Part shown: positions 1-64,000 of the stretch, in pieces
Position numbering within the stretch: the stretch's first letter is position 1
Layout of the letters: every line of letters starts with the position of its first letter
NCBI RefSeq assembly: GCF_028330965.1
Contig: NZ_JAQMUB010000083.1
Span: 62,001-126,000 of the forward strand
Direction: 5' to 3'
Source: Oscillatoria sp. CS-180
GTDB taxonomy: Bacteria > Cyanobacteriota > Cyanobacteriia > Phormidesmidales > Phormidesmidaceae
Length of the DNA stretch: 64,000 bases
Translations under genes and position numbers: made by a program
Notes under the pieces: model-generated
Told to the model about the DNA's origin: nothing
The model's input: only the letters and a program-made list of their open reading frames with translations
The model's database searches: none

Positions 1-369
1 TTTGAGGGATTCGACGGTACGGCGATAGTGATACCAGCGTTCACCATAATGAAAAAACTCTTCGACGGCGGCGCTCACCGCCACCACTGCACTCAGTCCA
101 ATGGTGACGTATTCTTTGACTTTGTCGGCTCTCTCATTTCCGGTACTAACGCCGATCAAGACAGGGACAATCACCCCCAGAACGATGGCTGTAAGTCTGA
201 GGCGGTAATGGCGATCGCGACAGTGATTCGCCTTTTTCTCCATCCACAGCACCTGATCCAGCCAGCGGGATCCCAAGAATTTTCTTTGCACATCGGTCAG
301 TTCTAGCTGGCTGAAAAGGTCTTGAAAGTCTTCTTTCAGAAATTCAGCATACGGATCTGTTTTAGCCAT
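1..369 (-). CDS. DUF4231 domain-containing membrane protein (3' part outside window)
   Basis: The reading frame is open from an ATG at 369 (preceded by GGGAGA on the minus strand) to the window edge, giving the first 123 residues. The segment FLGSRWLDQVLWMEKKA followed by two hydrophobic stretches (about residues 61-75 and 88-100) matches the DUF4231 family, small membrane proteins related to the SLATT group that are common in cyanobacteria. Members are predicted to sit in the membrane with soluble helical ends; their function is unknown, and some SLATT relatives are proposed to be pore-forming effectors. The family call rests on my recognition of the motif; the C-terminus is not seen. Confidence 0.75.
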   Translation of the reverse strand, partial: MAKTDPYAEFLKEDFQDLFSQLELTDVQRKFLGSRWLDQVLWMEKKANHCRDRHYRLRLTAIVLGVIVPVLIGVSTGNERADKVKEYVTIGLSAVVAVSAAVEEFFHYGERWYHYRRTVESLK

Positions 370-394
370 TGGTCTCCCTAAGTTGCTCTGACAA

Positions 395-450
395 TACAGT
401 CTTGACCATGTAGGCTTATGCACCCGACAGCCTGCGGATGCTCAGCAATA
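395..450 (-). repeat. fragment of the 104-bp dispersed element
   Basis: About 56 bp matching, without gaps, one end of the 104-bp element seen in full at 4612, 42438 and 52389. The shared block TAGGCTTxTGCAC and the following ACAGC/TCAGC positions align in register. It is diverged and only half of the element remains. It lies just upstream of the DUF4231 gene, in its promoter region. Confidence 0.5.
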
Positions 451-584
451 CCTTTTTTAACTGGGATCCCAGAATTCGATTCTCTTTATGGAAAATTATT
501 CACGTTTGCATCCCAAAAACCAACCATCGCAAAACATACCCGTAGGCTATTTTTTGCGCAGCAATGCACCCCTTTCCCCATCAT

Positions 585-1817
585 TCAGTCCTTTGCCATT
601 GCCTGTCCCGCCAGCCAACCCGTTGTCCAAGCACTTTGGAAATTAAAGCCCCCAGTCACACCATCAATATCCAAAATCTCCCCAGCAAAAAACAAACCTG
701 AACAGCGACGACTCGCCATCGTCTTGAAATCAACCTCCGAAAGCTTCACGCCGCCGCAGGTCACAAATTCATCTTTGAAAGCACTTTTCCCCTGAATTGC
801 AAACGTGGTGCGATGAGTCCGTTCCACCAGTTGATTCAAAGCTTTCTTGGATAGATTTGCCCAGGTCACTGTTTCATCCAAGCCCGTTTGCTCAACCCAA
901 TAGCGCCAGAGTCGTTTCGGCAATTGAAATGGACAGTAGTTCGCGATCGCCCGCTTAGGCACCTCATCCTTAGCTCTTACCAGTACTTGTCGCACCGCTT
1001 CAAAACTCAAGGCAGGTAGCCAATTCACCTGCAACGTTCCCTGATATCGAGTTGTGTGCAGTATCCGTGCCCCCCATGCCGATAGCTTCAGGACAGCTGG
1101 TCCACTCAGACCCCAATGGGTAATCAACAGCGGACCTGACTGGGCCAACGGTTTCGCATCAGGCACAGTGAGTTTCAGCGCAACTGGATCAACCGAAACG
1201 CCCGCCAGCTGGCGCAAGGCTTTGTCAGGCACATTAAACGTGAATAGCGAAGGAACAGCCGATTCGATCGTATGCCCCAAGGACTGAGCAATGCGATGTC
1301 CTTGAGGGCTGCTGCCCGTTGCCAGCAGCAGGCGATCGCACTCCAAAACCTCTCGCGATCGCAAGTTCACCGCAAATCCCGTTGCGGTGCGCTCCACTCC
1401 AGTGACCGCCGTTTTGGTCCGCACCGCGACGCCAACCCGCCGCGTCTCGCCCATCAAACAGTCGATAATGGTTTCCGAATCATCCGTTGTGGGGAACATG
1501 CGGCCATCTGTTTCCGTTTTGAGACGCACGCCCCGACGTTTGTACCAAGCAATGGTGTCTTGGGGCTGAAAACGAGTGAAGGCTCCCCGCAAAGCTTTGC
1601 CCCCGCGAGGATAGTGCTGCACCAGTTCAGCCGGATCAAAACAGTGGTGGGTTACGTTGCAGCGTCCGCCACCCGAAATGCGAACTTTCCCTAGTGGCTC
1701 TGCCGCTGCTTCTAGCAGAGTAATTTGAGCATCAGGAGCCACTTCAGCACAGGCGATCGCCCCAAAAAATCCCGCCGCCCCGCCGCCAATCACAATGACT
1801 TGCAACCGATCCACCAT
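585..1817 (-). CDS. NAD(P)/FAD-dependent oxidoreductase, HI0933/BaiN family
   Basis: A 410-residue flavoprotein. The N-terminal Rossmann fingerprint VIGGGAAGFFGA (residues 9-20) binds FAD; GKVRISGGGRCN (about 43-54) and the C-terminal GEILDIDGVTGGFNFQSAW are the signatures of the HI0933-like family. Relatives are reductases of uncertain substrate; the gut bacterial member BaiN acts on bile acids, which is not expected here. The codons GTG-ATG-GTG stand in a row at the start; I chose the ATG at 1817. The gene is divergent from msrA, with a short shared promoter region of about 75 bp. Product family is sure, reaction is not. Confidence 0.9.
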   Translation of the reverse strand: MVDRLQVIVIGGGAAGFFGAIACAEVAPDAQITLLEAAAEPLGKVRISGGGRCNVTHHCFDPAELVQHYPRGGKALRGAFTRFQPQDTIAWYKRRGVRLKTETDGRMFPTTDDSETIIDCLMGETRRVGVAVRTKTAVTGVERTATGFAVNLRSREVLECDRLLLATGSSPQGHRIAQSLGHTIESAVPSLFTFNVPDKALRQLAGVSVDPVALKLTVPDAKPLAQSGPLLITHWGLSGPAVLKLSAWGARILHTTRYQGTLQVNWLPALSFEAVRQVLVRAKDEVPKRAIANYCPFQLPKRLWRYWVEQTGLDETVTWANLSKKALNQLVERTHRTTFAIQGKSAFKDEFVTCGGVKLSEVDFKTMASRRCSGLFFAGEILDIDGVTGGFNFQSAWTTGWLAGQAMAKD

Positions 1818-1892
1818 CACTCATTCACCATTTCGTTAAGAAATATGTCATGGTTTTAAAGGAAACGTATTGTTATTCCTTGCATTCCCACC

Positions 1893-2510
1893 ATGACTCG
1901 CCGCTGGTTTAGCTTACTCCTTGTTCTTTTCACTTACTTTAGTAGCGCAACTCCTGCGATCTCTGCGCCGCATAGCCCGACTGCTACTGCTGTCTTTGCT
2001 GGGGGCTGCTTCTGGTGTATGGAAAAGCCTTTTGATGAAGTCCCCGGCGTTCTTGATACCACCTCTGGCTATACCGGAGGCACGGTCGAAAATCCCAACT
2101 ATTACCAGGTTTCCGCAGGCGGCACTGGGCATGTCGAGTCGGTTCAAGTGACCTACGATCCAACTCAGGTGAGTTACGAAACGTTACTCGATGTCTTCTG
2201 GCACAACGTTGACCCCGTAGACAATAAAGGCCAGTTCTGCGACAAGGGCAGCCAGTATCGCTCCGCTATCTTTTATGGTAATGACCAGGAACGAGAGACT
2301 GCGATCGCGTCTAAATCCTCCCTAGAGAAGTCTCAAAAAATAGAGCAATCTATCGCAACGGACATCCTACCCACCTCAACCTTCTACCCTGCTGAAGACT
2401 ACCATCAAAACTATTACCAAACCCACCCGGTTCGCTATCGCGTCTATCGCTTTGGCTGCGGACGCGACCAGCGCTTAGCCGAAGTCTGGGGCGATGAAGC
2501 AGGGCATTGA
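1893..2510 (+). CDS. msrA: peptide-methionine (S)-S-oxide reductase MsrA, probably exported
   Basis: Reduces methionine-S-sulfoxide in oxidised proteins back to methionine. The catalytic motif GCFWC gives nucleophile Cys39, and the core continues through DEVPGV, SGYTGG and GHVESVQV as in MsrA. The C-terminal FGCGRD contains a likely resolving cysteine. The 205-residue product begins with an arginine pair, a hydrophobic stretch and an AxA-type site near residue 25, so a signal peptide is likely and the enzyme may work in the periplasm or thylakoid lumen rather than the cytosol. The gene stands alone, divergent from the flavoprotein. Confidence 0.93.
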   Translation: MTRRWFSLLLVLFTYFSSATPAISAPHSPTATAVFAGGCFWCMEKPFDEVPGVLDTTSGYTGGTVENPNYYQVSAGGTGHVESVQVTYDPTQVSYETLLDVFWHNVDPVDNKGQFCDKGSQYRSAIFYGNDQERETAIASKSSLEKSQKIEQSIATDILPTSTFYPAEDYHQNYYQTHPVRYRVYRFGCGRDQRLAEVWGDEAGH

Positions 2511-2702
2511 TAGATCCTGGTGCTAAGTCTCCTTTTTGTGCATTCCAGCAAAGAGGCTAAGGTGGCATAGAAAGATAAATGGGCGAGAATGATGAGTGCC
2601 GGCCTGTCAACCAGTGTCAGGAATATCTGAACTCTGACAACTTCAAGGTTGAAGCCGCAGCACAAATCATCCTAGTTCTCGTCGAAAGGGAAGTTTATAC
2701 GT

Positions 2703-2918
2703 ATGATTGCAAATACTCAATTGATTGAGACTCTGGTGAAAGTCATTCGTTCCCTGCCTGAAGAAGAGCGACGTTTGCTAGAAGAAAAGTTGCTGGAAGG
2801 AGATGGTTATCCTACTTCGTTGGAAATTATGCAACTGGCAGAACATGGCGAGGCATTCAGGTTTCTAGAGGAGGAGCCTGACATTTACACCTCGGATGAT
2901 GGAGAACCTGTGACGTGA
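2703..2918 (+). CDS. putative antitoxin of a PemK/MazF-type pair
   Basis: A 71-residue acidic protein with an N-terminal helix (ETLVKVIRSLPEEERRLLEEKL) and a short acidic C-terminal tail. I recognise no named DNA-binding fold. Its role is inferred from position: its TGA overlaps the GTG start of the downstream toxin-like gene by four bases, the usual antitoxin-toxin arrangement. Such small helical proteins precede PemK/MazF toxins in many cyanobacteria. The ATG at 2703 is the only good start. Confidence 0.65.
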   Translation: MIANTQLIETLVKVIRSLPEEERRLLEEKLLEGDGYPTSLEIMQLAEHGEAFRFLEEEPDIYTSDDGEPVT

Positions 2919-3259
2919 GTCTCAAGCGCTTTGATGTCGTCTTAGTCCCCTTTCCCTTTACAGACCTAAGCCACGCTAAACTCCGTCCTGCAGTTGTCCT
3001 ATACATTCGGACTCAAACAGATGACATCACCCTCTGTTTTATTTCATCTCGCCATCTTGACGTATTGGAGTCTGACGAAATTCTGATTTTGGGCCAGCAT
3101 CCTGACTACCCCGCAACAGGTCTGAAATTAGCGTCCAAGATTCGCGTCTCTAAATTGCTGACTGTTTCCGAAAGTACCGTGCAACGTCGGCTGGGCTATC
3201 TGGGAGATTCTTTAAAAATGGATTTACAATCGCGGCTTCGCGAAATTTTTGAACTGTAA
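2915..3259 (+). CDS. PemK/MazF family endoribonuclease toxin
   Basis: A 114-residue protein starting with GTG inside the antitoxin stop region (GTGA overlap). The opening FDVVLVPFPFTDLSHAKLRPAVVL is the classic PemK/MazF beta-barrel start, with the RPAVVL strand, and IRVSKLLTV matches the later conserved strand. Members cut mRNA at short sequences and are held in check by the partner antitoxin. The sequence looks full length. The cut site cannot be predicted from the sequence. Together with the preceding gene it forms one transcription unit, likely self-repressed by the complex. Confidence 0.87.
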   Translation: MSLKRFDVVLVPFPFTDLSHAKLRPAVVLYIRTQTDDITLCFISSRHLDVLESDEILILGQHPDYPATGLKLASKIRVSKLLTVSESTVQRRLGYLGDSLKMDLQSRLREIFEL

Positions 3260-3551
3260 ACCTACAATCTCTGCACTCATACTTTGTGAGGCATAGCCAT
3301 CGGCAAAGTTCAAGCCTAATTATTCGAAATTTCTCACTGGCGTCCTTGATTGAGAGGGAATACAGTGAAGGCAACTTTTCTGGCTACATCCCGGCTGTCC
3401 CTGTGCCAAACTCTACCAATTCTCAACGCAACGTGCCAATTCAGAAACCTATTCAACTGCAAGATCTGAGTTCAAGATTCCAGTATTGTGTTGACGGCTA
3501 TAGTATTGCGAGCATGTCTCGTGCTTGTGTTCTTCATCCAAGTAGCCACCC

Positions 3552-4499
3552 ATGATTCAGCCTCTCTCGCTCAAGATGGTCAAAGCGGCCCGATCGCGGA
3601 TTTCAGGCCATGTTCGGAGAACGCCACTATTGCAGGCGATCGCGCTCAAACAGCCCATCCCAGGGTGCGATCATCTATGGTTGAAGCTGGATTGCTTGCA
3701 GGTAACGGGTTCTTTTAAGGCCAGGGGTGCTGTCAACAAATTGCTGTCCTTGTCCCCTGAAAAACTGGAGCGAGGCATTGTCACGGCTTCTGGGGGCAAT
3801 CATGGTTTGGCCGTGGCTTATGCTGGATGGATGGCAAACGTGCCTGCTACCATCTACCTACCGCACAATACGCCACCTGCCAAAGCCGACAAGCTCCGAC
3901 AGTGGGGAGCAACGGTCATTATGGAGGGTGCTGTTTGGGACGACGCTAACCGTGCAGCTCTCAGACAGGCAGAGCAAGAGAATCTGGCTTATATTCATCC
4001 CTTTGCGGATCCGTTCGTGATGGCGGGGCAAGGAACCCTTGCTCTAGAAATCTTAGAAGACTTACCTGAAGTTGATACGCTAGTTGTCGCCATTGGAGGC
4101 GGTGGACTTATCAGCGGGATCAGCTTCGCAGCAAAAGCACTACGTCCCTATCTCAGCGTCATTGGCGTTGAAGCTGTAGGCGCACCGACCCTCCACGACA
4201 GCCTCAAAGCTGGAAAGATTATTGAGTTGGCCAGTGTCAACACAAAAGCTAACACTCTTGCTCCTCGACAAACCGAGGCCGTCAACTTCGACATTATTCA
4301 AAACTGCGTCAACGATGTTGTGTTAGTCACCGATGAACAAATGCAAACAGCAGCCCGCTGGCTTTGGTTTGAGTGTGGTATTGCAGCTGAACTCAGTGGT
4401 GCTGCTGCGATCGCAGCCCTGCAATCAGGACTCTACCAACCTGCCGATAACGAAACCGTCTGCGCCCTCATTTGTGGCTCAGGTACCGACGGCGTCTAA
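3552..4499 (+). CDS. PLP-dependent threonine/serine dehydratase family protein
   Basis: A 315-residue fold-type II PLP enzyme. TGSFKARGA carries the PLP lysine (Lys56), SGGNHG binds the cofactor phosphate region, and the glycine loop GGGGLISG follows at about 182-189. This layout is that of catabolic threonine/serine dehydratases, which deaminate threonine or serine to 2-oxo acids. The C-terminal ACT regulatory domain of biosynthetic IlvA is absent, so this is the short form. Related families such as serine racemase or phenylserine dehydratase cannot be excluded. The ATG at 3552 is used. It stands alone after the toxin-antitoxin pair, 290 bp downstream. Confidence 0.88.
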   Translation: MIQPLSLKMVKAARSRISGHVRRTPLLQAIALKQPIPGCDHLWLKLDCLQVTGSFKARGAVNKLLSLSPEKLERGIVTASGGNHGLAVAYAGWMANVPATIYLPHNTPPAKADKLRQWGATVIMEGAVWDDANRAALRQAEQENLAYIHPFADPFVMAGQGTLALEILEDLPEVDTLVVAIGGGGLISGISFAAKALRPYLSVIGVEAVGAPTLHDSLKAGKIIELASVNTKANTLAPRQTEAVNFDIIQNCVNDVVLVTDEQMQTAARWLWFECGIAAELSGAAAIAALQSGLYQPADNETVCALICGSGTDGV

Positions 4500-4611
4500 A
4501 CCTACACCTTTGTCACAGCAGGTTTCTCCAGGAATTATTACCACTAACTCACTCATGAGGACGGGTTTCTAGATAAGCTCTCTCAGTCCATCCTCAAAAA
4601 CCCGCCCTGGA

Positions 4612-4715
4612 TATAGCCGTCGCCAGTTCCGTTAGGACAAGACGGCGAGCCATCTGGCTATGGGCTAAAGACTTGAATGCTATTCAGTGCATAAGCCTAG
4701 ATGGCCAAAGCTAGC
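4612..4715 (+). repeat. 104-bp dispersed MITE-like element, copy 1
   Basis: Full copy of a 104-bp element also present at 42438-42541 and 52389-52492 on the other strand. It starts TATAGCCGTCGCCA and its other end read in reverse is similar (TIR, imperfect). By hand count it differs from the 42438 copy at 17 of 104 positions, with no gaps. It lies between two convergent genes, where an insertion does no harm. No coding potential is visible. Confidence 0.85.
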
Positions 4716-4728
4716 CTAACTATTCGCT

Positions 4729-5283
4729 CTATCCGATTCTTAGAAGCTCAACATCGAACAACAGCGTTGCGTTTGGTGGAATCACACCACCTGCACCCCG
4801 AGCGCCATAGCCCAACTCGGGAGGAATGATGAGCTTACGCTGTCCGCCAACCCGCATCGTAGCCACACCTTCATCCCAGCCTTTGATCACCTGACCTACG
4901 CCAATCGTGAATGAAAACGGGCGGTTGCGATCGCGAGAACTATCAAACTTCGTTCCATCCTCCAGAGTTCCGGTGTAATGGACGGTCACTCGCTGACCAG
5001 CCTGAGGCATCGCTCCAGTTCCTTCCACAATGTCCTCATACTGCAATCCAGAATCTGTCGTCACAAGTGTGTCCTCGGTAGTTGTCTCTTCGTCCGTCGC
5101 CGTTTCTTCCTCATCCATCAAATCTTCAGCAGCCTGAGCAATTTGCACTGTTTCAGTTTCAGCTACCTCTGGGTCAGACAAATTAGCCGCGATCGCCCCG
5201 TCCTGTCCTCCAGTAAACTGAGCGACTACCAAAACGAGACAAAAAACGACCAATACAGCCAAGCTGATTAAGATATCGCGCAT
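4729..5283 (-). CDS. FKBP-type peptidyl-prolyl cis-trans isomerase, membrane-anchored or exported
   Basis: Speeds proline isomerisation during protein folding. The C-terminal ~110 residues form a complete FKBP domain: [33 protein letters not shown] and [19 protein letters not shown] are all present. The N-terminus has one hydrophobic segment ([18 protein letters not shown]) followed by a Glu/Thr-rich linker, so the domain is probably outside the cytoplasm, in periplasm or lumen. I chose the ATG at 5283 because GGGGGAAA lies just upstream; this gives 184 residues. Cyanobacterial homologues have the same TM-linker-FKBP layout. Confidence 0.93.
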
Positions 5284-5378
5284 GAGATTTCCCCCAACAC
5301 TCTGCACTCAAAATAGGGTTATTAGCCCTTGAACATCCTACGAGATTTGAGGCCCCTCTGCTTCATCCTTGCAGCCGT

Positions 5379-5702
5379 CTAACGCCACAACTTATTCTCT
5401 AGATCCCGCACCTGTCGCTCTAGGCGATCAAGACGACCCCGTAGCTCATCCATCTCAGCCTGTCGGGGGACGCCCAAATCTTGCAAAACGTTCCTAAGTT
5501 GACGCTGAATTTGCTCTTCAAAAGCAGCCGACTCTCCTGAAAACTGCGTCATCACGTCGTCCACAAATCGACTGGCCTGATCGGGATTAATACGGCCTTC
5601 CCTGACCCACTCGTCGCTCACCTGACGTAGCCTTTCCGCCACCAACGATGTCGTGCCAATGCCAATCATAAGGAGTTGACGAAGTAGGTTGTTAGTGTCC
5701 AT
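5379..5702 (-). CDS. phasin-like coiled-coil protein
   Basis: A 107-residue, mostly helical protein. The first half (NLLRQLLMIGIGTTSLVAERLRQ) is amphipathic with a mild hydrophobic patch, and the C-terminus (ELRGRLDRLERQVRDLENKL) is a heptad coiled coil. This resembles the phasin/PHA-granule-associated family found widely in cyanobacteria, though a real tie to polyhydroxyalkanoate granules is not shown here: no phaC/phaE is nearby. The start at 5702 has GGGAGGCAAC just upstream. It is transcribed toward the FKBP gene and might share its transcript. Confidence 0.7.
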   Translation of the reverse strand: MDTNNLLRQLLMIGIGTTSLVAERLRQVSDEWVREGRINPDQASRFVDDVMTQFSGESAAFEEQIQRQLRNVLQDLGVPRQAEMDELRGRLDRLERQVRDLENKLWR

Positions 5703-5915
5703 GTTGCCTCCCGAACGGGTGTTGCTTTCACCCAAAGTACGGCCTTATTGTGACAAAGATTAGACGCAACTCTTTACCTGAACAACCGAACTCTCTATCG
5801 AATTCAGTGTAGATGTAAAGTGTGAAAGCCCTTCAGACAGTACATTAAAGAAAGCTGAGGGTGTAGCGGAAACTACTCCCTCGATCCCAGATTGTTTCAA
5901 TGAAAGCTCAACGTA

Positions 5916-6239
5916 ATGGTTATTGAATGGCTCAAGATGCGAATGCCCGCTGACAAGCGAGAGCGTTACATCCACATCGATGACGAGATTTGGACACCCG
6001 CCCTGCAACAGTATCCTGGATTCATTTCAAAAGAGACTTGGATTGCCCCAGACGATGAGGAAGTGGTGATTTTTGTCATCCGTTGGCGTACCCGCGAAGA
6101 TTGGTTTTCTATTCCAGAAGATGAACTGGCAGTGGTGAGCGATCGCTTCGATGAGGCACTCGGCTTTGGCTACACTATGGAGGAATCAAAGGAGTTTCAA
6201 GTTCGCCGCTTTCCAATCAGCAATAGTGCCTCACGCTAG
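5916..6239 (+). CDS. TIGR03792 family protein
   Basis: A 107-residue soluble protein beginning MVIEWLKMRMPADKRERYI, with the middle DDEIWTPALQQYPGFISKETWI and VIFVIRWRTREDW. These are the conserved blocks of TIGR03792, a small cyanobacterial family with a dimeric alpha/beta-barrel (antibiotic monooxygenase-like) look. The function is unknown. It lies 27 bp upstream of the zinc-ribbon gene and is probably cotranscribed with it. Confidence 0.8.
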   Translation: MVIEWLKMRMPADKRERYIHIDDEIWTPALQQYPGFISKETWIAPDDEEVVIFVIRWRTREDWFSIPEDELAVVSDRFDEALGFGYTMEESKEFQVRRFPISNSASR

Positions 6240-6266
6240 GATGCAGAAAGGTTTTTGGGTAGGAAT

Positions 6267-6629
6267 ATGCCAGTTTGTCCCCGCTGCCAACATCAGGTCA
6301 AAGCTACAGATTTGGTCTGCGGCTATTGCGGCCTACAGCTGAAAGCCCATGGTCATCCCAGCATTGAATTGCATCGAACAACCGGCGGAGACGTTCTTTG
6401 CAAAACCTGTGCTTATGATGCGGATGATACGTGCACCTTTCCGCAACGTCCCTATGCAACGACCTGCACGCTGTATCAATCCATCACAGCGGAGGCAGAA
6501 AGGGCGCAGGGCGAAGTGCGATCGCGCTCCCAAGCTGCTTCTTTTCGCAGCGTTTGGCAACGCTACAAACTTGGAATCATTCTGCTAGCAATCTTTGGCG
6601 TCAGCGTGTTGTTGACTCTGCTGACTTAG
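6267..6629 (+). CDS. zinc-ribbon membrane protein
   Basis: A 120-residue protein. Residues 4-21 form a CxxC-x11-CxxC zinc ribbon (CPRCQ...CGYCG). A second cysteine cluster, CKTCAYDADDTCTFPQRPYATTC, follows at about 49-71. The C-terminus is a single hydrophobic segment (LGIILLAIFGVSVLLTLL), so it is tail-anchored with the ribbons in the cytoplasm. Cyanobacterial homologues are conserved but uncharacterised. I chose the ATG at 6267 after AGGA. Its last 29 bases overlap the convergent 3' end of cbiA. Confidence 0.75.
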   Translation: MPVCPRCQHQVKATDLVCGYCGLQLKAHGHPSIELHRTTGGDVLCKTCAYDADDTCTFPQRPYATTCTLYQSITAEAERAQGEVRSRSQAASFRSVWQRYKLGIILLAIFGVSVLLTLLT

Positions 6630-8016
6630 TCATGAACGAGTGACAAGATTGGGCAAATCGTTTTGGCAATTCTGGATGAACACCCCAATGTAGATGAACG
6701 TATGAGGCATGAATGGAACTATCGCCCCAGCCTTCTGGCATTCGTTGTGAAGACGATATTAGAGATGTTGGATAACCTGTTAGCTGATAAAGGGGTTTTG
6801 CCGCAACTGGGGCGATCGCAGAGCGATGGAACTCATGACCCCAAAATTGTTGACCGAGTTCAACCAGCGGACTACAGCGTTTAACCATCACTCGCCGGTA
6901 TCCTAGCGTGAGTTTTCCCGTCATTGTCGTGCGAGCAGGAATGGCCCCAACCATGGGCCACGGTTGTCGTTCAAAGTCGGTGAGCGCCTGACACAGATAC
7001 ATGAGTCCGCCACATTCCGCATAAGTGGGTAAGCCAGACGCGATATGATGTGCAATCTCCTGCTTCAGCACGGCATTTCGAGAGAGCTGCTCGGCGAACA
7101 TCTCCGGAAAGCCACCCCCCAAGACGAGCCCGTTCAGATCAGGCGGTAAATGCTCGTCTGTCAAAGGACTGAAAGGAATCAGCTCCACATCTAGACGAGT
7201 CAGGGACGCTAGGTTGTCCTCATAGTAGAAATTGAAAGCGCGATCGCGAGCAATACCCACGCGAATTTTGCCAGCCCTTTCGGATCTAGGAACGCTGTCG
7301 TTCATCGTCTCAGGTGCTAACCGTCTATCCTTAAAGCTTGATTGCTCGAATATTGTCTCCAGTGCGACCCAATCAAAGCAACGCTGTCCCAACGCTGCCA
7401 GACGTTGAAATCGCTGGGGTAGATCCGAGAGTTCATCGGTAGGGACCAGGCCCAGATGTCGATCGGGCAGTGTAATTGCATCTTCGCGTCGCAGGACGCC
7501 CAGAATAGGCATATTAATGGACTGCATAGCAACTTTGAGCATAGCGAGGTGGCGATCGCTGCCGACTCGATTCAGCACTACACCGACAATGTTGACGCGG
7601 CGATCAAGGGTAGAGTATCCGTGCACAATTGCCGCCAAGGAGCGAGATAAACGAGCGCAATCCACAACCAATAGGACCGGACAGTGAATGAGGCGGGCAA
7701 CGTGGGCAGTACTGCCGTAGTCTGTTCCGCCTGCCCCATCAAACAATCCCATAACACCTTCTACAACAGCGTAGGAAGTCGTTGCACTGTGGGAGAGAAA
7801 GCATCGCTGGACGTAGCTTTCCGAGGTTAGAACTGGGTCTAAGTTATAGACTGGCTGACCCACAATAGCCCGATGAAACATGGGGTCAATATAATCTGGC
7901 CCAACTTTGAAGGCTTGGACGACTGATCTCTGCGATCGCAACGCTGAAAGAATGGCCATTGTTACGGTTGTCTTACCTGACCCACTGCGATCGCCTGCAA
8001 TAATTAACCCACCCAT
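6601..8016 (-). CDS. cbiA: cobyrinate a,c-diamide synthase CbiA/CobB
   Basis: ATP- and glutamine-dependent amidation of the a and c side chains of cobyrinate in cobalamin synthesis. The N-terminus GLIIAGDRSGSGKTTV is the P-loop of the dethiobiotin-synthetase-like domain, with VEGVMGLFDG further on; the C-terminal half is a class I glutamine amidotransferase with the nucleophile in YAECGGLMYL and the late histidine region SYVHLHWG. The length of 471 residues suits the family. No other cobalamin genes are adjacent. The 3' end overlaps the convergent zinc-ribbon gene by 29 bp. Confidence 0.93.
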   Translation of the reverse strand: MGGLIIAGDRSGSGKTTVTMAILSALRSQRSVVQAFKVGPDYIDPMFHRAIVGQPVYNLDPVLTSESYVQRCFLSHSATTSYAVVEGVMGLFDGAGGTDYGSTAHVARLIHCPVLLVVDCARLSRSLAAIVHGYSTLDRRVNIVGVVLNRVGSDRHLAMLKVAMQSINMPILGVLRREDAITLPDRHLGLVPTDELSDLPQRFQRLAALGQRCFDWVALETIFEQSSFKDRRLAPETMNDSVPRSERAGKIRVGIARDRAFNFYYEDNLASLTRLDVELIPFSPLTDEHLPPDLNGLVLGGGFPEMFAEQLSRNAVLKQEIAHHIASGLPTYAECGGLMYLCQALTDFERQPWPMVGAIPARTTMTGKLTLGYRRVMVKRCSPLVELGQQFWGHEFHRSAIAPVAAKPLYQLTGYPTSLISSSQRMPEGWGDSSIHASYVHLHWGVHPELPKRFAQSCHSFMTKSAESTTR

Positions 8017-8119
8017 GATGTACTTTTGACGGCTGACTATGCTCGATCTGTTCAGCTTACTCTGATTGCTCAGTACGAACAGTGACCCAAAGGGTGTCCC
8101 TTTCTCCCAACATCTGCTA

Positions 8120-9457
8120 ATGTCCTCAATTCCCTATTCGATCAGTCAACCTTCTCCCAAAGCGATTCGGGGTTCGTTTTTGGATTTTGTGGACGATCCC
8201 TTCTACGTGCCCGAGACGGAGAGCGTCCGCTACGTAGCCGATGGACTCATGGTGGTGGCCAATGGGGCGATCGTGGCTTTTGGCCCATACGCTGACCTGC
8301 AGGAGAACTATGGTGAACTGCCAACGACCACCTATTCCAACCAGATCATCATGCCGGGATTTGTGGATACGCATATTCACTATCCTCAGACTGAAATGAT
8401 TGCAGCCTATGGAGAACAGCTGCTGGAATGGCTCAATCGATATACGTTTCCGACGGAGCGAAAGTTTGAATCCAAGCAATATGCTAAGGAAGTGGCAGAG
8501 ATTTTCTTAGACGAACTGCTGCGTAATGGCACAACCACAGCCATGGTTTTTGCCACCGTTTTTCCTGCGTCTGTAGATGCTTTTTTCGAGGCAGCCGAGC
8601 GCCGCAACCTTTGCATGATTGCAGGCAAGGTGATGATGGACCGGAATGCTCCAGACTTTTTGCGAGATACAGCGGTGTCCTCCTACGAGGAAACGAAGGC
8701 GCTGATTCGTAAATGGCATAAACGGGGACGCTTGCGCTACGCAATTACACCTCGTTTTGCCATTACTTCGACAGAGGAGCAATTGCGATTAGCGGGGAAG
8801 CTTTTGGAAGAATTTCCCGATGTTTATTTGCATACCCATCTGTCTGAAAACGTTGATGAAGTTGCTTGGGTACAACAGCTTTTTCCGGACTGTCAGGGCT
8901 ACCTTGATGCGTACGATATGGCGGGACTCGTCAAAGAGCGCTCAGTGTTTGCCCATGGTGTTCAACTGACCGACGCGGAATTTCAGCGACTCTCAGCAGC
9001 TCAATCCGCGATCGCCTTCTGCCCCACGTCCAATCTGTTTCTTGGCAGCGGCCTCTTCAAAATTGAGCAAGCAAAATCTGCGCACTATCCCATCAAGGTC
9101 GGTTTGGGAACTGATGTCGGTGCTGGAACTAGCTTTTCGATGTTGCAAACCGCTAACGAAGCTTACAAAGTCGCACAGCTTCGCCATCAGAAGCTATCGC
9201 CCTTCAAAGCACTGTTCTTAGCCACACTGGGAGGTGCAAGAGCACTGTGCCTAGAGGATGAGATCGGGAGCTTCGAGGTTGGCAAAGCCGCTGACTTTAT
9301 CATTCTTGATCCACAAGCGACCCCCCTGATGGCATTCCGCAATCAATCTTGCTGGCCAGAGCAGCTTGACGAGTTGGCTGAGCTGGTGTTCTCGCTGATG
9401 ATGATGGGAGACGATCGCTCAGTTCACGCAACCTACATATTGGGGCAGCAAGTTTAG
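8120..9457 (+). CDS. guaD: guanine deaminase
   Basis: Hydrolyses guanine to xanthine and ammonia in purine salvage. It belongs to the amidohydrolase superfamily: the zinc-binding HxH is in GFVDTHIHYPQTEM, the next histidines in YLHTHLSEN and FAHGVQL, and the metal aspartate in GLGTDVGAGTSFSML, which is the guanine-deaminase form of this motif. An upstream in-frame start exists at 8066, but the ATG at 8120 gives the family length (446 residues, starting MSSIPYS). It is divergent from cbiA and is followed by a strong bidirectional hairpin. Confidence 0.93.
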   Translation: MSSIPYSISQPSPKAIRGSFLDFVDDPFYVPETESVRYVADGLMVVANGAIVAFGPYADLQENYGELPTTTYSNQIIMPGFVDTHIHYPQTEMIAAYGEQLLEWLNRYTFPTERKFESKQYAKEVAEIFLDELLRNGTTTAMVFATVFPASVDAFFEAAERRNLCMIAGKVMMDRNAPDFLRDTAVSSYEETKALIRKWHKRGRLRYAITPRFAITSTEEQLRLAGKLLEEFPDVYLHTHLSENVDEVAWVQQLFPDCQGYLDAYDMAGLVKERSVFAHGVQLTDAEFQRLSAAQSAIAFCPTSNLFLGSGLFKIEQAKSAHYPIKVGLGTDVGAGTSFSMLQTANEAYKVAQLRHQKLSPFKALFLATLGGARALCLEDEIGSFEVGKAADFIILDPQATPLMAFRNQSCWPEQLDELAELVFSLMMMGDDRSVHATYILGQQV

Positions 9458-9481
9458 CGACAGTAATAACCTATTGATCGC

Positions 9482-9507
9482 CAAAGGGCGCCCTTAGACG
9501 CCCTTTG
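9482..9507. terminator. hairpin between guaD and psaL
   Basis: Perfect 9-bp stem CAAAGGGCG / CGCCCTTTG with an 8-base loop, lying between two convergent genes. Neither side has a strong T run, so it may act as a weak bidirectional terminator or a transcript-end stabiliser. Confidence 0.6.
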
Positions 9508-9534
9508 AAGCATTTAGGAACTTTATCCCTAAAT

Positions 9535-10017
9535 CTAGCTATGACCACCCGAGACAACGGCTAGAAGCGTTGGCATGTTAGCCGCCAACAGGTAAGCAAA
9601 CGTTGCGCCACCGATTCCACCAATGAGGAATCCACCCGCAAATTCACTCCAGCCTTCATCAGAGGCAAAATCGTCTGGAGGGTTGAAAGGTGTTGTGGTG
9701 TTAGCTACAGCTGAGTTGACCCCAGCTCCTGAATAGATAGACAGGCAGGCCGTAAGGATGACCACCAATGCCGCAGCCGATAACAGCCCGGCTAGTCCTG
9801 GAATGTCTGAATCCCGCAGAGGACCCAGAAGAGCAAACGGCCCATATAGCAAATAGCCATGTGCCATACCGATTTCGAGTCCCCGACGCTGCGGAGACAG
9901 TCCTCGGCGGTAAGCAGGCAGATTGCCAATAAAGGCTTTGGTAAAGCCAGAAGAGTTTAGCGGCGTTTCTAGATTGCCGACTTGGGGATCAATCGCAGGC
10001 TTAATAGCATCCGACAT
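9535..10017 (-). CDS. psaL: photosystem I reaction centre subunit XI PsaL
   Basis: Thylakoid membrane subunit through which PSI monomers contact each other in trimers or tetramers. The 160-residue product has the family blocks LPAYRRGLSPQRRGLEIGMAHGY, GPFALLGPLRD and FLIGGIGGATFAYLL, with three hydrophobic segments. The loop between the second and third helix (TTTPFNPPDDFASDEGW) resembles the heterocystous-cyanobacterial form. It is the last gene of psaF-psaJ-psaL, 69 bp after psaJ, and has the SD-like AAGGAC before its ATG. The unusual order matters for PSI oligomeric state (see findings). Confidence 0.96.
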   Translation of the reverse strand: MSDAIKPAIDPQVGNLETPLNSSGFTKAFIGNLPAYRRGLSPQRRGLEIGMAHGYLLYGPFALLGPLRDSDIPGLAGLLSAAALVVILTACLSIYSGAGVNSAVANTTTPFNPPDDFASDEGWSEFAGGFLIGGIGGATFAYLLAANMPTLLAVVSGGHS

Positions 10018-10086
10018 GTCCTTGAATTCTCCTACTCACGAAACGACAAATACATAGTAGTTTTTCCAATAGCGATGCTCCAGCCT

Positions 10087-10212
10087 CTACGGATGGAGTA
10101 GCAAATCAGGAAAAAAGCGATTGAATTCAATGAGGATGCCTGCAGTAAATGCCAGCCAAATTGTGGCAATCACTGGAGCCGTAGATAGGTAAGTGAGAAA
10201 GTTCTTATCCAT
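10087..10212 (-). CDS. psaJ: photosystem I reaction centre subunit IX PsaJ
   Basis: A 41-residue single-helix protein, [20 protein letters not shown] at the start and [13 protein letters not shown] at the end, a near-exact fit to PsaJ in length and motif (YLSTAPV, FFPD). It sits at the edge of PSI, stabilises PsaF and binds chlorophyll and carotenoid. It lies 35 bp downstream of psaF, with which it is normally cotranscribed. The gene is shorter than 60 codons, so automatic ORF calling easily misses it; I read it directly from the minus strand. Confidence 0.95.
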
Positions 10213-10247
10213 GAGCGCTCTCGAACAACAGCAGATTAGTGATGTGC

Positions 10248-10748
10248 CTAACGAGGAGACACGGTGATTTCATCGTCCTTAGCAAACATTTCGCCGCTGA
10301 GGATTTCTTTAGCAGCAGTCAAAGGCCAAGCAAAGCCAGAAAGGGAGCACTTGATAGCCAGAGGCACATCGATAATGATCTCTTTCTCTTCGGGGTTCTT
10401 CTCTCCCCGTACGGCAATGATGTAGAGCCGACCGACCCAGCCAATCCAGCCAGCAATATACAAAAATAGGAGACTTGGAATGAGGAACTCACCGGCATGA
10501 GCCAAGTCACCATCTACGACTAAATGAGGTAGTCCTTCTGGACCACAGAGCAAGCTAGAGCTGCCGTAAAAATCAAAACGCGCCTTATCTTTTGTAGTAG
10601 AGGCATTAGCAGCACGCTGCTGGAAAGCAGCATTTTCACCGCAAGGGGTGAGGCCAGCCACATTGTCACCTGCAATGCTTGCAGATGCGGGTAGCGCGAA
10701 ACCGAACCAGAGAGAAATTACTAGAGCCAGAGCAAACAACCGTCGCAT
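10248..10748 (-). CDS. psaF: photosystem I reaction centre subunit III PsaF
   Basis: Lumen-exposed PSI subunit; in algae and plants it docks plastocyanin or cytochrome c6, in cyanobacteria that role is minor. The start at 10748 gives 166 residues with a signal peptide ending at about ASA ([23 protein letters not shown]). Two conserved cysteines are seen in LTPCGEN and SLLCGPEG, then the transmembrane part [22 protein letters not shown]. It is the first gene of psaF-psaJ-psaL and divergent from tsaD. A plastocyanin gene is in the same window. Confidence 0.96.
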
Positions 10749-10932
10749 ACGTGGTTTCCCTTTATTACGCAAAGGTCAAAGTTTTGAAATCAAAACGTTA
10801 AGTTATTTGTAGGGATTTTTCCCAACCTGGACGCCATAATACCCTGCCCTCGATACCCGGTAAAGCAAAGCTGGGAAGGGGTTTACATCTCTCAAACTTT
10901 TTGAATAAGTTTTTTCTAAATTCTTTTTGAAA

Positions 10933-11979
10933 ATGAAAACTGTCTTGGCTTTAGAAACCAGTTGCGATGAAACAGCGGTAGCAATTGTCCGCGATCGCAC
11001 TGTTCTCAGCAGCGTTGTGGCCTCTCAAATTGACATTCATCGCCGCTATGGTGGTGTTGTTCCTGAAGTGGCGTCGCGAGCGCACGTTGAAAATTTAGGC
11101 GCGGTGATTGAGACCGCTTTTCAACAGGCAGATGCTGGCTGGAGCGACATTGACGGCGTTGCGGCGACCTGTGCTCCGGGCCTCGTGGGCGCTTTGATGG
11201 TAGGCGTCACGGCGGGCAAAACCCTTGCCATGCTGCACGATAAGCCTTTTTTGGGAATTCATCACCTGGAGGGCCATATCTATGCGTCTTATCTCAGCCA
11301 GCCAAATTTACAGCCGCCTTTTCTTTGCCTACTGGTCTCTGGCGGTCATACTAGCTTGATTCACGTTAAAGACTGTGGTGATTATGTGACTTTGGGCAAA
11401 ACCCGGGATGATGCTGCTGGAGAAGCGTTTGATAAGGTGGCGCGACTATTAGACCTAGGCTATCCCGGCGGTCCAGTGATTGATCAGTTAGCAACGACGG
11501 GCGATGCCAGCGCATTCGTCTTGCCTGAAGGCAACATTTCCCTCCCAGGCGGAGGCTATCATCCTTACGATTCCAGCTTCAGCGGTCTGAAAACAGCCGT
11601 ACTTCGTTTAGTGCAATCTCTCCAAATGAAAGGCGTTGAGCCGCTCCCCGTGGCAGACCTATCGGCCAGTTTTCAAGCAACTGTAGCTAAAGGATTAACT
11701 AAACGCGCTGTGAAATGTGCGATTGACTACGATCTTCAGGCGATCGCTGTTGGCGGCGGCGTCGCTGCTAACAGTGGTTTACGCCAGCATTTATCGACCG
11801 CAGCCCAAGCAAAGGGCCTCACTGTGCTCTTTCCGCCTCTGAAGTACTGCACCGACAATGCCGCCATGATTGGCTGTGCAGCGGCTGATCACCTTGATCG
11901 CGGACACACCTCAACCCTGGCATTGGGAACGCGATCGCGCATGTCCTTGATGGATGTCATGGCGCTCTACGAGAGTTGA
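10933..11979 (+). CDS. tsaD: tRNA N6-threonylcarbamoyladenosine transferase TsaD
   Basis: Transfers the threonylcarbamoyl group to A37 of ANN-decoding tRNAs. The N-terminal [15 protein letters not shown], the metal-binding histidines in [19 protein letters not shown] and [12 protein letters not shown] are all as in the ASKHA-fold TsaD/Gcp family. A TTG two codons upstream is possible, but the ATG at 10933 is used (348 residues). It is divergent from psaF, with about 180 bp between them; neighbouring of these two genes is seen in other cyanobacteria. Confidence 0.96.
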
Positions 11980-12193
11980 CTACCCGGAGCGCGACGATAA
12001 AGCCATCAAACTGACTCAATACGCTGCTGGAAAATTGTGGGAAAAAGCCTGTCAGACCTTGAAAATCCGTAGCGGCTGTCGCATAAATTTTGAAAACTCA
12101 GGAAAAGCTGTTCCAAAATTCCAAAGGCTGAGTACTATATAAGCCACGAAAAACCATCTGTTTTAAGCACTTTGGGTTCATCGGGCACTCGTA

Positions 12194-12700
12194 ATGAAAC
12201 CTGGCAGCAAATACTACCCCCTATATGAGCGACTTTCGCAGAACGAGGGCGACACGCTCGCTCTGACGATAGACGAGATCGAAGCGCTCCTCCCCACCAA
12301 ACTTCCGTCCTCCGCACGGGTCAATCGTTCTTGGTGGAGCAACCGCAATAGCGGAGCACTCCAAGCAACCGCTTGGATCGAAGCTGGATACCTGACCGAG
12401 ATCATTGATCTCGACACGCAAACGATCACCTTTAAGAAACCTCAAGAAACCTATGTTGTTCAGCAGGTGAACGGTCAGATCAAATGGGACAAACTGGCTA
12501 TCCGCTCGCTTAGGAAATATATGAAGATGACCCAGTCTCAGTTTGCAGAAACTATGGGCGTGCGTCGTCAAACGATTAGTGAGTGGGAAAACGGTGTCTA
12601 CCTTCCTGATCGCTCCACTATGAAACACTTGGGTCTTGTCGCTGAGAAGGAATCGTTCGAACCTCTCTTTGAGGACGAATTGCCGACGGAAATAGAGTAG
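12194..12700 (+). CDS. DUF7662 domain fused to an XRE-type helix-turn-helix
   Basis: A 168-residue protein of two parts. Residues 6-80 (KYYPLYERL, IDEIEALL, LPSSARVNRSWWSN) match the DUF7662 type of small domain. Residues 104-150 are an XRE/Cro HTH: SLRKYMKMTQSQFAETMGVRRQTISEWENG. The combination suggests a DNA-binding regulator whose N-terminal domain senses or binds something unknown. It is not next to a restriction system or toxin that I can identify. A perfect 10-bp palindrome lies 30 bp downstream. The ATG at 12194 is the natural start. Confidence 0.75.
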   Translation: MKPGSKYYPLYERLSQNEGDTLALTIDEIEALLPTKLPSSARVNRSWWSNRNSGALQATAWIEAGYLTEIIDLDTQTITFKKPQETYVVQQVNGQIKWDKLAIRSLRKYMKMTQSQFAETMGVRRQTISEWENGVYLPDRSTMKHLGLVAEKESFEPLFEDELPTEIE

Positions 12701-12731
12701 TTCCTACTTCACTAATGGAGGTTATTGCAAG

Positions 12732-12752
12732 GTGCACTGCTCAGCAGTGCAC
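12732..12752. promoter_or_regulatory. perfect palindrome after the HTH gene
   Basis: Stem of 10 bp, GTGCACTGCT / AGCAGTGCAC, around one central base. It could be a terminator hairpin without a T tail, or an operator of the adjacent HTH regulator. It also lies about 130 bp upstream of the helicase gene. No second copy was noticed in the window. Confidence 0.45.
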
Positions 12753-12878
12753 TCAATTTAAGTTGGCCGCTGATCACCCTATGAGTTACAGAATCCAAGG
12801 TCCATCTTGATGAGGGCGGGGCGTTCTGAGTAAGACGCACTAGAATGGACGCAGTTCATTCGTTGTGTGTAGGATCCA

Positions 12879-15581
12879 GTGCTCAATCTGGAAACGCTTT
12901 TCCCCTTTCAACTCGATACTTTTCAAAAAGATGCAGTTCAGGCGCTAAACGAGGGCAAATCTGTTGTTGTCTGTGCTCCTACTGGCTCTGGCAAGACGTT
13001 GATTGGCGAGTACGCTATTTATCGAGCCTTAGACACTAATAGACGAGTTTTTTATACAACTCCCTTGAAGGCGCTATCGAATCAAAAATTACGAGATTTT
13101 CGTGAACAGTTTGGTGCTAAGAATGTCGGCTTGCTGACGGGGGATACTGCCATCAACCGCGATGCACCAGTGGTGGTGATGACAACTGAAATCTTTCGCA
13201 ACATGCTGTACGGCACTCGTATTGGTGAGGTAGGGACGTCACTAGCAGATGTCGAGGCGGTTGTGCTGGACGAGTGCCACTATATGAACGATCGCCAGCG
13301 AGGCACTGTCTGGGAAGAATCTATCATTTACTGTCCGCCTGAAATACAGGTTGTGGCTCTGTCTGCAACGGTAGAAAACGGAGATCAGCTAACGGACTGG
13401 CTATGTCAAGTTCACGGTCCCACAGAACTGATTTATTCAGACTTTCGTCCCGTTCCGCTCGACTTTCACTATTGCCATAGCAAAGGGTTGTTTCCTCTCC
13501 TGGATGAGACCGGAAACAAAATTAATCCGCGTCTGAAACAGCGCCGTCGTCAAACCTCTTCTCGCAAAGGTAAGAAGGATGGCTTGAGTATTCCTTATGT
13601 GGTGGGCCAACTCCATCAGAGAGACATGCTGCCCGCTATCTATTTTATTTTCAGTCGCCGGGGGTGCGATCGCGCTGTCACAGGGATGGGCAACGTTTCG
13701 CTAGTCAACGAACAGGAATCTGCTCAGCTCCAGCAAAAGATTGACGAATTTCTAGCCTGGAATCCAGACGCTGCTAGAGCGGGACAAGTAGAACCCCTCT
13801 ATCGAGGCATTGCCGCTCACCATGCCGGTATCCTTCCTGCTTGGAAGGGTTTAGTTGAAGAACTGTTCCAAGCAGGACTCATCAAAGTCGTCTTTGCTAC
13901 CGAGACCCTGGCGGCAGGGATCAACATGCCGGCCCGTACAACCGTCATTTCTAGCCTGTCTAAACGAACCGACAGTGGACATCGTCTACTGATGGCTTCA
14001 GAATTTCTGCAAATGTCGGGCCGAGCGGGCCGACGCGGCATGGATGATTTGGGGCATGTCGTCACGATTGAAACGCCGTTTGAAGGAGCCAAAGAAGCGG
14101 CGTACTTAGCCACGGTTGGCCCGGATCCCTTGGTGAGTCAGTTCACGCCCAGCTACGGCATGGTCCTAAATTTGCTTCAGCGGCATACTCTGGAGGAAGC
14201 CAGATCGCTGATTGAGCGCAGTTTTGGACAATACCTTGCCAACCTGCATCTAGCCCCTCAGCAGGCCGCTATCGACAATCTCAAGGCTGAGCTAGAGCAT
14301 GTTCGTGCTCAGGTTGAAGCCTTTGACGAAGCCGTGTTTGCCGACTACGAAAAACTACGAGAGCGCTTGCGAGAAGAAAAGCGTCTCTTGAAAACTCTTC
14401 AACAACAGGCTGCAGAGGTGCTGCAAGGGGACATGGGAACGGCATTAGCTTTTGCGATCGCAGGCACAACGCTGTCGCTCAAAGGTAAGCATGTTCCTGT
14501 GGCTACTCCTTTACCCGCAGTACTCGTCAGCAAAGTGCCTAGCTCGGGTCACTTTCCCTACCTAATTTGCCTGACTCAAGACAACCGCTGGTACGTTGTT
14601 GCCACGGGTGATGTGGTCGGTCTCCACGCAGAATACACTCGCATTGCTGCAGTAGACGACTTAGTGCCGCCTGCTGACATGCCCCACAAGCCCGGCCAAC
14701 ACCGCAAAGGCAATGCGGAGACTGCCACGATTGCTTGCCAAATTCCACAGGCCCCTCCTTTGGCAGAGGTTGCGCCCGAAGTGAAAGACCAGCTGGACCG
14801 AATGCGATTAGTCGAAGAGCGCATCGAAGAGCATCCAGCTCGTGAATATGGCAATCCCAAACGGCTGCTGAAGCAATTCCGTCGGATTCAGCGAATGCAG
14901 GGTGAGATTCGCGATCGCGAGCAGACTTTGTCCAACTCTAGCGATCGCTACTGGCAGGAATTCGCTAGCATCATGGCCGTCTTGGAACACTTTGGCTGTC
15001 TTGAAGACAATCAGCCGTCTTCCCTGGGCGAGACTGCTGCAGCCATTCGAGGAGACAATGAACTGTGGCTAGGGCTAGCTCTATCATCGGGCCAATTTGA
15101 TGAGCTTACGCCTCCTCAGCTTGCCTCTGCCTGCGCTGCTCTCGTGATGGAGAGTGCCCGTCCCGATACGTGGGTCGACTATCATCCGTCTCCTGTGGTG
15201 GATGCGGCCTTGGCTAGCCTCAAGCGACTTCGCCGAGAACTGTTTCAGCAGCAGCGACGTCATAACGTCATGTTTCCGATCTGGATGGAATATGAGCTGA
15301 TTGGTCTTGTAGAAGAGTGGGTCAGCATGGGACAGAAAGCCGAGATGGTTGCTCCTGAAGGATTTGGAGTAGGAAAGCAGGGGGGCGATCGCAGCGACTG
15401 GACAACGCTATGCAGCAATACCAGTTTGGACGAAGGCGACATCGTTCGTGTCCTACGGCGTACCCTAGATTTTCTGTCTCAAATTCCCCACGTTCCCCAT
15501 ATCTCAGCCCAATTGCAATCCAACGCCCGTCAAACCTGTGATTGGATGAATCGCTTCCCCGTTAACGAAAATATGTCGTAA
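12879..15581 (+). CDS. DEAD/DEAH-box RNA helicase, Ski2/Mtr4 (ISE2) type
   Basis: A 900-residue superfamily 2 helicase. Motif I is APTGSGKT (33-40), motif Ia TTPLKALSNQK, motif II DECHY (about 128-132), motif III SATVEN, and motif VI QMSGRAGRRG (about 377-386). DExH plus the long C-terminal DSHCT region (rSKI2 type) places it with Ski2/Mtr4 helicases; the plant chloroplast homologue ISE2 acts in RNA processing. It likely works in RNA decay or ribosomal RNA maturation. The start is a GTG at 12879 with AGGA five bases upstream. The C-terminal ~20 bases overlap a GNAT remnant on the other strand. Confidence 0.9.
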   Translation: MLNLETLFPFQLDTFQKDAVQALNEGKSVVVCAPTGSGKTLIGEYAIYRALDTNRRVFYTTPLKALSNQKLRDFREQFGAKNVGLLTGDTAINRDAPVVVMTTEIFRNMLYGTRIGEVGTSLADVEAVVLDECHYMNDRQRGTVWEESIIYCPPEIQVVALSATVENGDQLTDWLCQVHGPTELIYSDFRPVPLDFHYCHSKGLFPLLDETGNKINPRLKQRRRQTSSRKGKKDGLSIPYVVGQLHQRDMLPAIYFIFSRRGCDRAVTGMGNVSLVNEQESAQLQQKIDEFLAWNPDAARAGQVEPLYRGIAAHHAGILPAWKGLVEELFQAGLIKVVFATETLAAGINMPARTTVISSLSKRTDSGHRLLMASEFLQMSGRAGRRGMDDLGHVVTIETPFEGAKEAAYLATVGPDPLVSQFTPSYGMVLNLLQRHTLEEARSLIERSFGQYLANLHLAPQQAAIDNLKAELEHVRAQVEAFDEAVFADYEKLRERLREEKRLLKTLQQQAAEVLQGDMGTALAFAIAGTTLSLKGKHVPVATPLPAVLVSKVPSSGHFPYLICLTQDNRWYVVATGDVVGLHAEYTRIAAVDDLVPPADMPHKPGQHRKGNAETATIACQIPQAPPLAEVAPEVKDQLDRMRLVEERIEEHPAREYGNPKRLLKQFRRIQRMQGEIRDREQTLSNSSDRYWQEFASIMAVLEHFGCLEDNQPSSLGETAAAIRGDNELWLGLALSSGQFDELTPPQLASACAALVMESARPDTWVDYHPSPVVDAALASLKRLRRELFQQQRRHNVMFPIWMEYELIGLVEEWVSMGQKAEMVAPEGFGVGKQGGDRSDWTTLCSNTSLDEGDIVRVLRRTLDFLSQIPHVPHISAQLQSNARQTCDWMNRFPVNENMS

Positions 15582-15693
15582 GCAGTTTCCTTAGCATCTG
15601 ACCAACCTGTGCCGTCTCATCTGGCTCAAAGCCGATTGCCTCGGTGAGGGTCAGCAGGGCAGGCAGGTCACCGATCTGGGCAAGACGAATCAT
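15562..15693 (-). pseudogene. N-terminal remnant of a GNAT acetyltransferase
   Basis: Starting from an ATG at 15693 the minus strand reads MIRLAQIGDLPALLTLTEAI, then GFEPDETAQVGQMLRKLL, and stops at 43 residues. This is the look of the first strand and helix of a GNAT N-acetyltransferase (ADxxAL...LTEA), but the acetyl-CoA site is missing, as the frame runs into the 3' end of the helicase gene. I infer a gene truncated by a past rearrangement. The short length makes chance similarity possible. Confidence 0.4.
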
Positions 15694-15862
15694 AGGACAC
15701 CTAAGGTTCAGCTATTGAGGTCAGTCATCTTTACAGCCGTCTGATCCTAAGGAACGGGAACGTATTTAAGTATCAACTTTGAGCTTTGAATTCGCCTATA
15801 ACTCAATCATTCAAAACTCAAAACTGAGAACTTAAAATTCATTCCTAAGGAACTGGCGACAG

Positions 15863-17653
15863 CTACACAACCAGAGAGGTTTCAGCCTTGATAGCGCCCA
15901 AAGCCCCTGAATAGACGAGTCCGCGACGGGTATCTAAGGTCAAGATTGTGCCGTCTCGAACCGTCTCTGTTACGTTTTTGACGCCAACGATAACAGGAAT
16001 ACCCAGCCGCAAGCCGAGTACCGCTGCATGGCCCGTGCGATCGTCATCCTCAGTGACGATGCCGCCTGCCTGACGAATCGCATCCACAAAGTCAGCGTTC
16101 GTTTTAGAGACAACCAAAATCTCACCCGGATTGAAATCAGACACGTCTAAACCACTGTGAGCAACCCGCGCTCGTCCACTCACAGACCCCTCACCAATAC
16201 CAATGCCGTTACCCAATACAGCCGTCACGATATCGACTTTGATTAAGTCAGTGGAGCCTGAGACTCCCTGTAGGGTTCCTGCCGTCATCACGACCAGATC
16301 TCCCTCTCGAAGAAAGCCTTTTTCCTGAGCGATATTCATAGCGGCCTGAAACGTCTGGCTAGCAGAAGGCAGATCTAATACAACAAGCGGTCGGACTCCC
16401 CAGACCAGCTGCAGATGACGCGAAACATCGACATGGGGCGTCACGGCCAAAATGGGTGTCTTAGGACGAAACTTTGAGACATTGCGAGCTGTGGCACCTG
16501 ATTTGGTCAGCGTCATAATGGCTGAGGAATTCAGCTGAGACGCAATGCGGGCAACGGCCTGACTAATGGCATTAGGGATTGATCGCGGTGCGCCGACCAT
16601 ATCGTCTGCTTCATAGCCAAAGTTCTCCTGTTCTGTCCTCAAGGCAACGCGGGCCATTGTTGCAACGGCTTCAACCGGATGTTTACCCACTGCCGTTTCG
16701 TTAGACAACATGACGGCATCCGTGCCATCTAGAATCGCATTGGCAATATCGGAAACCTCTGCTCGGGTAGGTCGAGGATTATTGACCATACTGTCCAGCA
16801 TCTGAGTCGCCGTGATAACCGGGATCCCCAATCGATTCGCTGTTGCAATCAGCCGTTTTTGCAGAATCGGCACTTCCTCCGGCGGCAATTCTACGCCCAA
16901 ATCACCCCGAGCCACCATAACGCCATCAGACAGGGACAAAATGGCGTCCATTTGCTCGATCGCTTCGTGCTTTTCGATCTTAACGATGACGGGTACCCGC
17001 TTACCCACACTGGCAATCAGTTCCTTAATTTCCAAAACGTCTTGGGGGTTACGGACAAAGCTGAGAGCAACCCAGTCCACCCCCTGATTGAGACCAAAAA
17101 CAAGGTCTTTTCGGTCTTTATCCGTCAAAGCTTTGATTGAGAGATAGACCCCTGGAAAATTAACGCCCTTGTTATTAGAGAGAACCCCCCCGACAATAAC
17201 GCGGCAGTGAAGATTGCCCTGTTCACGCTCAATGGATTCCACCTTCATCTCAACTTTGCCGTCGTCGAGCAAAATCGTTGCGCCGTTGGGAACCTCTTCT
17301 GCTAAAGGCTCATAGGTGACGGAGCTGATGTTCTGAGTTCCAGGTAGAGCACGGCTTGTTAGAGTGAACTTATCGCCCTTGTTAAGATGAATTGAGCCAT
17401 TCTCGAAGCGACCCAGTCGAATTTTGGGGCCTTGCAAGTCTTGCAGAATACCGACAGGTTGATTGAGCTCAAACGAAACCTGGCGAATCAGTCGAACGCT
17501 GCGCTGATGGTCTTCATGGGTTCCGTGGGAAAAATTTAGTCGTAGGGTGGTTGCCCCGGCCTCAATGAGCGATCGCAGCACATCGGCATCTTGAGTTGCT
17601 GGCCCGATAGTAGCCACAATCTTAGTGCGTCGCAGAGCATTTCGAAATTGCAT
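15863..17653 (-). CDS. pyk: pyruvate kinase with C-terminal PEP-utilising domain
   Basis: Converts PEP and ADP to pyruvate and ATP. Family blocks: RRTKIVATIGPAT at the start, RLNFSHG, the active-site region VIVKIEKHEAIEQMD, ARGDLGVELP, TATQMLDSMVNNPRPTRAEVSD. After the normal C-terminal domain come about 100 more residues with SGRARVAHSG and GGIVTEDDDRTGHAAVLGLRLGIPVIVG, the PEP-utiliser mobile domain typical of the long bacterial form. I chose the ATG at 17653 (596 residues); an 18-residue upstream extension is possible but not like the family. Confidence 0.93.
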   Translation of the reverse strand: MQFRNALRRTKIVATIGPATQDADVLRSLIEAGATTLRLNFSHGTHEDHQRSVRLIRQVSFELNQPVGILQDLQGPKIRLGRFENGSIHLNKGDKFTLTSRALPGTQNISSVTYEPLAEEVPNGATILLDDGKVEMKVESIEREQGNLHCRVIVGGVLSNNKGVNFPGVYLSIKALTDKDRKDLVFGLNQGVDWVALSFVRNPQDVLEIKELIASVGKRVPVIVKIEKHEAIEQMDAILSLSDGVMVARGDLGVELPPEEVPILQKRLIATANRLGIPVITATQMLDSMVNNPRPTRAEVSDIANAILDGTDAVMLSNETAVGKHPVEAVATMARVALRTEQENFGYEADDMVGAPRSIPNAISQAVARIASQLNSSAIMTLTKSGATARNVSKFRPKTPILAVTPHVDVSRHLQLVWGVRPLVVLDLPSASQTFQAAMNIAQEKGFLREGDLVVMTAGTLQGVSGSTDLIKVDIVTAVLGNGIGIGEGSVSGRARVAHSGLDVSDFNPGEILVVSKTNADFVDAIRQAGGIVTEDDDRTGHAAVLGLRLGIPVIVGVKNVTETVRDGTILTLDTRRGLVYSGALGAIKAETSLVV

Positions 17654-17973
17654 AACCGTTTTACGGAAACTCAGTGAAGTGAAGATGACGAAACCTGAAT
17701 CGCCCAAAACCGCTGGAAATTCAACGTTAGCTATGGGCTAAACCTTCGGGATAGTAGCACGTTAACCCTACCTCACGCAGTCCAGCAAGGCTTGAGCTAG
17801 CGGTTTACAGTCTCTTCCTGAGGTCAGATTCAAAATCCACCTAGAGACTTGTAAAACTGCTCTCCTATAAAGCATCCAAATTAGTTAGGCTATCGAAGAT
17901 ACTGAATCACTATGATGAGGTCGAAACGCAGTGATACCAACTGAAATACTTAGATGAGATTGCGTCACAAAAC
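17654..17973. other. intergenic between pyk and crtR
   Basis: Divergent promoter region of about 320 bp. It has one short stretch (17735-17748, CTATGGGCTAAA) recalling part of the 104-bp element, too short to call. Otherwise I see nothing. Confidence 0.3.
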
Positions 17974-18002
17974 TTTATTGTTACCCGTAAGTAACGTATA
18001 CT
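17974..18002 (+). promoter_or_regulatory. possible crtR promoter with inverted repeat
   Basis: A TATACT -10-like hexamer at 17997-18002, 30 bp before the crtR ATG, with a poor TTTATT -35 at a 17-bp spacing. Between them lies GTTAC-6 nt-GTAAC (17980-17995), a small inverted repeat that could be an operator. Inference from sequence alone. Confidence 0.35.
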
Positions 18003-18032
18003 ACCGGAGTCAGATTAGAAGGAGCTTTGCGT

Positions 18033-18953
18033 ATGTCGGTGGCAGGTCAGCCCCTGACAATTCCTAGGACTGTTCCCTCAGATTATTTGAAAGCTGACGG
18101 AGGCTTAAGCTTAGACCTACTGATGGTGATGGCTTCTGTAGCGCTAATATCGATATCTACCGTAGGTTACTTTCTCTGGGATTGGGTGAACTGGTGTGTT
18201 TTTTGCATGAATGTCCTCTCACTGCACCTAGCAGGGACTGTAATTCATGACGCTTCTCATAATGCTGCTCATCGCAATCGAGCCTTGAATGCAATCTTGG
18301 GACATGCCAGCGCATTGATTTTAGGATTTTCGTTTCCCGTATTCACCCGGGTTCACCTTCAGCATCATGCTCACGTGAATGATCCTGAGAATGATCCAGA
18401 TCATTTCGTTTCCACAGGTGGACCGCTCTGGTTAATTGCAGCACGCTTCTTCTACCACGAGATCTATTTCTTCCAGCGGCGGCTCTGGCGGAAGTGGGAG
18501 CTGCTGGAGTGGTTTTTGGGACGGCTTGCTGTGGGGCTATTGGTGTTCACGGCAGTGCAGTTTGATTTTTTGGGATACATCTTTAATTACTGGTTTTCGC
18601 CTGCTTTAGTCGTTGGCATCGCTTTGGGGCTATTTTTCGACTATCTACCGCATCGCCCTTTTGAGGAGCGCGATCGCTGGAAGAACGCCCGTGTTTATCC
18701 CAGTGGAGTCCTGAATCTGCTCATCATGGGCCAAAATTATCACCTCGTTCATCATCTTTGGCCTTCCGTTCCTTGGTATCGCTACAAGCCGACTTACGAA
18801 GTGATGAAACCCCTATTGGATTCAAAAGGGTCTCCGCAATCTCTAGGTATTTTGACGGGAGGCAAGGACTTTTTCGGTTTCTTATACGATTTGGTGTTGG
18901 GGATCCGCTTTCATTCCCATAAGCAGCCTCAGGACTCTGAGGAATCTACCTAA
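18033..18953 (+). CDS. crtR: beta-carotene hydroxylase CrtR
   Basis: Membrane di-iron hydroxylase of the fatty-acid-desaturase fold that adds 3-hydroxyl groups to carotenoid rings, making zeaxanthin. The three histidine boxes are present: HDASHNAAH (72-80), HLQHH (108-112) and NYHLVHHLW near residue 235. Several hydrophobic segments cross the membrane. The size of 306 residues and the VPSDYL / DWVNWCVFCMN opening fit CrtR and not a lipid desaturase. AGAAGGAG precedes the ATG at 18033, which decides the start. Confidence 0.93.
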   Translation: MSVAGQPLTIPRTVPSDYLKADGGLSLDLLMVMASVALISISTVGYFLWDWVNWCVFCMNVLSLHLAGTVIHDASHNAAHRNRALNAILGHASALILGFSFPVFTRVHLQHHAHVNDPENDPDHFVSTGGPLWLIAARFFYHEIYFFQRRLWRKWELLEWFLGRLAVGLLVFTAVQFDFLGYIFNYWFSPALVVGIALGLFFDYLPHRPFEERDRWKNARVYPSGVLNLLIMGQNYHLVHHLWPSVPWYRYKPTYEVMKPLLDSKGSPQSLGILTGGKDFFGFLYDLVLGIRFHSHKQPQDSEEST

Positions 18954-19214
18954 TCCAACTCTAGCTTTCTGAACTAATGGAGGGCCGATGGTTTAGGCTG
19001 GCCCAAATTCAGCAACATCGACAATCAGAACAGGATAGACAATTCGCGAACGTAAATGCTGCTTGGCGATAGTATTGAACGGAGCAGTCCTAAGCTATAA
19101 GTTTTAGAGCTTGGTGACAGACCGCATAATCTGGCTGTAATGAAGTGCCTGCCCTATGCAACCCGTATTGTTGTTCGTTAATGCTGTCTGCTGTCGATTT
19201 GGGTGTTCAAGGTA

Positions 19215-19949
19215 ATGACCGATTATCCTTTTCCACCTCCTGCTGCCTTGCGCCAGTGCGTAACTCATCTCGGTATTGCTGAAAGTGCTCTTCGTTGGGA
19301 GCTTTTAGACCAAGCTCTAATCCATTCGTCTTACTCTTCGGAGCGAAACAACGAACGGCTGGAATTTTTGGGGGATTCGGTACTGCGATTAGCAACCGCT
19401 GAGTTTCTGATGGAGAAATATCCTGATGCCTCAGTGGGAGATCTAACGATGATGCGATCGCACCTCGTCAGTGATCAAACCCTAACTCGGATTGCCGAGC
19501 AGTTAGGGTTAGAACAATTTCTGCACGTTTCCAGCGCTGCTGCTGGAGATCAGGCCGCTCGACCTAAACGCTTAGCCGACGCTATGGAAGCAATTTTGGC
19601 GGTACTGTATCTCAGTAAGGGTGATTTGCAGTTGGTTCATCCCTGGCTTGATCCCCATCTGGAACCCCTAGCCAGAAAGCTGATGCAAAACCCCGCCGGG
19701 CACAACCCCAAAACAGCGCTACAAGAGCTGACTCAAAAGCAATACAAGGTGTTACCGGAATATCGCACGGCAGAGATTAGCATGGTTCATGGCGATCCAG
19801 AGCGGTTTCGGTCAGAAGTGTGGTTTCGCGATCGTCATTTAGGGACTGGGGTTGGCGCGTCCCGCAAAGCTGCTGAGCAAGCCGCTGCATCGGAGGGATA
19901 CCGTGTTATGCAAGCGATGTCTTCCTCTACCTCATCGCCGTTCTCTTAA
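19215..19949 (+). CDS. rnc: ribonuclease III
   Basis: Double-strand-specific endonuclease for rRNA and mRNA processing. The signature ERLEFLGDSVLRLATAEFL holds the metal-binding Glu/Asp, and the second catalytic region ADAMEAILAVLYLSKG follows. The C-terminal dsRNA-binding domain is seen from NPKTALQELTQK to GVGASRKAAEQAAAS. The ATG at 19215 is preceded by AAGG; a GTG four codons upstream is an alternative. It is a single gene. Cyanobacteria often carry two or three RNase III-like genes, so it may not be the only one. Confidence 0.94.
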   Translation: MTDYPFPPPAALRQCVTHLGIAESALRWELLDQALIHSSYSSERNNERLEFLGDSVLRLATAEFLMEKYPDASVGDLTMMRSHLVSDQTLTRIAEQLGLEQFLHVSSAAAGDQAARPKRLADAMEAILAVLYLSKGDLQLVHPWLDPHLEPLARKLMQNPAGHNPKTALQELTQKQYKVLPEYRTAEISMVHGDPERFRSEVWFRDRHLGTGVGASRKAAEQAAASEGYRVMQAMSSSTSSPFS

Positions 19950-20230
19950 AGTGCTCAACTAAAGTGCTTGACCTCCCCCTGTTGGCTCAGTCTGAAGAGA
20001 TTAACGGCATTAATAAAACGCTAGCCAAACCTGATCGAAAATAAATCTCCATTAGGTAGAGATATTGGGTCATAAGGGTTTACACTCCTAGTGAATCATT
20101 GGAAATCTTTGAAACCGTTGACTTCGGCCAGGGCTAGGAGTCTATTTTGTGGCAGCAGAACTTTTTGACACGCCTGTTGCCGCGGATTTGTGTGGTTTTG
20201 AACAACAGCCATTTTCTGGGATAGGGCGCT

Positions 20231-22063
20231 ATGAAATATCGCAATCTGGTGGGAGCAGCATTTGGACTCGCTTTCTGTCTAGGGGTACAAGAAAGTCGGG
20301 CCGCTTCAAGTTCAGAGACTGCAGTCCCTGAACTTGACGTCACAATATCTGATACCGATACAGCTGATGTCTCAGCAGTTTCCCTAGATGCCGAGATGAC
20401 TGAGATGATTCCAGCATCTGATGACGCGATCGCGGTCACCCCCACCGATGAACTGAACGTATCAATGGGTAACACTGTCAGCAATTGGACTGAGTCTGCT
20501 CTAGAGCGTCTGACAATTGCAGCGTCTGAACCTGAGGTGATAGAGCTGTCGGTTGCTGATCTAAATACTGAGATGACTGAGACCGTCTTGCCAACGGTTG
20601 ACGCGATCGCAGTGACGACTATCGATGAGCTATCTGATGTTTCTCCGACCGATTGGGCTTATCCAGCGCTACAAAGTTTGGTAGAAAACTACAGCTGCAT
20701 CGAGGGCTATCCTGACGAGACCTATCGAGGCGATCGCTTTCTCACCCGCTATGAATTCGCTGCTCTCTTGGATCGCTGCTTATCGGTCGTGAGGTCCTTA
20801 GCTGCTGAGGGTCAAGTTCCCGATACCGACCTGCAAACGATTCAGCGACTTCAAGCTGAGTATCAGTCAGAGCTAGACGCCTTAACCTCTCGCGTTGAAG
20901 CCCTTGAAACTGAAACGGCTTCTCTGCGGGCGACGACGTTCTCGACCACAACACGACTGCGGGGAGAGGTGGTGTTCTCTCTGGAGCATTTGGCGGGTGG
21001 CGATCAGGCTAATGGTAGCGGCAATGATTTGTCTGAAGCGCTAGTTTTTGGCAGTCGGGCACGGTTGAACTTCAACACTAGTTTTACCGGGCGTGACCTA
21101 CTCAAGATTCGATTAGACGCGCTCGATCCAACCCGATTCACGGCACCTGTCACTGGGACCAATATGACTCGGCTGGCGTTTGACCGCACGAATAACAACG
21201 ACTTTGACATCGGCAAATTTTTCTATCGGTTTCCAGTGGGCGATCGCCTATCACTACATATTGACTTCACTCGTGGTGCCTATCAGGCTAACGTTTCTAG
21301 TACGTTCAATCCGGGTCTGGCAAATCCCATTAGTGGAGCCGTATCCCGGTTTGGTCGCTTCAATCCCATCTATTACCAGGGAGCATTGGGGACAGGCATT
21401 ACGGGCGTCTACGACATTGCCCCTAATCTGTCTTTTTCAGCGGGCTATTTATCCCGCTCGCCAGGGTCCAATAATCCAGATGATGGCGGATTGTTTGGCA
21501 GTGGCTATACGGCTTTAGCGCAATTGGACTATCGCCCGACTGAGACGTGGGGCCTTGGGTTAGTGTACGCTCGCTCGTACTATCCGGCGGGGGCGATCGC
21601 GGTTTCGGCAGGAACCGGAAGTCGATTAGCCAATGCGCCCTTTGGTCGCAACGTGGCGACCTCGGCCAATCATTTTGGCGTGCAGTCTAGCCTCAAGTTA
21701 GGTTCGGCAACCCTTTCTGGCTGGACCGGATTAAGCCTAGCGACAGCAGAATCCGACAGTGCCTTAGTCAGCGATGGTGACTCAGCCACGATGCTCAATT
21801 GGGCCGTTACGCTGGGGCTGCCCAATTTAGGCGGTCAGGGCAATTTCGGTGGACTAGTCGTGGGCAATCCACCCCGGGTCTTAAGCAATGATGGCGGTGC
21901 CGATGAAGAAGATCCCACGTGGCACATTGAGGCTTTCTATCGCTATCGAGTCAACCAGAATATTGCTCTAGTTCCTGGCTTTTTTGTGTTGATCAACCCT
22001 GAAAATAACAGCGATAACGACACAATTTGGGTCGGCAGTCTCCGGGCCGTCTTTCAGTTCTAG
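20231..22063 (+). CDS. iron-uptake-type OprB porin with SLH domain
   Basis: Outer-membrane porin of the cyanobacterial SomA/SomB type, 610 residues. Signal peptide at the start (to ESRAA), then a long acidic Thr/Asp-rich stretch that repeats the idea 'TEM...DAIAVTxxDEL' twice, an SLH domain at about 136-186 (DVSPTDWAYPALQSLVENY, GYPDETYRGDRFLTRYEFA) that binds peptidoglycan-linked polymer, a coiled coil at 205-236, and a beta barrel to the end, closing with Phe (AVFQF). The N-terminal repeat before the SLH is longer than usual. The start has GGATAGGG upstream. Substrate unknown; homologues pass inorganic ions. Confidence 0.9.
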   Translation: MKYRNLVGAAFGLAFCLGVQESRAASSSETAVPELDVTISDTDTADVSAVSLDAEMTEMIPASDDAIAVTPTDELNVSMGNTVSNWTESALERLTIAASEPEVIELSVADLNTEMTETVLPTVDAIAVTTIDELSDVSPTDWAYPALQSLVENYSCIEGYPDETYRGDRFLTRYEFAALLDRCLSVVRSLAAEGQVPDTDLQTIQRLQAEYQSELDALTSRVEALETETASLRATTFSTTTRLRGEVVFSLEHLAGGDQANGSGNDLSEALVFGSRARLNFNTSFTGRDLLKIRLDALDPTRFTAPVTGTNMTRLAFDRTNNNDFDIGKFFYRFPVGDRLSLHIDFTRGAYQANVSSTFNPGLANPISGAVSRFGRFNPIYYQGALGTGITGVYDIAPNLSFSAGYLSRSPGSNNPDDGGLFGSGYTALAQLDYRPTETWGLGLVYARSYYPAGAIAVSAGTGSRLANAPFGRNVATSANHFGVQSSLKLGSATLSGWTGLSLATAESDSALVSDGDSATMLNWAVTLGLPNLGGQGNFGGLVVGNPPRVLSNDGGADEEDPTWHIEAFYRYRVNQNIALVPGFFVLINPENNSDNDTIWVGSLRAVFQF

Positions 22064-22343
22064 GACAACCGTGACATCTCGTAGTAAGAAGACGTTGAAG
22101 GGAATTATGCTTTAGAGCACAACATATAGCCCTGTGCAGCTTGGTCAAGTACATCTCAGCGTCTTAAGGGAATAGGAAACCGGGAATGGGGGTGTGCTTG
22201 ATACAAGTGCATGCCGCCATAAGTGTTGATCTGCTCAAGGTCTGCTCTTTTTTCTTTGCCCTAACATTGAGATTAGAAGGGTGTTGTTGCACTCTCACAT
22301 TGACGATGTTCTGTGTCAGCTTTGACCTAAGAATTGCAAAACC

Positions 22344-23204
22344 TTGAGAATTATTCTGAGCCGCAAAGGCTTTGACTCTAGCTATGGCGGCAAACCTAGT
22401 CCCATTTTTTCTGATGGCACTCTCTGTTCATTGCCCATTCCGGAAGGGAAGCGCGGACAGCAAGCAACCTGCTACGACGATATTTGTTTTGGAAACCACA
22501 GCCTGGGGCATTTGGTCGAAGATTTGACGAATGGCAAGGTGAAGGCGAGTCGCCGAGTGCATCTTGACCCTGATTTGTGCCCAGGCAGCCTGCCGCGACG
22601 GTCTTACTGGCGGCCTCTGTTTGGGCAGACGGGAGCGGCTGAAGGACATTTGCGAAATCGGGGCATCTCAAGTGGTGACCTGTTTCTCTTCTTTGGCTGG
22701 TTTAGGGAAGTGGAGCAGGTCAACAATCGCTATCGGTATGTGAAGGCTGCTCCGGACCTGCATGTTCTCTTTGGGTGGTTGCAGATCGGCGCTCGAATTG
22801 ATGTTGAAACAGAGACTGATCTACCCGACTGGCTTACCTATCATCCCCATGTATACAACCGCGATCGCTACTCTCAACATGCCAATACGCTCTATCTGGC
22901 ACCGTCGACCTTGAAGTTGCCATCGCGATCGCTCAATCAGCCCGGAGCAGGAACCTTCCCGCAGTTCTCAGCAGCGCTACAGCTCACGGCTCCAGCAGCG
23001 GCATCTCGTAGTCTATGGGAATTGCCCCGTTGGTTTTATCCAGCGGGTAGACCATCGGCCTTGAGCTACCATACGAAGCCTAATCGGTGGCAGTTAGGTA
23101 ATCGCTCAACCTATCTCCGATCGGTTTGTCAGGGTCAAGAATTTGTGCTGGACTGCCAGCACTATCCTGAAGCGATCAATTGGGTAGCCGCTTTGTTGAC
23201 CTAA
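22344..23204 (+). CDS. Nmad3 (nucleotide modification associated domain 3) family protein
   Basis: A 286-residue protein whose start, MRIILSRKGFDSSYGGKPSP followed by IFSDGTLCSLPIPE, is the hallmark of the Nmad3 family. Nmad domains were defined by comparative genomics of phage and bacterial DNA base-modification loci; their chemistry is not established. Further family-like blocks are HLDPDLCPG, SSGDLFLFFGWFRE and HPHVYNRDRY. The only plausible start is a TTG at 22344, since a stop lies seven codons upstream and there is no ATG. No methylase, glycosyltransferase or phage gene is adjacent, so here it is a solitary chromosomal gene. Confidence 0.75.
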   Translation: MRIILSRKGFDSSYGGKPSPIFSDGTLCSLPIPEGKRGQQATCYDDICFGNHSLGHLVEDLTNGKVKASRRVHLDPDLCPGSLPRRSYWRPLFGQTGAAEGHLRNRGISSGDLFLFFGWFREVEQVNNRYRYVKAAPDLHVLFGWLQIGARIDVETETDLPDWLTYHPHVYNRDRYSQHANTLYLAPSTLKLPSRSLNQPGAGTFPQFSAALQLTAPAAASRSLWELPRWFYPAGRPSALSYHTKPNRWQLGNRSTYLRSVCQGQEFVLDCQHYPEAINWVAALLT

Positions 23205-23303
23205 CCGTCCCATAAGAATATCTGTCGGCTGGAACCCGCAGCTTGCCCGAAGGTCAAAGTAGTATGGGCAATAAGAGTGGTTGATCAATGGGAAGGTAAT
23301 CTC

Positions 23304-23636
23304 ATGGCAAGATTCACGCTGATAGCTTTACTAATGGCAATTCTGGTGTCTAGTGCGGCAAGTTTAGCTGTGGCGGAGAGTCCACAGGACCAGCAAGAGA
23401 ATGCTCCAGTCATTGCGCAACTTCAGCTACGAGACCATACCGTGGTTATCACCTCTGATGATCAGGGTAAGTTCTATTCCGTTTACGACAATTCGGGAAC
23501 GTCTTTGAGTGCAGGGCTTACTGAACAGGAGATTGCGGACCAGTATCCCGAATTATTTGATCTGCTGCGGCCTGCGATCGCAGACGGTGAAAATGGTGAG
23601 TTGATGATGATGTTGGCTCCAGTCAGCATCTACTAA
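23304..23636 (+). CDS. small secreted protein of unknown function
   Basis: 110 residues from the ATG at 23304 (GGAAGG upstream). The signal peptide is clear (ARFTLIALLMAILVSSAASLAVAES). The mature part has the pattern DHTVVITSDDQGKFYSVYDN, then GLTEQEIADQYPELFDLL, which I recall from small uncharacterised exported proteins of cyanobacteria. No cysteines, so not a lipoprotein. No function can be assigned. It lies just upstream of carB but has its own spacing. Confidence 0.65.
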   Translation: MARFTLIALLMAILVSSAASLAVAESPQDQQENAPVIAQLQLRDHTVVITSDDQGKFYSVYDNSGTSLSAGLTEQEIADQYPELFDLLRPAIADGENGELMMMLAPVSIY

Positions 23637-23782
23637 TAGCGCATAGGGCAAACTCGTCGATCAGAGCTGGAGAAACTTCATCCTGCTCCAAATCCGAGTA
23701 AATCCAGATGACCTGCCATGGGGAGCAGCATCGGCATATAGAATAATCAGGATCTATATCCCTGCTTCCCTGGATAAAACTT

Positions 23783-26700
23783 ATGCCGCGCCGCGACGAC
23801 ATTCAAAAAATTCTGCTAATTGGCTCTGGTCCGATTGTGATTGGGCAAGCCTGTGAGTTTGACTATTCCGGCACCCAAGCATGTAAAGCGTTACGAGAAG
23901 AGGGATACGAGGTTGTGCTGGTGAACTCCAACCCGGCCACCATCATGACTGATCCGGAGACAGCTGACCGTACCTATATTGAGCCACTGACGACAGAGAT
24001 CGTCACCAGAATTATTGAGCAAGAACGCCCCAATGCTTTGTTACCGACGATGGGTGGGCAAACCGCTTTAAACTTGGCGGTGGATTTAGCCAAAAGCGGA
24101 GTCCTGGAACGCAACGGCGTTGAGTTGATTGGGGCACAGCTAGCGGCCATTGAGAAAGCTGAAGATCGCAAGCTGTTTAAAGAGGCAATGGAGCGTATTG
24201 GGTTGGCGGTCTGTCCGTCCGGTCTGGCCGAAACGATGGCGGAAGTCAAGGCCGTTGCTGCCAAAATCGACATGTTTCCGCTGATTATTCGGCCTGCGTT
24301 CACTTTGGGCGGAGCCGGAGGGGGGATTGCTTACAACCAAGAGGAACTGGAGCGAATTGCCCGGTCTGGTTTAGATGCCAGTCCCGTTTCACAAATCATT
24401 ATCGAACAGTCGCTTTTGGGTTGGAAGGAATATGAACTGGAGGTCATGCGTGACCTCGCCGACAACGTTGTCATTATTTGCTCAATTGAAAACGTTGATC
24501 CCATGGGTATCCATACAGGAGATTCCATCACGGTCGCCCCAGCTCAAACCCTGACCGATAAGGAATATCAGCGATTACGCGATGCCTCTATCCGCATCAT
24601 TCGTGAAATTGGCGTAGAAACAGGCGGTTCTAACATTCAGTTTGCCGTCAATCCGGTAGATGGAGATTTCATTGTCATTGAGATGAATCCTCGCGTTTCT
24701 CGGAGTTCGGCATTGGCGTCAAAAGCGACGGGCTTTCCGATCGCAAAATTCGCTGCCAAGTTGGCCGTCGGTTATAGCCTTGACGAAATTTCCAACGACA
24801 TTACGCAAAAGACGCCGGCCAGTTTTGAACCCACAATTGACTATGTGGTGACTAAAGTGCCGCGCTTCGCTTTCGAAAAGTTTCCCGGCACTGATCCCAT
24901 TCTGACAACCCAAATGAAGTCGGTGGGTGAAGCGATGGCAATTGGGCGGACCTTTCAAGAGTCGTTTCAAAAAGCCTTACGATCGCTCGAAACAGGACGA
25001 GCCGGTTGGGGCTGCGATCGCAAGGAAACCCTACCTAATCTCTCCACCCTGCGCTCTCGTCTCAGAAAACCGAGTCCAGATCGCATTTTCACGGTTCGCC
25101 ATGCCATGCAGCTGCGGCTTGAACTCGACGAGATCTATTCGCTGACGGGGATTGATCCCTGGTTTTTGCATAAGTTTGCTGAGCTGCTCGAAACCGAAAA
25201 GTGGCTTAAACGCACCTCGCTAGGGTCATTGACGGCTCAGCAGATGATGCAAATTAAGCAGCAAGGTTTTAGCGATCGCCAAATTGCCTTTGCGAAGAAC
25301 ACAACGGAAGCCGAAGTCCGCGCTCTGCGTCAATCGCTCGGTGTCCGTCCCGTATACAAAACGGTTGATACTTGTGCGGCTGAATTTGAAGCCTACACGC
25401 CCTACTACTACTCTACCTACGAGACCGAATCAGAAGTTCAGCCCAGCGCTCGCCGCAAAGTCATGATTCTGGGCGGTGGACCCAATCGGATTGGGCAGGG
25501 CATTGAGTTTGACTATTGTTGCTGCCATGCCTCCTTTGCGCTACAGGCAGATGGTTTCGAGACCATCATGGTGAACTCCAATCCCGAAACAGTTTCTACC
25601 GACTACGACACTAGCGATCGCCTCTATTTCGAGCCACTGACTCAAGAAGATGTCCTCAACATCATTGAAACAGAGCAGCCGGAAGGCATCATCGTTCAGT
25701 TTGGCGGCCAAACACCCCTGAAGCTAGCCGTTCCCCTACAAACCTATCTGCAAAAGATATCTGCGCCCTCACCCGATCACCCATCTACTCGAATTTGGGG
25801 GACTTCTCCTGACTCCATCGACATCGCTGAAGACCGAGAGCGCTTTGAGCAAATTCTTCGGGAACTGGATATCGTGCAGCCTGCTAATGGTATTGCTCGC
25901 AGCTATGATGAAGCGCTCAGCATTGCCCGCCATATCGACTATCCAGTGGTTGTGCGCCCCAGTTATGTTCTGGGTGGGCGAGCGATGGAGATTGTCTATT
26001 CCGATCAGGAATTGGAACACTACATGACCTATGCCGTGCAGGTGGAGCCTAATCACCCCATTCTGATTGACAAGTTTTTGGAAGACGCGGTTGAGGTAGA
26101 TGTGGATGCGATCGCGGATGCGACAGGAACGGTTGTAATTGGTGGCATTATGGAGCACATCGAGCAGGCTGGTATCCACTCTGGGGACTCCGCCTGCTCC
26201 ATTCCAACAATGACCTTGGCTAAGACGTCTCTCGCAACTATTCGAGAATGGACACTCAAGCTGGCCAAGCGGCTACAGGTGGTTGGATTGATGAATATCC
26301 AGTTTGCTGTGAAAGATGAGCAGGTGTATATCCTAGAGGCCAACCCTCGCGCTTCTCGCACCGTTCCCTTTGTCTCCAAAGCTACAGGCTTACCCTTAGC
26401 AAAATTGGCCGTGCAGGTGATGGCAGGTAAAACGCTGGCTGATTTGGGAATCACTGAAGAGATTATCCCTGGCTATATTTCTGTCAAAGAGGCGGTCTTG
26501 CCCTTTGAACGCTTTTCCGGCACGGATACGATTTTGGGGCCAGAGATGCGATCGACCGGTGAAGTCATGGGCATTGATGTGGATTTTGGTAAAGCCTTTG
26601 CCAAGGCCGAGCTAGGAGCCAATCAGCATCTTCCCCAGGGCGGGACGGTTTTTGTCTCAATGAACGATCGCGACAAAACAGCCGTCGTTCCAGTGGTTCA

Positions 26701-27037
26701 AGAGCTGGCCGATTTAGGCTTTGAGCTAGTTGCGACCAGCGGCACCTGTCAGGTTCTCAAGCAAAACGGTCTCACGGTCGATCCCGTGCTGAAGGTTCAC
26801 GAAGGCCGCCCTCACGTTGTTGATTTGATGAAAAATGGACAGATTCAGCTCATCCTCAATACACCCATAGGCGATAAGGCTCAACAAGACGACCATGAGA
26901 TTCGCCGGACAGCACTGAGTTACAAAATTCCTACCATCACCACGATCGCGGCTGCCCGTGCCACTGCCGCCGCCATCCGTACCCTGCAAAAAGAGACTCT
27001 CTCAGTCAAAGCCCTGCAGGATTATTTGAAAGACTAA
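23783..27037 (+). CDS. carB: carbamoyl-phosphate synthase large subunit
   Basis: Makes carbamoyl phosphate from bicarbonate, ammonia (from CarA) and two ATP for arginine and pyrimidine synthesis. At 1084 residues it is full length: N-terminal carboxy-phosphate half with [20 protein letters not shown] and the ATP-grasp region, an oligomerisation segment near 400-550, the carbamate half beginning [20 protein letters not shown], and an MGS-like allosteric domain at the end (residues about 950-1084, [20 protein letters not shown]). carA is not in the window, so the two subunit genes are unlinked, as is common in cyanobacteria. Confidence 0.97.
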
Positions 27038-27189
27038 CGGTGTAGATGCACAGCTATTCTCGTAATTCAATGACGAAAATCTTCGACACGATGCCAACTT
27101 ATCTCGATTCGGGAATCAAACCTTTGTTTGGGGACGCGACACATCGCGTCCCGCTTCCACATCTCTAAAAAGTCACCAACCACTCACTC

Positions 27190-27633
27190 TCATACATTGA
27201 TCTGCTTCTGAGACCTTCCCTTCTCAACCACAAATAAAGTGTCCAAATCTCGCAGATAAAATACGCCGAAACAAGCAGCTAACATGGGCCAAGCTGCAAA
27301 AAAGAGAATATTAGGTGCGGTAAAAGGGTCCAAATATCGTGGAAAAGACACGATTGTCGAAACCGCATGCATGAGCAACACGGCACCATAAGTCCACGTC
27401 TTTTTAATGCCTGCAACGAAGCCCAAAACAATTACGAGTTGGACAATCCCGATGCCATAAATCAACGCAGTACCCAATCCTTGAATGCCATAGAAAGCAG
27501 CGAAAACCTGACTAGCGTGATCGGGCTTTAAAAACTTATCCAGCACCCAAATCAGCATGACGACGAAGATACTCAGACGGAGCAACAACAAAACGAGGGG
27601 CACACGTCCACCGACCGTATTACCGTTGATCAC
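27190..27633 (-). CDS. DoxX-like integral membrane protein
   Basis: 147 residues with four hydrophobic segments (PLVLLLLRLSIFVVMLIWVL; ALIYGIGIVQLVIVLGFVAG; YGAVLLMHAVSTIVSF; ILFFAAWPMLAACFGVFYL). The LxRLxIxxxxLxWxLDKFLKP opening suits the DoxX family. DoxX-related proteins are small membrane proteins tied to redox or thiosulfate metabolism in some organisms, but function here is not known. The start is GTG at 27633 behind a perfect AGGAGG, which decides it. Confidence 0.72.
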   Translation of the reverse strand: MINGNTVGGRVPLVLLLLRLSIFVVMLIWVLDKFLKPDHASQVFAAFYGIQGLGTALIYGIGIVQLVIVLGFVAGIKKTWTYGAVLLMHAVSTIVSFPRYLDPFTAPNILFFAAWPMLAACFGVFYLRDLDTLFVVEKGRSQKQINV

Positions 27634-27783
27634 AGCAACCTCCTGATAGAGCTGAAAAGACTTCCTTTAGGATTAAGGACGTCCCTGAGGAGATGCTGAG
27701 CTTGATATGAAAATTAGTATTTGATAGATATCGCCGTCACCATCCAAGGTGAGACAAGCACAAATCAATGATTTCCAGTAAAA

Positions 27784-27857
27784 CGGGCCTGACGGGATTC
27801 GAACCCGCAACTTCCGCCGTGACAGGGCGGTGCTCTAACCAATTGAACTACAGGCCC
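27784..27857 (-). tRNA. tRNA-Asp (GTC)
   Basis: The minus strand folds into a cloverleaf: acceptor GGGCCTG/CAGGCCC, anticodon stem CCGCC/GGCGG with loop CTGTCAC (anticodon GTC), and T arm GCGGG-TTCGAAT-CCCGT. The discriminator base is G, as expected of tRNA-Asp. The CCA end is not encoded. Confidence 0.97.
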
Positions 27858-27930
27858 TTACAAAGGACGATCTCTATCTTGTCTTCCAGGACTGATTTTG
27901 TCAAATGTTTTGAGAAAAAATTTCAGTGGG

Positions 27931-29520
27931 TTAAGCAGAGGCGGTTAGGTGCGGAACTGTGGTGACTTGCCAGTAGGGTTTTGCGAAGTTGGTGAGCCAC
28001 TGTTTGACGTGGTAAGTGGCGCGGCAGTCGTCTTCGTTGTAACGGAGGATAGCGTTGAGGTAGGCGCGATCGCCCGTTGTCAGCCATTCGTTATACCAGC
28101 AGATCGACTGTGCTCCATTGGCATCGCTGTCGCGCCATTCAAACCCCATCCAGCGGGCAATGTGCTTTAAGGCATAGCTTTCCACCGGAAGCGTCACCGC
28201 CTCAGTCACACACCAGTGAATGTCTACGAAACGGGCTAGCAAGCGCCGTAGGTCGTCTGGGGGGAGACTGCCGTAGTGTTGGGTTAGCTTCTTTGCCGTC
28301 TGTGCCTCATAAGGGCAAAAATGGTAGATGGGAGCTTGAGGATATCGCAGGACCAAATCAAGAAACTGCTCCCATGCCGTTTGTTCGTCCTCCACAGTTT
28401 CTGCCAAGAGCGGATGGAATTCTTCGGTTTGAGTCCGGTGGTCAACTACCAGTACGCCGTGCAGATAAATCACATCGACGTCAGGAGCTGCCTCGATATC
28501 GAAGTACAGCTCAACCTCTGCGCTGGGAAGATCTTGGGGCGCAAGAACAAAGCCATTCAGGGGAGGTGTCGGGGTGCGGGCGATCGCCTCGTTATACAAA
28601 GTTGCCTGAGCTTGGTGAACGAGCTTTTCGGCTACGGCATCGCCAAAGCCTGGCAGATACGCGAGCTGAGTTGGATGGGCCTGTGCCAAATCTGAAACAG
28701 TGGTCAGATTTTGAGTTTTAAGATGACTGTAGCGAGCTGGGGTGACGCCAGGGAGTAACGAGAGATGAAACGTATCTCGGGCTGTTTCATAGCAATGACT
28801 GAACCAACGACATAGGTCACAACGACTATGGGCAATGAAGACCTCCGGAGCGCGATCGCTCTGCAAATCAGCTAGGCACGCCTCTAGAGCTTCGCCAAAC
28901 TTGGAGAGTTGCTGATCTAGATCAACAGAATGGTAGCGGCCTTCTCGTAGCGCCAGCCAGCTTTCATGGGGCCAGTTGCCTTGAGAGTAGGCCAACACAT
29001 AGGCGTGGAACGTCGCAACAATTTGGTAGTCGAGCTTGGGTTTTTTGCCGAGCTTGATATCAACAGGAGCATACTGCCAGTCTCCCCAAACGGACCACCC
29101 CGCTTGTTTAACCAGCAAGTCCGGACGGCTCACCAGGTAAAGGTCGTTTTCCACAGCATTGAGCAAGACGCCGCCAACGATGTAATCTACCCCCTGTGAC
29201 ATCAAGGCGATCGTTTCTTGGGCACCTTTACGCCAGTCCCCGCGCTGATATTGAGGACGGCAAAGCGGCTCATAGTCTTCTAGGACAGCAGCTCGATGCT
29301 CTGCGCTATCCTGCTTGATTTTTTGCAGATAATCACTAGGTCTATCGGCTTGGGCAGAGTCGTGATGGGTGTCTAGATAAGCGCGACGGGAACAGCGCTG
29401 GTAGTGGAGTAGCAAGTCGTCAGTAATCCACTGGAGGGATTGCTGAGCAGCGTCTTTGAAATCTCTAGCAATGGGGCGATGCGGCTCTGTCAGGGGTCTC
29501 AATTGGCTACCCCCAGACAT
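27931..29520 (-). CDS. TM0106 family RecB-like putative nuclease
   Basis: A 529-residue protein (start at ATG 29520; an upstream TTG at 29553 is possible). The N-terminal part has ITDDLLLHYQRCSRRAYLD and the RecB/PD-(D/E)XK-like elements SRPDLLV and PVDIKLGKKPKLDYQIVATFHAY, followed by a four-cysteine-like CDLCRWFSHC that may hold an Fe-S cluster or zinc. The C-terminal half has ELYFDIEAAPDVDVIYLHGV, YHFCPYEAQTAKKL and YNEDDCRATYHV, an RNase H-like/DEDD exonuclease domain. The family is thus a two-nuclease protein of unproven role in DNA or RNA repair. Lone gene next to tRNA-Asp. Confidence 0.87.
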   Translation of the reverse strand: MSGGSQLRPLTEPHRPIARDFKDAAQQSLQWITDDLLLHYQRCSRRAYLDTHHDSAQADRPSDYLQKIKQDSAEHRAAVLEDYEPLCRPQYQRGDWRKGAQETIALMSQGVDYIVGGVLLNAVENDLYLVSRPDLLVKQAGWSVWGDWQYAPVDIKLGKKPKLDYQIVATFHAYVLAYSQGNWPHESWLALREGRYHSVDLDQQLSKFGEALEACLADLQSDRAPEVFIAHSRCDLCRWFSHCYETARDTFHLSLLPGVTPARYSHLKTQNLTTVSDLAQAHPTQLAYLPGFGDAVAEKLVHQAQATLYNEAIARTPTPPLNGFVLAPQDLPSAEVELYFDIEAAPDVDVIYLHGVLVVDHRTQTEEFHPLLAETVEDEQTAWEQFLDLVLRYPQAPIYHFCPYEAQTAKKLTQHYGSLPPDDLRRLLARFVDIHWCVTEAVTLPVESYALKHIARWMGFEWRDSDANGAQSICWYNEWLTTGDRAYLNAILRYNEDDCRATYHVKQWLTNFAKPYWQVTTVPHLTASA

Positions 29521-29946
29521 GAGACGATGTGGCAGGGGGTAGCTAGCAGACAAGGTTAGTTATCGAAAAAACAAAAGGTTTGAGAAAGGGTGACATCCGA
29601 TCAGGCATCTTCAGCATCCTATGTGGTTGCTGCTGCAGCACACTTTTGAGAACCTCATGTCGTTCCCAATAAGATCCTTGGTCAGGTCGGCAAGATACGG
29701 TCACAGTGCTCTTCAAAATACCGTCCGAGGAAGCGATGCCCTACTATCTTGTAGCGAACCATCACGCTACGAAGACAGCATAAATTCTGATCTATTGACA
29801 GTTATACAGCATTATGGGGTGCGTCAGAGCACTGTTTCGTGCTTCTTACTTCTGTCGAGGGGTGCAAGGTATTTTTTGATTAAAAGCAACTCGGAGATAA
29901 CACTGATACGCTGATAGCATTCGGTTTATACATTTCTCTGATTGAT
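29521..29946. other. intergenic, nothing recognised
   Basis: A stretch of about 426 bp between divergent genes. The only open frame (29621-29914) has no family-like features. No repeat, hairpin or RNA gene was noticed. Confidence 0.5.
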
Positions 29947-31170
29947 ATGGTTTTGAGTTCTCCTTCAGAAACGGATGCTCGTTTGCAGCAGTTTCGCCAA
30001 CAGTTTCCGGCATTGGTGAACAAGCGCTATTTCAATTTTGGTGGACAAGGACCGCTACCTCAATGTGCGCTGGATGCCCTGCAGCAGGCTCAGCTGAAAA
30101 TTCAGAGGGAAGGTCCTTTCTCTGGAGCAGTCAATCAGTGGCTGCAACAGGCTGGAACGGAAATGCGGCAGGCTCTGGCAAATGTTCTTCAAGTTCCTGG
30201 AGATACGATGACGCTGACTGAAAGCGTTACAGTGGGCTGCAATATTCCTTTGTGGGGCATAGATTGGCGACCGGGCGATCGCATCCTCCTCACCGACTGT
30301 GAGCACCCCGGCATTGTCGCCACTGTGCAGGAAATCAGCCGTCGATTTCAGGTCGCTGTGGATGTGTGTTCCGTATTAGCAACCGCTCAGGAAGGCGATC
30401 CGGTGGCCGCAATCGCTGCGGCTCTTCAGCCTCGAACTCGACTTCTGGTCGTCAGCCATATTTTGTGGAATACTGGGCAGGTTTTGCCCCTGGCTGACAT
30501 CGTGCGCCTCTGTCACGACCATACGCCTGACCCTGCCTGGGTCCTGGTCGATGCGGCTCAATCTGTGGGCATGATGCCTCTGAGTCTGAGTGACACTGAA
30601 GTCGATTTTTACGCCTTTACAGGCCATAAATGGTGCTGTGGTCCTGCGGGTCTTGGGGGGCTTTATGTCAGACCTGAGATGCGGCAGGCGATCGCCCCAA
30701 CCTTTATTGGCTGGCGCAGCATTACAACGGATGCCCATGCTAATCCAACGGGCTGGCAACCAACAGGACAGCGCTACGAAGTGGCGACGTCCGATTACCC
30801 CCTAATGGCGGGCTTACAGGCAGCACTAAGTTTGCATCAAACCTGGGGAAGTTCTGGCGATCGCTATCAGCGAATTTGCACCCTTGGACGTCAGCTGTGG
30901 CAGCAGCTAGCAACGCATCCTCGCATTCGCATGATTTGCGCCGAGCCACCTGAATCGGGTCTCGTGTCCTTTGAAATATTGGATTCAACTGAGACACCCT
31001 CCCGAGAGTGTCATGTGCGCTTAGTCAAAGATCTTGAGGCGGATGGAATGATGCTCCGAACTTTGCTGGATCCCCATTGCGTTCGGGCCTGTGTCCACTA
31101 CCTCACCCTAGAGGCTGAAGTGGGGGAGTTAAGCGATCGCATTTTTCGTTGGATTCAAAACAATGGGTAA
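29947..31170 (+). CDS. L-cystine C-S lyase (C-DES), NifS-like class V aminotransferase fold
   Basis: 407 residues, PLP-dependent. The opening FPALVNKRYFNFGGQGPLP, TLTESVTVGCNIPLWGIDW, TDCEHPGI and HILWNTGQVLPLADI match the Synechocystis C-DES (slr2143) family, which cleaves cystine to cysteine persulfide, pyruvate and ammonia and can supply sulfur to Fe-S clusters in vitro. The PLP lysine is Lys228 in FTGHKWCCGP. A NifS/SufS-type long loop with catalytic cysteine is not seen, which argues for the lyase rather than desulfurase. It stands alone; a suf or nif cluster is absent in the window. Confidence 0.85.
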   Translation: MVLSSPSETDARLQQFRQQFPALVNKRYFNFGGQGPLPQCALDALQQAQLKIQREGPFSGAVNQWLQQAGTEMRQALANVLQVPGDTMTLTESVTVGCNIPLWGIDWRPGDRILLTDCEHPGIVATVQEISRRFQVAVDVCSVLATAQEGDPVAAIAAALQPRTRLLVVSHILWNTGQVLPLADIVRLCHDHTPDPAWVLVDAAQSVGMMPLSLSDTEVDFYAFTGHKWCCGPAGLGGLYVRPEMRQAIAPTFIGWRSITTDAHANPTGWQPTGQRYEVATSDYPLMAGLQAALSLHQTWGSSGDRYQRICTLGRQLWQQLATHPRIRMICAEPPESGLVSFEILDSTETPSRECHVRLVKDLEADGMMLRTLLDPHCVRACVHYLTLEAEVGELSDRIFRWIQNNG

Positions 31171-31493
31171 TTCGCAAGATTCACCCAAAAGGGTTAGTGC
31201 GCCCACCCAATTTCTAGTTTCTAATAGTTAACACCTGCATCCCTTTTGCGATCCCTGGGGTATACAGAGAGCGGTGGTGTATCTCTAACGTGCTAAACAA
31301 TATCTCTTAAAACTGGGTATTGAGAAAGGTTCAATAAGGTGTCAGATTTTCTCAGTCGCCATTCTTCCATCGAGGATATAGGATGGCTTTTGTCTCTACT
31401 CAGTAAAAATCAGAATTCTTATGAATCCCTAACTCTAATCCCCAGCACCCTAAACTTTATTGGCTTTAAGAGAATCTAGAGACAAGTTCTCCA
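31171..31493. other. intergenic, nothing recognised
   Basis: About 320 bp between two co-directed genes. No open frame of note, repeat or convincing hairpin. Confidence 0.5.
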
Positions 31494-33038
31494 GTGAGCT
31501 GCATGATAGCTGATATTCAGACCAATCCTCTTCTTAAGCTTGAGCGGCAGCTACGATGGCTGTTGCCGCCGGATTTGTATGCAGCAGTGTGGGTGGATCC
31601 GTCTCCTCCAATGTTAATGAAGGTCTTTGAGCATCTGCGAACATTGCAGCACGTGCTGATCGACTACGTTCCACGCGATGTTTATGACAATCCACCGCAC
31701 CCTGGCCATCCTCGCTACAGTTGGCAAGAGGGTGCCCTACTCTTTACTGATCTAGCTGGGTTTACGCCCCTGCTAGAAGCTTGTGCTTCAGAGGGATTAG
31801 TGGGCGCGGAACTACTTCTGAAAGTACTGAATAATTATTTCTCTGAGATGATTGAAATTCTCAGTAAATCCAGCGGTAATTTGTTGGAATTTACGGGAGA
31901 TGCTCTGCTGGTTCAGTTTGCGACGGGGGAACCGCAACGCGATATTACTCAGGCCATCAACACAGGTTTGCGCATGCAGCGAGCCATGAAACCGTTTCAA
32001 AAAATTGCGACTTATCGAGGAGAGCTATCCCTCAATATGCGGGTGGGTATCCATGCAGGGCAATACGTGACGGCTGATATTGGAACACCGCAGCGAATGG
32101 CCCATGTTCTTTTAGGAAGAGCCGTGACGGTGGCTAAAAAAGCTGAAGGTTGTGGCCAGATTCGCCAAGTGTCGCTGACAACTTGTGTGAAGGAAAAGCT
32201 CAGCGATCGCATTCAGCTCACTCCTATCGACAACCATCACTGGTTAGTGGTCGATAATCTAAGTTCTGAGGAGCTTGGAGAATATGAAATTACCGTCGCC
32301 CGTCGCCGCAGCACCTACATGTTCTTCGACCGGAGTACTGATGGTTTACTCAATGAGATCGAAATGGCTGTACAGCGTGTAGAACCATTGACCAGCTACA
32401 TGCCGCGTTCTGTGCTGCAACTGATGGTAGAAACGGCTTCCGATCGACGAATTCCGCCGGCATTTCCAACGATTGCGATCGCGTTTGTGAACTTGATGGG
32501 GCTGCCAGAGTCGGTCGATGATGCCTTACCTGAAGAAACTGCCGATCTGGTGAATTGCTTCTCCAATGCCTTCTCCCTCATCAATGGCGTTGTTGAAGTT
32601 AAAGGCGGCATTCTGCAGAAAGTTACTTATCACTCGATTGGTTCAGAAATTTTGATTCATTTCGGAGTTCTAAATCCTGATGCGAATGATTCTAAACGAG
32701 CCATTGAGACGATGAGCGCCATTCGAGACTTAGTACAGTCCATTGCGCCGCCAACCGTGCAAGGTCAGCCCATTCAGTTGACCTGCCGCATTGGACTGAC
32801 CTATGGTCCCGTGTTTGCGGCTGAGATTGGAGAGCGACGCGGACGACGGGAATTCAATGTCTTAGGCGATACGGTAAACACAGCTGCTCGTATTATGAGC
32901 CGTGCCGGTGAGAATGAAATTTGGATGAATCAAGCCATGCACGATCGCATTAGCTCTGAGTTTGAGACCTATCCGTTAGGGGAATTCTGTTTAAAGGGAA
33001 AGTCCTTGCCGCAACCTATCTTTGCGCTAAAAAATTAA
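31494..33038 (+). CDS. tandem-domain class III nucleotidyl cyclase, sAC-like C1-C2
   Basis: 514 residues with two class III cyclase domains. C1 (about 78-240) has both metal-binding aspartates, Asp86 in FTDLAGFT and Asp136 in FTGDALL, but lacks the Asn/Arg pair (Thr212, Lys216 in AVTVAKK). C2 (about 325-513) is the reverse: metal positions are Asn333 and Ser384, while the transition-state Asn462 and Arg466 are kept in GDTVNTAAR. So one complete active site can form from the two halves, as in mammalian adenylyl cyclases; overall sequence layout recalls soluble adenylyl cyclase. The base-specificity positions in C2 are His380 and Asn455, neither the adenine nor the guanine pair, so the nucleotide is uncertain. 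No TM or sensor domain. Start GTG 31494 or ATG 31503 remain open. Confidence 0.85.
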   Translation: MSCMIADIQTNPLLKLERQLRWLLPPDLYAAVWVDPSPPMLMKVFEHLRTLQHVLIDYVPRDVYDNPPHPGHPRYSWQEGALLFTDLAGFTPLLEACASEGLVGAELLLKVLNNYFSEMIEILSKSSGNLLEFTGDALLVQFATGEPQRDITQAINTGLRMQRAMKPFQKIATYRGELSLNMRVGIHAGQYVTADIGTPQRMAHVLLGRAVTVAKKAEGCGQIRQVSLTTCVKEKLSDRIQLTPIDNHHWLVVDNLSSEELGEYEITVARRRSTYMFFDRSTDGLLNEIEMAVQRVEPLTSYMPRSVLQLMVETASDRRIPPAFPTIAIAFVNLMGLPESVDDALPEETADLVNCFSNAFSLINGVVEVKGGILQKVTYHSIGSEILIHFGVLNPDANDSKRAIETMSAIRDLVQSIAPPTVQGQPIQLTCRIGLTYGPVFAAEIGERRGRREFNVLGDTVNTAARIMSRAGENEIWMNQAMHDRISSEFETYPLGEFCLKGKSLPQPIFALKN

Positions 33039-33101
33039 TGTGTCTTAGGGAAGTGCTGCTGAAAGGGATAATGATGAAGTTGATCTCACTAGCGATTGCC
33101 T

Positions 33102-33734
33102 ATGTCCCTCAGTAAAACGGCTGTTCCCTTAGACGTTATTCGCTATAACGAGCAAGGATTGGTTCCGGCGATCGTGCAGGATTATCTAGATGGCACTGTG
33201 CTGATGATGGCCTGGATGAATGTAGATTCCTTGCAGAAAACCTTGGAAACGGGCGAAACCTGGTTTTGGAGTCGCTCTCGTCAAGAGCTATGGCATAAAG
33301 GTGCAAGTTCGGGTCATCTCCAAAAAGTGCAAACCATTCGTTACGACTGTGATAGTGATGCTTTGTTAGTGACGGTTGAGCAAGTGGGTGATGTGGCCTG
33401 CCATACCGGGGAGCGAAGCTGCTTTCACCAAGTTGATGGACAGATTCAAACGCCGATGGCAGATACGCTGTCTCAAGTGTTCGCGGTTATTTGCGATCGT
33501 CAAGCGCATCCAAAAGAGGGGTCATATACCAACAAGCTACTGACTGGAGGGGACAATGCCATACTCAAAAAAATTGGTGAGGAAAGCGCTGAAGTCGTCA
33601 TGGCCTGCAAAGACGATAACCCTGATGCGATCGCTGGAGAAGTTGCTGATCTGCTCTATCACACATTGGTAGCATTAGCGCATCACCAAGTTGATATCAA
33701 AGCGGTTTATCAAAAACTTCAAGCACGGCGATGA
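33102..33734 (+). CDS. hisIE: bifunctional phosphoribosyl-AMP cyclohydrolase / phosphoribosyl-ATP pyrophosphatase HisIE
   Basis: Performs steps two and three of histidine synthesis. The HisI half (about 1-115) has [37 protein letters not shown] and the zinc site CHTGERSCF; the HisE half (about 120-210) has [27 protein letters not shown] and GEVADLLYH. The fused form is normal in cyanobacteria and the length of 210 residues fits. I chose the ATG at 33102. Other his genes are not in the window. Confidence 0.96.
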
Positions 33735-33983
33735 TTGAGCGAGCGTGTTAAATTTTTGACAAACATCAGCCCGTATGGGGCTACACTGAGGCAGCTATTA
33801 TCTACGCCTTCCTGTATATCTGTACAGAAATTGATCAAGTCAATGTAATGTGCCTGACTTTGTTCAAATCAGGTTTTCTTGAGAGGTGGCACGATATTGA
33901 TGTGATTGAGTTATTCTTTGTATCGTTCTCTGAGTATTTGGGTCGTAACCTCGGTTGTTTTCCTGGCATGACAACTTGAATCA

Positions 33984-34796
33984 ATGGTTAAGATTATCGC
34001 CCTACAAGCGTGCCGTCATGGTATCGGCTGTTCTCATCTAGTCGCTAACCTAGCCGTAATTTTGATGAACTGTGGATATCGAGTTGGCCTTCTGGAAACA
34101 GATCTTCAAGCGGGAGGAATTCGCACGCTCTTTGGGCTAGATAAATCTCTGGCACAAGATACTCAGGCTTATTGGTGGTTAAGCTCGAACGCAAAAAAGA
34201 CACCCGCCCTCCAGACGGATTTGTGTCGATATGAAATTGCTTACGAAAATAAAGCGACTGGTATTTATTTGCCTGCGGTGGGTGATGGTCTCGCGGCAAA
34301 TAGTGAGCAGTTTAGGGTTTGGCAAGAACGATACGATGCCGAGAAGCCGTTTGATGTTTTTCAAGGTCTGAGCCAAGACCTAGCGCTGGATTTCTTATTG
34401 GTTGATAATCAGCCTGAAATGACCAATGACAACTTGATGGGACTATCCATAGCAGATGTTTCAGTTGTTTTGATGCAGTTGGATACCTATGATTTGCAGC
34501 GAACAGCAGTTTTGCTTGAGGTCATTAAGCAGCTTGAAGTGGTTAAAACTTGGTTAGTTCCTACGCTGGTATTGCCTAGTATTGAACGTGGTGTAGTCAA
34601 GCATATGCTTGAGAATACCTATGGTTATCCGGTGGCAGGCATTCTTCATCTCAGCGATGAGATGGCTAGTTTTGCGAGCCAAGGTCTCTTTTGCCTGCAC
34701 TATCCAAAGCACTTCTTGACGCAAACGATGATGACGATCGCGCATCAGTTGGAACAAGATGCCCAAGCTTTGTCCATGTTTTCAAAGCAGTCTTAG
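33984..34796 (+). CDS. MinD/ParA-like protein with degenerate P-loop
   Basis: 270 residues. The fold is that of SIMIBI-class ParA/MinD ATPases: the first strand and loop (MVKIIALQACRHGIGCSHLVANLA), then LETDLQAGGIRTLFGLD matching the DxDxQxxG switch, and LDFLLVDNQPEMT at the Walker B. However the deviant Walker A KGGxGKT has become RHGIGCSH: the signature lysine and the GK(S/T) are lost. Cyanobacterial paralogues with GGTGKSN are normal ATPases, so this is probably an inactive or altered family member. It stands alone after hisIE. Its role cannot be told; regulatory partner is a guess. Confidence 0.75.
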   Translation: MVKIIALQACRHGIGCSHLVANLAVILMNCGYRVGLLETDLQAGGIRTLFGLDKSLAQDTQAYWWLSSNAKKTPALQTDLCRYEIAYENKATGIYLPAVGDGLAANSEQFRVWQERYDAEKPFDVFQGLSQDLALDFLLVDNQPEMTNDNLMGLSIADVSVVLMQLDTYDLQRTAVLLEVIKQLEVVKTWLVPTLVLPSIERGVVKHMLENTYGYPVAGILHLSDEMASFASQGLFCLHYPKHFLTQTMMTIAHQLEQDAQALSMFSKQS

Positions 34797-34903
34797 CCGC
34801 GATCTCCACTTGTAGCCGCCAGGACTCTACTGAGATATTGGAATGGTGAGCATATCTCTGCCGTAGTGTGCTAGGGCGATCGCGGCTAAAGGCAGGAACT
34901 CAA

Positions 34904-35566
34904 TCACATGTTAGCCACTGAGTTGAGGCCAACAATGTCTTCGTAAGCTGCTATAACTGCACAGGCTGTTAAAGGGACCGTAATCAGTAGACCTAAACCG
35001 ACAAGAATCAGACCACCTAAATTCAGAAGCCCTAGCAGAAGAGCAAATCCAAAAAAGCTGAACCACTTTTTCCCAACAACTTTTCTGCTAGTCTCCAGCG
35101 CAGGCCAAAAATCAAGGTTTTTATCGAGTAGGAGTGGCAGGCTAATCATGTATGAAACTGCCAGATAAATGCCAGGAATGATAACAAGAATAAAGCCTAA
35201 GGTGATAAGGACGCCGCTAATGATGGCAAGCAACAAGATAGGCAATGCGCGCTTGAACCCACCAAAGAAATCGCTGAAGGACGTGGGGCGATTCCGCGCA
35301 ATTTGTAAAGCGACAATATAAAAGCCAGGTCCTAGCAGTGTTGAGAGAATATTGCCGACAATGTTCCCCCCTATCTGACCTGCTTCGGGATTACCGCTTC
35401 CCAGGGGATAAGGCAGAATGAGTGAGACAACGGCGACAATAATACCGATTAAAAGAGTGAATCCGATAAATGGGAGTGCATTAGCCTTGAAGATATCCCA
35501 TCCTCGACTAAAGTACTGTCCCATCTTGAAGTCATAATCACGATTGCTAATATCAAATGCGCTCAT
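34904..35566 (-). CDS. multi-pass membrane protein of unknown function
   Basis: 220 residues. A soluble N-terminus (FSRGWDIFKANALPF) is followed by about five hydrophobic segments, including ITLGFILVIIPGIYLAVSYMISLPLLLDKNLDFWPAL. This GWxxFK...ILVIIPGIYLA...SLPLL pattern is that of the DUF975/YciC-like group of integral membrane proteins. No catalytic residues are visible. Function unknown. It is convergent with the ParA-like gene. Confidence 0.68.
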   Translation of the reverse strand: MSAFDISNRDYDFKMGQYFSRGWDIFKANALPFIGFTLLIGIIVAVVSLILPYPLGSGNPEAGQIGGNIVGNILSTLLGPGFYIVALQIARNRPTSFSDFFGGFKRALPILLLAIISGVLITLGFILVIIPGIYLAVSYMISLPLLLDKNLDFWPALETSRKVVGKKWFSFFGFALLLGLLNLGGLILVGLGLLITVPLTACAVIAAYEDIVGLNSVANM

Positions 35567-35948
35567 CTTCCCGTCTCACTAAAGGACAAGTGTTAGACCA
35601 ACCATATCCGAGACAAGTTGAGGCTGGGACAAGCTTTAAAAAAGTTTTTGCTTGAACAGTAATTTTTGATACTTTGTCGGGGAACTAAAGCTGCTTATAG
35701 CCTTAACTTAGGTCACAAAGAAAGGAATCATAGATGAATACCTCTGTTTACAGGTTGTTTATGGGTTCCGCTGTGCAGCCCTTGAATGCATCAAAAACTG
35801 ACGTGAACTACTAGGCGTAGCGTAATGTGGGACATGTTTACTCTACCTGTGGTTGTTTCTGTTCAAGTGTCAGCATAGGTGAGTCTTGCGGCTCTATGGA
35901 TACCATCTAGGACTATAGATTTCAAACAGGCAATTGAAGCTACAAAAA
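35567..35948. other. intergenic between membrane protein and petE
   Basis: About 380 bp holding the upstream region of the membrane-protein gene and the tail of the petE transcript. No gene-like frame. Confidence 0.4.
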
Positions 35949-35974
35949 AACCTCTCCTATATTGAGGAGAGGTT
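35949..35974 (-). terminator. intrinsic terminator of petE
   Basis: A perfect 10-bp stem AACCTCTCCT / AGGAGAGGTT with a 6-nt loop. Read on the minus strand it is followed directly by seven Ts, the textbook form, 37 bp after the petE stop. Confidence 0.9.
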
Positions 35975-36010
35975 AACTAAAATCTATGCAACTTTACTAA
36001 TGCGACAGAT

Positions 36011-36427
36011 CTAGCCGTTAACAGTAATGGTGCCGACCATCCCAGCGCCTCGGTGGGGAGCGCAGTAGTACGTATAATCACCAGTTGGCATATCCGCAGT
36101 AAAGGTTGTGGAATAGGATTCGCCTGGGGCAAAGGTGAGTTGGCTATGAGAAATCTTATCAGCCAAAGACTTATCACCAGGGCTTTGGTTTGCGTCAAAT
36201 ATGACGTTGTGGGGAGCCATCTTGTTGTTGACCCAAGTGACAGTATCACCAGGTTGAACGGTTAATTTTGCTGGCTGAAATACTAGCAGACCGCTGTCAG
36301 ATCCCATCTTGACTTCGTAGTCGGCTGCTAAAGCGGGGGAAGCGGATATAGCAAAAGTAGCAACAGCGATAACGAGTGCTAGGCAAGCTAGACCCAAACG
36401 ACTCAAAGAGCGTGCAATCTGTTTCAT
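36011..36427 (-). CDS. petE: plastocyanin
   Basis: Soluble copper protein of the thylakoid lumen that carries electrons from cytochrome b6f to PSI. Residues 1-34 are a signal peptide ending ALA. The mature ~104 residues have the four Cu ligands: His in APHNVIFD, then Cys, His and Met in [11 protein letters not shown]. It is followed by a strong intrinsic terminator, so it is a single-gene transcript. Copper-dependent control, typical for petE, cannot be read from the sequence. Confidence 0.97.
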
Positions 36428-36755
36428 AAAAACCTCTAGAACAGTAGGTTGTTTTAACTGTTACTTAGAAGTTTACCTTGAAGCGCAACAAACTACACCT
36501 CCTGTAAGAAGGAGATTTTAAAATTGTCACTACCCACTTGAGCGAACGACAGCAATTTAGAGGCCGTCTTTCCTAATAGTGGCCTCTACAGTAATTTTTC
36601 CTAGCGTAGCCTATGAATCTCCATTTAGGGGAGTTTTTGCGGCGTTTGCTGTTACGTTTTGTGCAGACAAAACTAGTGCAGCCCCAACTCAACTGCAAGA
36701 TCTAGATTCCTCACCATTTCAAGCTTGACGTTTCACTAATCATGATCAATAAATC
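36428..36755. other. petE upstream region
   Basis: About 330 bp between psbV and petE, both on the minus strand. It must hold the petE promoter. The segment 36496-36515 is purine-rich on one strand (TCCTTCTTACAGGAGG on minus), but no start codon follows. No other feature. Confidence 0.4.
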
Positions 36756-36792
36756 GCCCCCTACAACCTGAAATCTCAGTGCTGTAGGGGGC
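36756..36792 (-). terminator. psbV 3' hairpin
   Basis: A perfect 10-bp stem GCCCCCTACA / TGTAGGGGGC with a 17-nt loop, about 60 bp downstream of the psbV stop. On the minus strand a short ATTTATTG follows, so it is a terminator without a full T run. Confidence 0.65.
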
Positions 36793-36851
36793 AATGACGG
36801 ATATCAGAAATTGACAAAGCTAATCCTAGCCAGAGCGGTTCATTAGGCGTT

Positions 36852-37367
36852 CTAGACTTCGCCTGTACCGGGTGCAGAGTAGGTGCTCTTGCCGCCGCCC
36901 CAGAGGGGTCCGATGACCTTAGGTTGCAGCAGAATATGACCTGATATTGCAACCAGATCATCCTCTGTTAAGCTCCGCATTTTAGGATAAATGTCGGTGC
37001 TTTTTAGACTTGGGTGCAGCTGAGAAATCTCAGTCAGACCATCATAAGTAGTGGGATTCTCCAGATAGTCTACAAGCGCCTCAAGATTGTTTCGCTGCGG
37101 CAGTGCACCAGCTAAACTCTCAGGGTCTAGACCCACCGTAGGATTTGTCTTGGTAATTCCTGAGGAGTGGCACGTCGCACAAGCATAGTTGAACTGCTTT
37201 CGTCCTCTTGCCACTTGTTCCAGGGAAAGAACAAGTGTATCTCCTTCTTCATTGAGCTTGATGGTGCGCGTCGCCTCATCTAGCTCTGCTGCGACGGCGG
37301 GATTGACAAAAAGCTGGCTTATGACCAAAACCGCGATCGCAGCTAGCCAAACGCATCTCTTAAGCAT
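36852..37367 (-). CDS. psbV: photosystem II cytochrome c550 PsbV
   Basis: Lumenal extrinsic PSII subunit that stabilises the oxygen-evolving cluster. The start at 37367 follows GAGGAG and gives 171 residues. Signal peptide to about VAA (residue 27), heme motif CATCH (Cys63, Cys66, His67), then TKTNPTVGLDPESLAGALP, LENPTTYDG, HPSLKSTDIYPKMR and the second axial His in ISGHILLQPKVIG. Usual PsbV ends shortly after WGGGK; here the tail runs on for about 11 residues (STYSAPGTGEV). psbV2 or petJ, often next to psbV, are absent. Confidence 0.95.
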   Translation of the reverse strand: MLKRCVWLAAIAVLVISQLFVNPAVAAELDEATRTIKLNEEGDTLVLSLEQVARGRKQFNYACATCHSSGITKTNPTVGLDPESLAGALPQRNNLEALVDYLENPTTYDGLTEISQLHPSLKSTDIYPKMRSLTEDDLVAISGHILLQPKVIGPLWGGGKSTYSAPGTGEV

Positions 37368-37611
37368 GGTTCTCCTCAAAGGTATTTATGGCTAGCCATT
37401 AAACAACACAGCAGACATACACATAAATGAAAGTGATTGATATTCCAGGAATTTGCAGGACTATCTTATTGCCCGAGCCAATCCTGAGAGTCAACTATCA
37501 ATCTGTGTTAAGTCTTTCTCATATTGTTTATCATGCCACTGAACGGTTTTATTCCAAAGCATTTCAAAGGTTTACAGCAGCCATTTTGGATTCGTAGCGG
37601 TCTGTAAAACC

Positions 37612-38532
37612 TTACTGCGAGAGGGCGGTATGTGAATTAGGAGAGGCATGAAGGGATTGTATTGGAGACGATAGTACAGGTTGGTGTAGCCGAATGAGCT
37701 TGCTCAACGTTGCTTTCAGCTCTGTTCGGGGCACAATCGCATCAACAAATCCATGTTTCAGTAAATACTCAGCGGTCTGAAAATCGTCTGGTAGCTTTTC
37801 TCGCAGGGTTTGCTCGACAACTCTGCGCCCAGCAAAACCGATAGTAGCCTCAGGCTCAGCCAAAATAATATCTCCCAACATGGCAAAACTCGCTGTCACA
37901 CCGCCTGTCGTTGGATGGGACAACACAGGCATATAAAGCAGTTTCGCCTCTCGATGTCGATCCAGAGCAGCGGATATCTTTGCCATCTGCATCAGGCTCA
38001 GCATGCCCTCCTGCATCCGTGCTCCCCCTGAAGCGCAGACTACTATTACGGGTAGCTCAAGTCGGGTACTATGTTCAATCATGCGAGTCAACTTTTCGCC
38101 GACTACAGAACCCATACTGCCGCCCATAAATCGGAAGTCCATTACGCCTAGCCCAACGGAAATCCCGTCAAGTTTGCCCTCTCCTGTTTGAACTGCGTCA
38201 GTCAGCTCTGTGCGAGTCTGCATATCTTGGAGGCGATCCTTATAAGCTTTGCGGTCCCTGAACTTTAGAGGATCTTGCGGCAGGATATGCGTGTCAAGTG
38301 GGTGCCAGCTACCTTCATCAATGAGCTGAGAAATGCGATCATCGCTGAAAACTCTGTGATGATGCCCACATTCGGCACACACAAGTTGATTCGCTCTTAA
38401 ATCCTTGGTGTAAGTCATGACACCGCAAGCCTCACATTTAGACCAAAGGCCATCCGCAATTTCACGTTCCTGCCAGTCCTGACTGGTCGGACCAGACTTA
38501 CGACGATTTGCAAACCAATCAAACAGAGACAT
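37612..38532 (-). CDS. accD: acetyl-CoA carboxylase carboxyltransferase subunit beta
   Basis: With AccA transfers the carboxyl group from carboxybiotin to acetyl-CoA for fatty acid synthesis. The zinc ribbon CEAC...CAEC (Cys33, 36, 52, 55) is complete, and [12 protein letters not shown]-like [22 protein letters not shown] and [21 protein letters not shown] mark the crotonase-fold core. 306 residues fits. It is divergent from the squalene-synthase-like gene. accA is not in the window. Confidence 0.97.
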
Positions 38533-38860
38533 GCTTATGAAAAAACTACTTAATAGGGAACAGCTTACCTTTCAATCCAGGCTGAAACTAATCCTATCGG
38601 TTTTGGTCGCGGTCATGCGAGGTCAATGTGTTGCTAGGTCAACATAAACAGTGTTTTATAGGGTAACGATTTTCCTCAAGAGCTATAAAATCTCACTCGG
38701 TATACTATCGCTCACATCTTTGAGAACAGGGTTTTCAGAAACTAATAACAAATCCCTATAGAAGCCCTGTAGAAGCGATTTGCCTGTCATTTTGGCGAAA
38801 ATACCGAGAACTTTTATTCACTATTTTGCGAACGCAAGTCAAGGGTGCACCACTTAAACA
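38533..38860. other. accD / SQS-like divergent promoter region
   Basis: About 330 bp between divergent genes. A TATACT at 38701-38706 could be a -10 for the rightward gene, but no matching -35 is evident. Nothing else. Confidence 0.35.
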
Positions 38861-39889
38861 ATGAAGATTTCTAAAGCAGTTGCCTCTTCAGTCTGCAACG
38901 GCATCGCCGACGATGCTCTTAAAGACGAAGATAATGGTTTTTGGTTAGCAAGTTTGCCTACCTATGTTCAAACTGTTTGGCAGCAGCGATTTTATTGGAT
39001 CCGCTGGGTGGATCGTTTGGCTGAACAAGACCAGATTGTGCAGCCTGGCGGAGAGCAGTTCCCCATGCTGTACCAGGCGTGGAAGCGCCTATATCATCAA
39101 CGTTTCTTGTCTTCAGGGGATCAACATTGGAAAATCTTGAGGCAAATTGAAACGACTTGGTTTTTGGAAGATGCCCATGAGCTGCACCAAGCTGAGATAG
39201 AGGCTTGGAATTGTTATATGGATGCGATCGCCGACTATCACCAGCCCGAACTCACCATCGCGACACTTCAAGATTACGAGACAATGCTTGACCGGCTAGC
39301 GGGTGCTTGTTTTCAGCTACTCCCTTTCCTAAAAGCTCATCATCGTTTAGTCGCTCGTCGGTTTGGCATTGTCGATCAGTTTTACAACAACCTCCGGGAC
39401 CTATATGAAGACGCGCAGCAGGGGGTCTGTTATTTCCCAACTGATTTACTACATCAATTTGGGTTGAATCGCCAATCCATTTTAGATTTGAGCTGTCTGA
39501 AGGAACCTGGTTTTCAGCCCCTTATGAAATATTGGGTCGAGAGCTATCTGCCTCAATTGCGCCAGCAAAACATGTCGTTGATGTTAGCAGCCGACCTTCA
39601 TCCTGCATGGCAGTGTCTGACCACTTGGTTTGTCCATCGCTATATGCGAATTGAACAGGTCTTACGAGCCTGCCAGTACGATTTTGTAGCGTTTGCTAAT
39701 CGCTATTGGACCGTTGTGCAGCAAGACCTCGATCAGCAGTTGGCTAAAGTAAAACAGGTGACTCTAACGGGGCGTCCCTACATTCCCATTGATGTGGCTG
39801 AGATTGCTCCATTTCTCAATGTGTCCCCAACTGTTCTAGGGATTTCAAGATATCCACACGGACCTGCCATTTCTGAAAGTGTGTTTTAG
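38861..39889 (+). CDS. squalene/phytoene synthase-superfamily-like protein, degenerate
   Basis: 342 residues, helical. The centre, LQDYETMLDRLAGACFQLL then HHRLVARRFGIVDQFYNNLR and DLYEDAQQGVCYFPTDLLHQFGL, follows the phytoene/squalene synthase pattern (Y..xAG.VG..., GxAxQxTNxLRDxxEDxxxGRxYxP). The second Asp-rich motif is kept (DLYED), while the first looks reduced to WVDRLAE instead of DDxxD. So the fold is likely all-alpha prenyl-synthase, but normal head-to-head condensation is doubtful. The family call is by eye and moderately sure. The gene stands alone between accD and pilD; no terpenoid genes adjoin it. Confidence 0.6.
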   Translation: MKISKAVASSVCNGIADDALKDEDNGFWLASLPTYVQTVWQQRFYWIRWVDRLAEQDQIVQPGGEQFPMLYQAWKRLYHQRFLSSGDQHWKILRQIETTWFLEDAHELHQAEIEAWNCYMDAIADYHQPELTIATLQDYETMLDRLAGACFQLLPFLKAHHRLVARRFGIVDQFYNNLRDLYEDAQQGVCYFPTDLLHQFGLNRQSILDLSCLKEPGFQPLMKYWVESYLPQLRQQNMSLMLAADLHPAWQCLTTWFVHRYMRIEQVLRACQYDFVAFANRYWTVVQQDLDQQLAKVKQVTLTGRPYIPIDVAEIAPFLNVSPTVLGISRYPHGPAISESVF

Positions 39890-39897
39890 AGCCTGTC

Positions 39898-40716
39898 TTA
39901 CCCAGACATAAAGAAGAACTGAAGATACCAGTTGATTAGGCGATCGCCCCAAAAAAGCGCGATGAAGGCTCCGAGGGTCAAAAAGGGACCGAAAGGGATC
40001 GGTGTTCTACGATTGAGTACTCCCAGGGCGATCGCGCCGCCTCCAATAAACGCACCCAAGGCACAGGCTAGGAAACTGCTGAGCAACATACCTTGCCACC
40101 CTAACCAAGCTCCTAAAAGGGCTGCAAGTTTGCCGTCACCTCCGCCCATCACCGTTTTACCCGTTAGGAACGATCCGACAAACCCAATGACTTCAAAAAT
40201 CCAGAGGCCCAAAACAGCGCCGAGGATAGCCCTCATCAGCCCTTGAGCAGCGATCGCAGTTGTCCAATGGGGGCCATCGGCTGGGAGCAAGACAGTTTGC
40301 GATACTATCCCCAAGATGAGTCCCGATTGGGTGAGCTCATTGGGGAGTGTCAGCGTGTCTAAATCAATGCAGGTGAGACAGATGAGCCAACATATCAGGA
40401 TCCAAACGCTTAGCGTGGTCCAAGATAGTTCAAACTGCCAGAATGTTGCTAAAAACAATAGCCCTGTGATGGCTTCAATTAGGGGATAGCGTGGCGATAT
40501 ACGAGTGCGGCAGTAGCGGCATCGCCCTTTCAGCCACATCCACCCCAATACAGGCACGTTGTCATAGGGACGCAACACATGATGACATTGAGGACATCGA
40601 GAGGGGGGATGCAAAAGTGAGAGCTTTTCAGGAACGCGATAGATCACAACATTGAGAAAACTACCCATGGAAGCTCCAAAGGCAAAAACAATGAAGGAAA
40701 ACAGAGCGTTAATCAA
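39898..40716 (-). CDS. pilD: prepilin leader peptidase / N-methyltransferase
   Basis: Inner-membrane aspartic protease that cuts type IV prepilins and methylates the new N-terminus. Cysteine pairs CPQC (41, 44) and CRYC (66, 69) in the cytoplasmic loop are present, as are the catalytic aspartates in CIDLDTLTLPN and GGGDGKLAALLGAW. 272 residues with about seven hydrophobic segments. Used for pili, motility and natural competence. It is convergent with the preceding gene, eight bases apart. Confidence 0.95.
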   Translation of the reverse strand: MINALFSFIVFAFGASMGSFLNVVIYRVPEKLSLLHPPSRCPQCHHVLRPYDNVPVLGWMWLKGRCRYCRTRISPRYPLIEAITGLLFLATFWQFELSWTTLSVWILICWLICLTCIDLDTLTLPNELTQSGLILGIVSQTVLLPADGPHWTTAIAAQGLMRAILGAVLGLWIFEVIGFVGSFLTGKTVMGGGDGKLAALLGAWLGWQGMLLSSFLACALGAFIGGGAIALGVLNRRTPIPFGPFLTLGAFIALFWGDRLINWYLQFFFMSG

Positions 40717-40930
40717 ATTAGGTCACGCGATCGCGCCGATGGCAGGACATTAATGCGGACTCGTGCAAGGATACCTATGGTATTAGATCGATGCTAGGCA
40801 TCCAATACACCCCTGTCAGCGCTGAGTTTGACTCTCTTCGACATTAATTGGCAGAGAGAATCATCTCAGCTTGGAGTACTAATATGTATCATTGTTTTGC
40901 GAAGTTTGTTGCGGAACCTGTTTAGCGGTC

Positions 40931-41209
40931 TTAATGAATATCTGGTTCGATCTGATCGAGTGGAATGAAACACTCACTCGGTAATAACACAGGGGGACCA
41001 CTGAAAATGAGTTTCCCTCGCCGCGTTCGGCGGCTAATCGCTACGCCAATGGGGCGTTGTACGTCGTCGGGATGGACTTCATAATAGGTTCGGTAAATAT
41101 GCCGCGCTGCTTTCAGCAGTGCCGGATTGTAGACGGCAGCAGCCCCCGAAATTTCATCTGGGTAAGGCATGTGTGGCGCAGGTGGGAGCGGCTGGTGATA
41201 GCTATGCAC
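40931..41209 (-). CDS. small conserved-looking protein of unknown function
   Basis: 92 residues from a GTG at 41209 or about 79 from an ATG at 41170; neither has a good SD, so the start is open. The part LLKAARHIYRTYYEVHPDDVQRPIGVAISRRTRRGKLIF looks like a folded, conserved protein. No family recognised. It lies 95 bp downstream of leuB on the same strand and may share its transcript. Confidence 0.5.
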   Translation of the reverse strand: MHSYHQPLPPAPHMPYPDEISGAAAVYNPALLKAARHIYRTYYEVHPDDVQRPIGVAISRRTRRGKLIFSGPPVLLPSECFIPLDQIEPDIH

Positions 41210-41304
41210 AGCTCAGGAACCCCTAGGTTTTTTGGACAAAAGCTCAGTCAAATATAACAGGCACGCTCGCGATCGCCTGTCCAGGAACAGCTTTGCAAAA
41301 CTTC

Positions 41305-42387
41305 TTAAGCAAGCGCATTGAGGAGAGCCTCTCCCATGCCCTGACAGCCGACTGCGGTCATACCTTCAGCCATGATATCGCCAGTCCGATATCCCTGGTC
41401 GAGAACTTTGACAACGGCATCTTCTATCTTATCGGCTGCAGCGGGTTGATGCAGGCCATAACGCAACATCATTGCCGCACTGAGTACTTGAGCGAGGGGG
41501 TTGGCTTTGTCTTGTCCGGCGATGTCAGGGGCTGAACCGTGAACTGGCTCGAATACGCCGGGTCCGTCTGCACCTATGCTAGCTGACGGCAACATGCCGA
41601 TACTTCCTGTTAGCATAGCTGCCGCATCAGACAAAATATCGCCGAAGAGGTTGCCTGTAACAATAGTGTCAAATTGTTTGGGCCAACGTACGAGCTGCAT
41701 AGCGGCATTGTCAACGTACAAATGGGAGAGTTCAACATTGGGGTAATCGTCAGCCAGCGCCGTGATGCGATCGCGCCATAGCTGAGATACTTCCAACACA
41801 TTGGCCTTGTCCACTGAACATAGCCGTCCCTGCCGTTTTTGGGCAGTCTTAAAAGCAACCCGACCAATGCGATCGATTTCGCTGTCTTTATAAGCCATTG
41901 TGCTGACGCCGCGCTTCTCTCCTGTTTCCGTTTGGAAAATACCCTTGGGTTCACCGAAATAAATGCCGCCCGTGAGTTCACGCACGACCATGATATCGAC
42001 GCCTTCGACTACCTCTTGCTTCAGCGATGAGGCGTCAATTAACTGCGGCAGAATTGTGGCGGGTCGTAAATTCGCAAACAGTTCTAGTCCTGCCCGCAGA
42101 CCGAGTAGACCTGTTTCAGGGCGCTGGTGCCGGGGCAGTGAATCCCACTTGTACCCACCGATCGCGGCCAGCAGCACAGCATCGCCACCGCGACAAATGT
42201 CTAGTGTTTTTTCTGGTAAAGGTGTGCTAGTTTCATCAATCGCAACCCCACCGATTAACGCTTCCTGAAACTCAAAGTTCAGATCCAGCTGGCTGCCGAC
42301 CTGCTTCATGACGTCAACTGCAACAGCCATAATTTCAGGGCCAATGCCATCGCCCGGTAGCAGCGTAATACGAAAGGTTTGCGTCAT
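41305..42387 (-). CDS. leuB: 3-isopropylmalate dehydrogenase
   Basis: Oxidises and decarboxylates 3-isopropylmalate in leucine synthesis. The opening [33 protein letters not shown], the active-site [15 protein letters not shown], and metal aspartates in the stretch [28 protein letters not shown] are the LeuB signature. 360 residues, full length. Other leu genes are not in the window. A copy of the 104-bp element starts 50 bp upstream of its start codon. Confidence 0.97.
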
Positions 42388-42437
42388 GATCCGTGGCGTC
42401 TCCCTGTGTTGACTAATCGACGTTGACTCGTAAGTGA

Positions 42438-42541
42438 TATAGCTTTAGCCATCTAGGCGTATGCACTCCATAGCATCCCAGTGCATAGCCCATAGTCAAA
42501 TAGCTCGCCGTCTTGTTCTAACGGAACTGGCAATGGCTATA
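42438..42541 (-). repeat. 104-bp dispersed MITE-like element, copy 2
   Basis: Full copy in the reverse sense. The ends are TATAGC and GCTATA; the longer terminal repeat is TATAGCCATTGCCA against TATAGCTTTAGCCA, 11 of 14 identical. Flanked by unrelated sequence. It lies in the leuB promoter region. Confidence 0.9.
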
Positions 42542-42721
42542 CTACTTCGCTTTTTGTCCGCTACATGATGTTAGAACTGAATCGCAAATCTACAGTTCAA
42601 AGTTGCAAATCGGCATAAGCGGGCGGTGGATACCCAGAGGCGTATTATCTTACGTCTAGGACAAGTTTCTCAACAAGTAGTTGCTAAATGGACGTTAGCA
42701 GCGATCGCGGGATGTATACCT

Positions 42722-43408
42722 ATGAATTATCTCTACCTCCACGGATTCGCCTCCAGTCCTCAGTCCTCGAAGGCGCAATTTCTCAAACGTCAGCTAGCGG
42801 CTGTAGGCAAAACCTTACACATTTTGGACCTCAATCAAGACGATTTCAGCCATCTCACGCTGACTCGCCAAATCAACCAAAGTGTGGGCTGGATGCAGCT
42901 TCAAAACGAACGTCAAGAGCAGCCTCAGCCATTTACGATCATGGGTTCTAGCTTGGGTGGTCTAACGGCTACTTGGATCGCTCAGCAGCCAACTGTTCAG
43001 CCCCATATTAAGCAGCTTGTCTTGCTAGCCCCCGCGTTCCAGTTTCTCAATCAGTGGCTACCTCGGTTGGGGGCTGAGAGCATTGCCCACTGGCAGCAAA
43101 CAGGTTGGCTTTCCGTCTATCACTACGGGTTAGCTCAGCAGGTGCCCCTTGCCTACGACTTTGTGGTCGATGCTGAAACGTATGACGAGCGTCAGCTAGA
43201 TGCACCCATTCCAACGCTGATTCTCCACGGACAGCAGGATGAGGTCATTGACCTTCAGGCTAGCCGCGACTACGCGAGTTCTCGTCCATGGGTGACATTG
43301 GTTGAGCTAGACAGCGATCATAGTTTAGGAAGTGTTCAGCCCAAGCTGTGGGAAGAAATGCGATCGTTCCTCAACATTGGGATGCAGCTTTGGAATCAAA
43401 AAACTTGA
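42722..43408 (+). CDS. YqiA/YcfP-type alpha/beta hydrolase (esterase)
   Basis: 228 residues from ATG 42722, which opens MNYLYLHGFASSPQSSKAQF, the usual start of the YqiA esterase family; the longer in-frame ORF has no support. The nucleophile elbow is GSSLGG (MGSSLGGLTA), the acid Asp lies in HGQQDEVID, and the His in DSDHSLGS, so the catalytic triad is intact. Substrate is unknown; YqiA of E. coli acts on short acyl esters in vitro. Next comes the DM9 gene, 36 bp downstream. Confidence 0.85.
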   Translation: MNYLYLHGFASSPQSSKAQFLKRQLAAVGKTLHILDLNQDDFSHLTLTRQINQSVGWMQLQNERQEQPQPFTIMGSSLGGLTATWIAQQPTVQPHIKQLVLLAPAFQFLNQWLPRLGAESIAHWQQTGWLSVYHYGLAQQVPLAYDFVVDAETYDERQLDAPIPTLILHGQQDEVIDLQASRDYASSRPWVTLVELDSDHSLGSVQPKLWEEMRSFLNIGMQLWNQKT

Positions 43409-43444
43409 TATATTTGCGTATGGTTAACATCTATATTGCAAATC

Positions 43445-44161
43445 ATGGGTCTTAAAAATACAAATATTGGCGACAGCATAGTTATCATTTCCGGTGCAAT
43501 AGTTGCTTTAGCTACTCTGGGGCTGTTGTTTGCCGCAGTACTTGCTGATTGGGATCAGATAACGGCTACGCTCTGTGGTTTTTTCCCTGAATTTTGTAGC
43601 GATGACGATGGCAAAAATTCTCATTGGATAGCAGTAAGAACCGGAGAGCCAATTCCCGCTAAAGCCATAGATACCGGTGATGAACGCACATCCTATCAAG
43701 AAGTTGGCAAGCCAGATGATCTGCATAAACTGTATGTTTGTATGGCTGACAACAAGATTGGGAAAGTTGGAGCCTCAGGACGGTGTGATATTCCGTACTA
43801 CCGAATTAATACAAAGAGAAACAGTGAAAAGGACTTATTGAAAAACAGATCAACAGAAAACTTTTCAAGCTACAAGATTCTTGTTGATCCAGAGAGCGAA
43901 CTGTACTGGGAGGATGCAAATTACTCGGGTACAGCCTTTGCTGTTGAAGCTTCTGATGACTTACGTCCAGCGGTAGGTGACTCTCTATCTATATGCAAAG
44001 CTTATTATTCGGCTCGTAATGAAGTAGGAGAAGATAAAGATGGATGGCACCCTGGATTTGTCGATAAAAGGATTGATAAATGTATTTTTGTTTGGGATGA
44101 CGACCGGGTAGGATTTGACACGATTGAAAAATATGAACTACTTTTTAAGAGGGAGCAATAG
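43445..44161 (+). CDS. membrane-anchored protein with DM9-like (DUF3421) repeats
   Basis: 238 residues. One N-terminal hydrophobic segment (IVIISGAIVALATLGLLFAAVLA) and two tandem DM9-like units: first HWIAVRTGEPIPAKAIDTGD to KLYVCMADNKIGKVGASGRCD and YKIL; second from LSICKAYYSARNEV to DKCIFVWDDDRVGF and KYELL. DM9 repeats are mannose-binding or unknown domains in animals, with patchy bacterial spread. The gene is distinctly more AT-rich than its neighbours, which hints at transfer. The ATG at 43445 is used (a TTG three codons upstream is possible). Topology suggests an outer or periplasmic face. Confidence 0.65.
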   Translation: MGLKNTNIGDSIVIISGAIVALATLGLLFAAVLADWDQITATLCGFFPEFCSDDDGKNSHWIAVRTGEPIPAKAIDTGDERTSYQEVGKPDDLHKLYVCMADNKIGKVGASGRCDIPYYRINTKRNSEKDLLKNRSTENFSSYKILVDPESELYWEDANYSGTAFAVEASDDLRPAVGDSLSICKAYYSARNEVGEDKDGWHPGFVDKRIDKCIFVWDDDRVGFDTIEKYELLFKREQ

Positions 44162-44301
44162 TATGCTTCTATATGTTGACTATTTTACATAATTCATTTT
44201 CTTTATTGATCAACTAGATTAACTAGAAATTGGCGAAAAATTTGAATTTAAGTTATTAAAAAAGTAACTGGTAACCCGCGTTATTCCAAGCAAAAGAGAA
44301 A

Positions 44302-45537
44302 CTATTCTCTCAAGAGTAGAAAAAATAGGACGCCATCCGTGTTGATTTGTCCAGCTTGTTCTCCGGCAGCATGGCCGCTACCGATAAAAATATCAACGCG
44401 CCCGGGTCCTTGAATTGCACCTCCAGTGTCTTGATTGAGGACATAGCGGCTGCTGGGAGAGGGTTGCCATTGACCCGATTCAGTGGGTTGAGGCCAGTCG
44501 AGATTGATGAGCGCGATCGCGCCTGCTGGCATCAATGTTTTATCTGTTGCAATAGATCGCCCAGCAGTGACTGGAACAGAAAAGGTGCCCGTGGGGGGAC
44601 CCCCTGAGGTTTCTCGGAAGAAGACGAAGCGATTATTGCGGGGCAGGTACACGTCCAAGTCTTCAGGATGTGCTTGGAAATAGGCTAGTAGCCGCTCTAA
44701 TGTCATTCCCGCTTCAGGAACTTTGTCATCGTTGATCAGTTCGCGTCCAATGCTGACGTAGTCATACTCTGTACGTCCCGCATAGCCAACGGATAGGAAA
44801 GAGCCATCCGTGAGCTGTAGCCTTGCCGATCCCTGGACCTGAACGAGGAATGCTTCTAGGCGATCGCGCATCCACACCAATTCCAGTCCAGCCAAGGGCC
44901 CCTGATGACTCTGCAAGCCATCCGTGCCTTCTAGCTCCACACGGGTTGGATGAGGTTTGGTCCAGTCATCCAAATTTTGAGGTCGCTGATAGAGGGGATA
45001 GCGATACTCTGTGGTTGGAATCAGGCTGGCTTGGTAAGACGGCTCAAAATAGCCTGTGAAGTGAACCGTTCCTTCGCTGTCATTACCAATGGATTGATAA
45101 AGGAGAAACTCTCGCTGAATTGCCTCGTGGAAAGACTCTGGGGAAGAACTAGTGATCAGCAGTGTGCGAAAGCGCTGTAGACTGCGGCGGACGCGATCGC
45201 GCGTGATACCAGGAATTGGATAATTCTCGTACGCGACTTCAGCCGCCGGAGTGTCTAAAAACGATAGGCTGTGGGCGATCGCGGTCAGTAACCTCAATTG
45301 GGCGGAGGTGTTGTTCTCTTCCCAAAGAGCGTCGTCAATAACAGATCCCTCCGGCCATTCCTCTACAGCTGTCAGGGGAACAAGAGGTGTTGTCAGAGGT
45401 GTCGTTAGTGTTTCCTCTGGCGGCTCTGGCAGTGAGTTAACTGACGGTTCCGCAAAGGCGCTCTCCAAGCCCAAAACGCTGAGGAGACTCAACAGGGCGA
45501 GCGATCGCTTGCAAATCAGTGTTTGAGATAAACTCAT
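44302..45537 (-). CDS. membrane-bound lytic murein transglycosylase A (MltA)
   Basis: Cleaves peptidoglycan with formation of 1,6-anhydromuramic acid. 411 residues; signal peptide at the start (LALLSLLSVLGLESAFA), then FTGYFEPSYQAS, the MltA substrate groove region (FLVQVQGSARLQLTDGSFLSVGYAG) and the 3D domain RYVLNQDTGGAIQGPGRVDIF with its aspartates, ending GSGHAAGEQAG. The ATG at 45537 shares its A with the stop of the upstream small gene (TGATG), so translation is coupled. No lipobox is seen, so it may be free in the periplasm. Confidence 0.92.
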   Translation of the reverse strand: MSLSQTLICKRSLALLSLLSVLGLESAFAEPSVNSLPEPPEETLTTPLTTPLVPLTAVEEWPEGSVIDDALWEENNTSAQLRLLTAIAHSLSFLDTPAAEVAYENYPIPGITRDRVRRSLQRFRTLLITSSSPESFHEAIQREFLLYQSIGNDSEGTVHFTGYFEPSYQASLIPTTEYRYPLYQRPQNLDDWTKPHPTRVELEGTDGLQSHQGPLAGLELVWMRDRLEAFLVQVQGSARLQLTDGSFLSVGYAGRTEYDYVSIGRELINDDKVPEAGMTLERLLAYFQAHPEDLDVYLPRNNRFVFFRETSGGPPTGTFSVPVTAGRSIATDKTLMPAGAIALINLDWPQPTESGQWQPSPSSRYVLNQDTGGAIQGPGRVDIFIGSGHAAGEQAGQINTDGVLFFLLLRE

Positions 45538-45791
45538 CAAAATCGTTCAACACTGGAGCTAAAGACAGGTTCAACTCGAATGGCTAGGAGACGGGAAGGG
45601 CGAATGACCATGTATTCACCAGGGTTAATCTTAGGAACTGGAACGCTGATGAATTCTTCTGACGTGGCCTTTGGCATTAGCTCGCCGCTGTACCATTTCT
45701 GAAATTCTTGAATGGTTGAAAATCTCACTTCTTCGTGATGTCCGCCATCAAAGAGCATGTGAATGATGTATTCGCTGGGCGTTCTTGGCAT
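45537..45791 (-). CDS. small protein coupled to mltA
   Basis: 84 residues from ATG 45791 (GGGAG upstream): MPRTPSEYIIHMLFDGGHHE, then FSTIQEFQKWYSGELMPKA and VPVPKINPGEYMVIRPSRLLAIRVEPVF. It looks like a compact folded cytoplasmic protein that I do not know. Its stop overlaps the MltA start in TGATG, implying one transcript and linked expression. A longer ORF starts 33 codons upstream but has no SD. Confidence 0.7.
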   Translation of the reverse strand: MPRTPSEYIIHMLFDGGHHEEVRFSTIQEFQKWYSGELMPKATSEEFISVPVPKINPGEYMVIRPSRLLAIRVEPVFSSSVERF

Positions 45792-45990
45792 CGTACTCCC
45801 CGTTTTCTCAAACGCTGCCCTGACGTGGGCTGCTGGAACAGACAAATTGTACCCACGGATGAGCACATCGATTACGAGGCATTGTACCAATACGTGAAAA
45901 ACGGTTGTTGTGCACCGGCAAGGCGCAACCTGGGATCGTGGCTAATGTCACAATGTCCAGATGACAGAGAATTTTGGTTCTTAGGAGGCC

Positions 45991-46677
45991 ATGTCTGTGC
46001 ACAATGACCCAGAGCAAGTTCTAGCTGATACGCTTCATCAGTTGTCCAGTCAAACTAGTGATATGGGTTTAGTGGGCGATCGCCAGTTGTACCTACAGAC
46101 AGACCCGATGATTGATTGGCAGCATCCTGAGATCATGCGCTTGGCGGAACAGCTTGCTGCGAAGGGGAATACGCCAATCGGCATCGCTAAGGTCTGCTTT
46201 GAGTGGGTCAGAGATGAGATCTACCACAGTTCGGATTATCAGATGAATCCGGTGACGTGTCGTGCTTCCGATGTCTTGAAACATCGCACCGGATACTGTT
46301 TTGCCAAGAGTCATTTACTGGCAGCCTTACTGAGGGCTAATCAAATTCCAGCAGGATTTTGCTATCAGCGGTTAAGCATTCACGACGACGGTGCTCCCTA
46401 CAGCCTGCATGGCTTTAATGCTATCTATCTACCGGATATTGGCTGGTATAGGCTGGATGCCAGAGGGAATAAAGCAGGGATCAACGCTCAATTTAATCCA
46501 CCTGAAGAGCAGCTAGCGTATTCGACTCAGCTGCCGGGCGAAGTTGATTTTAGTGCTATTCTGCCTCGACCGTTAGCAGTCGTTGTCTCAGCTCTGCAAA
46601 GCTGTAACAATTGGAACGATATGCTTCTCAACCTGCCAGACGTTGCCGATCTGCGGAGATCAGAGGCAGTGCAATAA
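45991..46677 (+). CDS. transglutaminase-like domain protein
   Basis: 228 residues. The papain-like triad is Cys103 (GYCFAKSH), His140 (LHGFNAIYL) and Asp156 (RLDARGN), all in the spacing of bacterial transglutaminase-like cysteine proteases. Region VCFEWVRDEIYHSSDY is the typical lead-in. No signal peptide. Substrate is unknown. AGGAGG is just upstream of ATG 45991. It is divergent from the mltA unit. Confidence 0.87.
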   Translation: MSVHNDPEQVLADTLHQLSSQTSDMGLVGDRQLYLQTDPMIDWQHPEIMRLAEQLAAKGNTPIGIAKVCFEWVRDEIYHSSDYQMNPVTCRASDVLKHRTGYCFAKSHLLAALLRANQIPAGFCYQRLSIHDDGAPYSLHGFNAIYLPDIGWYRLDARGNKAGINAQFNPPEEQLAYSTQLPGEVDFSAILPRPLAVVVSALQSCNNWNDMLLNLPDVADLRRSEAVQ

Positions 46678-46781
46678 ACACTCAACCTGTTCTGATCAAA
46701 GATTGCAATTGCATCAAACAGCTTGGGCTGTCCAAAACCATCATGCTCAGTCTATACGTTATGCAACTTTGCCGAATGCTG

Positions 46782-47774
46782 TCAACGATGGATACTGCCG
46801 TCTGGCATAGTGGTGCCTTTGAGAATCGTGTCGACGAATGTGGCGCTGCTCAGCTCTGCTCGGGTTAAAACGGCATCTGTGAGGTCAGTTTCAGTCAAGT
46901 TAGCCCGACCTAAATAGGCTTCGATTAAAGTAGCGGCTTTGAGATTGGCTCGGGTCAGTTCTGCTCGGCTGAGATCTGACAAGTTCAGGTTGGCCCGGGT
47001 CAGAACCGTATCCTGCATGGACGTATGAGATAACACGGCACCCGAAAGACGAATATCGTGCATATTCGCCTTATCGAGATTGGCACCGGATAAATCAACT
47101 CGGTTAGCCAGCGCGCTAGTGAGGTCGGTTTGTTGCAAGTTGGTTTCAGACATCAGTGCGTCGCTCAAGTTGGCATTTTTGAGGCAAGCACTGTCTAAAT
47201 TGGCGCCATGCAAATCAGCACCTTGGAAGCTCACGTTTGCTAGGTTTGCAGCACTGAGGTCGACATAGGCTAGGTTCGCGCCGCGTAGATTAGCGCCTTC
47301 CAAATCCGCTTCTCGCAAATTGGCTCCTCGCAAATTGGCCACATATTTGCGGTCTTCCTGCCGTAGATTGGCTCCTCGCAGACATGCTCCCGCTAAGTTG
47401 GCTCCGCTGAGGTCGGCATTTCTCAAATCCGCTTCTAATAAATTGGCGTCCATCAGGTCTGCCAACGTCAAATTAGCACTCCTCAAATCTGTTCCTTGCA
47501 AACTAGCGCCGTGAAGATTGGCGTCACTAAGGTTTGCTTTGGTTAAATTAGCCTGATTTAGATTGGCCCCTGCCAGCTGTGCCTTAGAGAGATTTGACTG
47601 TTGAAAATTAACCCGGGTTAGATAAGCGAGTGTCAAATCGGCATTCTCCATATCTGCAAACTGCAAATTGATGCCGATTAGATCTGATTTAGAAAGATCA
47701 ATACCAATAAGAACAGCACCTTTGAAGTTGGTTTCACCAGAAGCATAGCGGTTCAGAAGATCTTGAGGATTCAT
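46782..47774 (-). CDS. pentapeptide-repeat protein
   Basis: 330 residues from ATG 47774, which opens MNPQDLLNRYASGETNFKG. From about residue 20 to the end it is nearly pure A(D/N)LxX repeats, interrupted by a short KYVANL-type insert after QEDR near residue 145. Such chains form a right-handed square beta helix. Pentapeptide proteins in cyanobacteria have many roles and no function follows from sequence. It is 83 bp downstream of an adenylate cyclase gene and likely in its transcript. Confidence 0.93.
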   Translation of the reverse strand: MNPQDLLNRYASGETNFKGAVLIGIDLSKSDLIGINLQFADMENADLTLAYLTRVNFQQSNLSKAQLAGANLNQANLTKANLSDANLHGASLQGTDLRSANLTLADLMDANLLEADLRNADLSGANLAGACLRGANLRQEDRKYVANLRGANLREADLEGANLRGANLAYVDLSAANLANVSFQGADLHGANLDSACLKNANLSDALMSETNLQQTDLTSALANRVDLSGANLDKANMHDIRLSGAVLSHTSMQDTVLTRANLNLSDLSRAELTRANLKAATLIEAYLGRANLTETDLTDAVLTRAELSSATFVDTILKGTTMPDGSIHR

Positions 47775-47857
47775 GGGGGTGGGGCCAATAGAGCCGCAAT
47801 GGGCTAAGGCGAGGAGCAAAGGAACTGATTGCTAATTGGAAAGGAATAAGCAGTCAC

Positions 47858-49594
47858 CTAAGGATAAAACGGTTTCATCGCTTGCAAGATAGCACCTGCT
47901 GTTTGAATATTTTCACCAACATTATCGACGCAATGACACATAATTGTCAGCTTACTCTCTAGGTCTGCAAAGGTTTTGCAATATTGGAAAGTGTCTTGAA
48001 CGAGGTCATCTAATGATTTTGATTTGAGTGTGATCCAGTCCTGTGGGGTAGAAGCGAAAGGGCTACGTACGGTCGAAAGCAGAAGAATCTTAGCCCGCAG
48101 CGGATTGGTGTAGCGCATAATTTCCAACCGCAAGTCGAATAGATTGGCGCGATCGCGGGACTTGGTGGGTGCCGAAGCGGTATCGCTATTGCCGTCAGCC
48201 GGACGCTGATCGTCAGTTTGAGCATCCGTATTTTCCAAAGAAAGCTCTACCTGTTCCCACCGAGTCAGTGAGGTAGGATTCTCTTCGCTAAATGAGGTTT
48301 CATCTCCCATCATCATTGTTTGGCTGCCGTCAGAAACATCCAACGACGTTTCTTCTTGTGGTTTATCCGAAAAGCCGATGGAGGTGCCATAGAGGGGATG
48401 AAACGCCTCTGAGATCATTAAAGCCAGCTGGGTGTAGCGATTTTGCCGATTCAAACGCTTGACAATGCGTTCCAAATGGTAAGTCAGGTCAGCTTCAGTA
48501 GGGGCGATCTGATGCACATCAGCGACTAGATCATCTAATGTGTGGAGTGACAGCGTGGCGGGATCGTTTTCCCATACTGTGTGGACCAACGCATATAAAA
48601 GTTTCTTGATCCGTAGGCGATCAGCATGTCGCGAAAGATTGTGAGCGACTTCTCGATAATATTCACGCATTTGAGCCGTCGATGTTTTTTCAGAATCGCT
48701 GGCAGCGTCCTCTGCCTCGTAGTAGACAGGTTCCAGTGCAACCAGGATGGTATCGGTCACCGCTAGGTACACTTCTTTATGGTTCAACCGAGAAGCCATT
48801 GCCTGCAAGGCTTTCTCTAGAGAAATCAGCGTATGGTGTCGCTGGTGTAGCTTTTCGAGGAGAGACAGCAGTTCAAACTGAGCTAGAACTTTGGGATCGT
48901 TTTCCCATACACCCTGATAGGTACCGAAAATCAGCTTTTTAATGCGACGGATTTGAGAATCTTGTTCTAAAGCTTGAGTGGCGATCGCGAGTGGTGACTG
49001 AGGAATGCCCCCGGCCTGAGCCGATGATTCAGAGACAACCATCGTGGCAGATTGCCCAAAGGGCGGAATTTGAAAGGCTGTGACACGCTCTTGAATGTTT
49101 TTTAACTTCAACGGCCCTAAAGGAGTCACATTAATGTCGACGCGAGCTTTCACAACGTCGTACACCGTCTGAGAAATGCAGATACCGCCTGGTGCAGATT
49201 TCGTTTGTAGCCGTGCTGCAATGTTGACACCATTGCCTAGAACGTCTTCATGACTGAAGAGGACATCGCCTAGATGAATACCGATGCGATGTTGAAGGTA
49301 TTCTTCTAACGGTAGCCCTTCAGCAAGTTTTGCTAATTGCTTTTGGATCTCTTTGCTACACAAAACAGCTTGTACAGCACTGTAGAAAGACATCAGGAGA
49401 CCGTCACCAGTGGACTTTAAGACCTGTCCCCCATAGCGAGCACACAACTCACTAATTAAGTTGAGATCTCTCTGGATGAGTGCAAGCGTGCCTTCCTCAT
49501 CAACTGACATACGAGCGCTGAAGCTAACTGCATCGGTTAATACGATGGCAGCCAAGGCTCTTTCAGTAGCGGATTGGGCACTGCTTAACTTCAT
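47858..49594 (-). CDS. class III adenylate cyclase with three C-terminal repeats
   Basis: 578 residues. The N-terminal ~175 residues are a complete homodimer-type cyclase: metal Asp21 (VLTDAVSFS) and Asp64 (STGDGLL), adenine-specifying Lys60 and Asp117, transition-state Asn124 and Arg128 (GNGVNIAAR). So it should make cAMP. The rest carries three ~76-residue repeats (216-291, 327-402, 499-577) with the theme RIKKL(I/L)...VWENDP...LxxL...RLNx...L..Y; a Ser/Asp/Thr-rich linker sits between the second and third. I do not recognise the repeat; it may be a helical sensor or docking module. No TM. The pentapeptide gene follows. Confidence 0.88.
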   Translation of the reverse strand: MKLSSAQSATERALAAIVLTDAVSFSARMSVDEEGTLALIQRDLNLISELCARYGGQVLKSTGDGLLMSFYSAVQAVLCSKEIQKQLAKLAEGLPLEEYLQHRIGIHLGDVLFSHEDVLGNGVNIAARLQTKSAPGGICISQTVYDVVKARVDINVTPLGPLKLKNIQERVTAFQIPPFGQSATMVVSESSAQAGGIPQSPLAIATQALEQDSQIRRIKKLIFGTYQGVWENDPKVLAQFELLSLLEKLHQRHHTLISLEKALQAMASRLNHKEVYLAVTDTILVALEPVYYEAEDAASDSEKTSTAQMREYYREVAHNLSRHADRLRIKKLLYALVHTVWENDPATLSLHTLDDLVADVHQIAPTEADLTYHLERIVKRLNRQNRYTQLALMISEAFHPLYGTSIGFSDKPQEETSLDVSDGSQTMMMGDETSFSEENPTSLTRWEQVELSLENTDAQTDDQRPADGNSDTASAPTKSRDRANLFDLRLEIMRYTNPLRAKILLLSTVRSPFASTPQDWITLKSKSLDDLVQDTFQYCKTFADLESKLTIMCHCVDNVGENIQTAGAILQAMKPFYP

Positions 49595-50094
49595 ATTATT
49601 CAGACGCTGACGACAAGAAACTCAGGACGTCGCTTTTATCTTGCCCGATTTGGACATCAACACAGCAAGCAATTTTACGGAAGTCCATAAGGGTGTAGAC
49701 GTGTACATTTCCAAGAATCACCACGGAGGATCGCTGAACTTCTTGAAAGTCTGATACGTCTACCCTTTTTCTTAAAGATTGTCTATGGAAAACGGCTGAT
49801 TAAAACAGCCTATATTGAGCTACCAATAAGCCCTGTCTCCACCAAACTATGGACTGAGATATTCGATGTGTCAATGCAGATCTATCCAAGGACTGCTGAC
49901 TACATCCGGTAAGATGCGATGGTTCTAAAAAGATAGTATGCGTTTCCTGGCTACGGCAAGCAGAAAACGGCCACTTTATTTTGATGGTTTTGATTACTAT
50001 ACGGAGATGCGTGAGGGATATGGACTTAGGGGTGGAAAAAAGTGATCAAAATCACGCATTTTTGTGATTCCCAATGTTTATTGGGCAACTATGC
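49595..50094. other. cyclase upstream region with inverted repeats
   Basis: 500 bp. It holds an imperfect inverted repeat, AAGGGTGTAGACGT at 49689-49702 and ACGTCTACCCTT at 49756-49767, about 95 bp before the cyclase start, and a small hairpin AATCAC/GTGATT at 50050-50069. No gene-like frame. These may be regulatory sites, but that is a guess. Confidence 0.4.
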
Positions 50095-50123
50095 AAAAGG
50101 CCCGGCGATCTGCCGAGCCTTTT
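50095..50123 (-). terminator. lipoprotein-gene terminator hairpin
   Basis: A 12-bp stem with one wobble pair, AAAAGGCCCGGC / GCCGAGCCTTTT around GATCT; read on the minus strand the stem ends in TTTT. It lies 86 bp past the stop of the lipoprotein gene. Confidence 0.8.
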
Positions 50124-50208
50124 GCTGCACCCTAAAATCTAAATATAGATCTGATTAGTGCTCCTTAAATCAAGTAATGGATGACGGAAGCTGTATCGAA
50201 ATTCAGCT

Positions 50209-51033
50209 TTATAGAGCAGAGGGATAAATTTCATCCGCAACAAATACTGGCCGGCTTTCATACTCTGCTTCGACTTCCTGCTGCAGTTCAATATCCCACG
50301 TTAACTCATAGTCTCTGTCAAATTCTGCATAGACAAAGGGACGGAGAGTACCCGTGACAACAACTTCTTCGCCTTGAGGATAAGCGATCGCAGTGTCGGG
50401 GCTGACAACGAGCAAATCTTCTTCCCCAAAGAGAACCTCTTCATCCAAAGTGATGACGTTGTCAGACATCACAAGATCGACTTCTCCTTCAACAGCAATT
50501 CGCTTACCATAGTAGTCCTCAGGGCGCTCATTAATGTCGTCGGGATCAGGTGCTAGTGCTAGAGATTGAGCGATGATAACAGGCTGTTCTTCATAATCGC
50601 CAAAGAGGTCTGGCTCTAGTTCTAGATCATACTCCTGCTCTACATCAGCTAGAACAAATTCTCTGACTTCACCCGTTACTTGAACGTCTGTACCCTCGCC
50701 TTCAACCAACGTCAAACCTTCGCCTGATGCATTGATGACTAGAATCCTTTCACCACCAAACAGCTGATCTTCATCTAGCAAGAAAGCGTATTCGCCAACT
50801 AGTTCCTCAGCTTCTTCGCGAACGGTAACGGTTTGACCAATATAGTCCTCTACGCTACCCGTGACTTCTTCAGCCGTCACATTGTTTTCTTCTGCAGCTT
50901 CAATAGGGTCTTCAGCGACTTCGGTGGAGTTGCTGCAGGCTGGCAAGACGACAGACGCCGTCAGCAGCGCGACTGCTCCAGTTAACTTAAACGCTTTTGA
51001 CAAAAAACCTCTGTTACTCTTGTCAATACTCAT
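50209..51033 (-). CDS. lipoprotein with two internally duplicated domains
   Basis: 274 residues. The lipobox is LPAC with Cys33, so the protein is lipid-anchored and extracytoplasmic. Two halves (about 57-160 and 165-272) align to each other: VEDYIGQTVTV/PEDYYGKRIAV, FLLDEDQLFGGERILVI/ITLDEEVLFGEEDLLVV, VQVTGEVREFVLADVEQEYDLELE/VVVTGTLRPFVYAEFDRDYELTWD, EEQPVIIAQSL/ESRPVFVADEI. Each looks like an OB-fold-type beta barrel. It is very acidic. No named family is recognised. It is followed by a terminator. Confidence 0.78.
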   Translation of the reverse strand: MSIDKSNRGFLSKAFKLTGAVALLTASVVLPACSNSTEVAEDPIEAAEENNVTAEEVTGSVEDYIGQTVTVREEAEELVGEYAFLLDEDQLFGGERILVINASGEGLTLVEGEGTDVQVTGEVREFVLADVEQEYDLELEPDLFGDYEEQPVIIAQSLALAPDPDDINERPEDYYGKRIAVEGEVDLVMSDNVITLDEEVLFGEEDLLVVSPDTAIAYPQGEEVVVTGTLRPFVYAEFDRDYELTWDIELQQEVEAEYESRPVFVADEIYPSAL

Positions 51034-51143
51034 CTAAAACTCCTAATTACTTCATTAAAGTCACAGCCCAAATAGATTTCTCATCCCTGACTAAGCACTA
51101 GAACAGCCTTGCTCTTTGGTTAGAGGTGTGATTGCTGACTTGT

Positions 51144-51191
51144 GCTATGGGCTATTTCCTCCCATGACCCACGTCTACGCCATGGAAAGCT
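51144..51191 (+). repeat. possible diverged fragment of the 104-bp element
   Basis: GCTATGGGCTA at the start and TACGCC...ATGG-AAAGCT at the end match the second half of the element, but gaps are needed between. It lies between the lipoprotein and DUF1206 genes. Confidence 0.3.
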
Positions 51192-51266
51192 CAACTTTAT
51201 TCCCACCAATTTTACTGAGAGCAGAGAGCCTGTAGCCTCTGCCAGACACAGGATTCAGCTTTCTAT

Positions 51267-52181
51267 TTACCTATCCGAAAGACGTATTTTGGCCGCTTTC
51301 TTAGTGTTTTTAGAATGATGCTGAGGGAATTTTCGATAGAACGCGGATATCACCATGTAGGTAGCGTAGGCGATAAATCCAAGGGCGATCGCACTGAGCC
51401 AGAGTGCTCCAAATCTTTGTTCGCCTAATTGAGCAAGGGTTTCTCCCAAGCCTCCAGCAAGATTATTCTCGATATGAAAGGCCGCTAGAACCAGGTAAGA
51501 GCCAACCAGAATAAACCCTACACCTCGGGCCGTGAACCCTATTTTGCCAAGCAGCACTGTCCATTGTTTAACCGTACGATGGAATTCTGTTTGAAAGCGG
51601 CTGATAAAACTGCCTGAAAATGCGCCATAAATATAGGCGCAGCCAATGCCAATAACGAATAAACCCGCTATCAAAACTACCCACGGACCAATGGGCCAGT
51701 CAAACAGCACTGCGGTCGCGTCCTCTACCGTGTCATCAAAATCGATAGCTAATCCAATGGCAACTTGACCTGCGGTATAAGCCACACCTAGATACGTTAA
51801 ACCACTGCACAAATATCCCAACCGCTGCACAAGACTGTGAAGACTAAGGCTGTCGTCATGACTAGGATCTAACACAGCTTGAACGATTCTCCATAGGACA
51901 TACCCTAATAGTCCAAAGGCTAGAAACGTAAGGATAAAACTGCCTGCAAAACGGTCATCTAAAATGTCCATGACTGCCTTACTGCCGCCTATTTCACGGG
52001 CAGCATTCCCTAAGCTGCGAAGAGTTAGCAAGCCGATGAGGCCATAGAGTGCTCCTTTAGCGGCATGGCCTATCCGCATCCAAAGTCGCCCAAATCGACT
52101 CCGTAGCGCTAAGTGAAGCCCATTCCGAAAAAGGATTAACACCTGCTGGATTCGACGAAGTGGCCATTTGCTGCGACGCAT
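51267..52181 (-). CDS. DUF1206 family membrane protein
   Basis: 304 residues with three repeats of a two-helix unit, each beginning xGxxAKGxxYxxIGxL-like (GHAAKGALYGLIGLLTL; LGYLCSGLTYLGVAYTAG; GFTARGVGFILVGSYLVLAAF), the pattern of DUF1206. About six transmembrane helices. Function unknown. It is a single gene; a copy of the 104-bp element lies upstream. Confidence 0.87.
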   Translation of the reverse strand: MRRSKWPLRRIQQVLILFRNGLHLALRSRFGRLWMRIGHAAKGALYGLIGLLTLRSLGNAAREIGGSKAVMDILDDRFAGSFILTFLAFGLLGYVLWRIVQAVLDPSHDDSLSLHSLVQRLGYLCSGLTYLGVAYTAGQVAIGLAIDFDDTVEDATAVLFDWPIGPWVVLIAGLFVIGIGCAYIYGAFSGSFISRFQTEFHRTVKQWTVLLGKIGFTARGVGFILVGSYLVLAAFHIENNLAGGLGETLAQLGEQRFGALWLSAIALGFIAYATYMVISAFYRKFPQHHSKNTKKAAKIRLSDR

Positions 52182-52388
52182 AAAATTAGGTCAGCTTAGG
52201 GTTAGTCAGCATTTCAATAACTGACCTTTTTGAAATGACTACTCGCACCACTGGACAGACCACTGCTGTCTGTTCAAGAAAAGTAAGGATGCGATCGCCA
52301 CAAACGTAATGGCAGTCGTTATCGTCTCAATATTCTACGACCCCGGTAAAAAAGACATCTGCCCTAATGGGTAGCGACTGGGTGATAT
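52182..52388. other. upstream region of the DUF1206 gene
   Basis: The 425-bp gap between the DUF1206 gene and the next gene (52182-52606) holds one full 104-bp element in its second half; the remainder shows nothing. Confidence 0.4.
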
Positions 52389-52492
52389 TATCGCTTTGGC
52401 CATCTAGGCTTGTGCACGCAACAGCGTTTAGGTGTTCAGCTCATAGCCCAATGGCTCACCGTCTTGTCCTAACAGAGCTGGCAACGGCTATA
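52389..52492 (-). repeat. 104-bp dispersed MITE-like element, copy 3
   Basis: Full copy, same sense as copy 2, ungapped against copies 1 and 2. Ends TATCGCTTTGGCCA and TATAGCCGTTGCCA (inverted). Best preserved parts are GTTAGGACAAGACGG and GCCTAGATGGCCAAAGC. Confidence 0.9.
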
Positions 52493-52606
52493 AAAAACAG
52501 TGGCTTTGCACAGAATAAATATTCTTGGAGAGACTAGCAGTGACCGAGAGACACTTGCGATTGTATCCCTCGGATCAAAAAGTCAACTTGGCTTAGACGC
52601 TCAACT

Positions 52607-53095
52607 CTAGTCAAGATAAACAGAGCCAGATTCGCTGACGACGATACTTCCCATTTGAGTCAAAATTGAGTCAGCAGGCAAGAACTCAACAGTCACCATA
52701 TCTTGATTAGATTGAGCAGAAACGACAGCTGCTCGTGTCAAGCCACCATCTAGTTGTCTGAAGCCAACTTGAGCGGGTAAATCCAGTCCCATCAGGCTAA
52801 ATTCTTCTTCAGGTTGAAGCGCTACATATCGGCCTGTGTTTGGGATCATGAACGACACAACTGAGGGTGTTCCATTCACCAAGGTCATATCGACTGCTCC
52901 CCTAATCGGGCTGACAAACGCATCAGGCGTTTTACGAACTTCAACCGCTGGAAACTGTGCCAATATCTCAGGTGACGCCTCTTGCCTCGAATTAACAATG
53001 TCCTGAGCTTTTACAGGCACATTGACTGCAAGAGAGGCTGTAGTCGCAAGTGCGCTAGTCAACACAGTCAACATCGCTTTCTGACTGATTATCAT
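52607..53095 (-). CDS. secreted protein of unknown function
   Basis: 162 residues with a signal peptide (KAMLTVLTSALATTASLAVNVPVKAQ). The mature part seems beta-rich: VDMTLVNGTPSVVSFMIPNT, ALQPEEEFSLMGLDLPAQVGF, SVYLD at the end. Resembles exported cyanobacterial hypothetical proteins; no motif for a function. Two start ATGs are possible (residues 1 and 8). Confidence 0.7.
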   Translation of the reverse strand: MIISQKAMLTVLTSALATTASLAVNVPVKAQDIVNSRQEASPEILAQFPAVEVRKTPDAFVSPIRGAVDMTLVNGTPSVVSFMIPNTGRYVALQPEEEFSLMGLDLPAQVGFRQLDGGLTRAAVVSAQSNQDMVTVEFLPADSILTQMGSIVVSESGSVYLD

Positions 53096-53227
53096 AAGTC
53101 TTCCTCCGTGTTTCTAAGTTAAAAACAGAAGGCTATAAAGTCTTTATTGTTTAATCTACTAACTTAAGGCCAGTGGCTTACGCTTATGACCTATTGACTG
53201 CTTAAAACTAAGCCCTCAACCGCTATC

Positions 53228-53322
53228 AGGACTTACACAAGTGAGCTTTAAACTTGAGGACCGACGCAAGACAAGCGTTATTCACTTCACTACTTCACTG
53301 ACACACGTTCTGCATGAGTCCT
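53228..53322. mobile_element. possible 95-bp MITE remnant with AGGACT ends
   Basis: Starts AGGACTTACACAA and ends TGCATGAGTCCT, so the tips AGGACT/AGTCCT are inverted. AGGACTTACGCA-like ends are frequent on cyanobacterial insertion sequences and their MITEs. No ORF inside. The match beyond the tip is weak. Confidence 0.4.
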
Positions 53323-53442
53323 AACTACTCAAGACTTCTATAACCTTCTGATTACAGATTTGCGTGAATTTCCTGAGATATCATCTTTCAAACATCAGAC
53401 ATGACGACCCTTCAGAAGGGGGAAAAGGTGATGGTAGTGAGG

Positions 53443-53492
53443 TATAACCATTGCGAATTTCGTTAGGCCAAGATGGCTCACCATCTGGTTTA
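53443..53492 (+). repeat. 50-bp fragment of the 104-bp element at the chlD 3' end
   Basis: Matches positions 1-50 of the 104-bp element without gaps (TATAACC at the start, CGTTAGGCCAAGATGG, CCATCTGG). Homology runs up to the chlD stop codon (53490-53492), where it ends. Confidence 0.7.
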
Positions 53493-55526
53493 ACTTTTGA
53501 TATCTGCAATGGCACTTCGAGCCATTGAGGCGATCGCCTGGTCGGTCGCTTTCGGTAACTGGTAATATTTGCCTCCAGCATTTTTAGCCAGCTCCTTACC
53601 AAATCCTGTCGAAACGAACTTGCGCTCGGTATCAATCACTAGCAGCTGAAATCCGGTGGCCCGAATGCGACCAGCAATCTCCAAGAGTTCCTGCTTGATA
53701 TCAGGTTTCTCTTCGGCGTCGATTGTCTCACCTAACGATCGAGCTAAGGGAATATTGCCTCGTCCATCAGTGATAGCAACAATCACGACGTTGCCAATAT
53801 CGCCCGACTGTTGAGCATTGGCACCAATGCGAACCGCTTGAGTAAGACCGTGAGCGAGCGGTGATCCCCCGCCGCAGGGCATGCGCTCTAATCGCCGACG
53901 GGCCATCGCGATCGAGCGAGTCGGAGGAAGCAGCACTTCAGCTTGCTCACCTCGAAAGGGGATGAGGGCTACTTCGTCACGATTCTGGTAGGCATCGGTT
54001 AACAGCTGCATGACCGCACCCTTGGCAGATTGCATCCGATTCAGAGCCATGGATCCCGATGCATCGACCACGAAAACAATGAGCGATCCGGCACGGCGGG
54101 CTAATTTCTTGGCGCGGATGTCGCTTTGCTCAACAACAACTTTGCGATGAGGTTCCTTGGCTCTCCGGGCTTTTTGATAAGGAGCGGCTGCTCGCAGTGT
54201 GGCATCTACTGCAATTCGGCGCACAGGGCCTTTCGGCAACATGGGTTTGATGTATCGGCCTCTATCCTCCGAGATCACCAAACTCTGACTCCCCGATTTA
54301 CCCTGCTGAGTCATGCTTTGGGCGAATAACAGCAGCGATGGATCTAGCACAATACCTTCGGGGTCAAAAACGAATTCCTCGGGCAGACTTGGTGGGGGTT
54401 CGTCAGTCTGCTCATCGTCGTTATCGTCGTCGTTATCATCCTGATCCGTGTCATCTTCGCCTTCATCTGACTGATCTTCCTCATTGTTTTGAGGGGGTGG
54501 CGGTGGTGGTGGCTGTTCGTCTTCAGGAGGAGGCATCTGAACGGCTCGGGGTAGAATCACAAGCTCGACAGCAATTCGCAGATCTTCGGCGGTAACGGTA
54601 GCTCGTCCCTCTAAAGCGGCATGCGCCTTGGCGACTCGGACTGCAAATAATTCGGCTCGATGCCCTTGTACGCCTCCTCTTAAAGCTTCGGTGACTAAAT
54701 ACGCGATCTGTTCGCGTGTGATATTCACTTCTTTCAGCCACTCACGGGCCAGAATAATCTGAGTCTTGAGGGCATCAATTTCTTCGGCGTAGTCTGCAAT
54801 GAAGGTCTCGGGATCGCTTGCAAAACTTGCAGTTTGGTCAACGACTGCAACTCTGTTTTCCAAGGTGAGGGGTTGATCGGCAGAAAGCGCGATCGCAATT
54901 CGATCAAGTAAGTGATCCCGTAGAGGGCCTTCTTCTGGGTTATAAGTGGCAATTAATAAGGGAGCGCATGGATGTTGAAAGCTAATGCCTTCCCGCTCAA
55001 TCTGGTTCTGCTGCTCTGTCAAAGCCGACAATAAAAGGTTTCCGGTTTGATCATCTAATAGATTAATTTCGTCAATATATAAAACGCCTCGGTTGGCGTT
55101 TGCGAGCAAGCCTGGTTGAAAAACGGTTTCCCCGGCCTGAATGGATTTTGCAACGTCCACCGACCCTAGTAAACGGTCCTCAGTTACACCTAGCGGAATC
55201 TGCACAAACGGCGCGGGAATCACTTGTGTAGGGAGTGATGTTGCTTCCAATCCCCCTAAGCGTTCGAGTGTTGCATCGTCCCAAGAACAAGGATTGTCCG
55301 GATCAGCATTGCAGCAAGATCCTTCAATCACTTCAATGGGAGGCAAGAGTTGATGGATGGCGCGTGCCATAACAGACTTAGCCGTGCCGCGTCGTCCTGC
55401 AATCACGACACCGCCTAATCCGGGGTCCACCGCTGCAAGCAGAAGCGCCAGTTTAATGGCCTCTTGATCGACTACAGCAGTTAATGGATATACGGTTGGT
55501 ATGTCTAGGCGGTCTACCGTCAGCAT
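53490..55526 (-). CDS. chlD: magnesium-protoporphyrin chelatase subunit D
   Basis: With ChlI and ChlH inserts Mg into protoporphyrin IX in chlorophyll synthesis. 678 residues in three parts: an AAA+ domain with the altered Walker A GRRGTAKS (44-51), an acidic and proline-rich linker (about 335-385), and a C-terminal von Willebrand A domain with MIDAS DASGSMA near 485. The AAA+ site is the non-hydrolysing kind usual for ChlD. Its stop coincides with a repeat fragment. chlI and chlH are elsewhere. Confidence 0.96.
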
Positions 55527-55920
55527 CTACCCTTCCTTTTGGCACGATTGCGATTCGCTGAACTATCTTCGTCTGTGTACTGATCAGAACCCAGGCAAAG
55601 AAGCGATCGCGCTCTTGAGTTATTCCCCAGTCTGGTTTTCCCGACTATGGCGCTTTTCAGATTAGCAGGAATGTAGGGCCTATAGGCACGCTCAAGGAGG
55701 TTATTTAAGACTAGCTACACCATCATTCTTTTAAGTCACCTGAATAATTAGCTAAGTCGCCTGGGGTAAGTAAACCGAGGTGGAAATGAACAGAACCCTT
55801 GTTCTGAGTTATGCTTACCTCGAATCAATCATCTGTACCTACTTAGACTCAATGGTCGTTGGAGCAGGCCATCTATTGTTTCAATGGGTGACCATCTTAG
55901 AAAATGTCAACCAGCAAGAA
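55527..55920. other. chlD upstream region, nothing recognised
   Basis: About 390 bp. The open frame 55780-56136 runs into the ComFB gene on the other strand and is a shadow. No hairpin or repeat seen. Confidence 0.5.
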
Positions 55921-56535
55921 TTAGAGGCGATACATCACGTTATCCCAACCATAAGCCTGCTGTGTTTTGCCGCTGGTTTTTGTGACGCTTTCTTGAGACG
56001 AGCTGTTGGGAGAAGGCCTGGGACGGCGACGGTGAGTCCACGCAACCTGCCCGCCTGGATTTTGCGGCTGCCAAGCCTGAAGAGTTTGAGCGTTTGTTTG
56101 TTGCATAACCGATGGCTGACTCTGCAACTCGGTTAATTTTGCAAGGGCGGCATCCCAATCTAAGTCAGGCGTGTTGAACAAATCGCGCAGCGCTTGCAAA
56201 ACGGCCTCGCTGCGTCGTTCATGGGCCGTCTCAATGGGCTGTGAAATCCGTATTGGGTCGATTTGAACGGCCATGATTGCTTGCCGCACAACCTCTTTAA
56301 TTTTGCGATGAAGGTCCTGCTTAGCGAGTCTTTGCTGATACTGCCACCCTTTCTTGCTAGAGGCATATAGAGCTGGAAGGCGGTTGAGCGCATAAGTTAC
56401 GACTTCCTCTGCCTTCAGATACCGACGAACTCGTGTGGGTATGGCTCTAAATTGCTGAGTTACCTCATGAGTGACAAGGCTCTCCATAACATTGACGTAA
56501 CTGCATTCGCCATGGGGTAGATTCGCTTCGTTCAT
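55921..56535 (-). CDS. ComFB domain protein
   Basis: 204 residues. Residues 17-90 (MESLVTHEVTQQFRAIPTRV, YLKAEEVVTYALNRLPALYASS, VRQAIMAVQ) match the ComFB domain. In cyanobacteria one ComFB protein (CdgR) has been reported as a c-di-GMP receptor that affects cell size; the rest of the chain here is a low-complexity, Gln/Pro/Ser-rich tail (from about residue 145). A role in c-di-GMP sensing or in competence is by homology only. Weak SD before the ATG at 56535; the internal Met17 is another possible start. Confidence 0.8.
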   Translation of the reverse strand: MNEANLPHGECSYVNVMESLVTHEVTQQFRAIPTRVRRYLKAEEVVTYALNRLPALYASSKKGWQYQQRLAKQDLHRKIKEVVRQAIMAVQIDPIRISQPIETAHERRSEAVLQALRDLFNTPDLDWDAALAKLTELQSQPSVMQQTNAQTLQAWQPQNPGGQVAWTHRRRPRPSPNSSSQESVTKTSGKTQQAYGWDNVMYRL

Positions 56536-57523
56536 GCCTGACTCGCGTAGTTAGGTTGTCTTGATATGAGAAATAGTCCTTTACAAGTCCTAGAAACAGA
56601 ACCATACAAACGGACTAACCAATCGTTCAGAACCAGTGAGATTGTTTTGTGAAGATATTTATAAACATACATTACACCAGACTGAATATCAGGGAAAAGG
56701 CCGATGCGTTCATAGATTCTTGATAAATGAGGCCAGATTTTTGAAGGAGTTTCTGAGAGCGCAGATGAACCATCGGTATTTGTTGGCAAAAAGTATGAAT
56801 TACAATAGCTTCCTGACTCAGGCTTTTCCCTCAACACATTAGCCTTTTCCCTGATTTTTGCAGATGTGACTATTCCACGCTTTCCTGAACTGCTCTGGCA
56901 AGCACAACGGCTGTGATCTTGATGCTTGCTGCATGCCAGCTTTTGCCAGAACAGAGAAGCTTCAATGTCTCGGCAAATAGCAAAGGGTTAGATTACTCAT
57001 CTAGATCAATCTTGATTCACGATGAATTTCAAATGCTTACATCTGACTACGCCCTTGAACTATGCCCTTGGACTTAATTATTTTTTTCACTAAAAGTCTG
57101 ATTTTGAAAAGTAAATTTGAACCTATATTTTGCTTTTTTAGAAAATCAAAACAAATTAATTATTAGTTGAATTACTGTCTCTCAATTTCGCTTGAATGAT
57201 TTCAGCGAGCAGCTTCTTGTTTATGGATTTTAATTGTCGGATGACTGCAAAGTCACTAGAGGTAGCGTCTGTTTCTAGATATGCAAACGTTGGTTGTAGC
57301 TGCACCGAATAAATTTGTGTGGACTGGCAATGAAGAAAACAACAGTCTGAAGTGATGTTCTCTTCAATCCTTCTCTTGCCCTTCAATCTGACAGGTTCAA
57401 AAAGTTCCTGAGTTTGATCAGAACTTTCCTGAAGATTTCCCTATCGACTCACCTTAGTTGATCAGACATGCTTAAAGCGTAATCAGAGTTTTCTGGTGCG
57501 ACGTAGTTAACCCCCCTAAAGCA
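56536..57523. other. ~1 kb AT-rich stretch without a convincing gene
   Basis: Several short open frames on both strands but none with a family-like sequence. The best is 57156-57386 on the minus strand (76 residues, TTG start, ending LKSINKKLLAEIIQAKLRDSN), which could be a small helical protein; I put that at about one in four. No repeat or RNA gene was seen. Confidence 0.45.
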
Positions 57524-57739
57524 ATGTCATCACCTATCCTGAATCTTTCCCCTTCAATTGAATGTCCAAAGTGCGGTAAGCACACCGTTGTAAGCGACCA
57601 AGTTGGCGTGTATCGATGCCTAAGCTGTGACTTCGAACGAAATTTGAGTCCTGGATCTCTGCGCAAAAACAAAGGCGGCATCGGTGAGCTGGTGTCTGCG
57701 ATCGCTGGTTTTCTAATAGCGGCAGTTCTGATTTTGTAG
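57524..57739 (+). CDS. small zinc-ribbon membrane protein
   Basis: 71 residues: CPKCGKHTVVSDQVGVYRCLSC is a CxxC-x15-CxxC zinc ribbon, followed by a glycine-rich turn and a C-terminal hydrophobic helix (IGELVSAIAGFLIAAVLIL). Compact cyanobacterial tail-anchored protein of unknown role, similar in plan to the protein at 6267. Confidence 0.65.
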   Translation: MSSPILNLSPSIECPKCGKHTVVSDQVGVYRCLSCDFERNLSPGSLRKNKGGIGELVSAIAGFLIAAVLIL

Positions 57740-57882
57740 GCAAGTTCTTCTTCAAAGCGAGCCTAAACAGGCCATGATAACTACTGTTTCTGCCTTGTCT
57801 GCAAACTGCTTAATGCTCATTGCTTAGAGCGTTTGCAGACACCCACTTGAGTGTCAGCTTCGGATATCTAGGGCTGCTTGTC

Positions 57883-57914
57883 ACCTATTTTCGATTGTTC
57901 AATTGAGAATAGGT
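57883..57914. terminator. hairpin downstream of the zinc-ribbon gene
   Basis: 10-bp stem ACCTATTTTC / GAGAATAGGT with one wobble or mismatch and a 12-nt loop, 145 bp after the stop. It may be a transcript end; no long T run. Confidence 0.4.
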
Positions 57915-58172
57915 CAATTGCATTCCGGGCTTCTTAAGTTTCTCGAATCTATATTGAGAACTGTTTTAAAGAGGCAATAGAACTGCTCAAATCCTTCTTT
58001 GTCTATCGCTTTCTCTGTCAAAGTTTCAGCCTGCTAGCTGTTTCTGAAATTACAGACTTTGATCGATTAGACCAGATGTCTTTGTCGTGATTCTTGGGTG
58101 AATTCGCTAAGATTAGCTGTCACGAATCCCTCTGTTCATGACACTAACTTATAGAAGGGAGGTGATTTATTA

Positions 58173-58214
58173 ATGACTCCTTCCTTTGACTCAGAACTGA
58201 TAGCTCCAAGTTAA
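58173..58214 (+). CDS. 13-codon ORF with an ideal Shine-Dalgarno
   Basis: ATG at 58173 is preceded by GAAGGGAGGTGATTTATTA; GGAGGTGAT is the full complement of the 16S 3' end. The frame reads MTPSFDSELIAPS and stops. It lies 84 bp upstream of the NfeD-like gene, so it may be a leader peptide or a translational landing site; the start of the frame (CTCCTTCC) can pair back to the SD. Whether it is translated is not known. Confidence 0.35.
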   Translation: MTPSFDSELIAPS

Positions 58215-58297
58215 TCTTCAGTGAGCTTTCAAGCAAAGACGGGTGCAGTTTGTGAACCTCTCTCAAGTACATCATTCGATGATCAGGAGAAAACACG

Positions 58298-58606
58298 ATG
58301 AATGTGTTTAAAGCCCTGTTAGATACTCCTAATGCTGATTTAGTTGGTTTTGAACCGTCAGTTGATGACAAGTTTCAAATATCAGAAGTTCAGCCGCTAT
58401 GGACAGATATTGCAGAAATAGAAGCAGTCGTTACTCAAGCGATCGCTCCCGATGGCATGGGTCGTGTCAAATTTCACGGGACTCGCTGGAGAGCCTTAAC
58501 TGAACGCTCCTATACGCTGCCCGCAGGTACGTCAGTCCACGTGATTGGTCGCCACGGTAGCAATATTTTAGTGGTTGAACCCATGCAGTTTGAAATTGCC
58601 CAATAG
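58298..58606 (+). CDS. NfeD C-terminal domain-like protein
   Basis: 102 residues. The C-terminal half, AVVTQAIAPDGMGRVKFHGTRWRALTERSYTLPAGTSVHVIGRHGSNILVVEP, is a soluble OB-fold NfeD domain, normally attached to membrane NfeD proteins that work with stomatin-like partners. Here the membrane part is absent, as in stand-alone NfeDs of cyanobacteria. AGGAG at a good distance from the ATG at 58298. Confidence 0.82.
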   Translation: MNVFKALLDTPNADLVGFEPSVDDKFQISEVQPLWTDIAEIEAVVTQAIAPDGMGRVKFHGTRWRALTERSYTLPAGTSVHVIGRHGSNILVVEPMQFEIAQ

Positions 58607-58814
58607 CAGCATTCACAGGTCAAAGGTGATCATTCAGCTGCTGATGTTCAGAAAACTAGCAGGTGTTTGTAAACGCTTTGACTTGTGACTTGAACTCATT
58701 GAAATCATCCGCCTGAATTCAATTCCTCCAGATCCCCATACATTTCTGCATGGGGATTTCAGGCGCTGATTGCCCTTTTTTCCCTTAATTGTTTATCCGT
58801 TCTCCCGTAGAAAT

Positions 58815-59045
58815 ATGAGACGTCCTCATCGTCATAACTTTTTATTCCGTATCGCCTGCGAAGGTCTCAAGCTCCTAGCTATTTTAGTGATGTGCTTCAT
58901 CTGTGCCTGCCTTTTTCTAGCGCCTTTTGGGGCATTGGTGCAGGTGGAAGCTGTCATTGATGTTGTCGTTCCGTTTTTCTTGCGGTTAGCGATTTGCCTC
59001 TTAGGGATGCTTGTGCTCGCTGGACTGTTTGAATCGCTTGAATAG
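58815..59045 (+). CDS. small membrane protein
   Basis: 76 residues from ATG 58815 (opens MRRPHRHNFLFRIACEGLKL) with two hydrophobic helices (LAILVMCFICACLFLAPFGAL; VVVPFFLRLAICLLGMLVLAGLF). No family recognised. It may be cotranscribed after the NfeD gene. Confidence 0.5.
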   Translation: MRRPHRHNFLFRIACEGLKLLAILVMCFICACLFLAPFGALVQVEAVIDVVVPFFLRLAICLLGMLVLAGLFESLE

Positions 59046-59090
59046 CTAATACGATGGATTTCAGGCTAAGAAGCTTGCAGATCGCAATTC

Positions 59091-60059
59091 TTAGCGATCG
59101 CTAACGTTGCTCATAGTTAATGCTGACTCGCAGGAGTCAAGAATATCAAGTGCCTTGCGAATAAGCGCAGTGGTAGGACCGGGCTGTTCCAACTGAGGTG
59201 TCAGCCCAACGTTGTTGATCACCTCAAAGTGCTTGATTGCTTGCGAATTCAATGCTGCAAGGCGTTCACCTAAAGCAACTTCAGTGAATTGAGCTGCCTG
59301 TCCCCAAAGCATGACTGTGGGAATCGTTAACTGCGGTATCCATTCAGCAAGATCAAAACACAAGTCACCTCGGACAAAGGATAGGGCCGCATATTCAGCA
59401 TTGGGTTGAGTGGCAGATTTAAGATAGGCGGCTACCATTTCGGGGGTGACAAGGTCGGCATTGGCAAATTGCCTTTCGGTTAGAAAGCGTTGTATCCCTG
59501 CTGCCGTCGCGATCGCCGTTTGATAAAGCACTTTGTCTAACCAAGGAATCTGTAGGACTTGTGGCAGGAGTCCCTGCCGAAAATCCTTGCCAAAATCTGA
59601 AAGTCCAGCGGGTGTTACTAGAATGAGTCTTTGAATCAGTTCGGGATGGTTAACAGCGACTCGTACTGTGATAGCTGCCGTTAGAGCTGAAGCGACAATG
59701 ACCGCCCCTTGAGGAGCTAAGGCTTGCAGAATTTTAATAATTGCATCTTCATAGTCTTGAATTGTATAAGCCTGCTCCAGATGATCTGAGCGTCCCCAGC
59801 CGGGTAGATCTGGTGCCAAAACTCGGTAGTCCGTCGCAAAGGCTGGATAGACCTGCGACCACTCATAGGACGATGATCCTCCACCAAAGCCATGCAGGAA
59901 GAGAAGAGTCTGATCCGGTTGGGTAGCGACAGGCCAAAATTCCGGTTGAGGGGCGGCATAGGCGATCGCGCCCAGATGTGTTGTGGTCGATCTTTGCTCG
60001 AATCCAGGGGCAATAAACATAGCAAACTGTGGTCGGTATGATGCGATTGAATCGCTCAT
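59091..60059 (-). CDS. alpha/beta-hydrolase-fold protein with altered catalytic residues
   Basis: 323 residues from ATG 60059; the ORF reaches upstream but that part has no family match. The fold is clear: LFLHGFGGGSSSYEW (oxyanion region), VLAPDLPGWGRSD, IPTVMLWGQAAQF. But the nucleophile elbow is VASALTA instead of GxSxG, and the C-terminal His motif (GHxPxxExP) reads GLTPQLEQP with Leu for His. The serine itself remains. So hydrolase activity is doubtful. I believe the GLTPQLE form occurs in other cyanobacterial homologues too, which would mean a conserved pseudo-enzyme. Confidence 0.8.
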   Translation of the reverse strand: MSDSIASYRPQFAMFIAPGFEQRSTTTHLGAIAYAAPQPEFWPVATQPDQTLLFLHGFGGGSSSYEWSQVYPAFATDYRVLAPDLPGWGRSDHLEQAYTIQDYEDAIIKILQALAPQGAVIVASALTAAITVRVAVNHPELIQRLILVTPAGLSDFGKDFRQGLLPQVLQIPWLDKVLYQTAIATAAGIQRFLTERQFANADLVTPEMVAAYLKSATQPNAEYAALSFVRGDLCFDLAEWIPQLTIPTVMLWGQAAQFTEVALGERLAALNSQAIKHFEVINNVGLTPQLEQPGPTTALIRKALDILDSCESALTMSNVSDR

Positions 60060-60348
60060 CAAGGACTGTATGTGAATTTTAAAGCGTTCATGAGCGATCA
60101 GTGGAATTTGGGTGTTTGAGTTGTCCTCGTTGATAAAGTTTCCTGATTCAATGAAAGTCAGTCGGTAAACTACAGAGCCTATGATACAAAATCTAGATAG
60201 GGTGAGTTTCGAGTAGTCACAGTCTATCTTCAGAGCAGGTTGCTTTGTAAAAATGAATACCGATCGCGAACGCCTGCGAAACGTTTTTTGAAGAGGCGTT
60301 TCTGGGCTTTTTGTTGACAACCCTGCTTACTGGTGTGTAATCAATCTG

Positions 60349-60717
60349 ATGCTTTTACGATTCCTTTCGGTTAGTTTTGCAAGTTTAGGTTTGACCATCC
60401 TGAGTCTACCTGCCGCTGCTCGTCCCGAGATCGCTAGCGGTGACCAGTGGTTAGAGGGCGTTAGTCAGGACGAGTGCTTAAGTCGGGCTGATAGCTTCAT
60501 TGGCGAGCTTGATGTTCCCACTGATGCTGGCGACATCGATCGCACTGGCTATTTTGACGATGGGGTATTCCGCATTCTTTGCTACAGCGGTGGCGAAGAA
60601 TCGAGCATGGTTTTAATTTTTTCAGCCCACAACGAAAATGCTGAAGTGGCAACGCAGTTCTTGCAGTTTGCTTTGCAAGAATTGGGGGGTGTGGAACCGA
60701 CAGCAGGAACTTTGTAG
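60349..60717 (+). CDS. small secreted protein
   Basis: 122 residues with a signal peptide (LLRFLSVSFASLGLTILSLPAAARP). The mature part has two cysteines (DECLSRAD and RILCYSGG) that could pair, and ends in a helix (ATQFLQFALQELGG). Resembles exported cyanobacterial proteins of unknown function. It ends 9 bp from the convergent GH57 gene. Confidence 0.65.
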   Translation: MLLRFLSVSFASLGLTILSLPAAARPEIASGDQWLEGVSQDECLSRADSFIGELDVPTDAGDIDRTGYFDDGVFRILCYSGGEESSMVLIFSAHNENAEVATQFLQFALQELGGVEPTAGTL

Positions 60718-60726
60718 GCAAACGCC

Positions 60727-62211
60727 CTAAGCCATCGTCAGGGCAGATAACCCTCGTCGATGGATAGTTTGTGCATATTCGGTCCATGCGCCCTGTCCCC
60801 AGTACCGAAAACAGCTCGTCTCAAGTAGCAAAAGATGTAGCAGGGCCTGATGATAGGACGCTGATCTAGGGTCGTTGAACTTGTTTTCTCGTACGGCTTG
60901 ATGGAACCGAGCACTAAGTTGTTGCAGGGGCTGCATAACGTTACTGTAGCCCTCGACCCAGCTGCGATCATTAGTCCAGGAAGAGCCTTCCATATGAAAG
61001 CTCTGATCAGCCTGCTTCAGCTCAGCGATCGCTCTATCAACGGTATCAGGGCTGATGCGATCGCCGACCTGCTGCCAAAGACGGTGTTGTCCAATGGCTT
61101 GACAGGTGGGGAAATCAGCTGGAGTAACGCCAGCTTCGGCTAATAGCTCTAAATATTCAGTGCCTAAGCAGCCAACAGTCCCAACCTGTCCACTATCGTG
61201 CTGCCTCATCTCATGCCAAGAGCGCTTGAACATTCCCGGAAATTCGTTCATCATGACGCCCCCATTTTCACCATCACTGATCTGGGTGACGAGCGGGGGG
61301 ATGTGGTTTTGACCCAATGCCACTGGTTGAAGCGTTTTGGCTTCTGCAAAAGGCTGCATCTGGCCCACAAGCTTGGTGTCTGAGCCTTGAGTTTTGATTA
61401 AGACGGTGATTTCTGCAACGTCGCCCTGCGTATTTCGAGCTACCAAACGATGGGGTAAATGGGGCTGTTGAACACCGCGTCCTTCTAAAGTCTCAATTGT
61501 GTGCTCTTGCACTAATAGCCACTGGTAGCCACAGTCCAAAAGCGCTTTAACAAAGGCATAAAGAGTATCAGGATGATTGGGCAAATGCATTTCAGGCGGG
61601 GAGAAGCCGCGTACCCGTGAGAGGGCTTCCCAGCCAAATAGCGCTGCAAAGTGGTGCTGCCAAGCCCGAATGTGAAGCTTGATGTCAGGAATTGGCGTCG
61701 AAGGAACGACCGCGTGACCCCAGAGGGTACCCAGCCACTCTACATAAGGCTGATATTTAGAGTCGCAGGCAATGCGGCGTAATTTATCGAGAATGTCGTG
61801 GCGATTCATCTGCTGCAATCCCCACAGCAGCGTGCCTGAATAATCGAGCATAATGCGGGGATTACATCCCTGTTCGACTAATTCAGGAATAAAATCCCCC
61901 ATGCGGGCGTAGCAGTAAGCGAACGGACCGGCGTTATGATTGTCTCCCTCATAGGGATGGTCAAACATATACTGAAGGTTGCTGATGAGCTGACCGTCTG
62001 CTCCGGCTGGAATGGTTGGCTGATGCATGTGAAGGGCGATCGCGAACCCTGCCGAGAAATCGGATAGTCGTAAGTTAGTCTGCTCTATAAAGACAGGACG
62101 AGAAGTATTGGTTGCAGATTGAATGCGATTTTCCCAACCCGCGAGGGGAGGCATTCCATCAATGAGAGAGGGTAAACGGTCCAAGATGGAATGAGGAACA
62201 GTGGCAACCAT
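60727..62211 (-). CDS. glycoside hydrolase family 57-like protein
   Basis: 494 residues. Starts with a barrel-like FAIALHMHQPTIPAG; the nucleophile region is GFSPPEMHLPNH (Glu), and the late conserved Asp lies in SDGENGG. These are GH57 motifs (amylopullulanase, 4-alpha-glucanotransferase and branching enzymes). The family here has a SWH/EMRQHD insertion and no clear match to one activity, so the substrate (probably an alpha-glucan such as glycogen) is a guess. Divergent from mutS. Confidence 0.85.
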   Translation of the reverse strand: MVATVPHSILDRLPSLIDGMPPLAGWENRIQSATNTSRPVFIEQTNLRLSDFSAGFAIALHMHQPTIPAGADGQLISNLQYMFDHPYEGDNHNAGPFAYCYARMGDFIPELVEQGCNPRIMLDYSGTLLWGLQQMNRHDILDKLRRIACDSKYQPYVEWLGTLWGHAVVPSTPIPDIKLHIRAWQHHFAALFGWEALSRVRGFSPPEMHLPNHPDTLYAFVKALLDCGYQWLLVQEHTIETLEGRGVQQPHLPHRLVARNTQGDVAEITVLIKTQGSDTKLVGQMQPFAEAKTLQPVALGQNHIPPLVTQISDGENGGVMMNEFPGMFKRSWHEMRQHDSGQVGTVGCLGTEYLELLAEAGVTPADFPTCQAIGQHRLWQQVGDRISPDTVDRAIAELKQADQSFHMEGSSWTNDRSWVEGYSNVMQPLQQLSARFHQAVRENKFNDPRSASYHQALLHLLLLETSCFRYWGQGAWTEYAQTIHRRGLSALTMA

Positions 62212-62401
62212 GATTTAGAGGCATAAACTTTCCTTCAGTGTCGCACCATGAGATACGAATTTAGTTGCATTTATGCAATTGATAAATAATCTTTAACACT
62301 TGTGAAGTCGCCTATGATTTCGGTTTTTGTTGCGAAATGGCAGAGATTTCACACGGACGAAAAGTCAGCCTTACAATCAGTAGGAATATTTGTGCATCCT
62401 G

Positions 62402-64000
62402 ATGAAGGTTATGACTGCGCCCGTTGAGAAAGACGTTAATCATGGTGTTCCAGAACGTTTAGCAAAGCACACGGTTCGTTACGCCAATTGTAAAGACGTC
62501 AATTGTGACGACTTGTCACCGATGATGCGTCACTATGTTCAAGTCAAGGCGGAGTATCCCCACGCGCTCCTGCTATACCGAGTGGGCGATTTCTTTGAAA
62601 CTTTTTTTGAGGATGGCATCACCATCGCCCGTGAGTTGGAGCTGGTTCTGACCAGTAAAGAAGCGGGAAAAGCGGTAGGACGAGTCCCTATGTCGGGTAT
62701 TCCTCACCACGCCCTGGAGCGTTATTGTGCTCAGCTGGTTGAAAAGGGATATGCGATCGCCATTTGTGACCAAGTTGAAGATCCAGCGCTGGCTCAAGGA
62801 CTCGTCAAGCGAGAAGTAACGCGCGTGGTGACCCCTGGCACAGTGCTGGAAGAGGGGATGCTCAGTGCCCGCCAGAACAATTTTCTGGCAGCTGTGGTCC
62901 TCTCGGGAGATCATTGGGGATTGGCCTATGCTGATGTTTCAACAGGAGAGTTTTTTACCACTCAACACCATGACTTGGAGCAGGTCACTCAGGAGCTCAT
63001 GCGATTGCAGCCATCGGAGACTTTGCTGCCAACCGATGCCCCTGATCTGCGTGTGATGCTGCGTCCGGGAGAAGCAACGGATCAGCTGCCAGATTGCTTG
63101 CCGCGACAGTTCTGCTATACCTTGCGATCGCAAGGAGCCTTCTCGCATACCGAAGCCAAACAGCGATTACTACAAACGTTTCGATTGCGATCGCTTGAGG
63201 GGATTGGCTGCGATCATCTGCCCCTAGCTGTCCGTGCGGCTGGAGGACTGTTGGAATATTTAGAAGAGACACAAAAAGAGAATCCTGTTCCTCTACAACT
63301 CCTGAGCACCTATGTATTAAGTGATTTTTTGGTGCTGGATCATCAGACTCGACGTAATCTTGAAATTACCCAGACGTCACGGGATGGTACCTACAACGGT
63401 TCGTTATTATGGGCGTTAGATCGGACTGTAACGGCTATGGGCGGGCGGGCACTTCGCCGCTGGCTCCTACAGCCACTACTGTCGGTTGAGAAGATTCAAG
63501 ACCGTCAATCTACTATTCAGGAGCTGGTCGAGCAGGGGTCTCTGCGAACATCACTGCAACAGCAGCTTAAGCAGATTTATGATTTGGAGCGGTTAGCGGG
63601 TCGAGCGGGTTCAGGAACCGCGAACGGACGTGACCTTGTAGCTTTGGCTGATTCCTTTGCTCGTTTACCCGTTCTGGCTGCACTGGTTGAGTCGGCTAAG
63701 TCTTCTTATTTAAGAGCGCTGCAATATGTTCCGCCAGACCTAGAGCAGCTAGGAGATACGTTGCGATCGCACCTAGTCGAAAATCCGCCTCTTTACCTCA
63801 CCGAAGGCAATTTAATTCGTCCCGGTGTTAATTCCGAATTGGACGATCTCCGCGCTCAGATCAAAGGCGATCAGGATTGGATTGCGGGCTTGGAACCGTC
63901 TGAACGAGACCGCACAGGTATCTCAAATTTGAAGGTGGGTTTCAACAAGGCATTTGGTTATTACATTAGTATTTCGCGAAGCAAAGCTAGCCAGGCTCCT
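62402..64000 (+). CDS. mutS: DNA mismatch repair protein MutS (N-terminal part)
   Basis: Open to the window edge; 533 codons shown. Domain I has [16 protein letters not shown] with the Phe-x-Glu mismatch-reading motif, then [11 protein letters not shown]-like [15 protein letters not shown]; further on [11 protein letters not shown], the lever region [42 protein letters not shown] and [20 protein letters not shown]. The ATPase half lies outside. Two in-frame ATGs (62402, 62411) are possible starts. Confidence 0.95.

Follow-up and report, generated by a model that had tools for sequence, protein, structure and literature searches.

A stand-alone tandem class III cyclase from Oscillatoria sp. 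CS-180, best filed as a sister family of the catalytic core of soluble adenylyl cyclase

The stretch of the Oscillatoria sp. CS-180 genome analysed here (64,000 nucleotides; the window) encodes a short class III nucleotidyl cyclase that has two catalytic domains in one chain and is most suitably classed as a free-standing sister family of the catalytic core of soluble adenylyl cyclase (sAC). The split of its active site between the two domains is inherited and known in kind; new to us are the fixed replacement of the two residues of the human bicarbonate site by a glutamate and a lysine, and the association of the gene with a ParA/MinD-like ATPase. Among open-licence papers, we found no published account of the short tandem family, of the fixed Glu/Lys pair or of the link to ParA. 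The protein and its two domains are encoded at the following positions of the window:

31494 to 33038, + strand: stand-alone tandem class III nucleotidyl cyclase of 514 amino acids (open reading frame; Pfam match in two stretches; sAC as best PDB match)
31713 to 32264, + strand: C1 domain (residues 74-257), source of both metal-binding aspartates (family alignment, structural model, tree support 100/97)
32391 to 33029, + strand: C2 domain including the lead-in helix (residues 300-512), source of Asn462 and Arg466 (family alignment, structural model, tree support 100/99)

The open reading frame covers exactly these outer positions and starts with GTG; the choice of start is uncertain, with an ATG at 31503 as the alternative, and the alignment of the homologues begins at about residue 12. 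Pfam recognises Guanylate_cyc in two stretches (whole-protein E-value 4.7e-33) and finds no further domain in the 514 residues. The 6.5 Mb host genome has 17 Guanylate_cyc matches: two are the C1 and C2 domains of the tandem cyclase, and the remaining 15 occur one per frame. A weaker Guanylate_cyc match (41.6 bits) lies in the window at 49070-49549 on the - strand, within a frame of 587 amino acids. Upstream of the cyclase, at 29947-31170 on the + strand, the window encodes a class V aminotransferase that is matched by NCBIfam cysteine-desulfurase models below their cut-off and by the PADLOC models SspA (3.2e-24) and DndA (1.2e-22).

A scan of a collection of 84,980 species genomes returned 473 stretches with the motifs of the family, of which 340 code for a relative; the best 80 of the 340 were kept. 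By record title, these best 80 are from 50 cyanobacteria, 29 Chloroflexi and one member of the Deltaproteobacteria, and the nearest named relative among them is Halomicronema, with 84% identity. Conservation was counted in a set of 80 sequences, made up of the window protein and 79 sequences from the best 80 of 340; one of these (L062) lacks its first 58 residues at a contig end, and three members of a deep branch (L034, L058 and L059) were kept out of the set and are reported apart. A second set holds 35 full-length homologues, 7 of 42 loci having been dropped for a frame below 500 amino acids. As the two sets overlap and have species in common, they are not independent. In a phylum sample of 386 genomes, with up to three candidates scored per genome, the cyclase is present in at least 13 genomes that cover five family codes; one of them (G028) has a split cyclase and two (G130 and G437) have the deep-branch form. 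Cyclase copies in two frames, possibly caused by a frameshift, by decay or by an assembly error, were seen as L079 (genome G005) and as L033/L036 (G028).

The C-terminal P-loop NTPase region of sAC is absent from the family. Among the best 80 of 340 relatives, a single open frame takes in more than 450 matched residues in 79 of 80 loci, and the frame extends past the matched part by at most 24 residues in all 79 loci that were counted (L079, with its frame in two pieces, was omitted). A full-length sAC that lost its tail in CS-180 alone is ruled out, all 79 of these relatives being short.

The preliminary description of this DNA had proposed that each of the two domains lacks exactly those catalytic residues that the other supplies, as in the eukaryotic C1-C2 pairs including sAC. 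This complementarity is found throughout the family, and the likeness to the eukaryotic pair is borne out by sequence, fold and phylogeny. In class III cyclases, an asparagine and an arginine act as the transition-state pair. The four residues concerned are encoded as follows (counts are from the window protein and 79 sequences from the best 80 of 340 relatives):

31749 to 31751, + strand (GAT): Asp86, equivalent to sAC Asp47, metal binding, 80/80
31899 to 31901, + strand (GAT): Asp136, equivalent to sAC Asp99, metal binding, 80/80
32877 to 32879, + strand (AAC): Asn462, equivalent to sAC Asn412, 80/80
32889 to 32891, + strand (CGT): Arg466, equivalent to sAC Arg416, contact to the alpha-phosphate, 80/80

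The roles of the sAC residues used for this mapping are those of Table 1 of PMC12867704, which lists sAC Asn412 under product release. Read directly in the DNA, the two aspartates are confined to C1 and Asn462 and Arg466 to C2: the mirror positions of Asn462 and Arg466 in C1 are Thr212 and Lys216, and those of the two aspartates in C2 are Asn333 and Ser384. In the same 80 sequences (from the best 80 of 340), Asn333 is kept in 79 and Ser384 in 78, an asparagine at position 212 occurs in none, and position 216 is an arginine in eight; the last is the one place at which the split is not absolute. Arg183, at the position of sAC Lys144, is an arginine in 80/80. Since all four catalytic residues are kept in every one of the 80 sequences, their distribution over the two domains is not due to chance. 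The protein combines the catalytic fold of class III with its metal and Asn/Arg residues, and has two such domains in one chain, visible both as two Pfam stretches and as a fold that extends over both.

In the set of 35 homologues, Asp86, Asp136 and Asn462 are each found in 35/35 and Arg466 in 32/35, the exceptions (two Tyr, one His) being the three members of the deep branch. These have about 40% identity and keep the metal-binding aspartates, while Arg466 is replaced by His or Tyr and Lys376 by Asn or Gln; judging from these replacements, catalysis would be altered or lost in this branch.

A structural model was calculated with AlphaFold2 from 21 aligned sequences (pLDDT 88.3, pTM 0.87) and is poor at the linker near residues 265-274 and in the first 8 residues. 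Human sAC is the top Foldseek match (3.5e-28), and the best membrane cyclase is AC9 (6.0e-23). VIA-align superposes the model on human sAC (5d0r) over both domains, with a Z-score of 40.3 and an rmsd of 2.7 Å for 427 aligned residues; the sAC entries reach Z-scores of 37.6-40.3, AC9 up to 38.9 (415 residues, 3.4 Å) and single domains 24.0. As the score of AC9 falls into the range of the sAC entries, the fold alone favours sAC over the membrane cyclases only slightly. The head-to-tail pairing expected from the preliminary description agrees with the model: because it aligns across both domains with sAC and with AC9, C1 and C2 of the model are placed as in these pseudo-heterodimers.

Another bacterial tandem class III fold is 6yii, an adenylyl cyclase-like protein of Pseudomonas aeruginosa, which VIA-align matches over residues 61-514 (Z-score 28.9, 380 residues at 3.5 Å). 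It differs from the window protein in that it has 16% identity, is described as ATP-binding in its title and is found by the family profile in one stretch only (2.5e-08). This match, together with the loss of Arg466 in the deep branch, would suit a pseudoenzyme that binds its nucleotide without turning it over and has a scaffolding role, which is what the 6yii title suggests for that protein. Yet the catalytic residues of the main branch are invariant in 80/80 (from the best 80 of 340); conservation of this kind is difficult to account for unless the protein is catalytic, and we regard a pseudoenzyme as highly improbable; the family should work like the sAC core.

Sequence searches agree with the structural comparison: the best PDB match of the single sequence is human sAC (residues 69-469, E-value 2.9e-18), and human sAC is also the best solved match of the family profile (residues 69-512, 2.7e-29). 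A phylogenetic tree was calculated from 68 domains, including those of 15 proteins of the short family, of 12 long bacterial sAC-type proteins and of 12 single-domain cyclases taken from the 15 further matches in the host genome. The C1 domains of the short family, the long proteins and human sAC form one group (100/97), and so do their C2 domains (100/99); the human rows have long branches and their exact place within these groups is therefore unsure. The 12 single-domain cyclases of the host genome fall outside both clades. As each domain groups with its counterpart in sAC, apart from the single-domain cyclases, the asymmetry of the active site has been inherited, and as both clades contain the short family as well as the long proteins, the tandem is older than the split between these two lineages. 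A homodimeric cyclase that was doubled by recent duplication is ruled out, C1 and C2 being members of different old clades.

Fused asymmetric pairs, called notable in the preliminary description, are no novelty among bacteria, because longer bacterial sAC-type proteins exist. Our sample consists of 14 distinct long proteins, several of them present at two loci each (L152 was omitted, having no C2 after C1); the frames of 13 have 1093-1494 amino acids and that of the remaining one (L153) has 397. Their source genomes share the phylum of the window host but not its class. When the C1 and C2 profiles of the short family were run on 12 of the long proteins, both domains were found in the right order (C1 with 58-95 bits, C2 with 60-88 bits), and scores on the wrong domain were about 24 bits or less. 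An AAA_16 domain follows C2 in all three long proteins that were scanned. One genome of the phylum, from another class (G093), is rich in long sAC-type proteins (L140, L154, L160, L162, L164, L166 and L167), with 16 matches to human sAC. In 2004, Kobayashi, Buck and Levin published on the sACs of bacteria and eukaryotes (cited in PMC6660944), and short tandem forms may already be mentioned in their paper.

The family shares with the core of human sAC (ADCY10) the tandem C1-C2 arrangement, the residue split, an equivalent of Lys334, the paired fold and the membership of the C1 and C2 clades; it differs in having no P-loop NTPase region and in four residues (Lys95 replaced by Glu132, Arg176 by Lys215, Thr405 by Asn455 and Phe338 by His380). 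With the long bacterial proteins it shares the clades and the split site, whereas these have a long C-terminal region of their own, an aspartate at the position of His380 (14/14) and a threonine at the position of Asn455 (13/14). Single-domain bacterial cyclases, such as Cya2, CyaC and those of the host genome, have the class III catalytic domain in common with the family, but only one per chain.

The site that mirrors the active site is the bicarbonate site in human sAC. Two of its positions are replaced in the short family (counts as above, from the best 80 of 340 relatives):

31887 to 31889, + strand: Glu132, at the position of the sAC bicarbonate residue Lys95, 80/80 and all three deep-branch members
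32136 to 32138, + strand: Lys215, at the position of the sAC switch residue Arg176, 80/80 and all three deep-branch members

The human Lys95/Arg176 pair, which is not kept by all sACs, is thus absent. Among the long bacterial proteins, an equivalent of Lys95 is present in 13/14 and an arginine at the position of Arg176 in 0/14, indicating that the human pair is not typical of the bacterial proteins in this sample. Two non-mammalian sACs can be compared: ApsAC and SssAC, presumably the enzymes of sea urchin and salmon, to judge by their names. Both have one of the two residues replaced and, according to PMC12867704, do not respond to bicarbonate and are under pH control. For human sAC, PMC12250328 describes an inhibitory salt bridge between Arg176 and Asp99; bicarbonate engages Arg176, Lys95 being part of that site, and frees Asp99.

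In the short family, Glu132 could pair with Lys215 and thereby imitate the bound anion, and the enzyme is predicted to be an ATP cyclase without bicarbonate sensing. The mirror site might instead sense another signal, pH or a ligand, with Glu132 and Lys215 binding or titrating something. The invariance of both residues in 80/80 (from the best 80 of 340) fits such a sensor, as does the pH control of those non-mammalian sACs in which a bicarbonate residue is exchanged (PMC12867704); a purely structural invariant salt bridge would, however, leave the same sequence pattern, and we hold sensing of another signal to be rather improbable.

The preliminary description had also called the base-specifying residues odd. 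The positions in question are (counts from the window protein and 79 sequences from the best 80 of 340):

32619 to 32621, + strand: Lys376, equivalent to sAC Lys334, base contact, 75/80 (otherwise three Asn, one His and one Asp)
32631 to 32633, + strand: His380, equivalent to sAC Phe338, 79/80
32856 to 32858, + strand: Asn455, equivalent to sAC Thr405, base contact, 80/80

We take the site of His380 to be the position of the base-binding lysine of other class III cyclases. His380 and Asn455 do sit where they had been named, but they are less odd than they seemed, since the lysine that sAC uses is present as Lys376: in sAC, Lys334 (through a water) and Thr405 make the base contacts (PMC12867704 and PMC12250328, the role of Thr405 being taken from the latter). 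The oddity therefore seems partly explained by Lys376, and the departures that are left are Asn455 for Thr405 and His380 for Phe338. Lys376, being aligned to Lys334, makes ATP the default substrate, but this assignment is uncertain, as neither His380 nor Asn455 corresponds to a residue of tested function.

An active cyclase with a single site might also prefer GTP, UTP or CTP. His380 and Asn455, conserved in 79/80 and 80/80 (from the best 80 of 340) and unlike the Phe and Thr of sAC, are compatible with such a preference, and ten PADLOC models of the pyrimidine cyclase PycC match the protein (E-values up to 0.1, the best 1.3e-22). PycC is itself a member of class III, so matches of this kind are expected of many cyclases, and Lys376, aligned with the base-contacting lysine of sAC, is kept in 75/80. 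In addition, no Pycsar effector was found among seven nearby proteins with Pfam, nor among six of these seven with PADLOC. A preference for one of these other nucleotides is, in our view, unlikely. A Pycsar system was considered and rejected: the PycC models match, yet none of the neighbours scanned is an effector.

Downstream of the cyclase, the window contains a candidate partner:

33984 to 34796, + strand: ParA/MinD-like protein with the P-loop CRHGIGCS, in which the Walker lysine is lost; possible functional associate

When the genes next to the cyclase in the window and in the 80 loci were clustered, the ParA/MinD-like ATPase was one family that adjoins the cyclase in both phyla. By tblastn, 29 of 81 loci (the window and the best 80 of 340) have a ParA homologue no more than 4 kb from the cyclase, in one of them (L137) a piece of 65 residues only; about 0.6 of 81 loci would be expected by chance, as calculated from the density in one genome, the host genome having five ParA homologues, three of them strong and two of the strong ones on other contigs (C30 and C28). 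The homologue is downstream on the same strand in 11 of the 29 loci, downstream on the opposite strand in 15 and upstream on the opposite strand in three. No homologue was detected in that neighbourhood in the other 52 loci, some of which are on short contigs; where 3 kb were available on both sides, it is present in 20 of 55 loci and absent from 35. On the family tree (with L137 not marked and L079 not included) the trait changes at least ten times, pointing to several losses or to several gains.

In the phylum sample of 386 genomes, with up to six candidates scored per genome, the ParA family is present in at least 53, and all 13 genomes with the cyclase are among these (a probability of 1.5e-12 under independence of the genomes, an assumption that does not hold). 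The cyclase was not found in 40 of the 53 ParA genomes, with up to three cyclase candidates scored in each. A ParA homologue without the Walker lysine (CRHxxG[CA]S) stands beside the cyclase in the window and in L060, L061, L067, L068 and L079; L067 and L068 have a normal ParA copy too. From its P-loop, the homologue at 33984-34796 is likely to be a pseudo-ATPase that is kept beside the cyclase.

A gene with a cNMP-binding domain, searched for with one protein, is nearby in nine of 80 loci, all of them from Chloroflexi, and Pfam confirmed the domain in the two that were scanned (L139 and L137). A further neighbour family is present in nine loci and was recognised by Pfam as a PrsW-type protease in the one scanned (L139). 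In eight Chloroflexi loci (L085, L102, L109, L110, L117, L125, L126 and L139) the cyclase is followed on the opposite strand by ParA and the cNMP-binding protein, and in L139 the PrsW-type protease comes after these three. In three genomes in which no cyclase of this family was found, with up to three candidates scored in each, ParA adjoins a small protein (L188, L184 and L185) that is winged-helix-like in L188, where a CHASE2-domain protein is also beside ParA.

The reading that we favour, and hold to be probable, is an ATP cyclase like the sAC core, with a built-in carboxylate and control by a partner. It would be a stand-alone cytosolic adenylyl cyclase, in which C1 and C2 of one chain would pair head-to-tail to give a single active site, with two metal ions held by Asp86 and Asp136 of C1. 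In C2, Arg466, next to Asn462, would contact the alpha-phosphate, and Lys376 and Asn455 would bind the base, most likely adenine. In the mirror site, where invariant Glu132 and Lys215 stand for Lys95 and Arg176, the carboxylate of Glu132 would act as the bound bicarbonate and keep Lys215 off Asp136, so that the enzyme would not be gated by bicarbonate. As no sensory domain is recognised in the cyclase, control is proposed to come from a partner, and the ParA/MinD-like ATPase would be the leading candidate. Lys376 is absent from five of the 80 sequences (from the best 80 of 340), which counts against the proposal, and the ParA step is weakened by the lost Walker lysine of the window's own ParA homologue, by the 52 of 81 loci in which no homologue was detected nearby and by the 40 of 53 ParA genomes in which no cyclase was detected. 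More tentatively, as an idea with only a modest chance of being right, we suggest a cAMP module of Cyanobacteria and Chloroflexi in which a ParA/MinD ATPase would position or switch a Glu132-locked sAC-type cyclase, the product being read by adjacent cNMP-binding proteins in some Chloroflexi and an extra ParA without Walker lysine having been added in the lineage of the window.

The protein is a compact bacterial relative of the core of the mammalian soluble cyclase, a drug target, and has the bicarbonate site replaced in a fixed way. Comparison with sAC may show which residues give bicarbonate sensing and whether one carboxylate can stand for the bound ion. For cyanobacterial cAMP signalling, the family points to a possible partner: a ParA-type ATPase.
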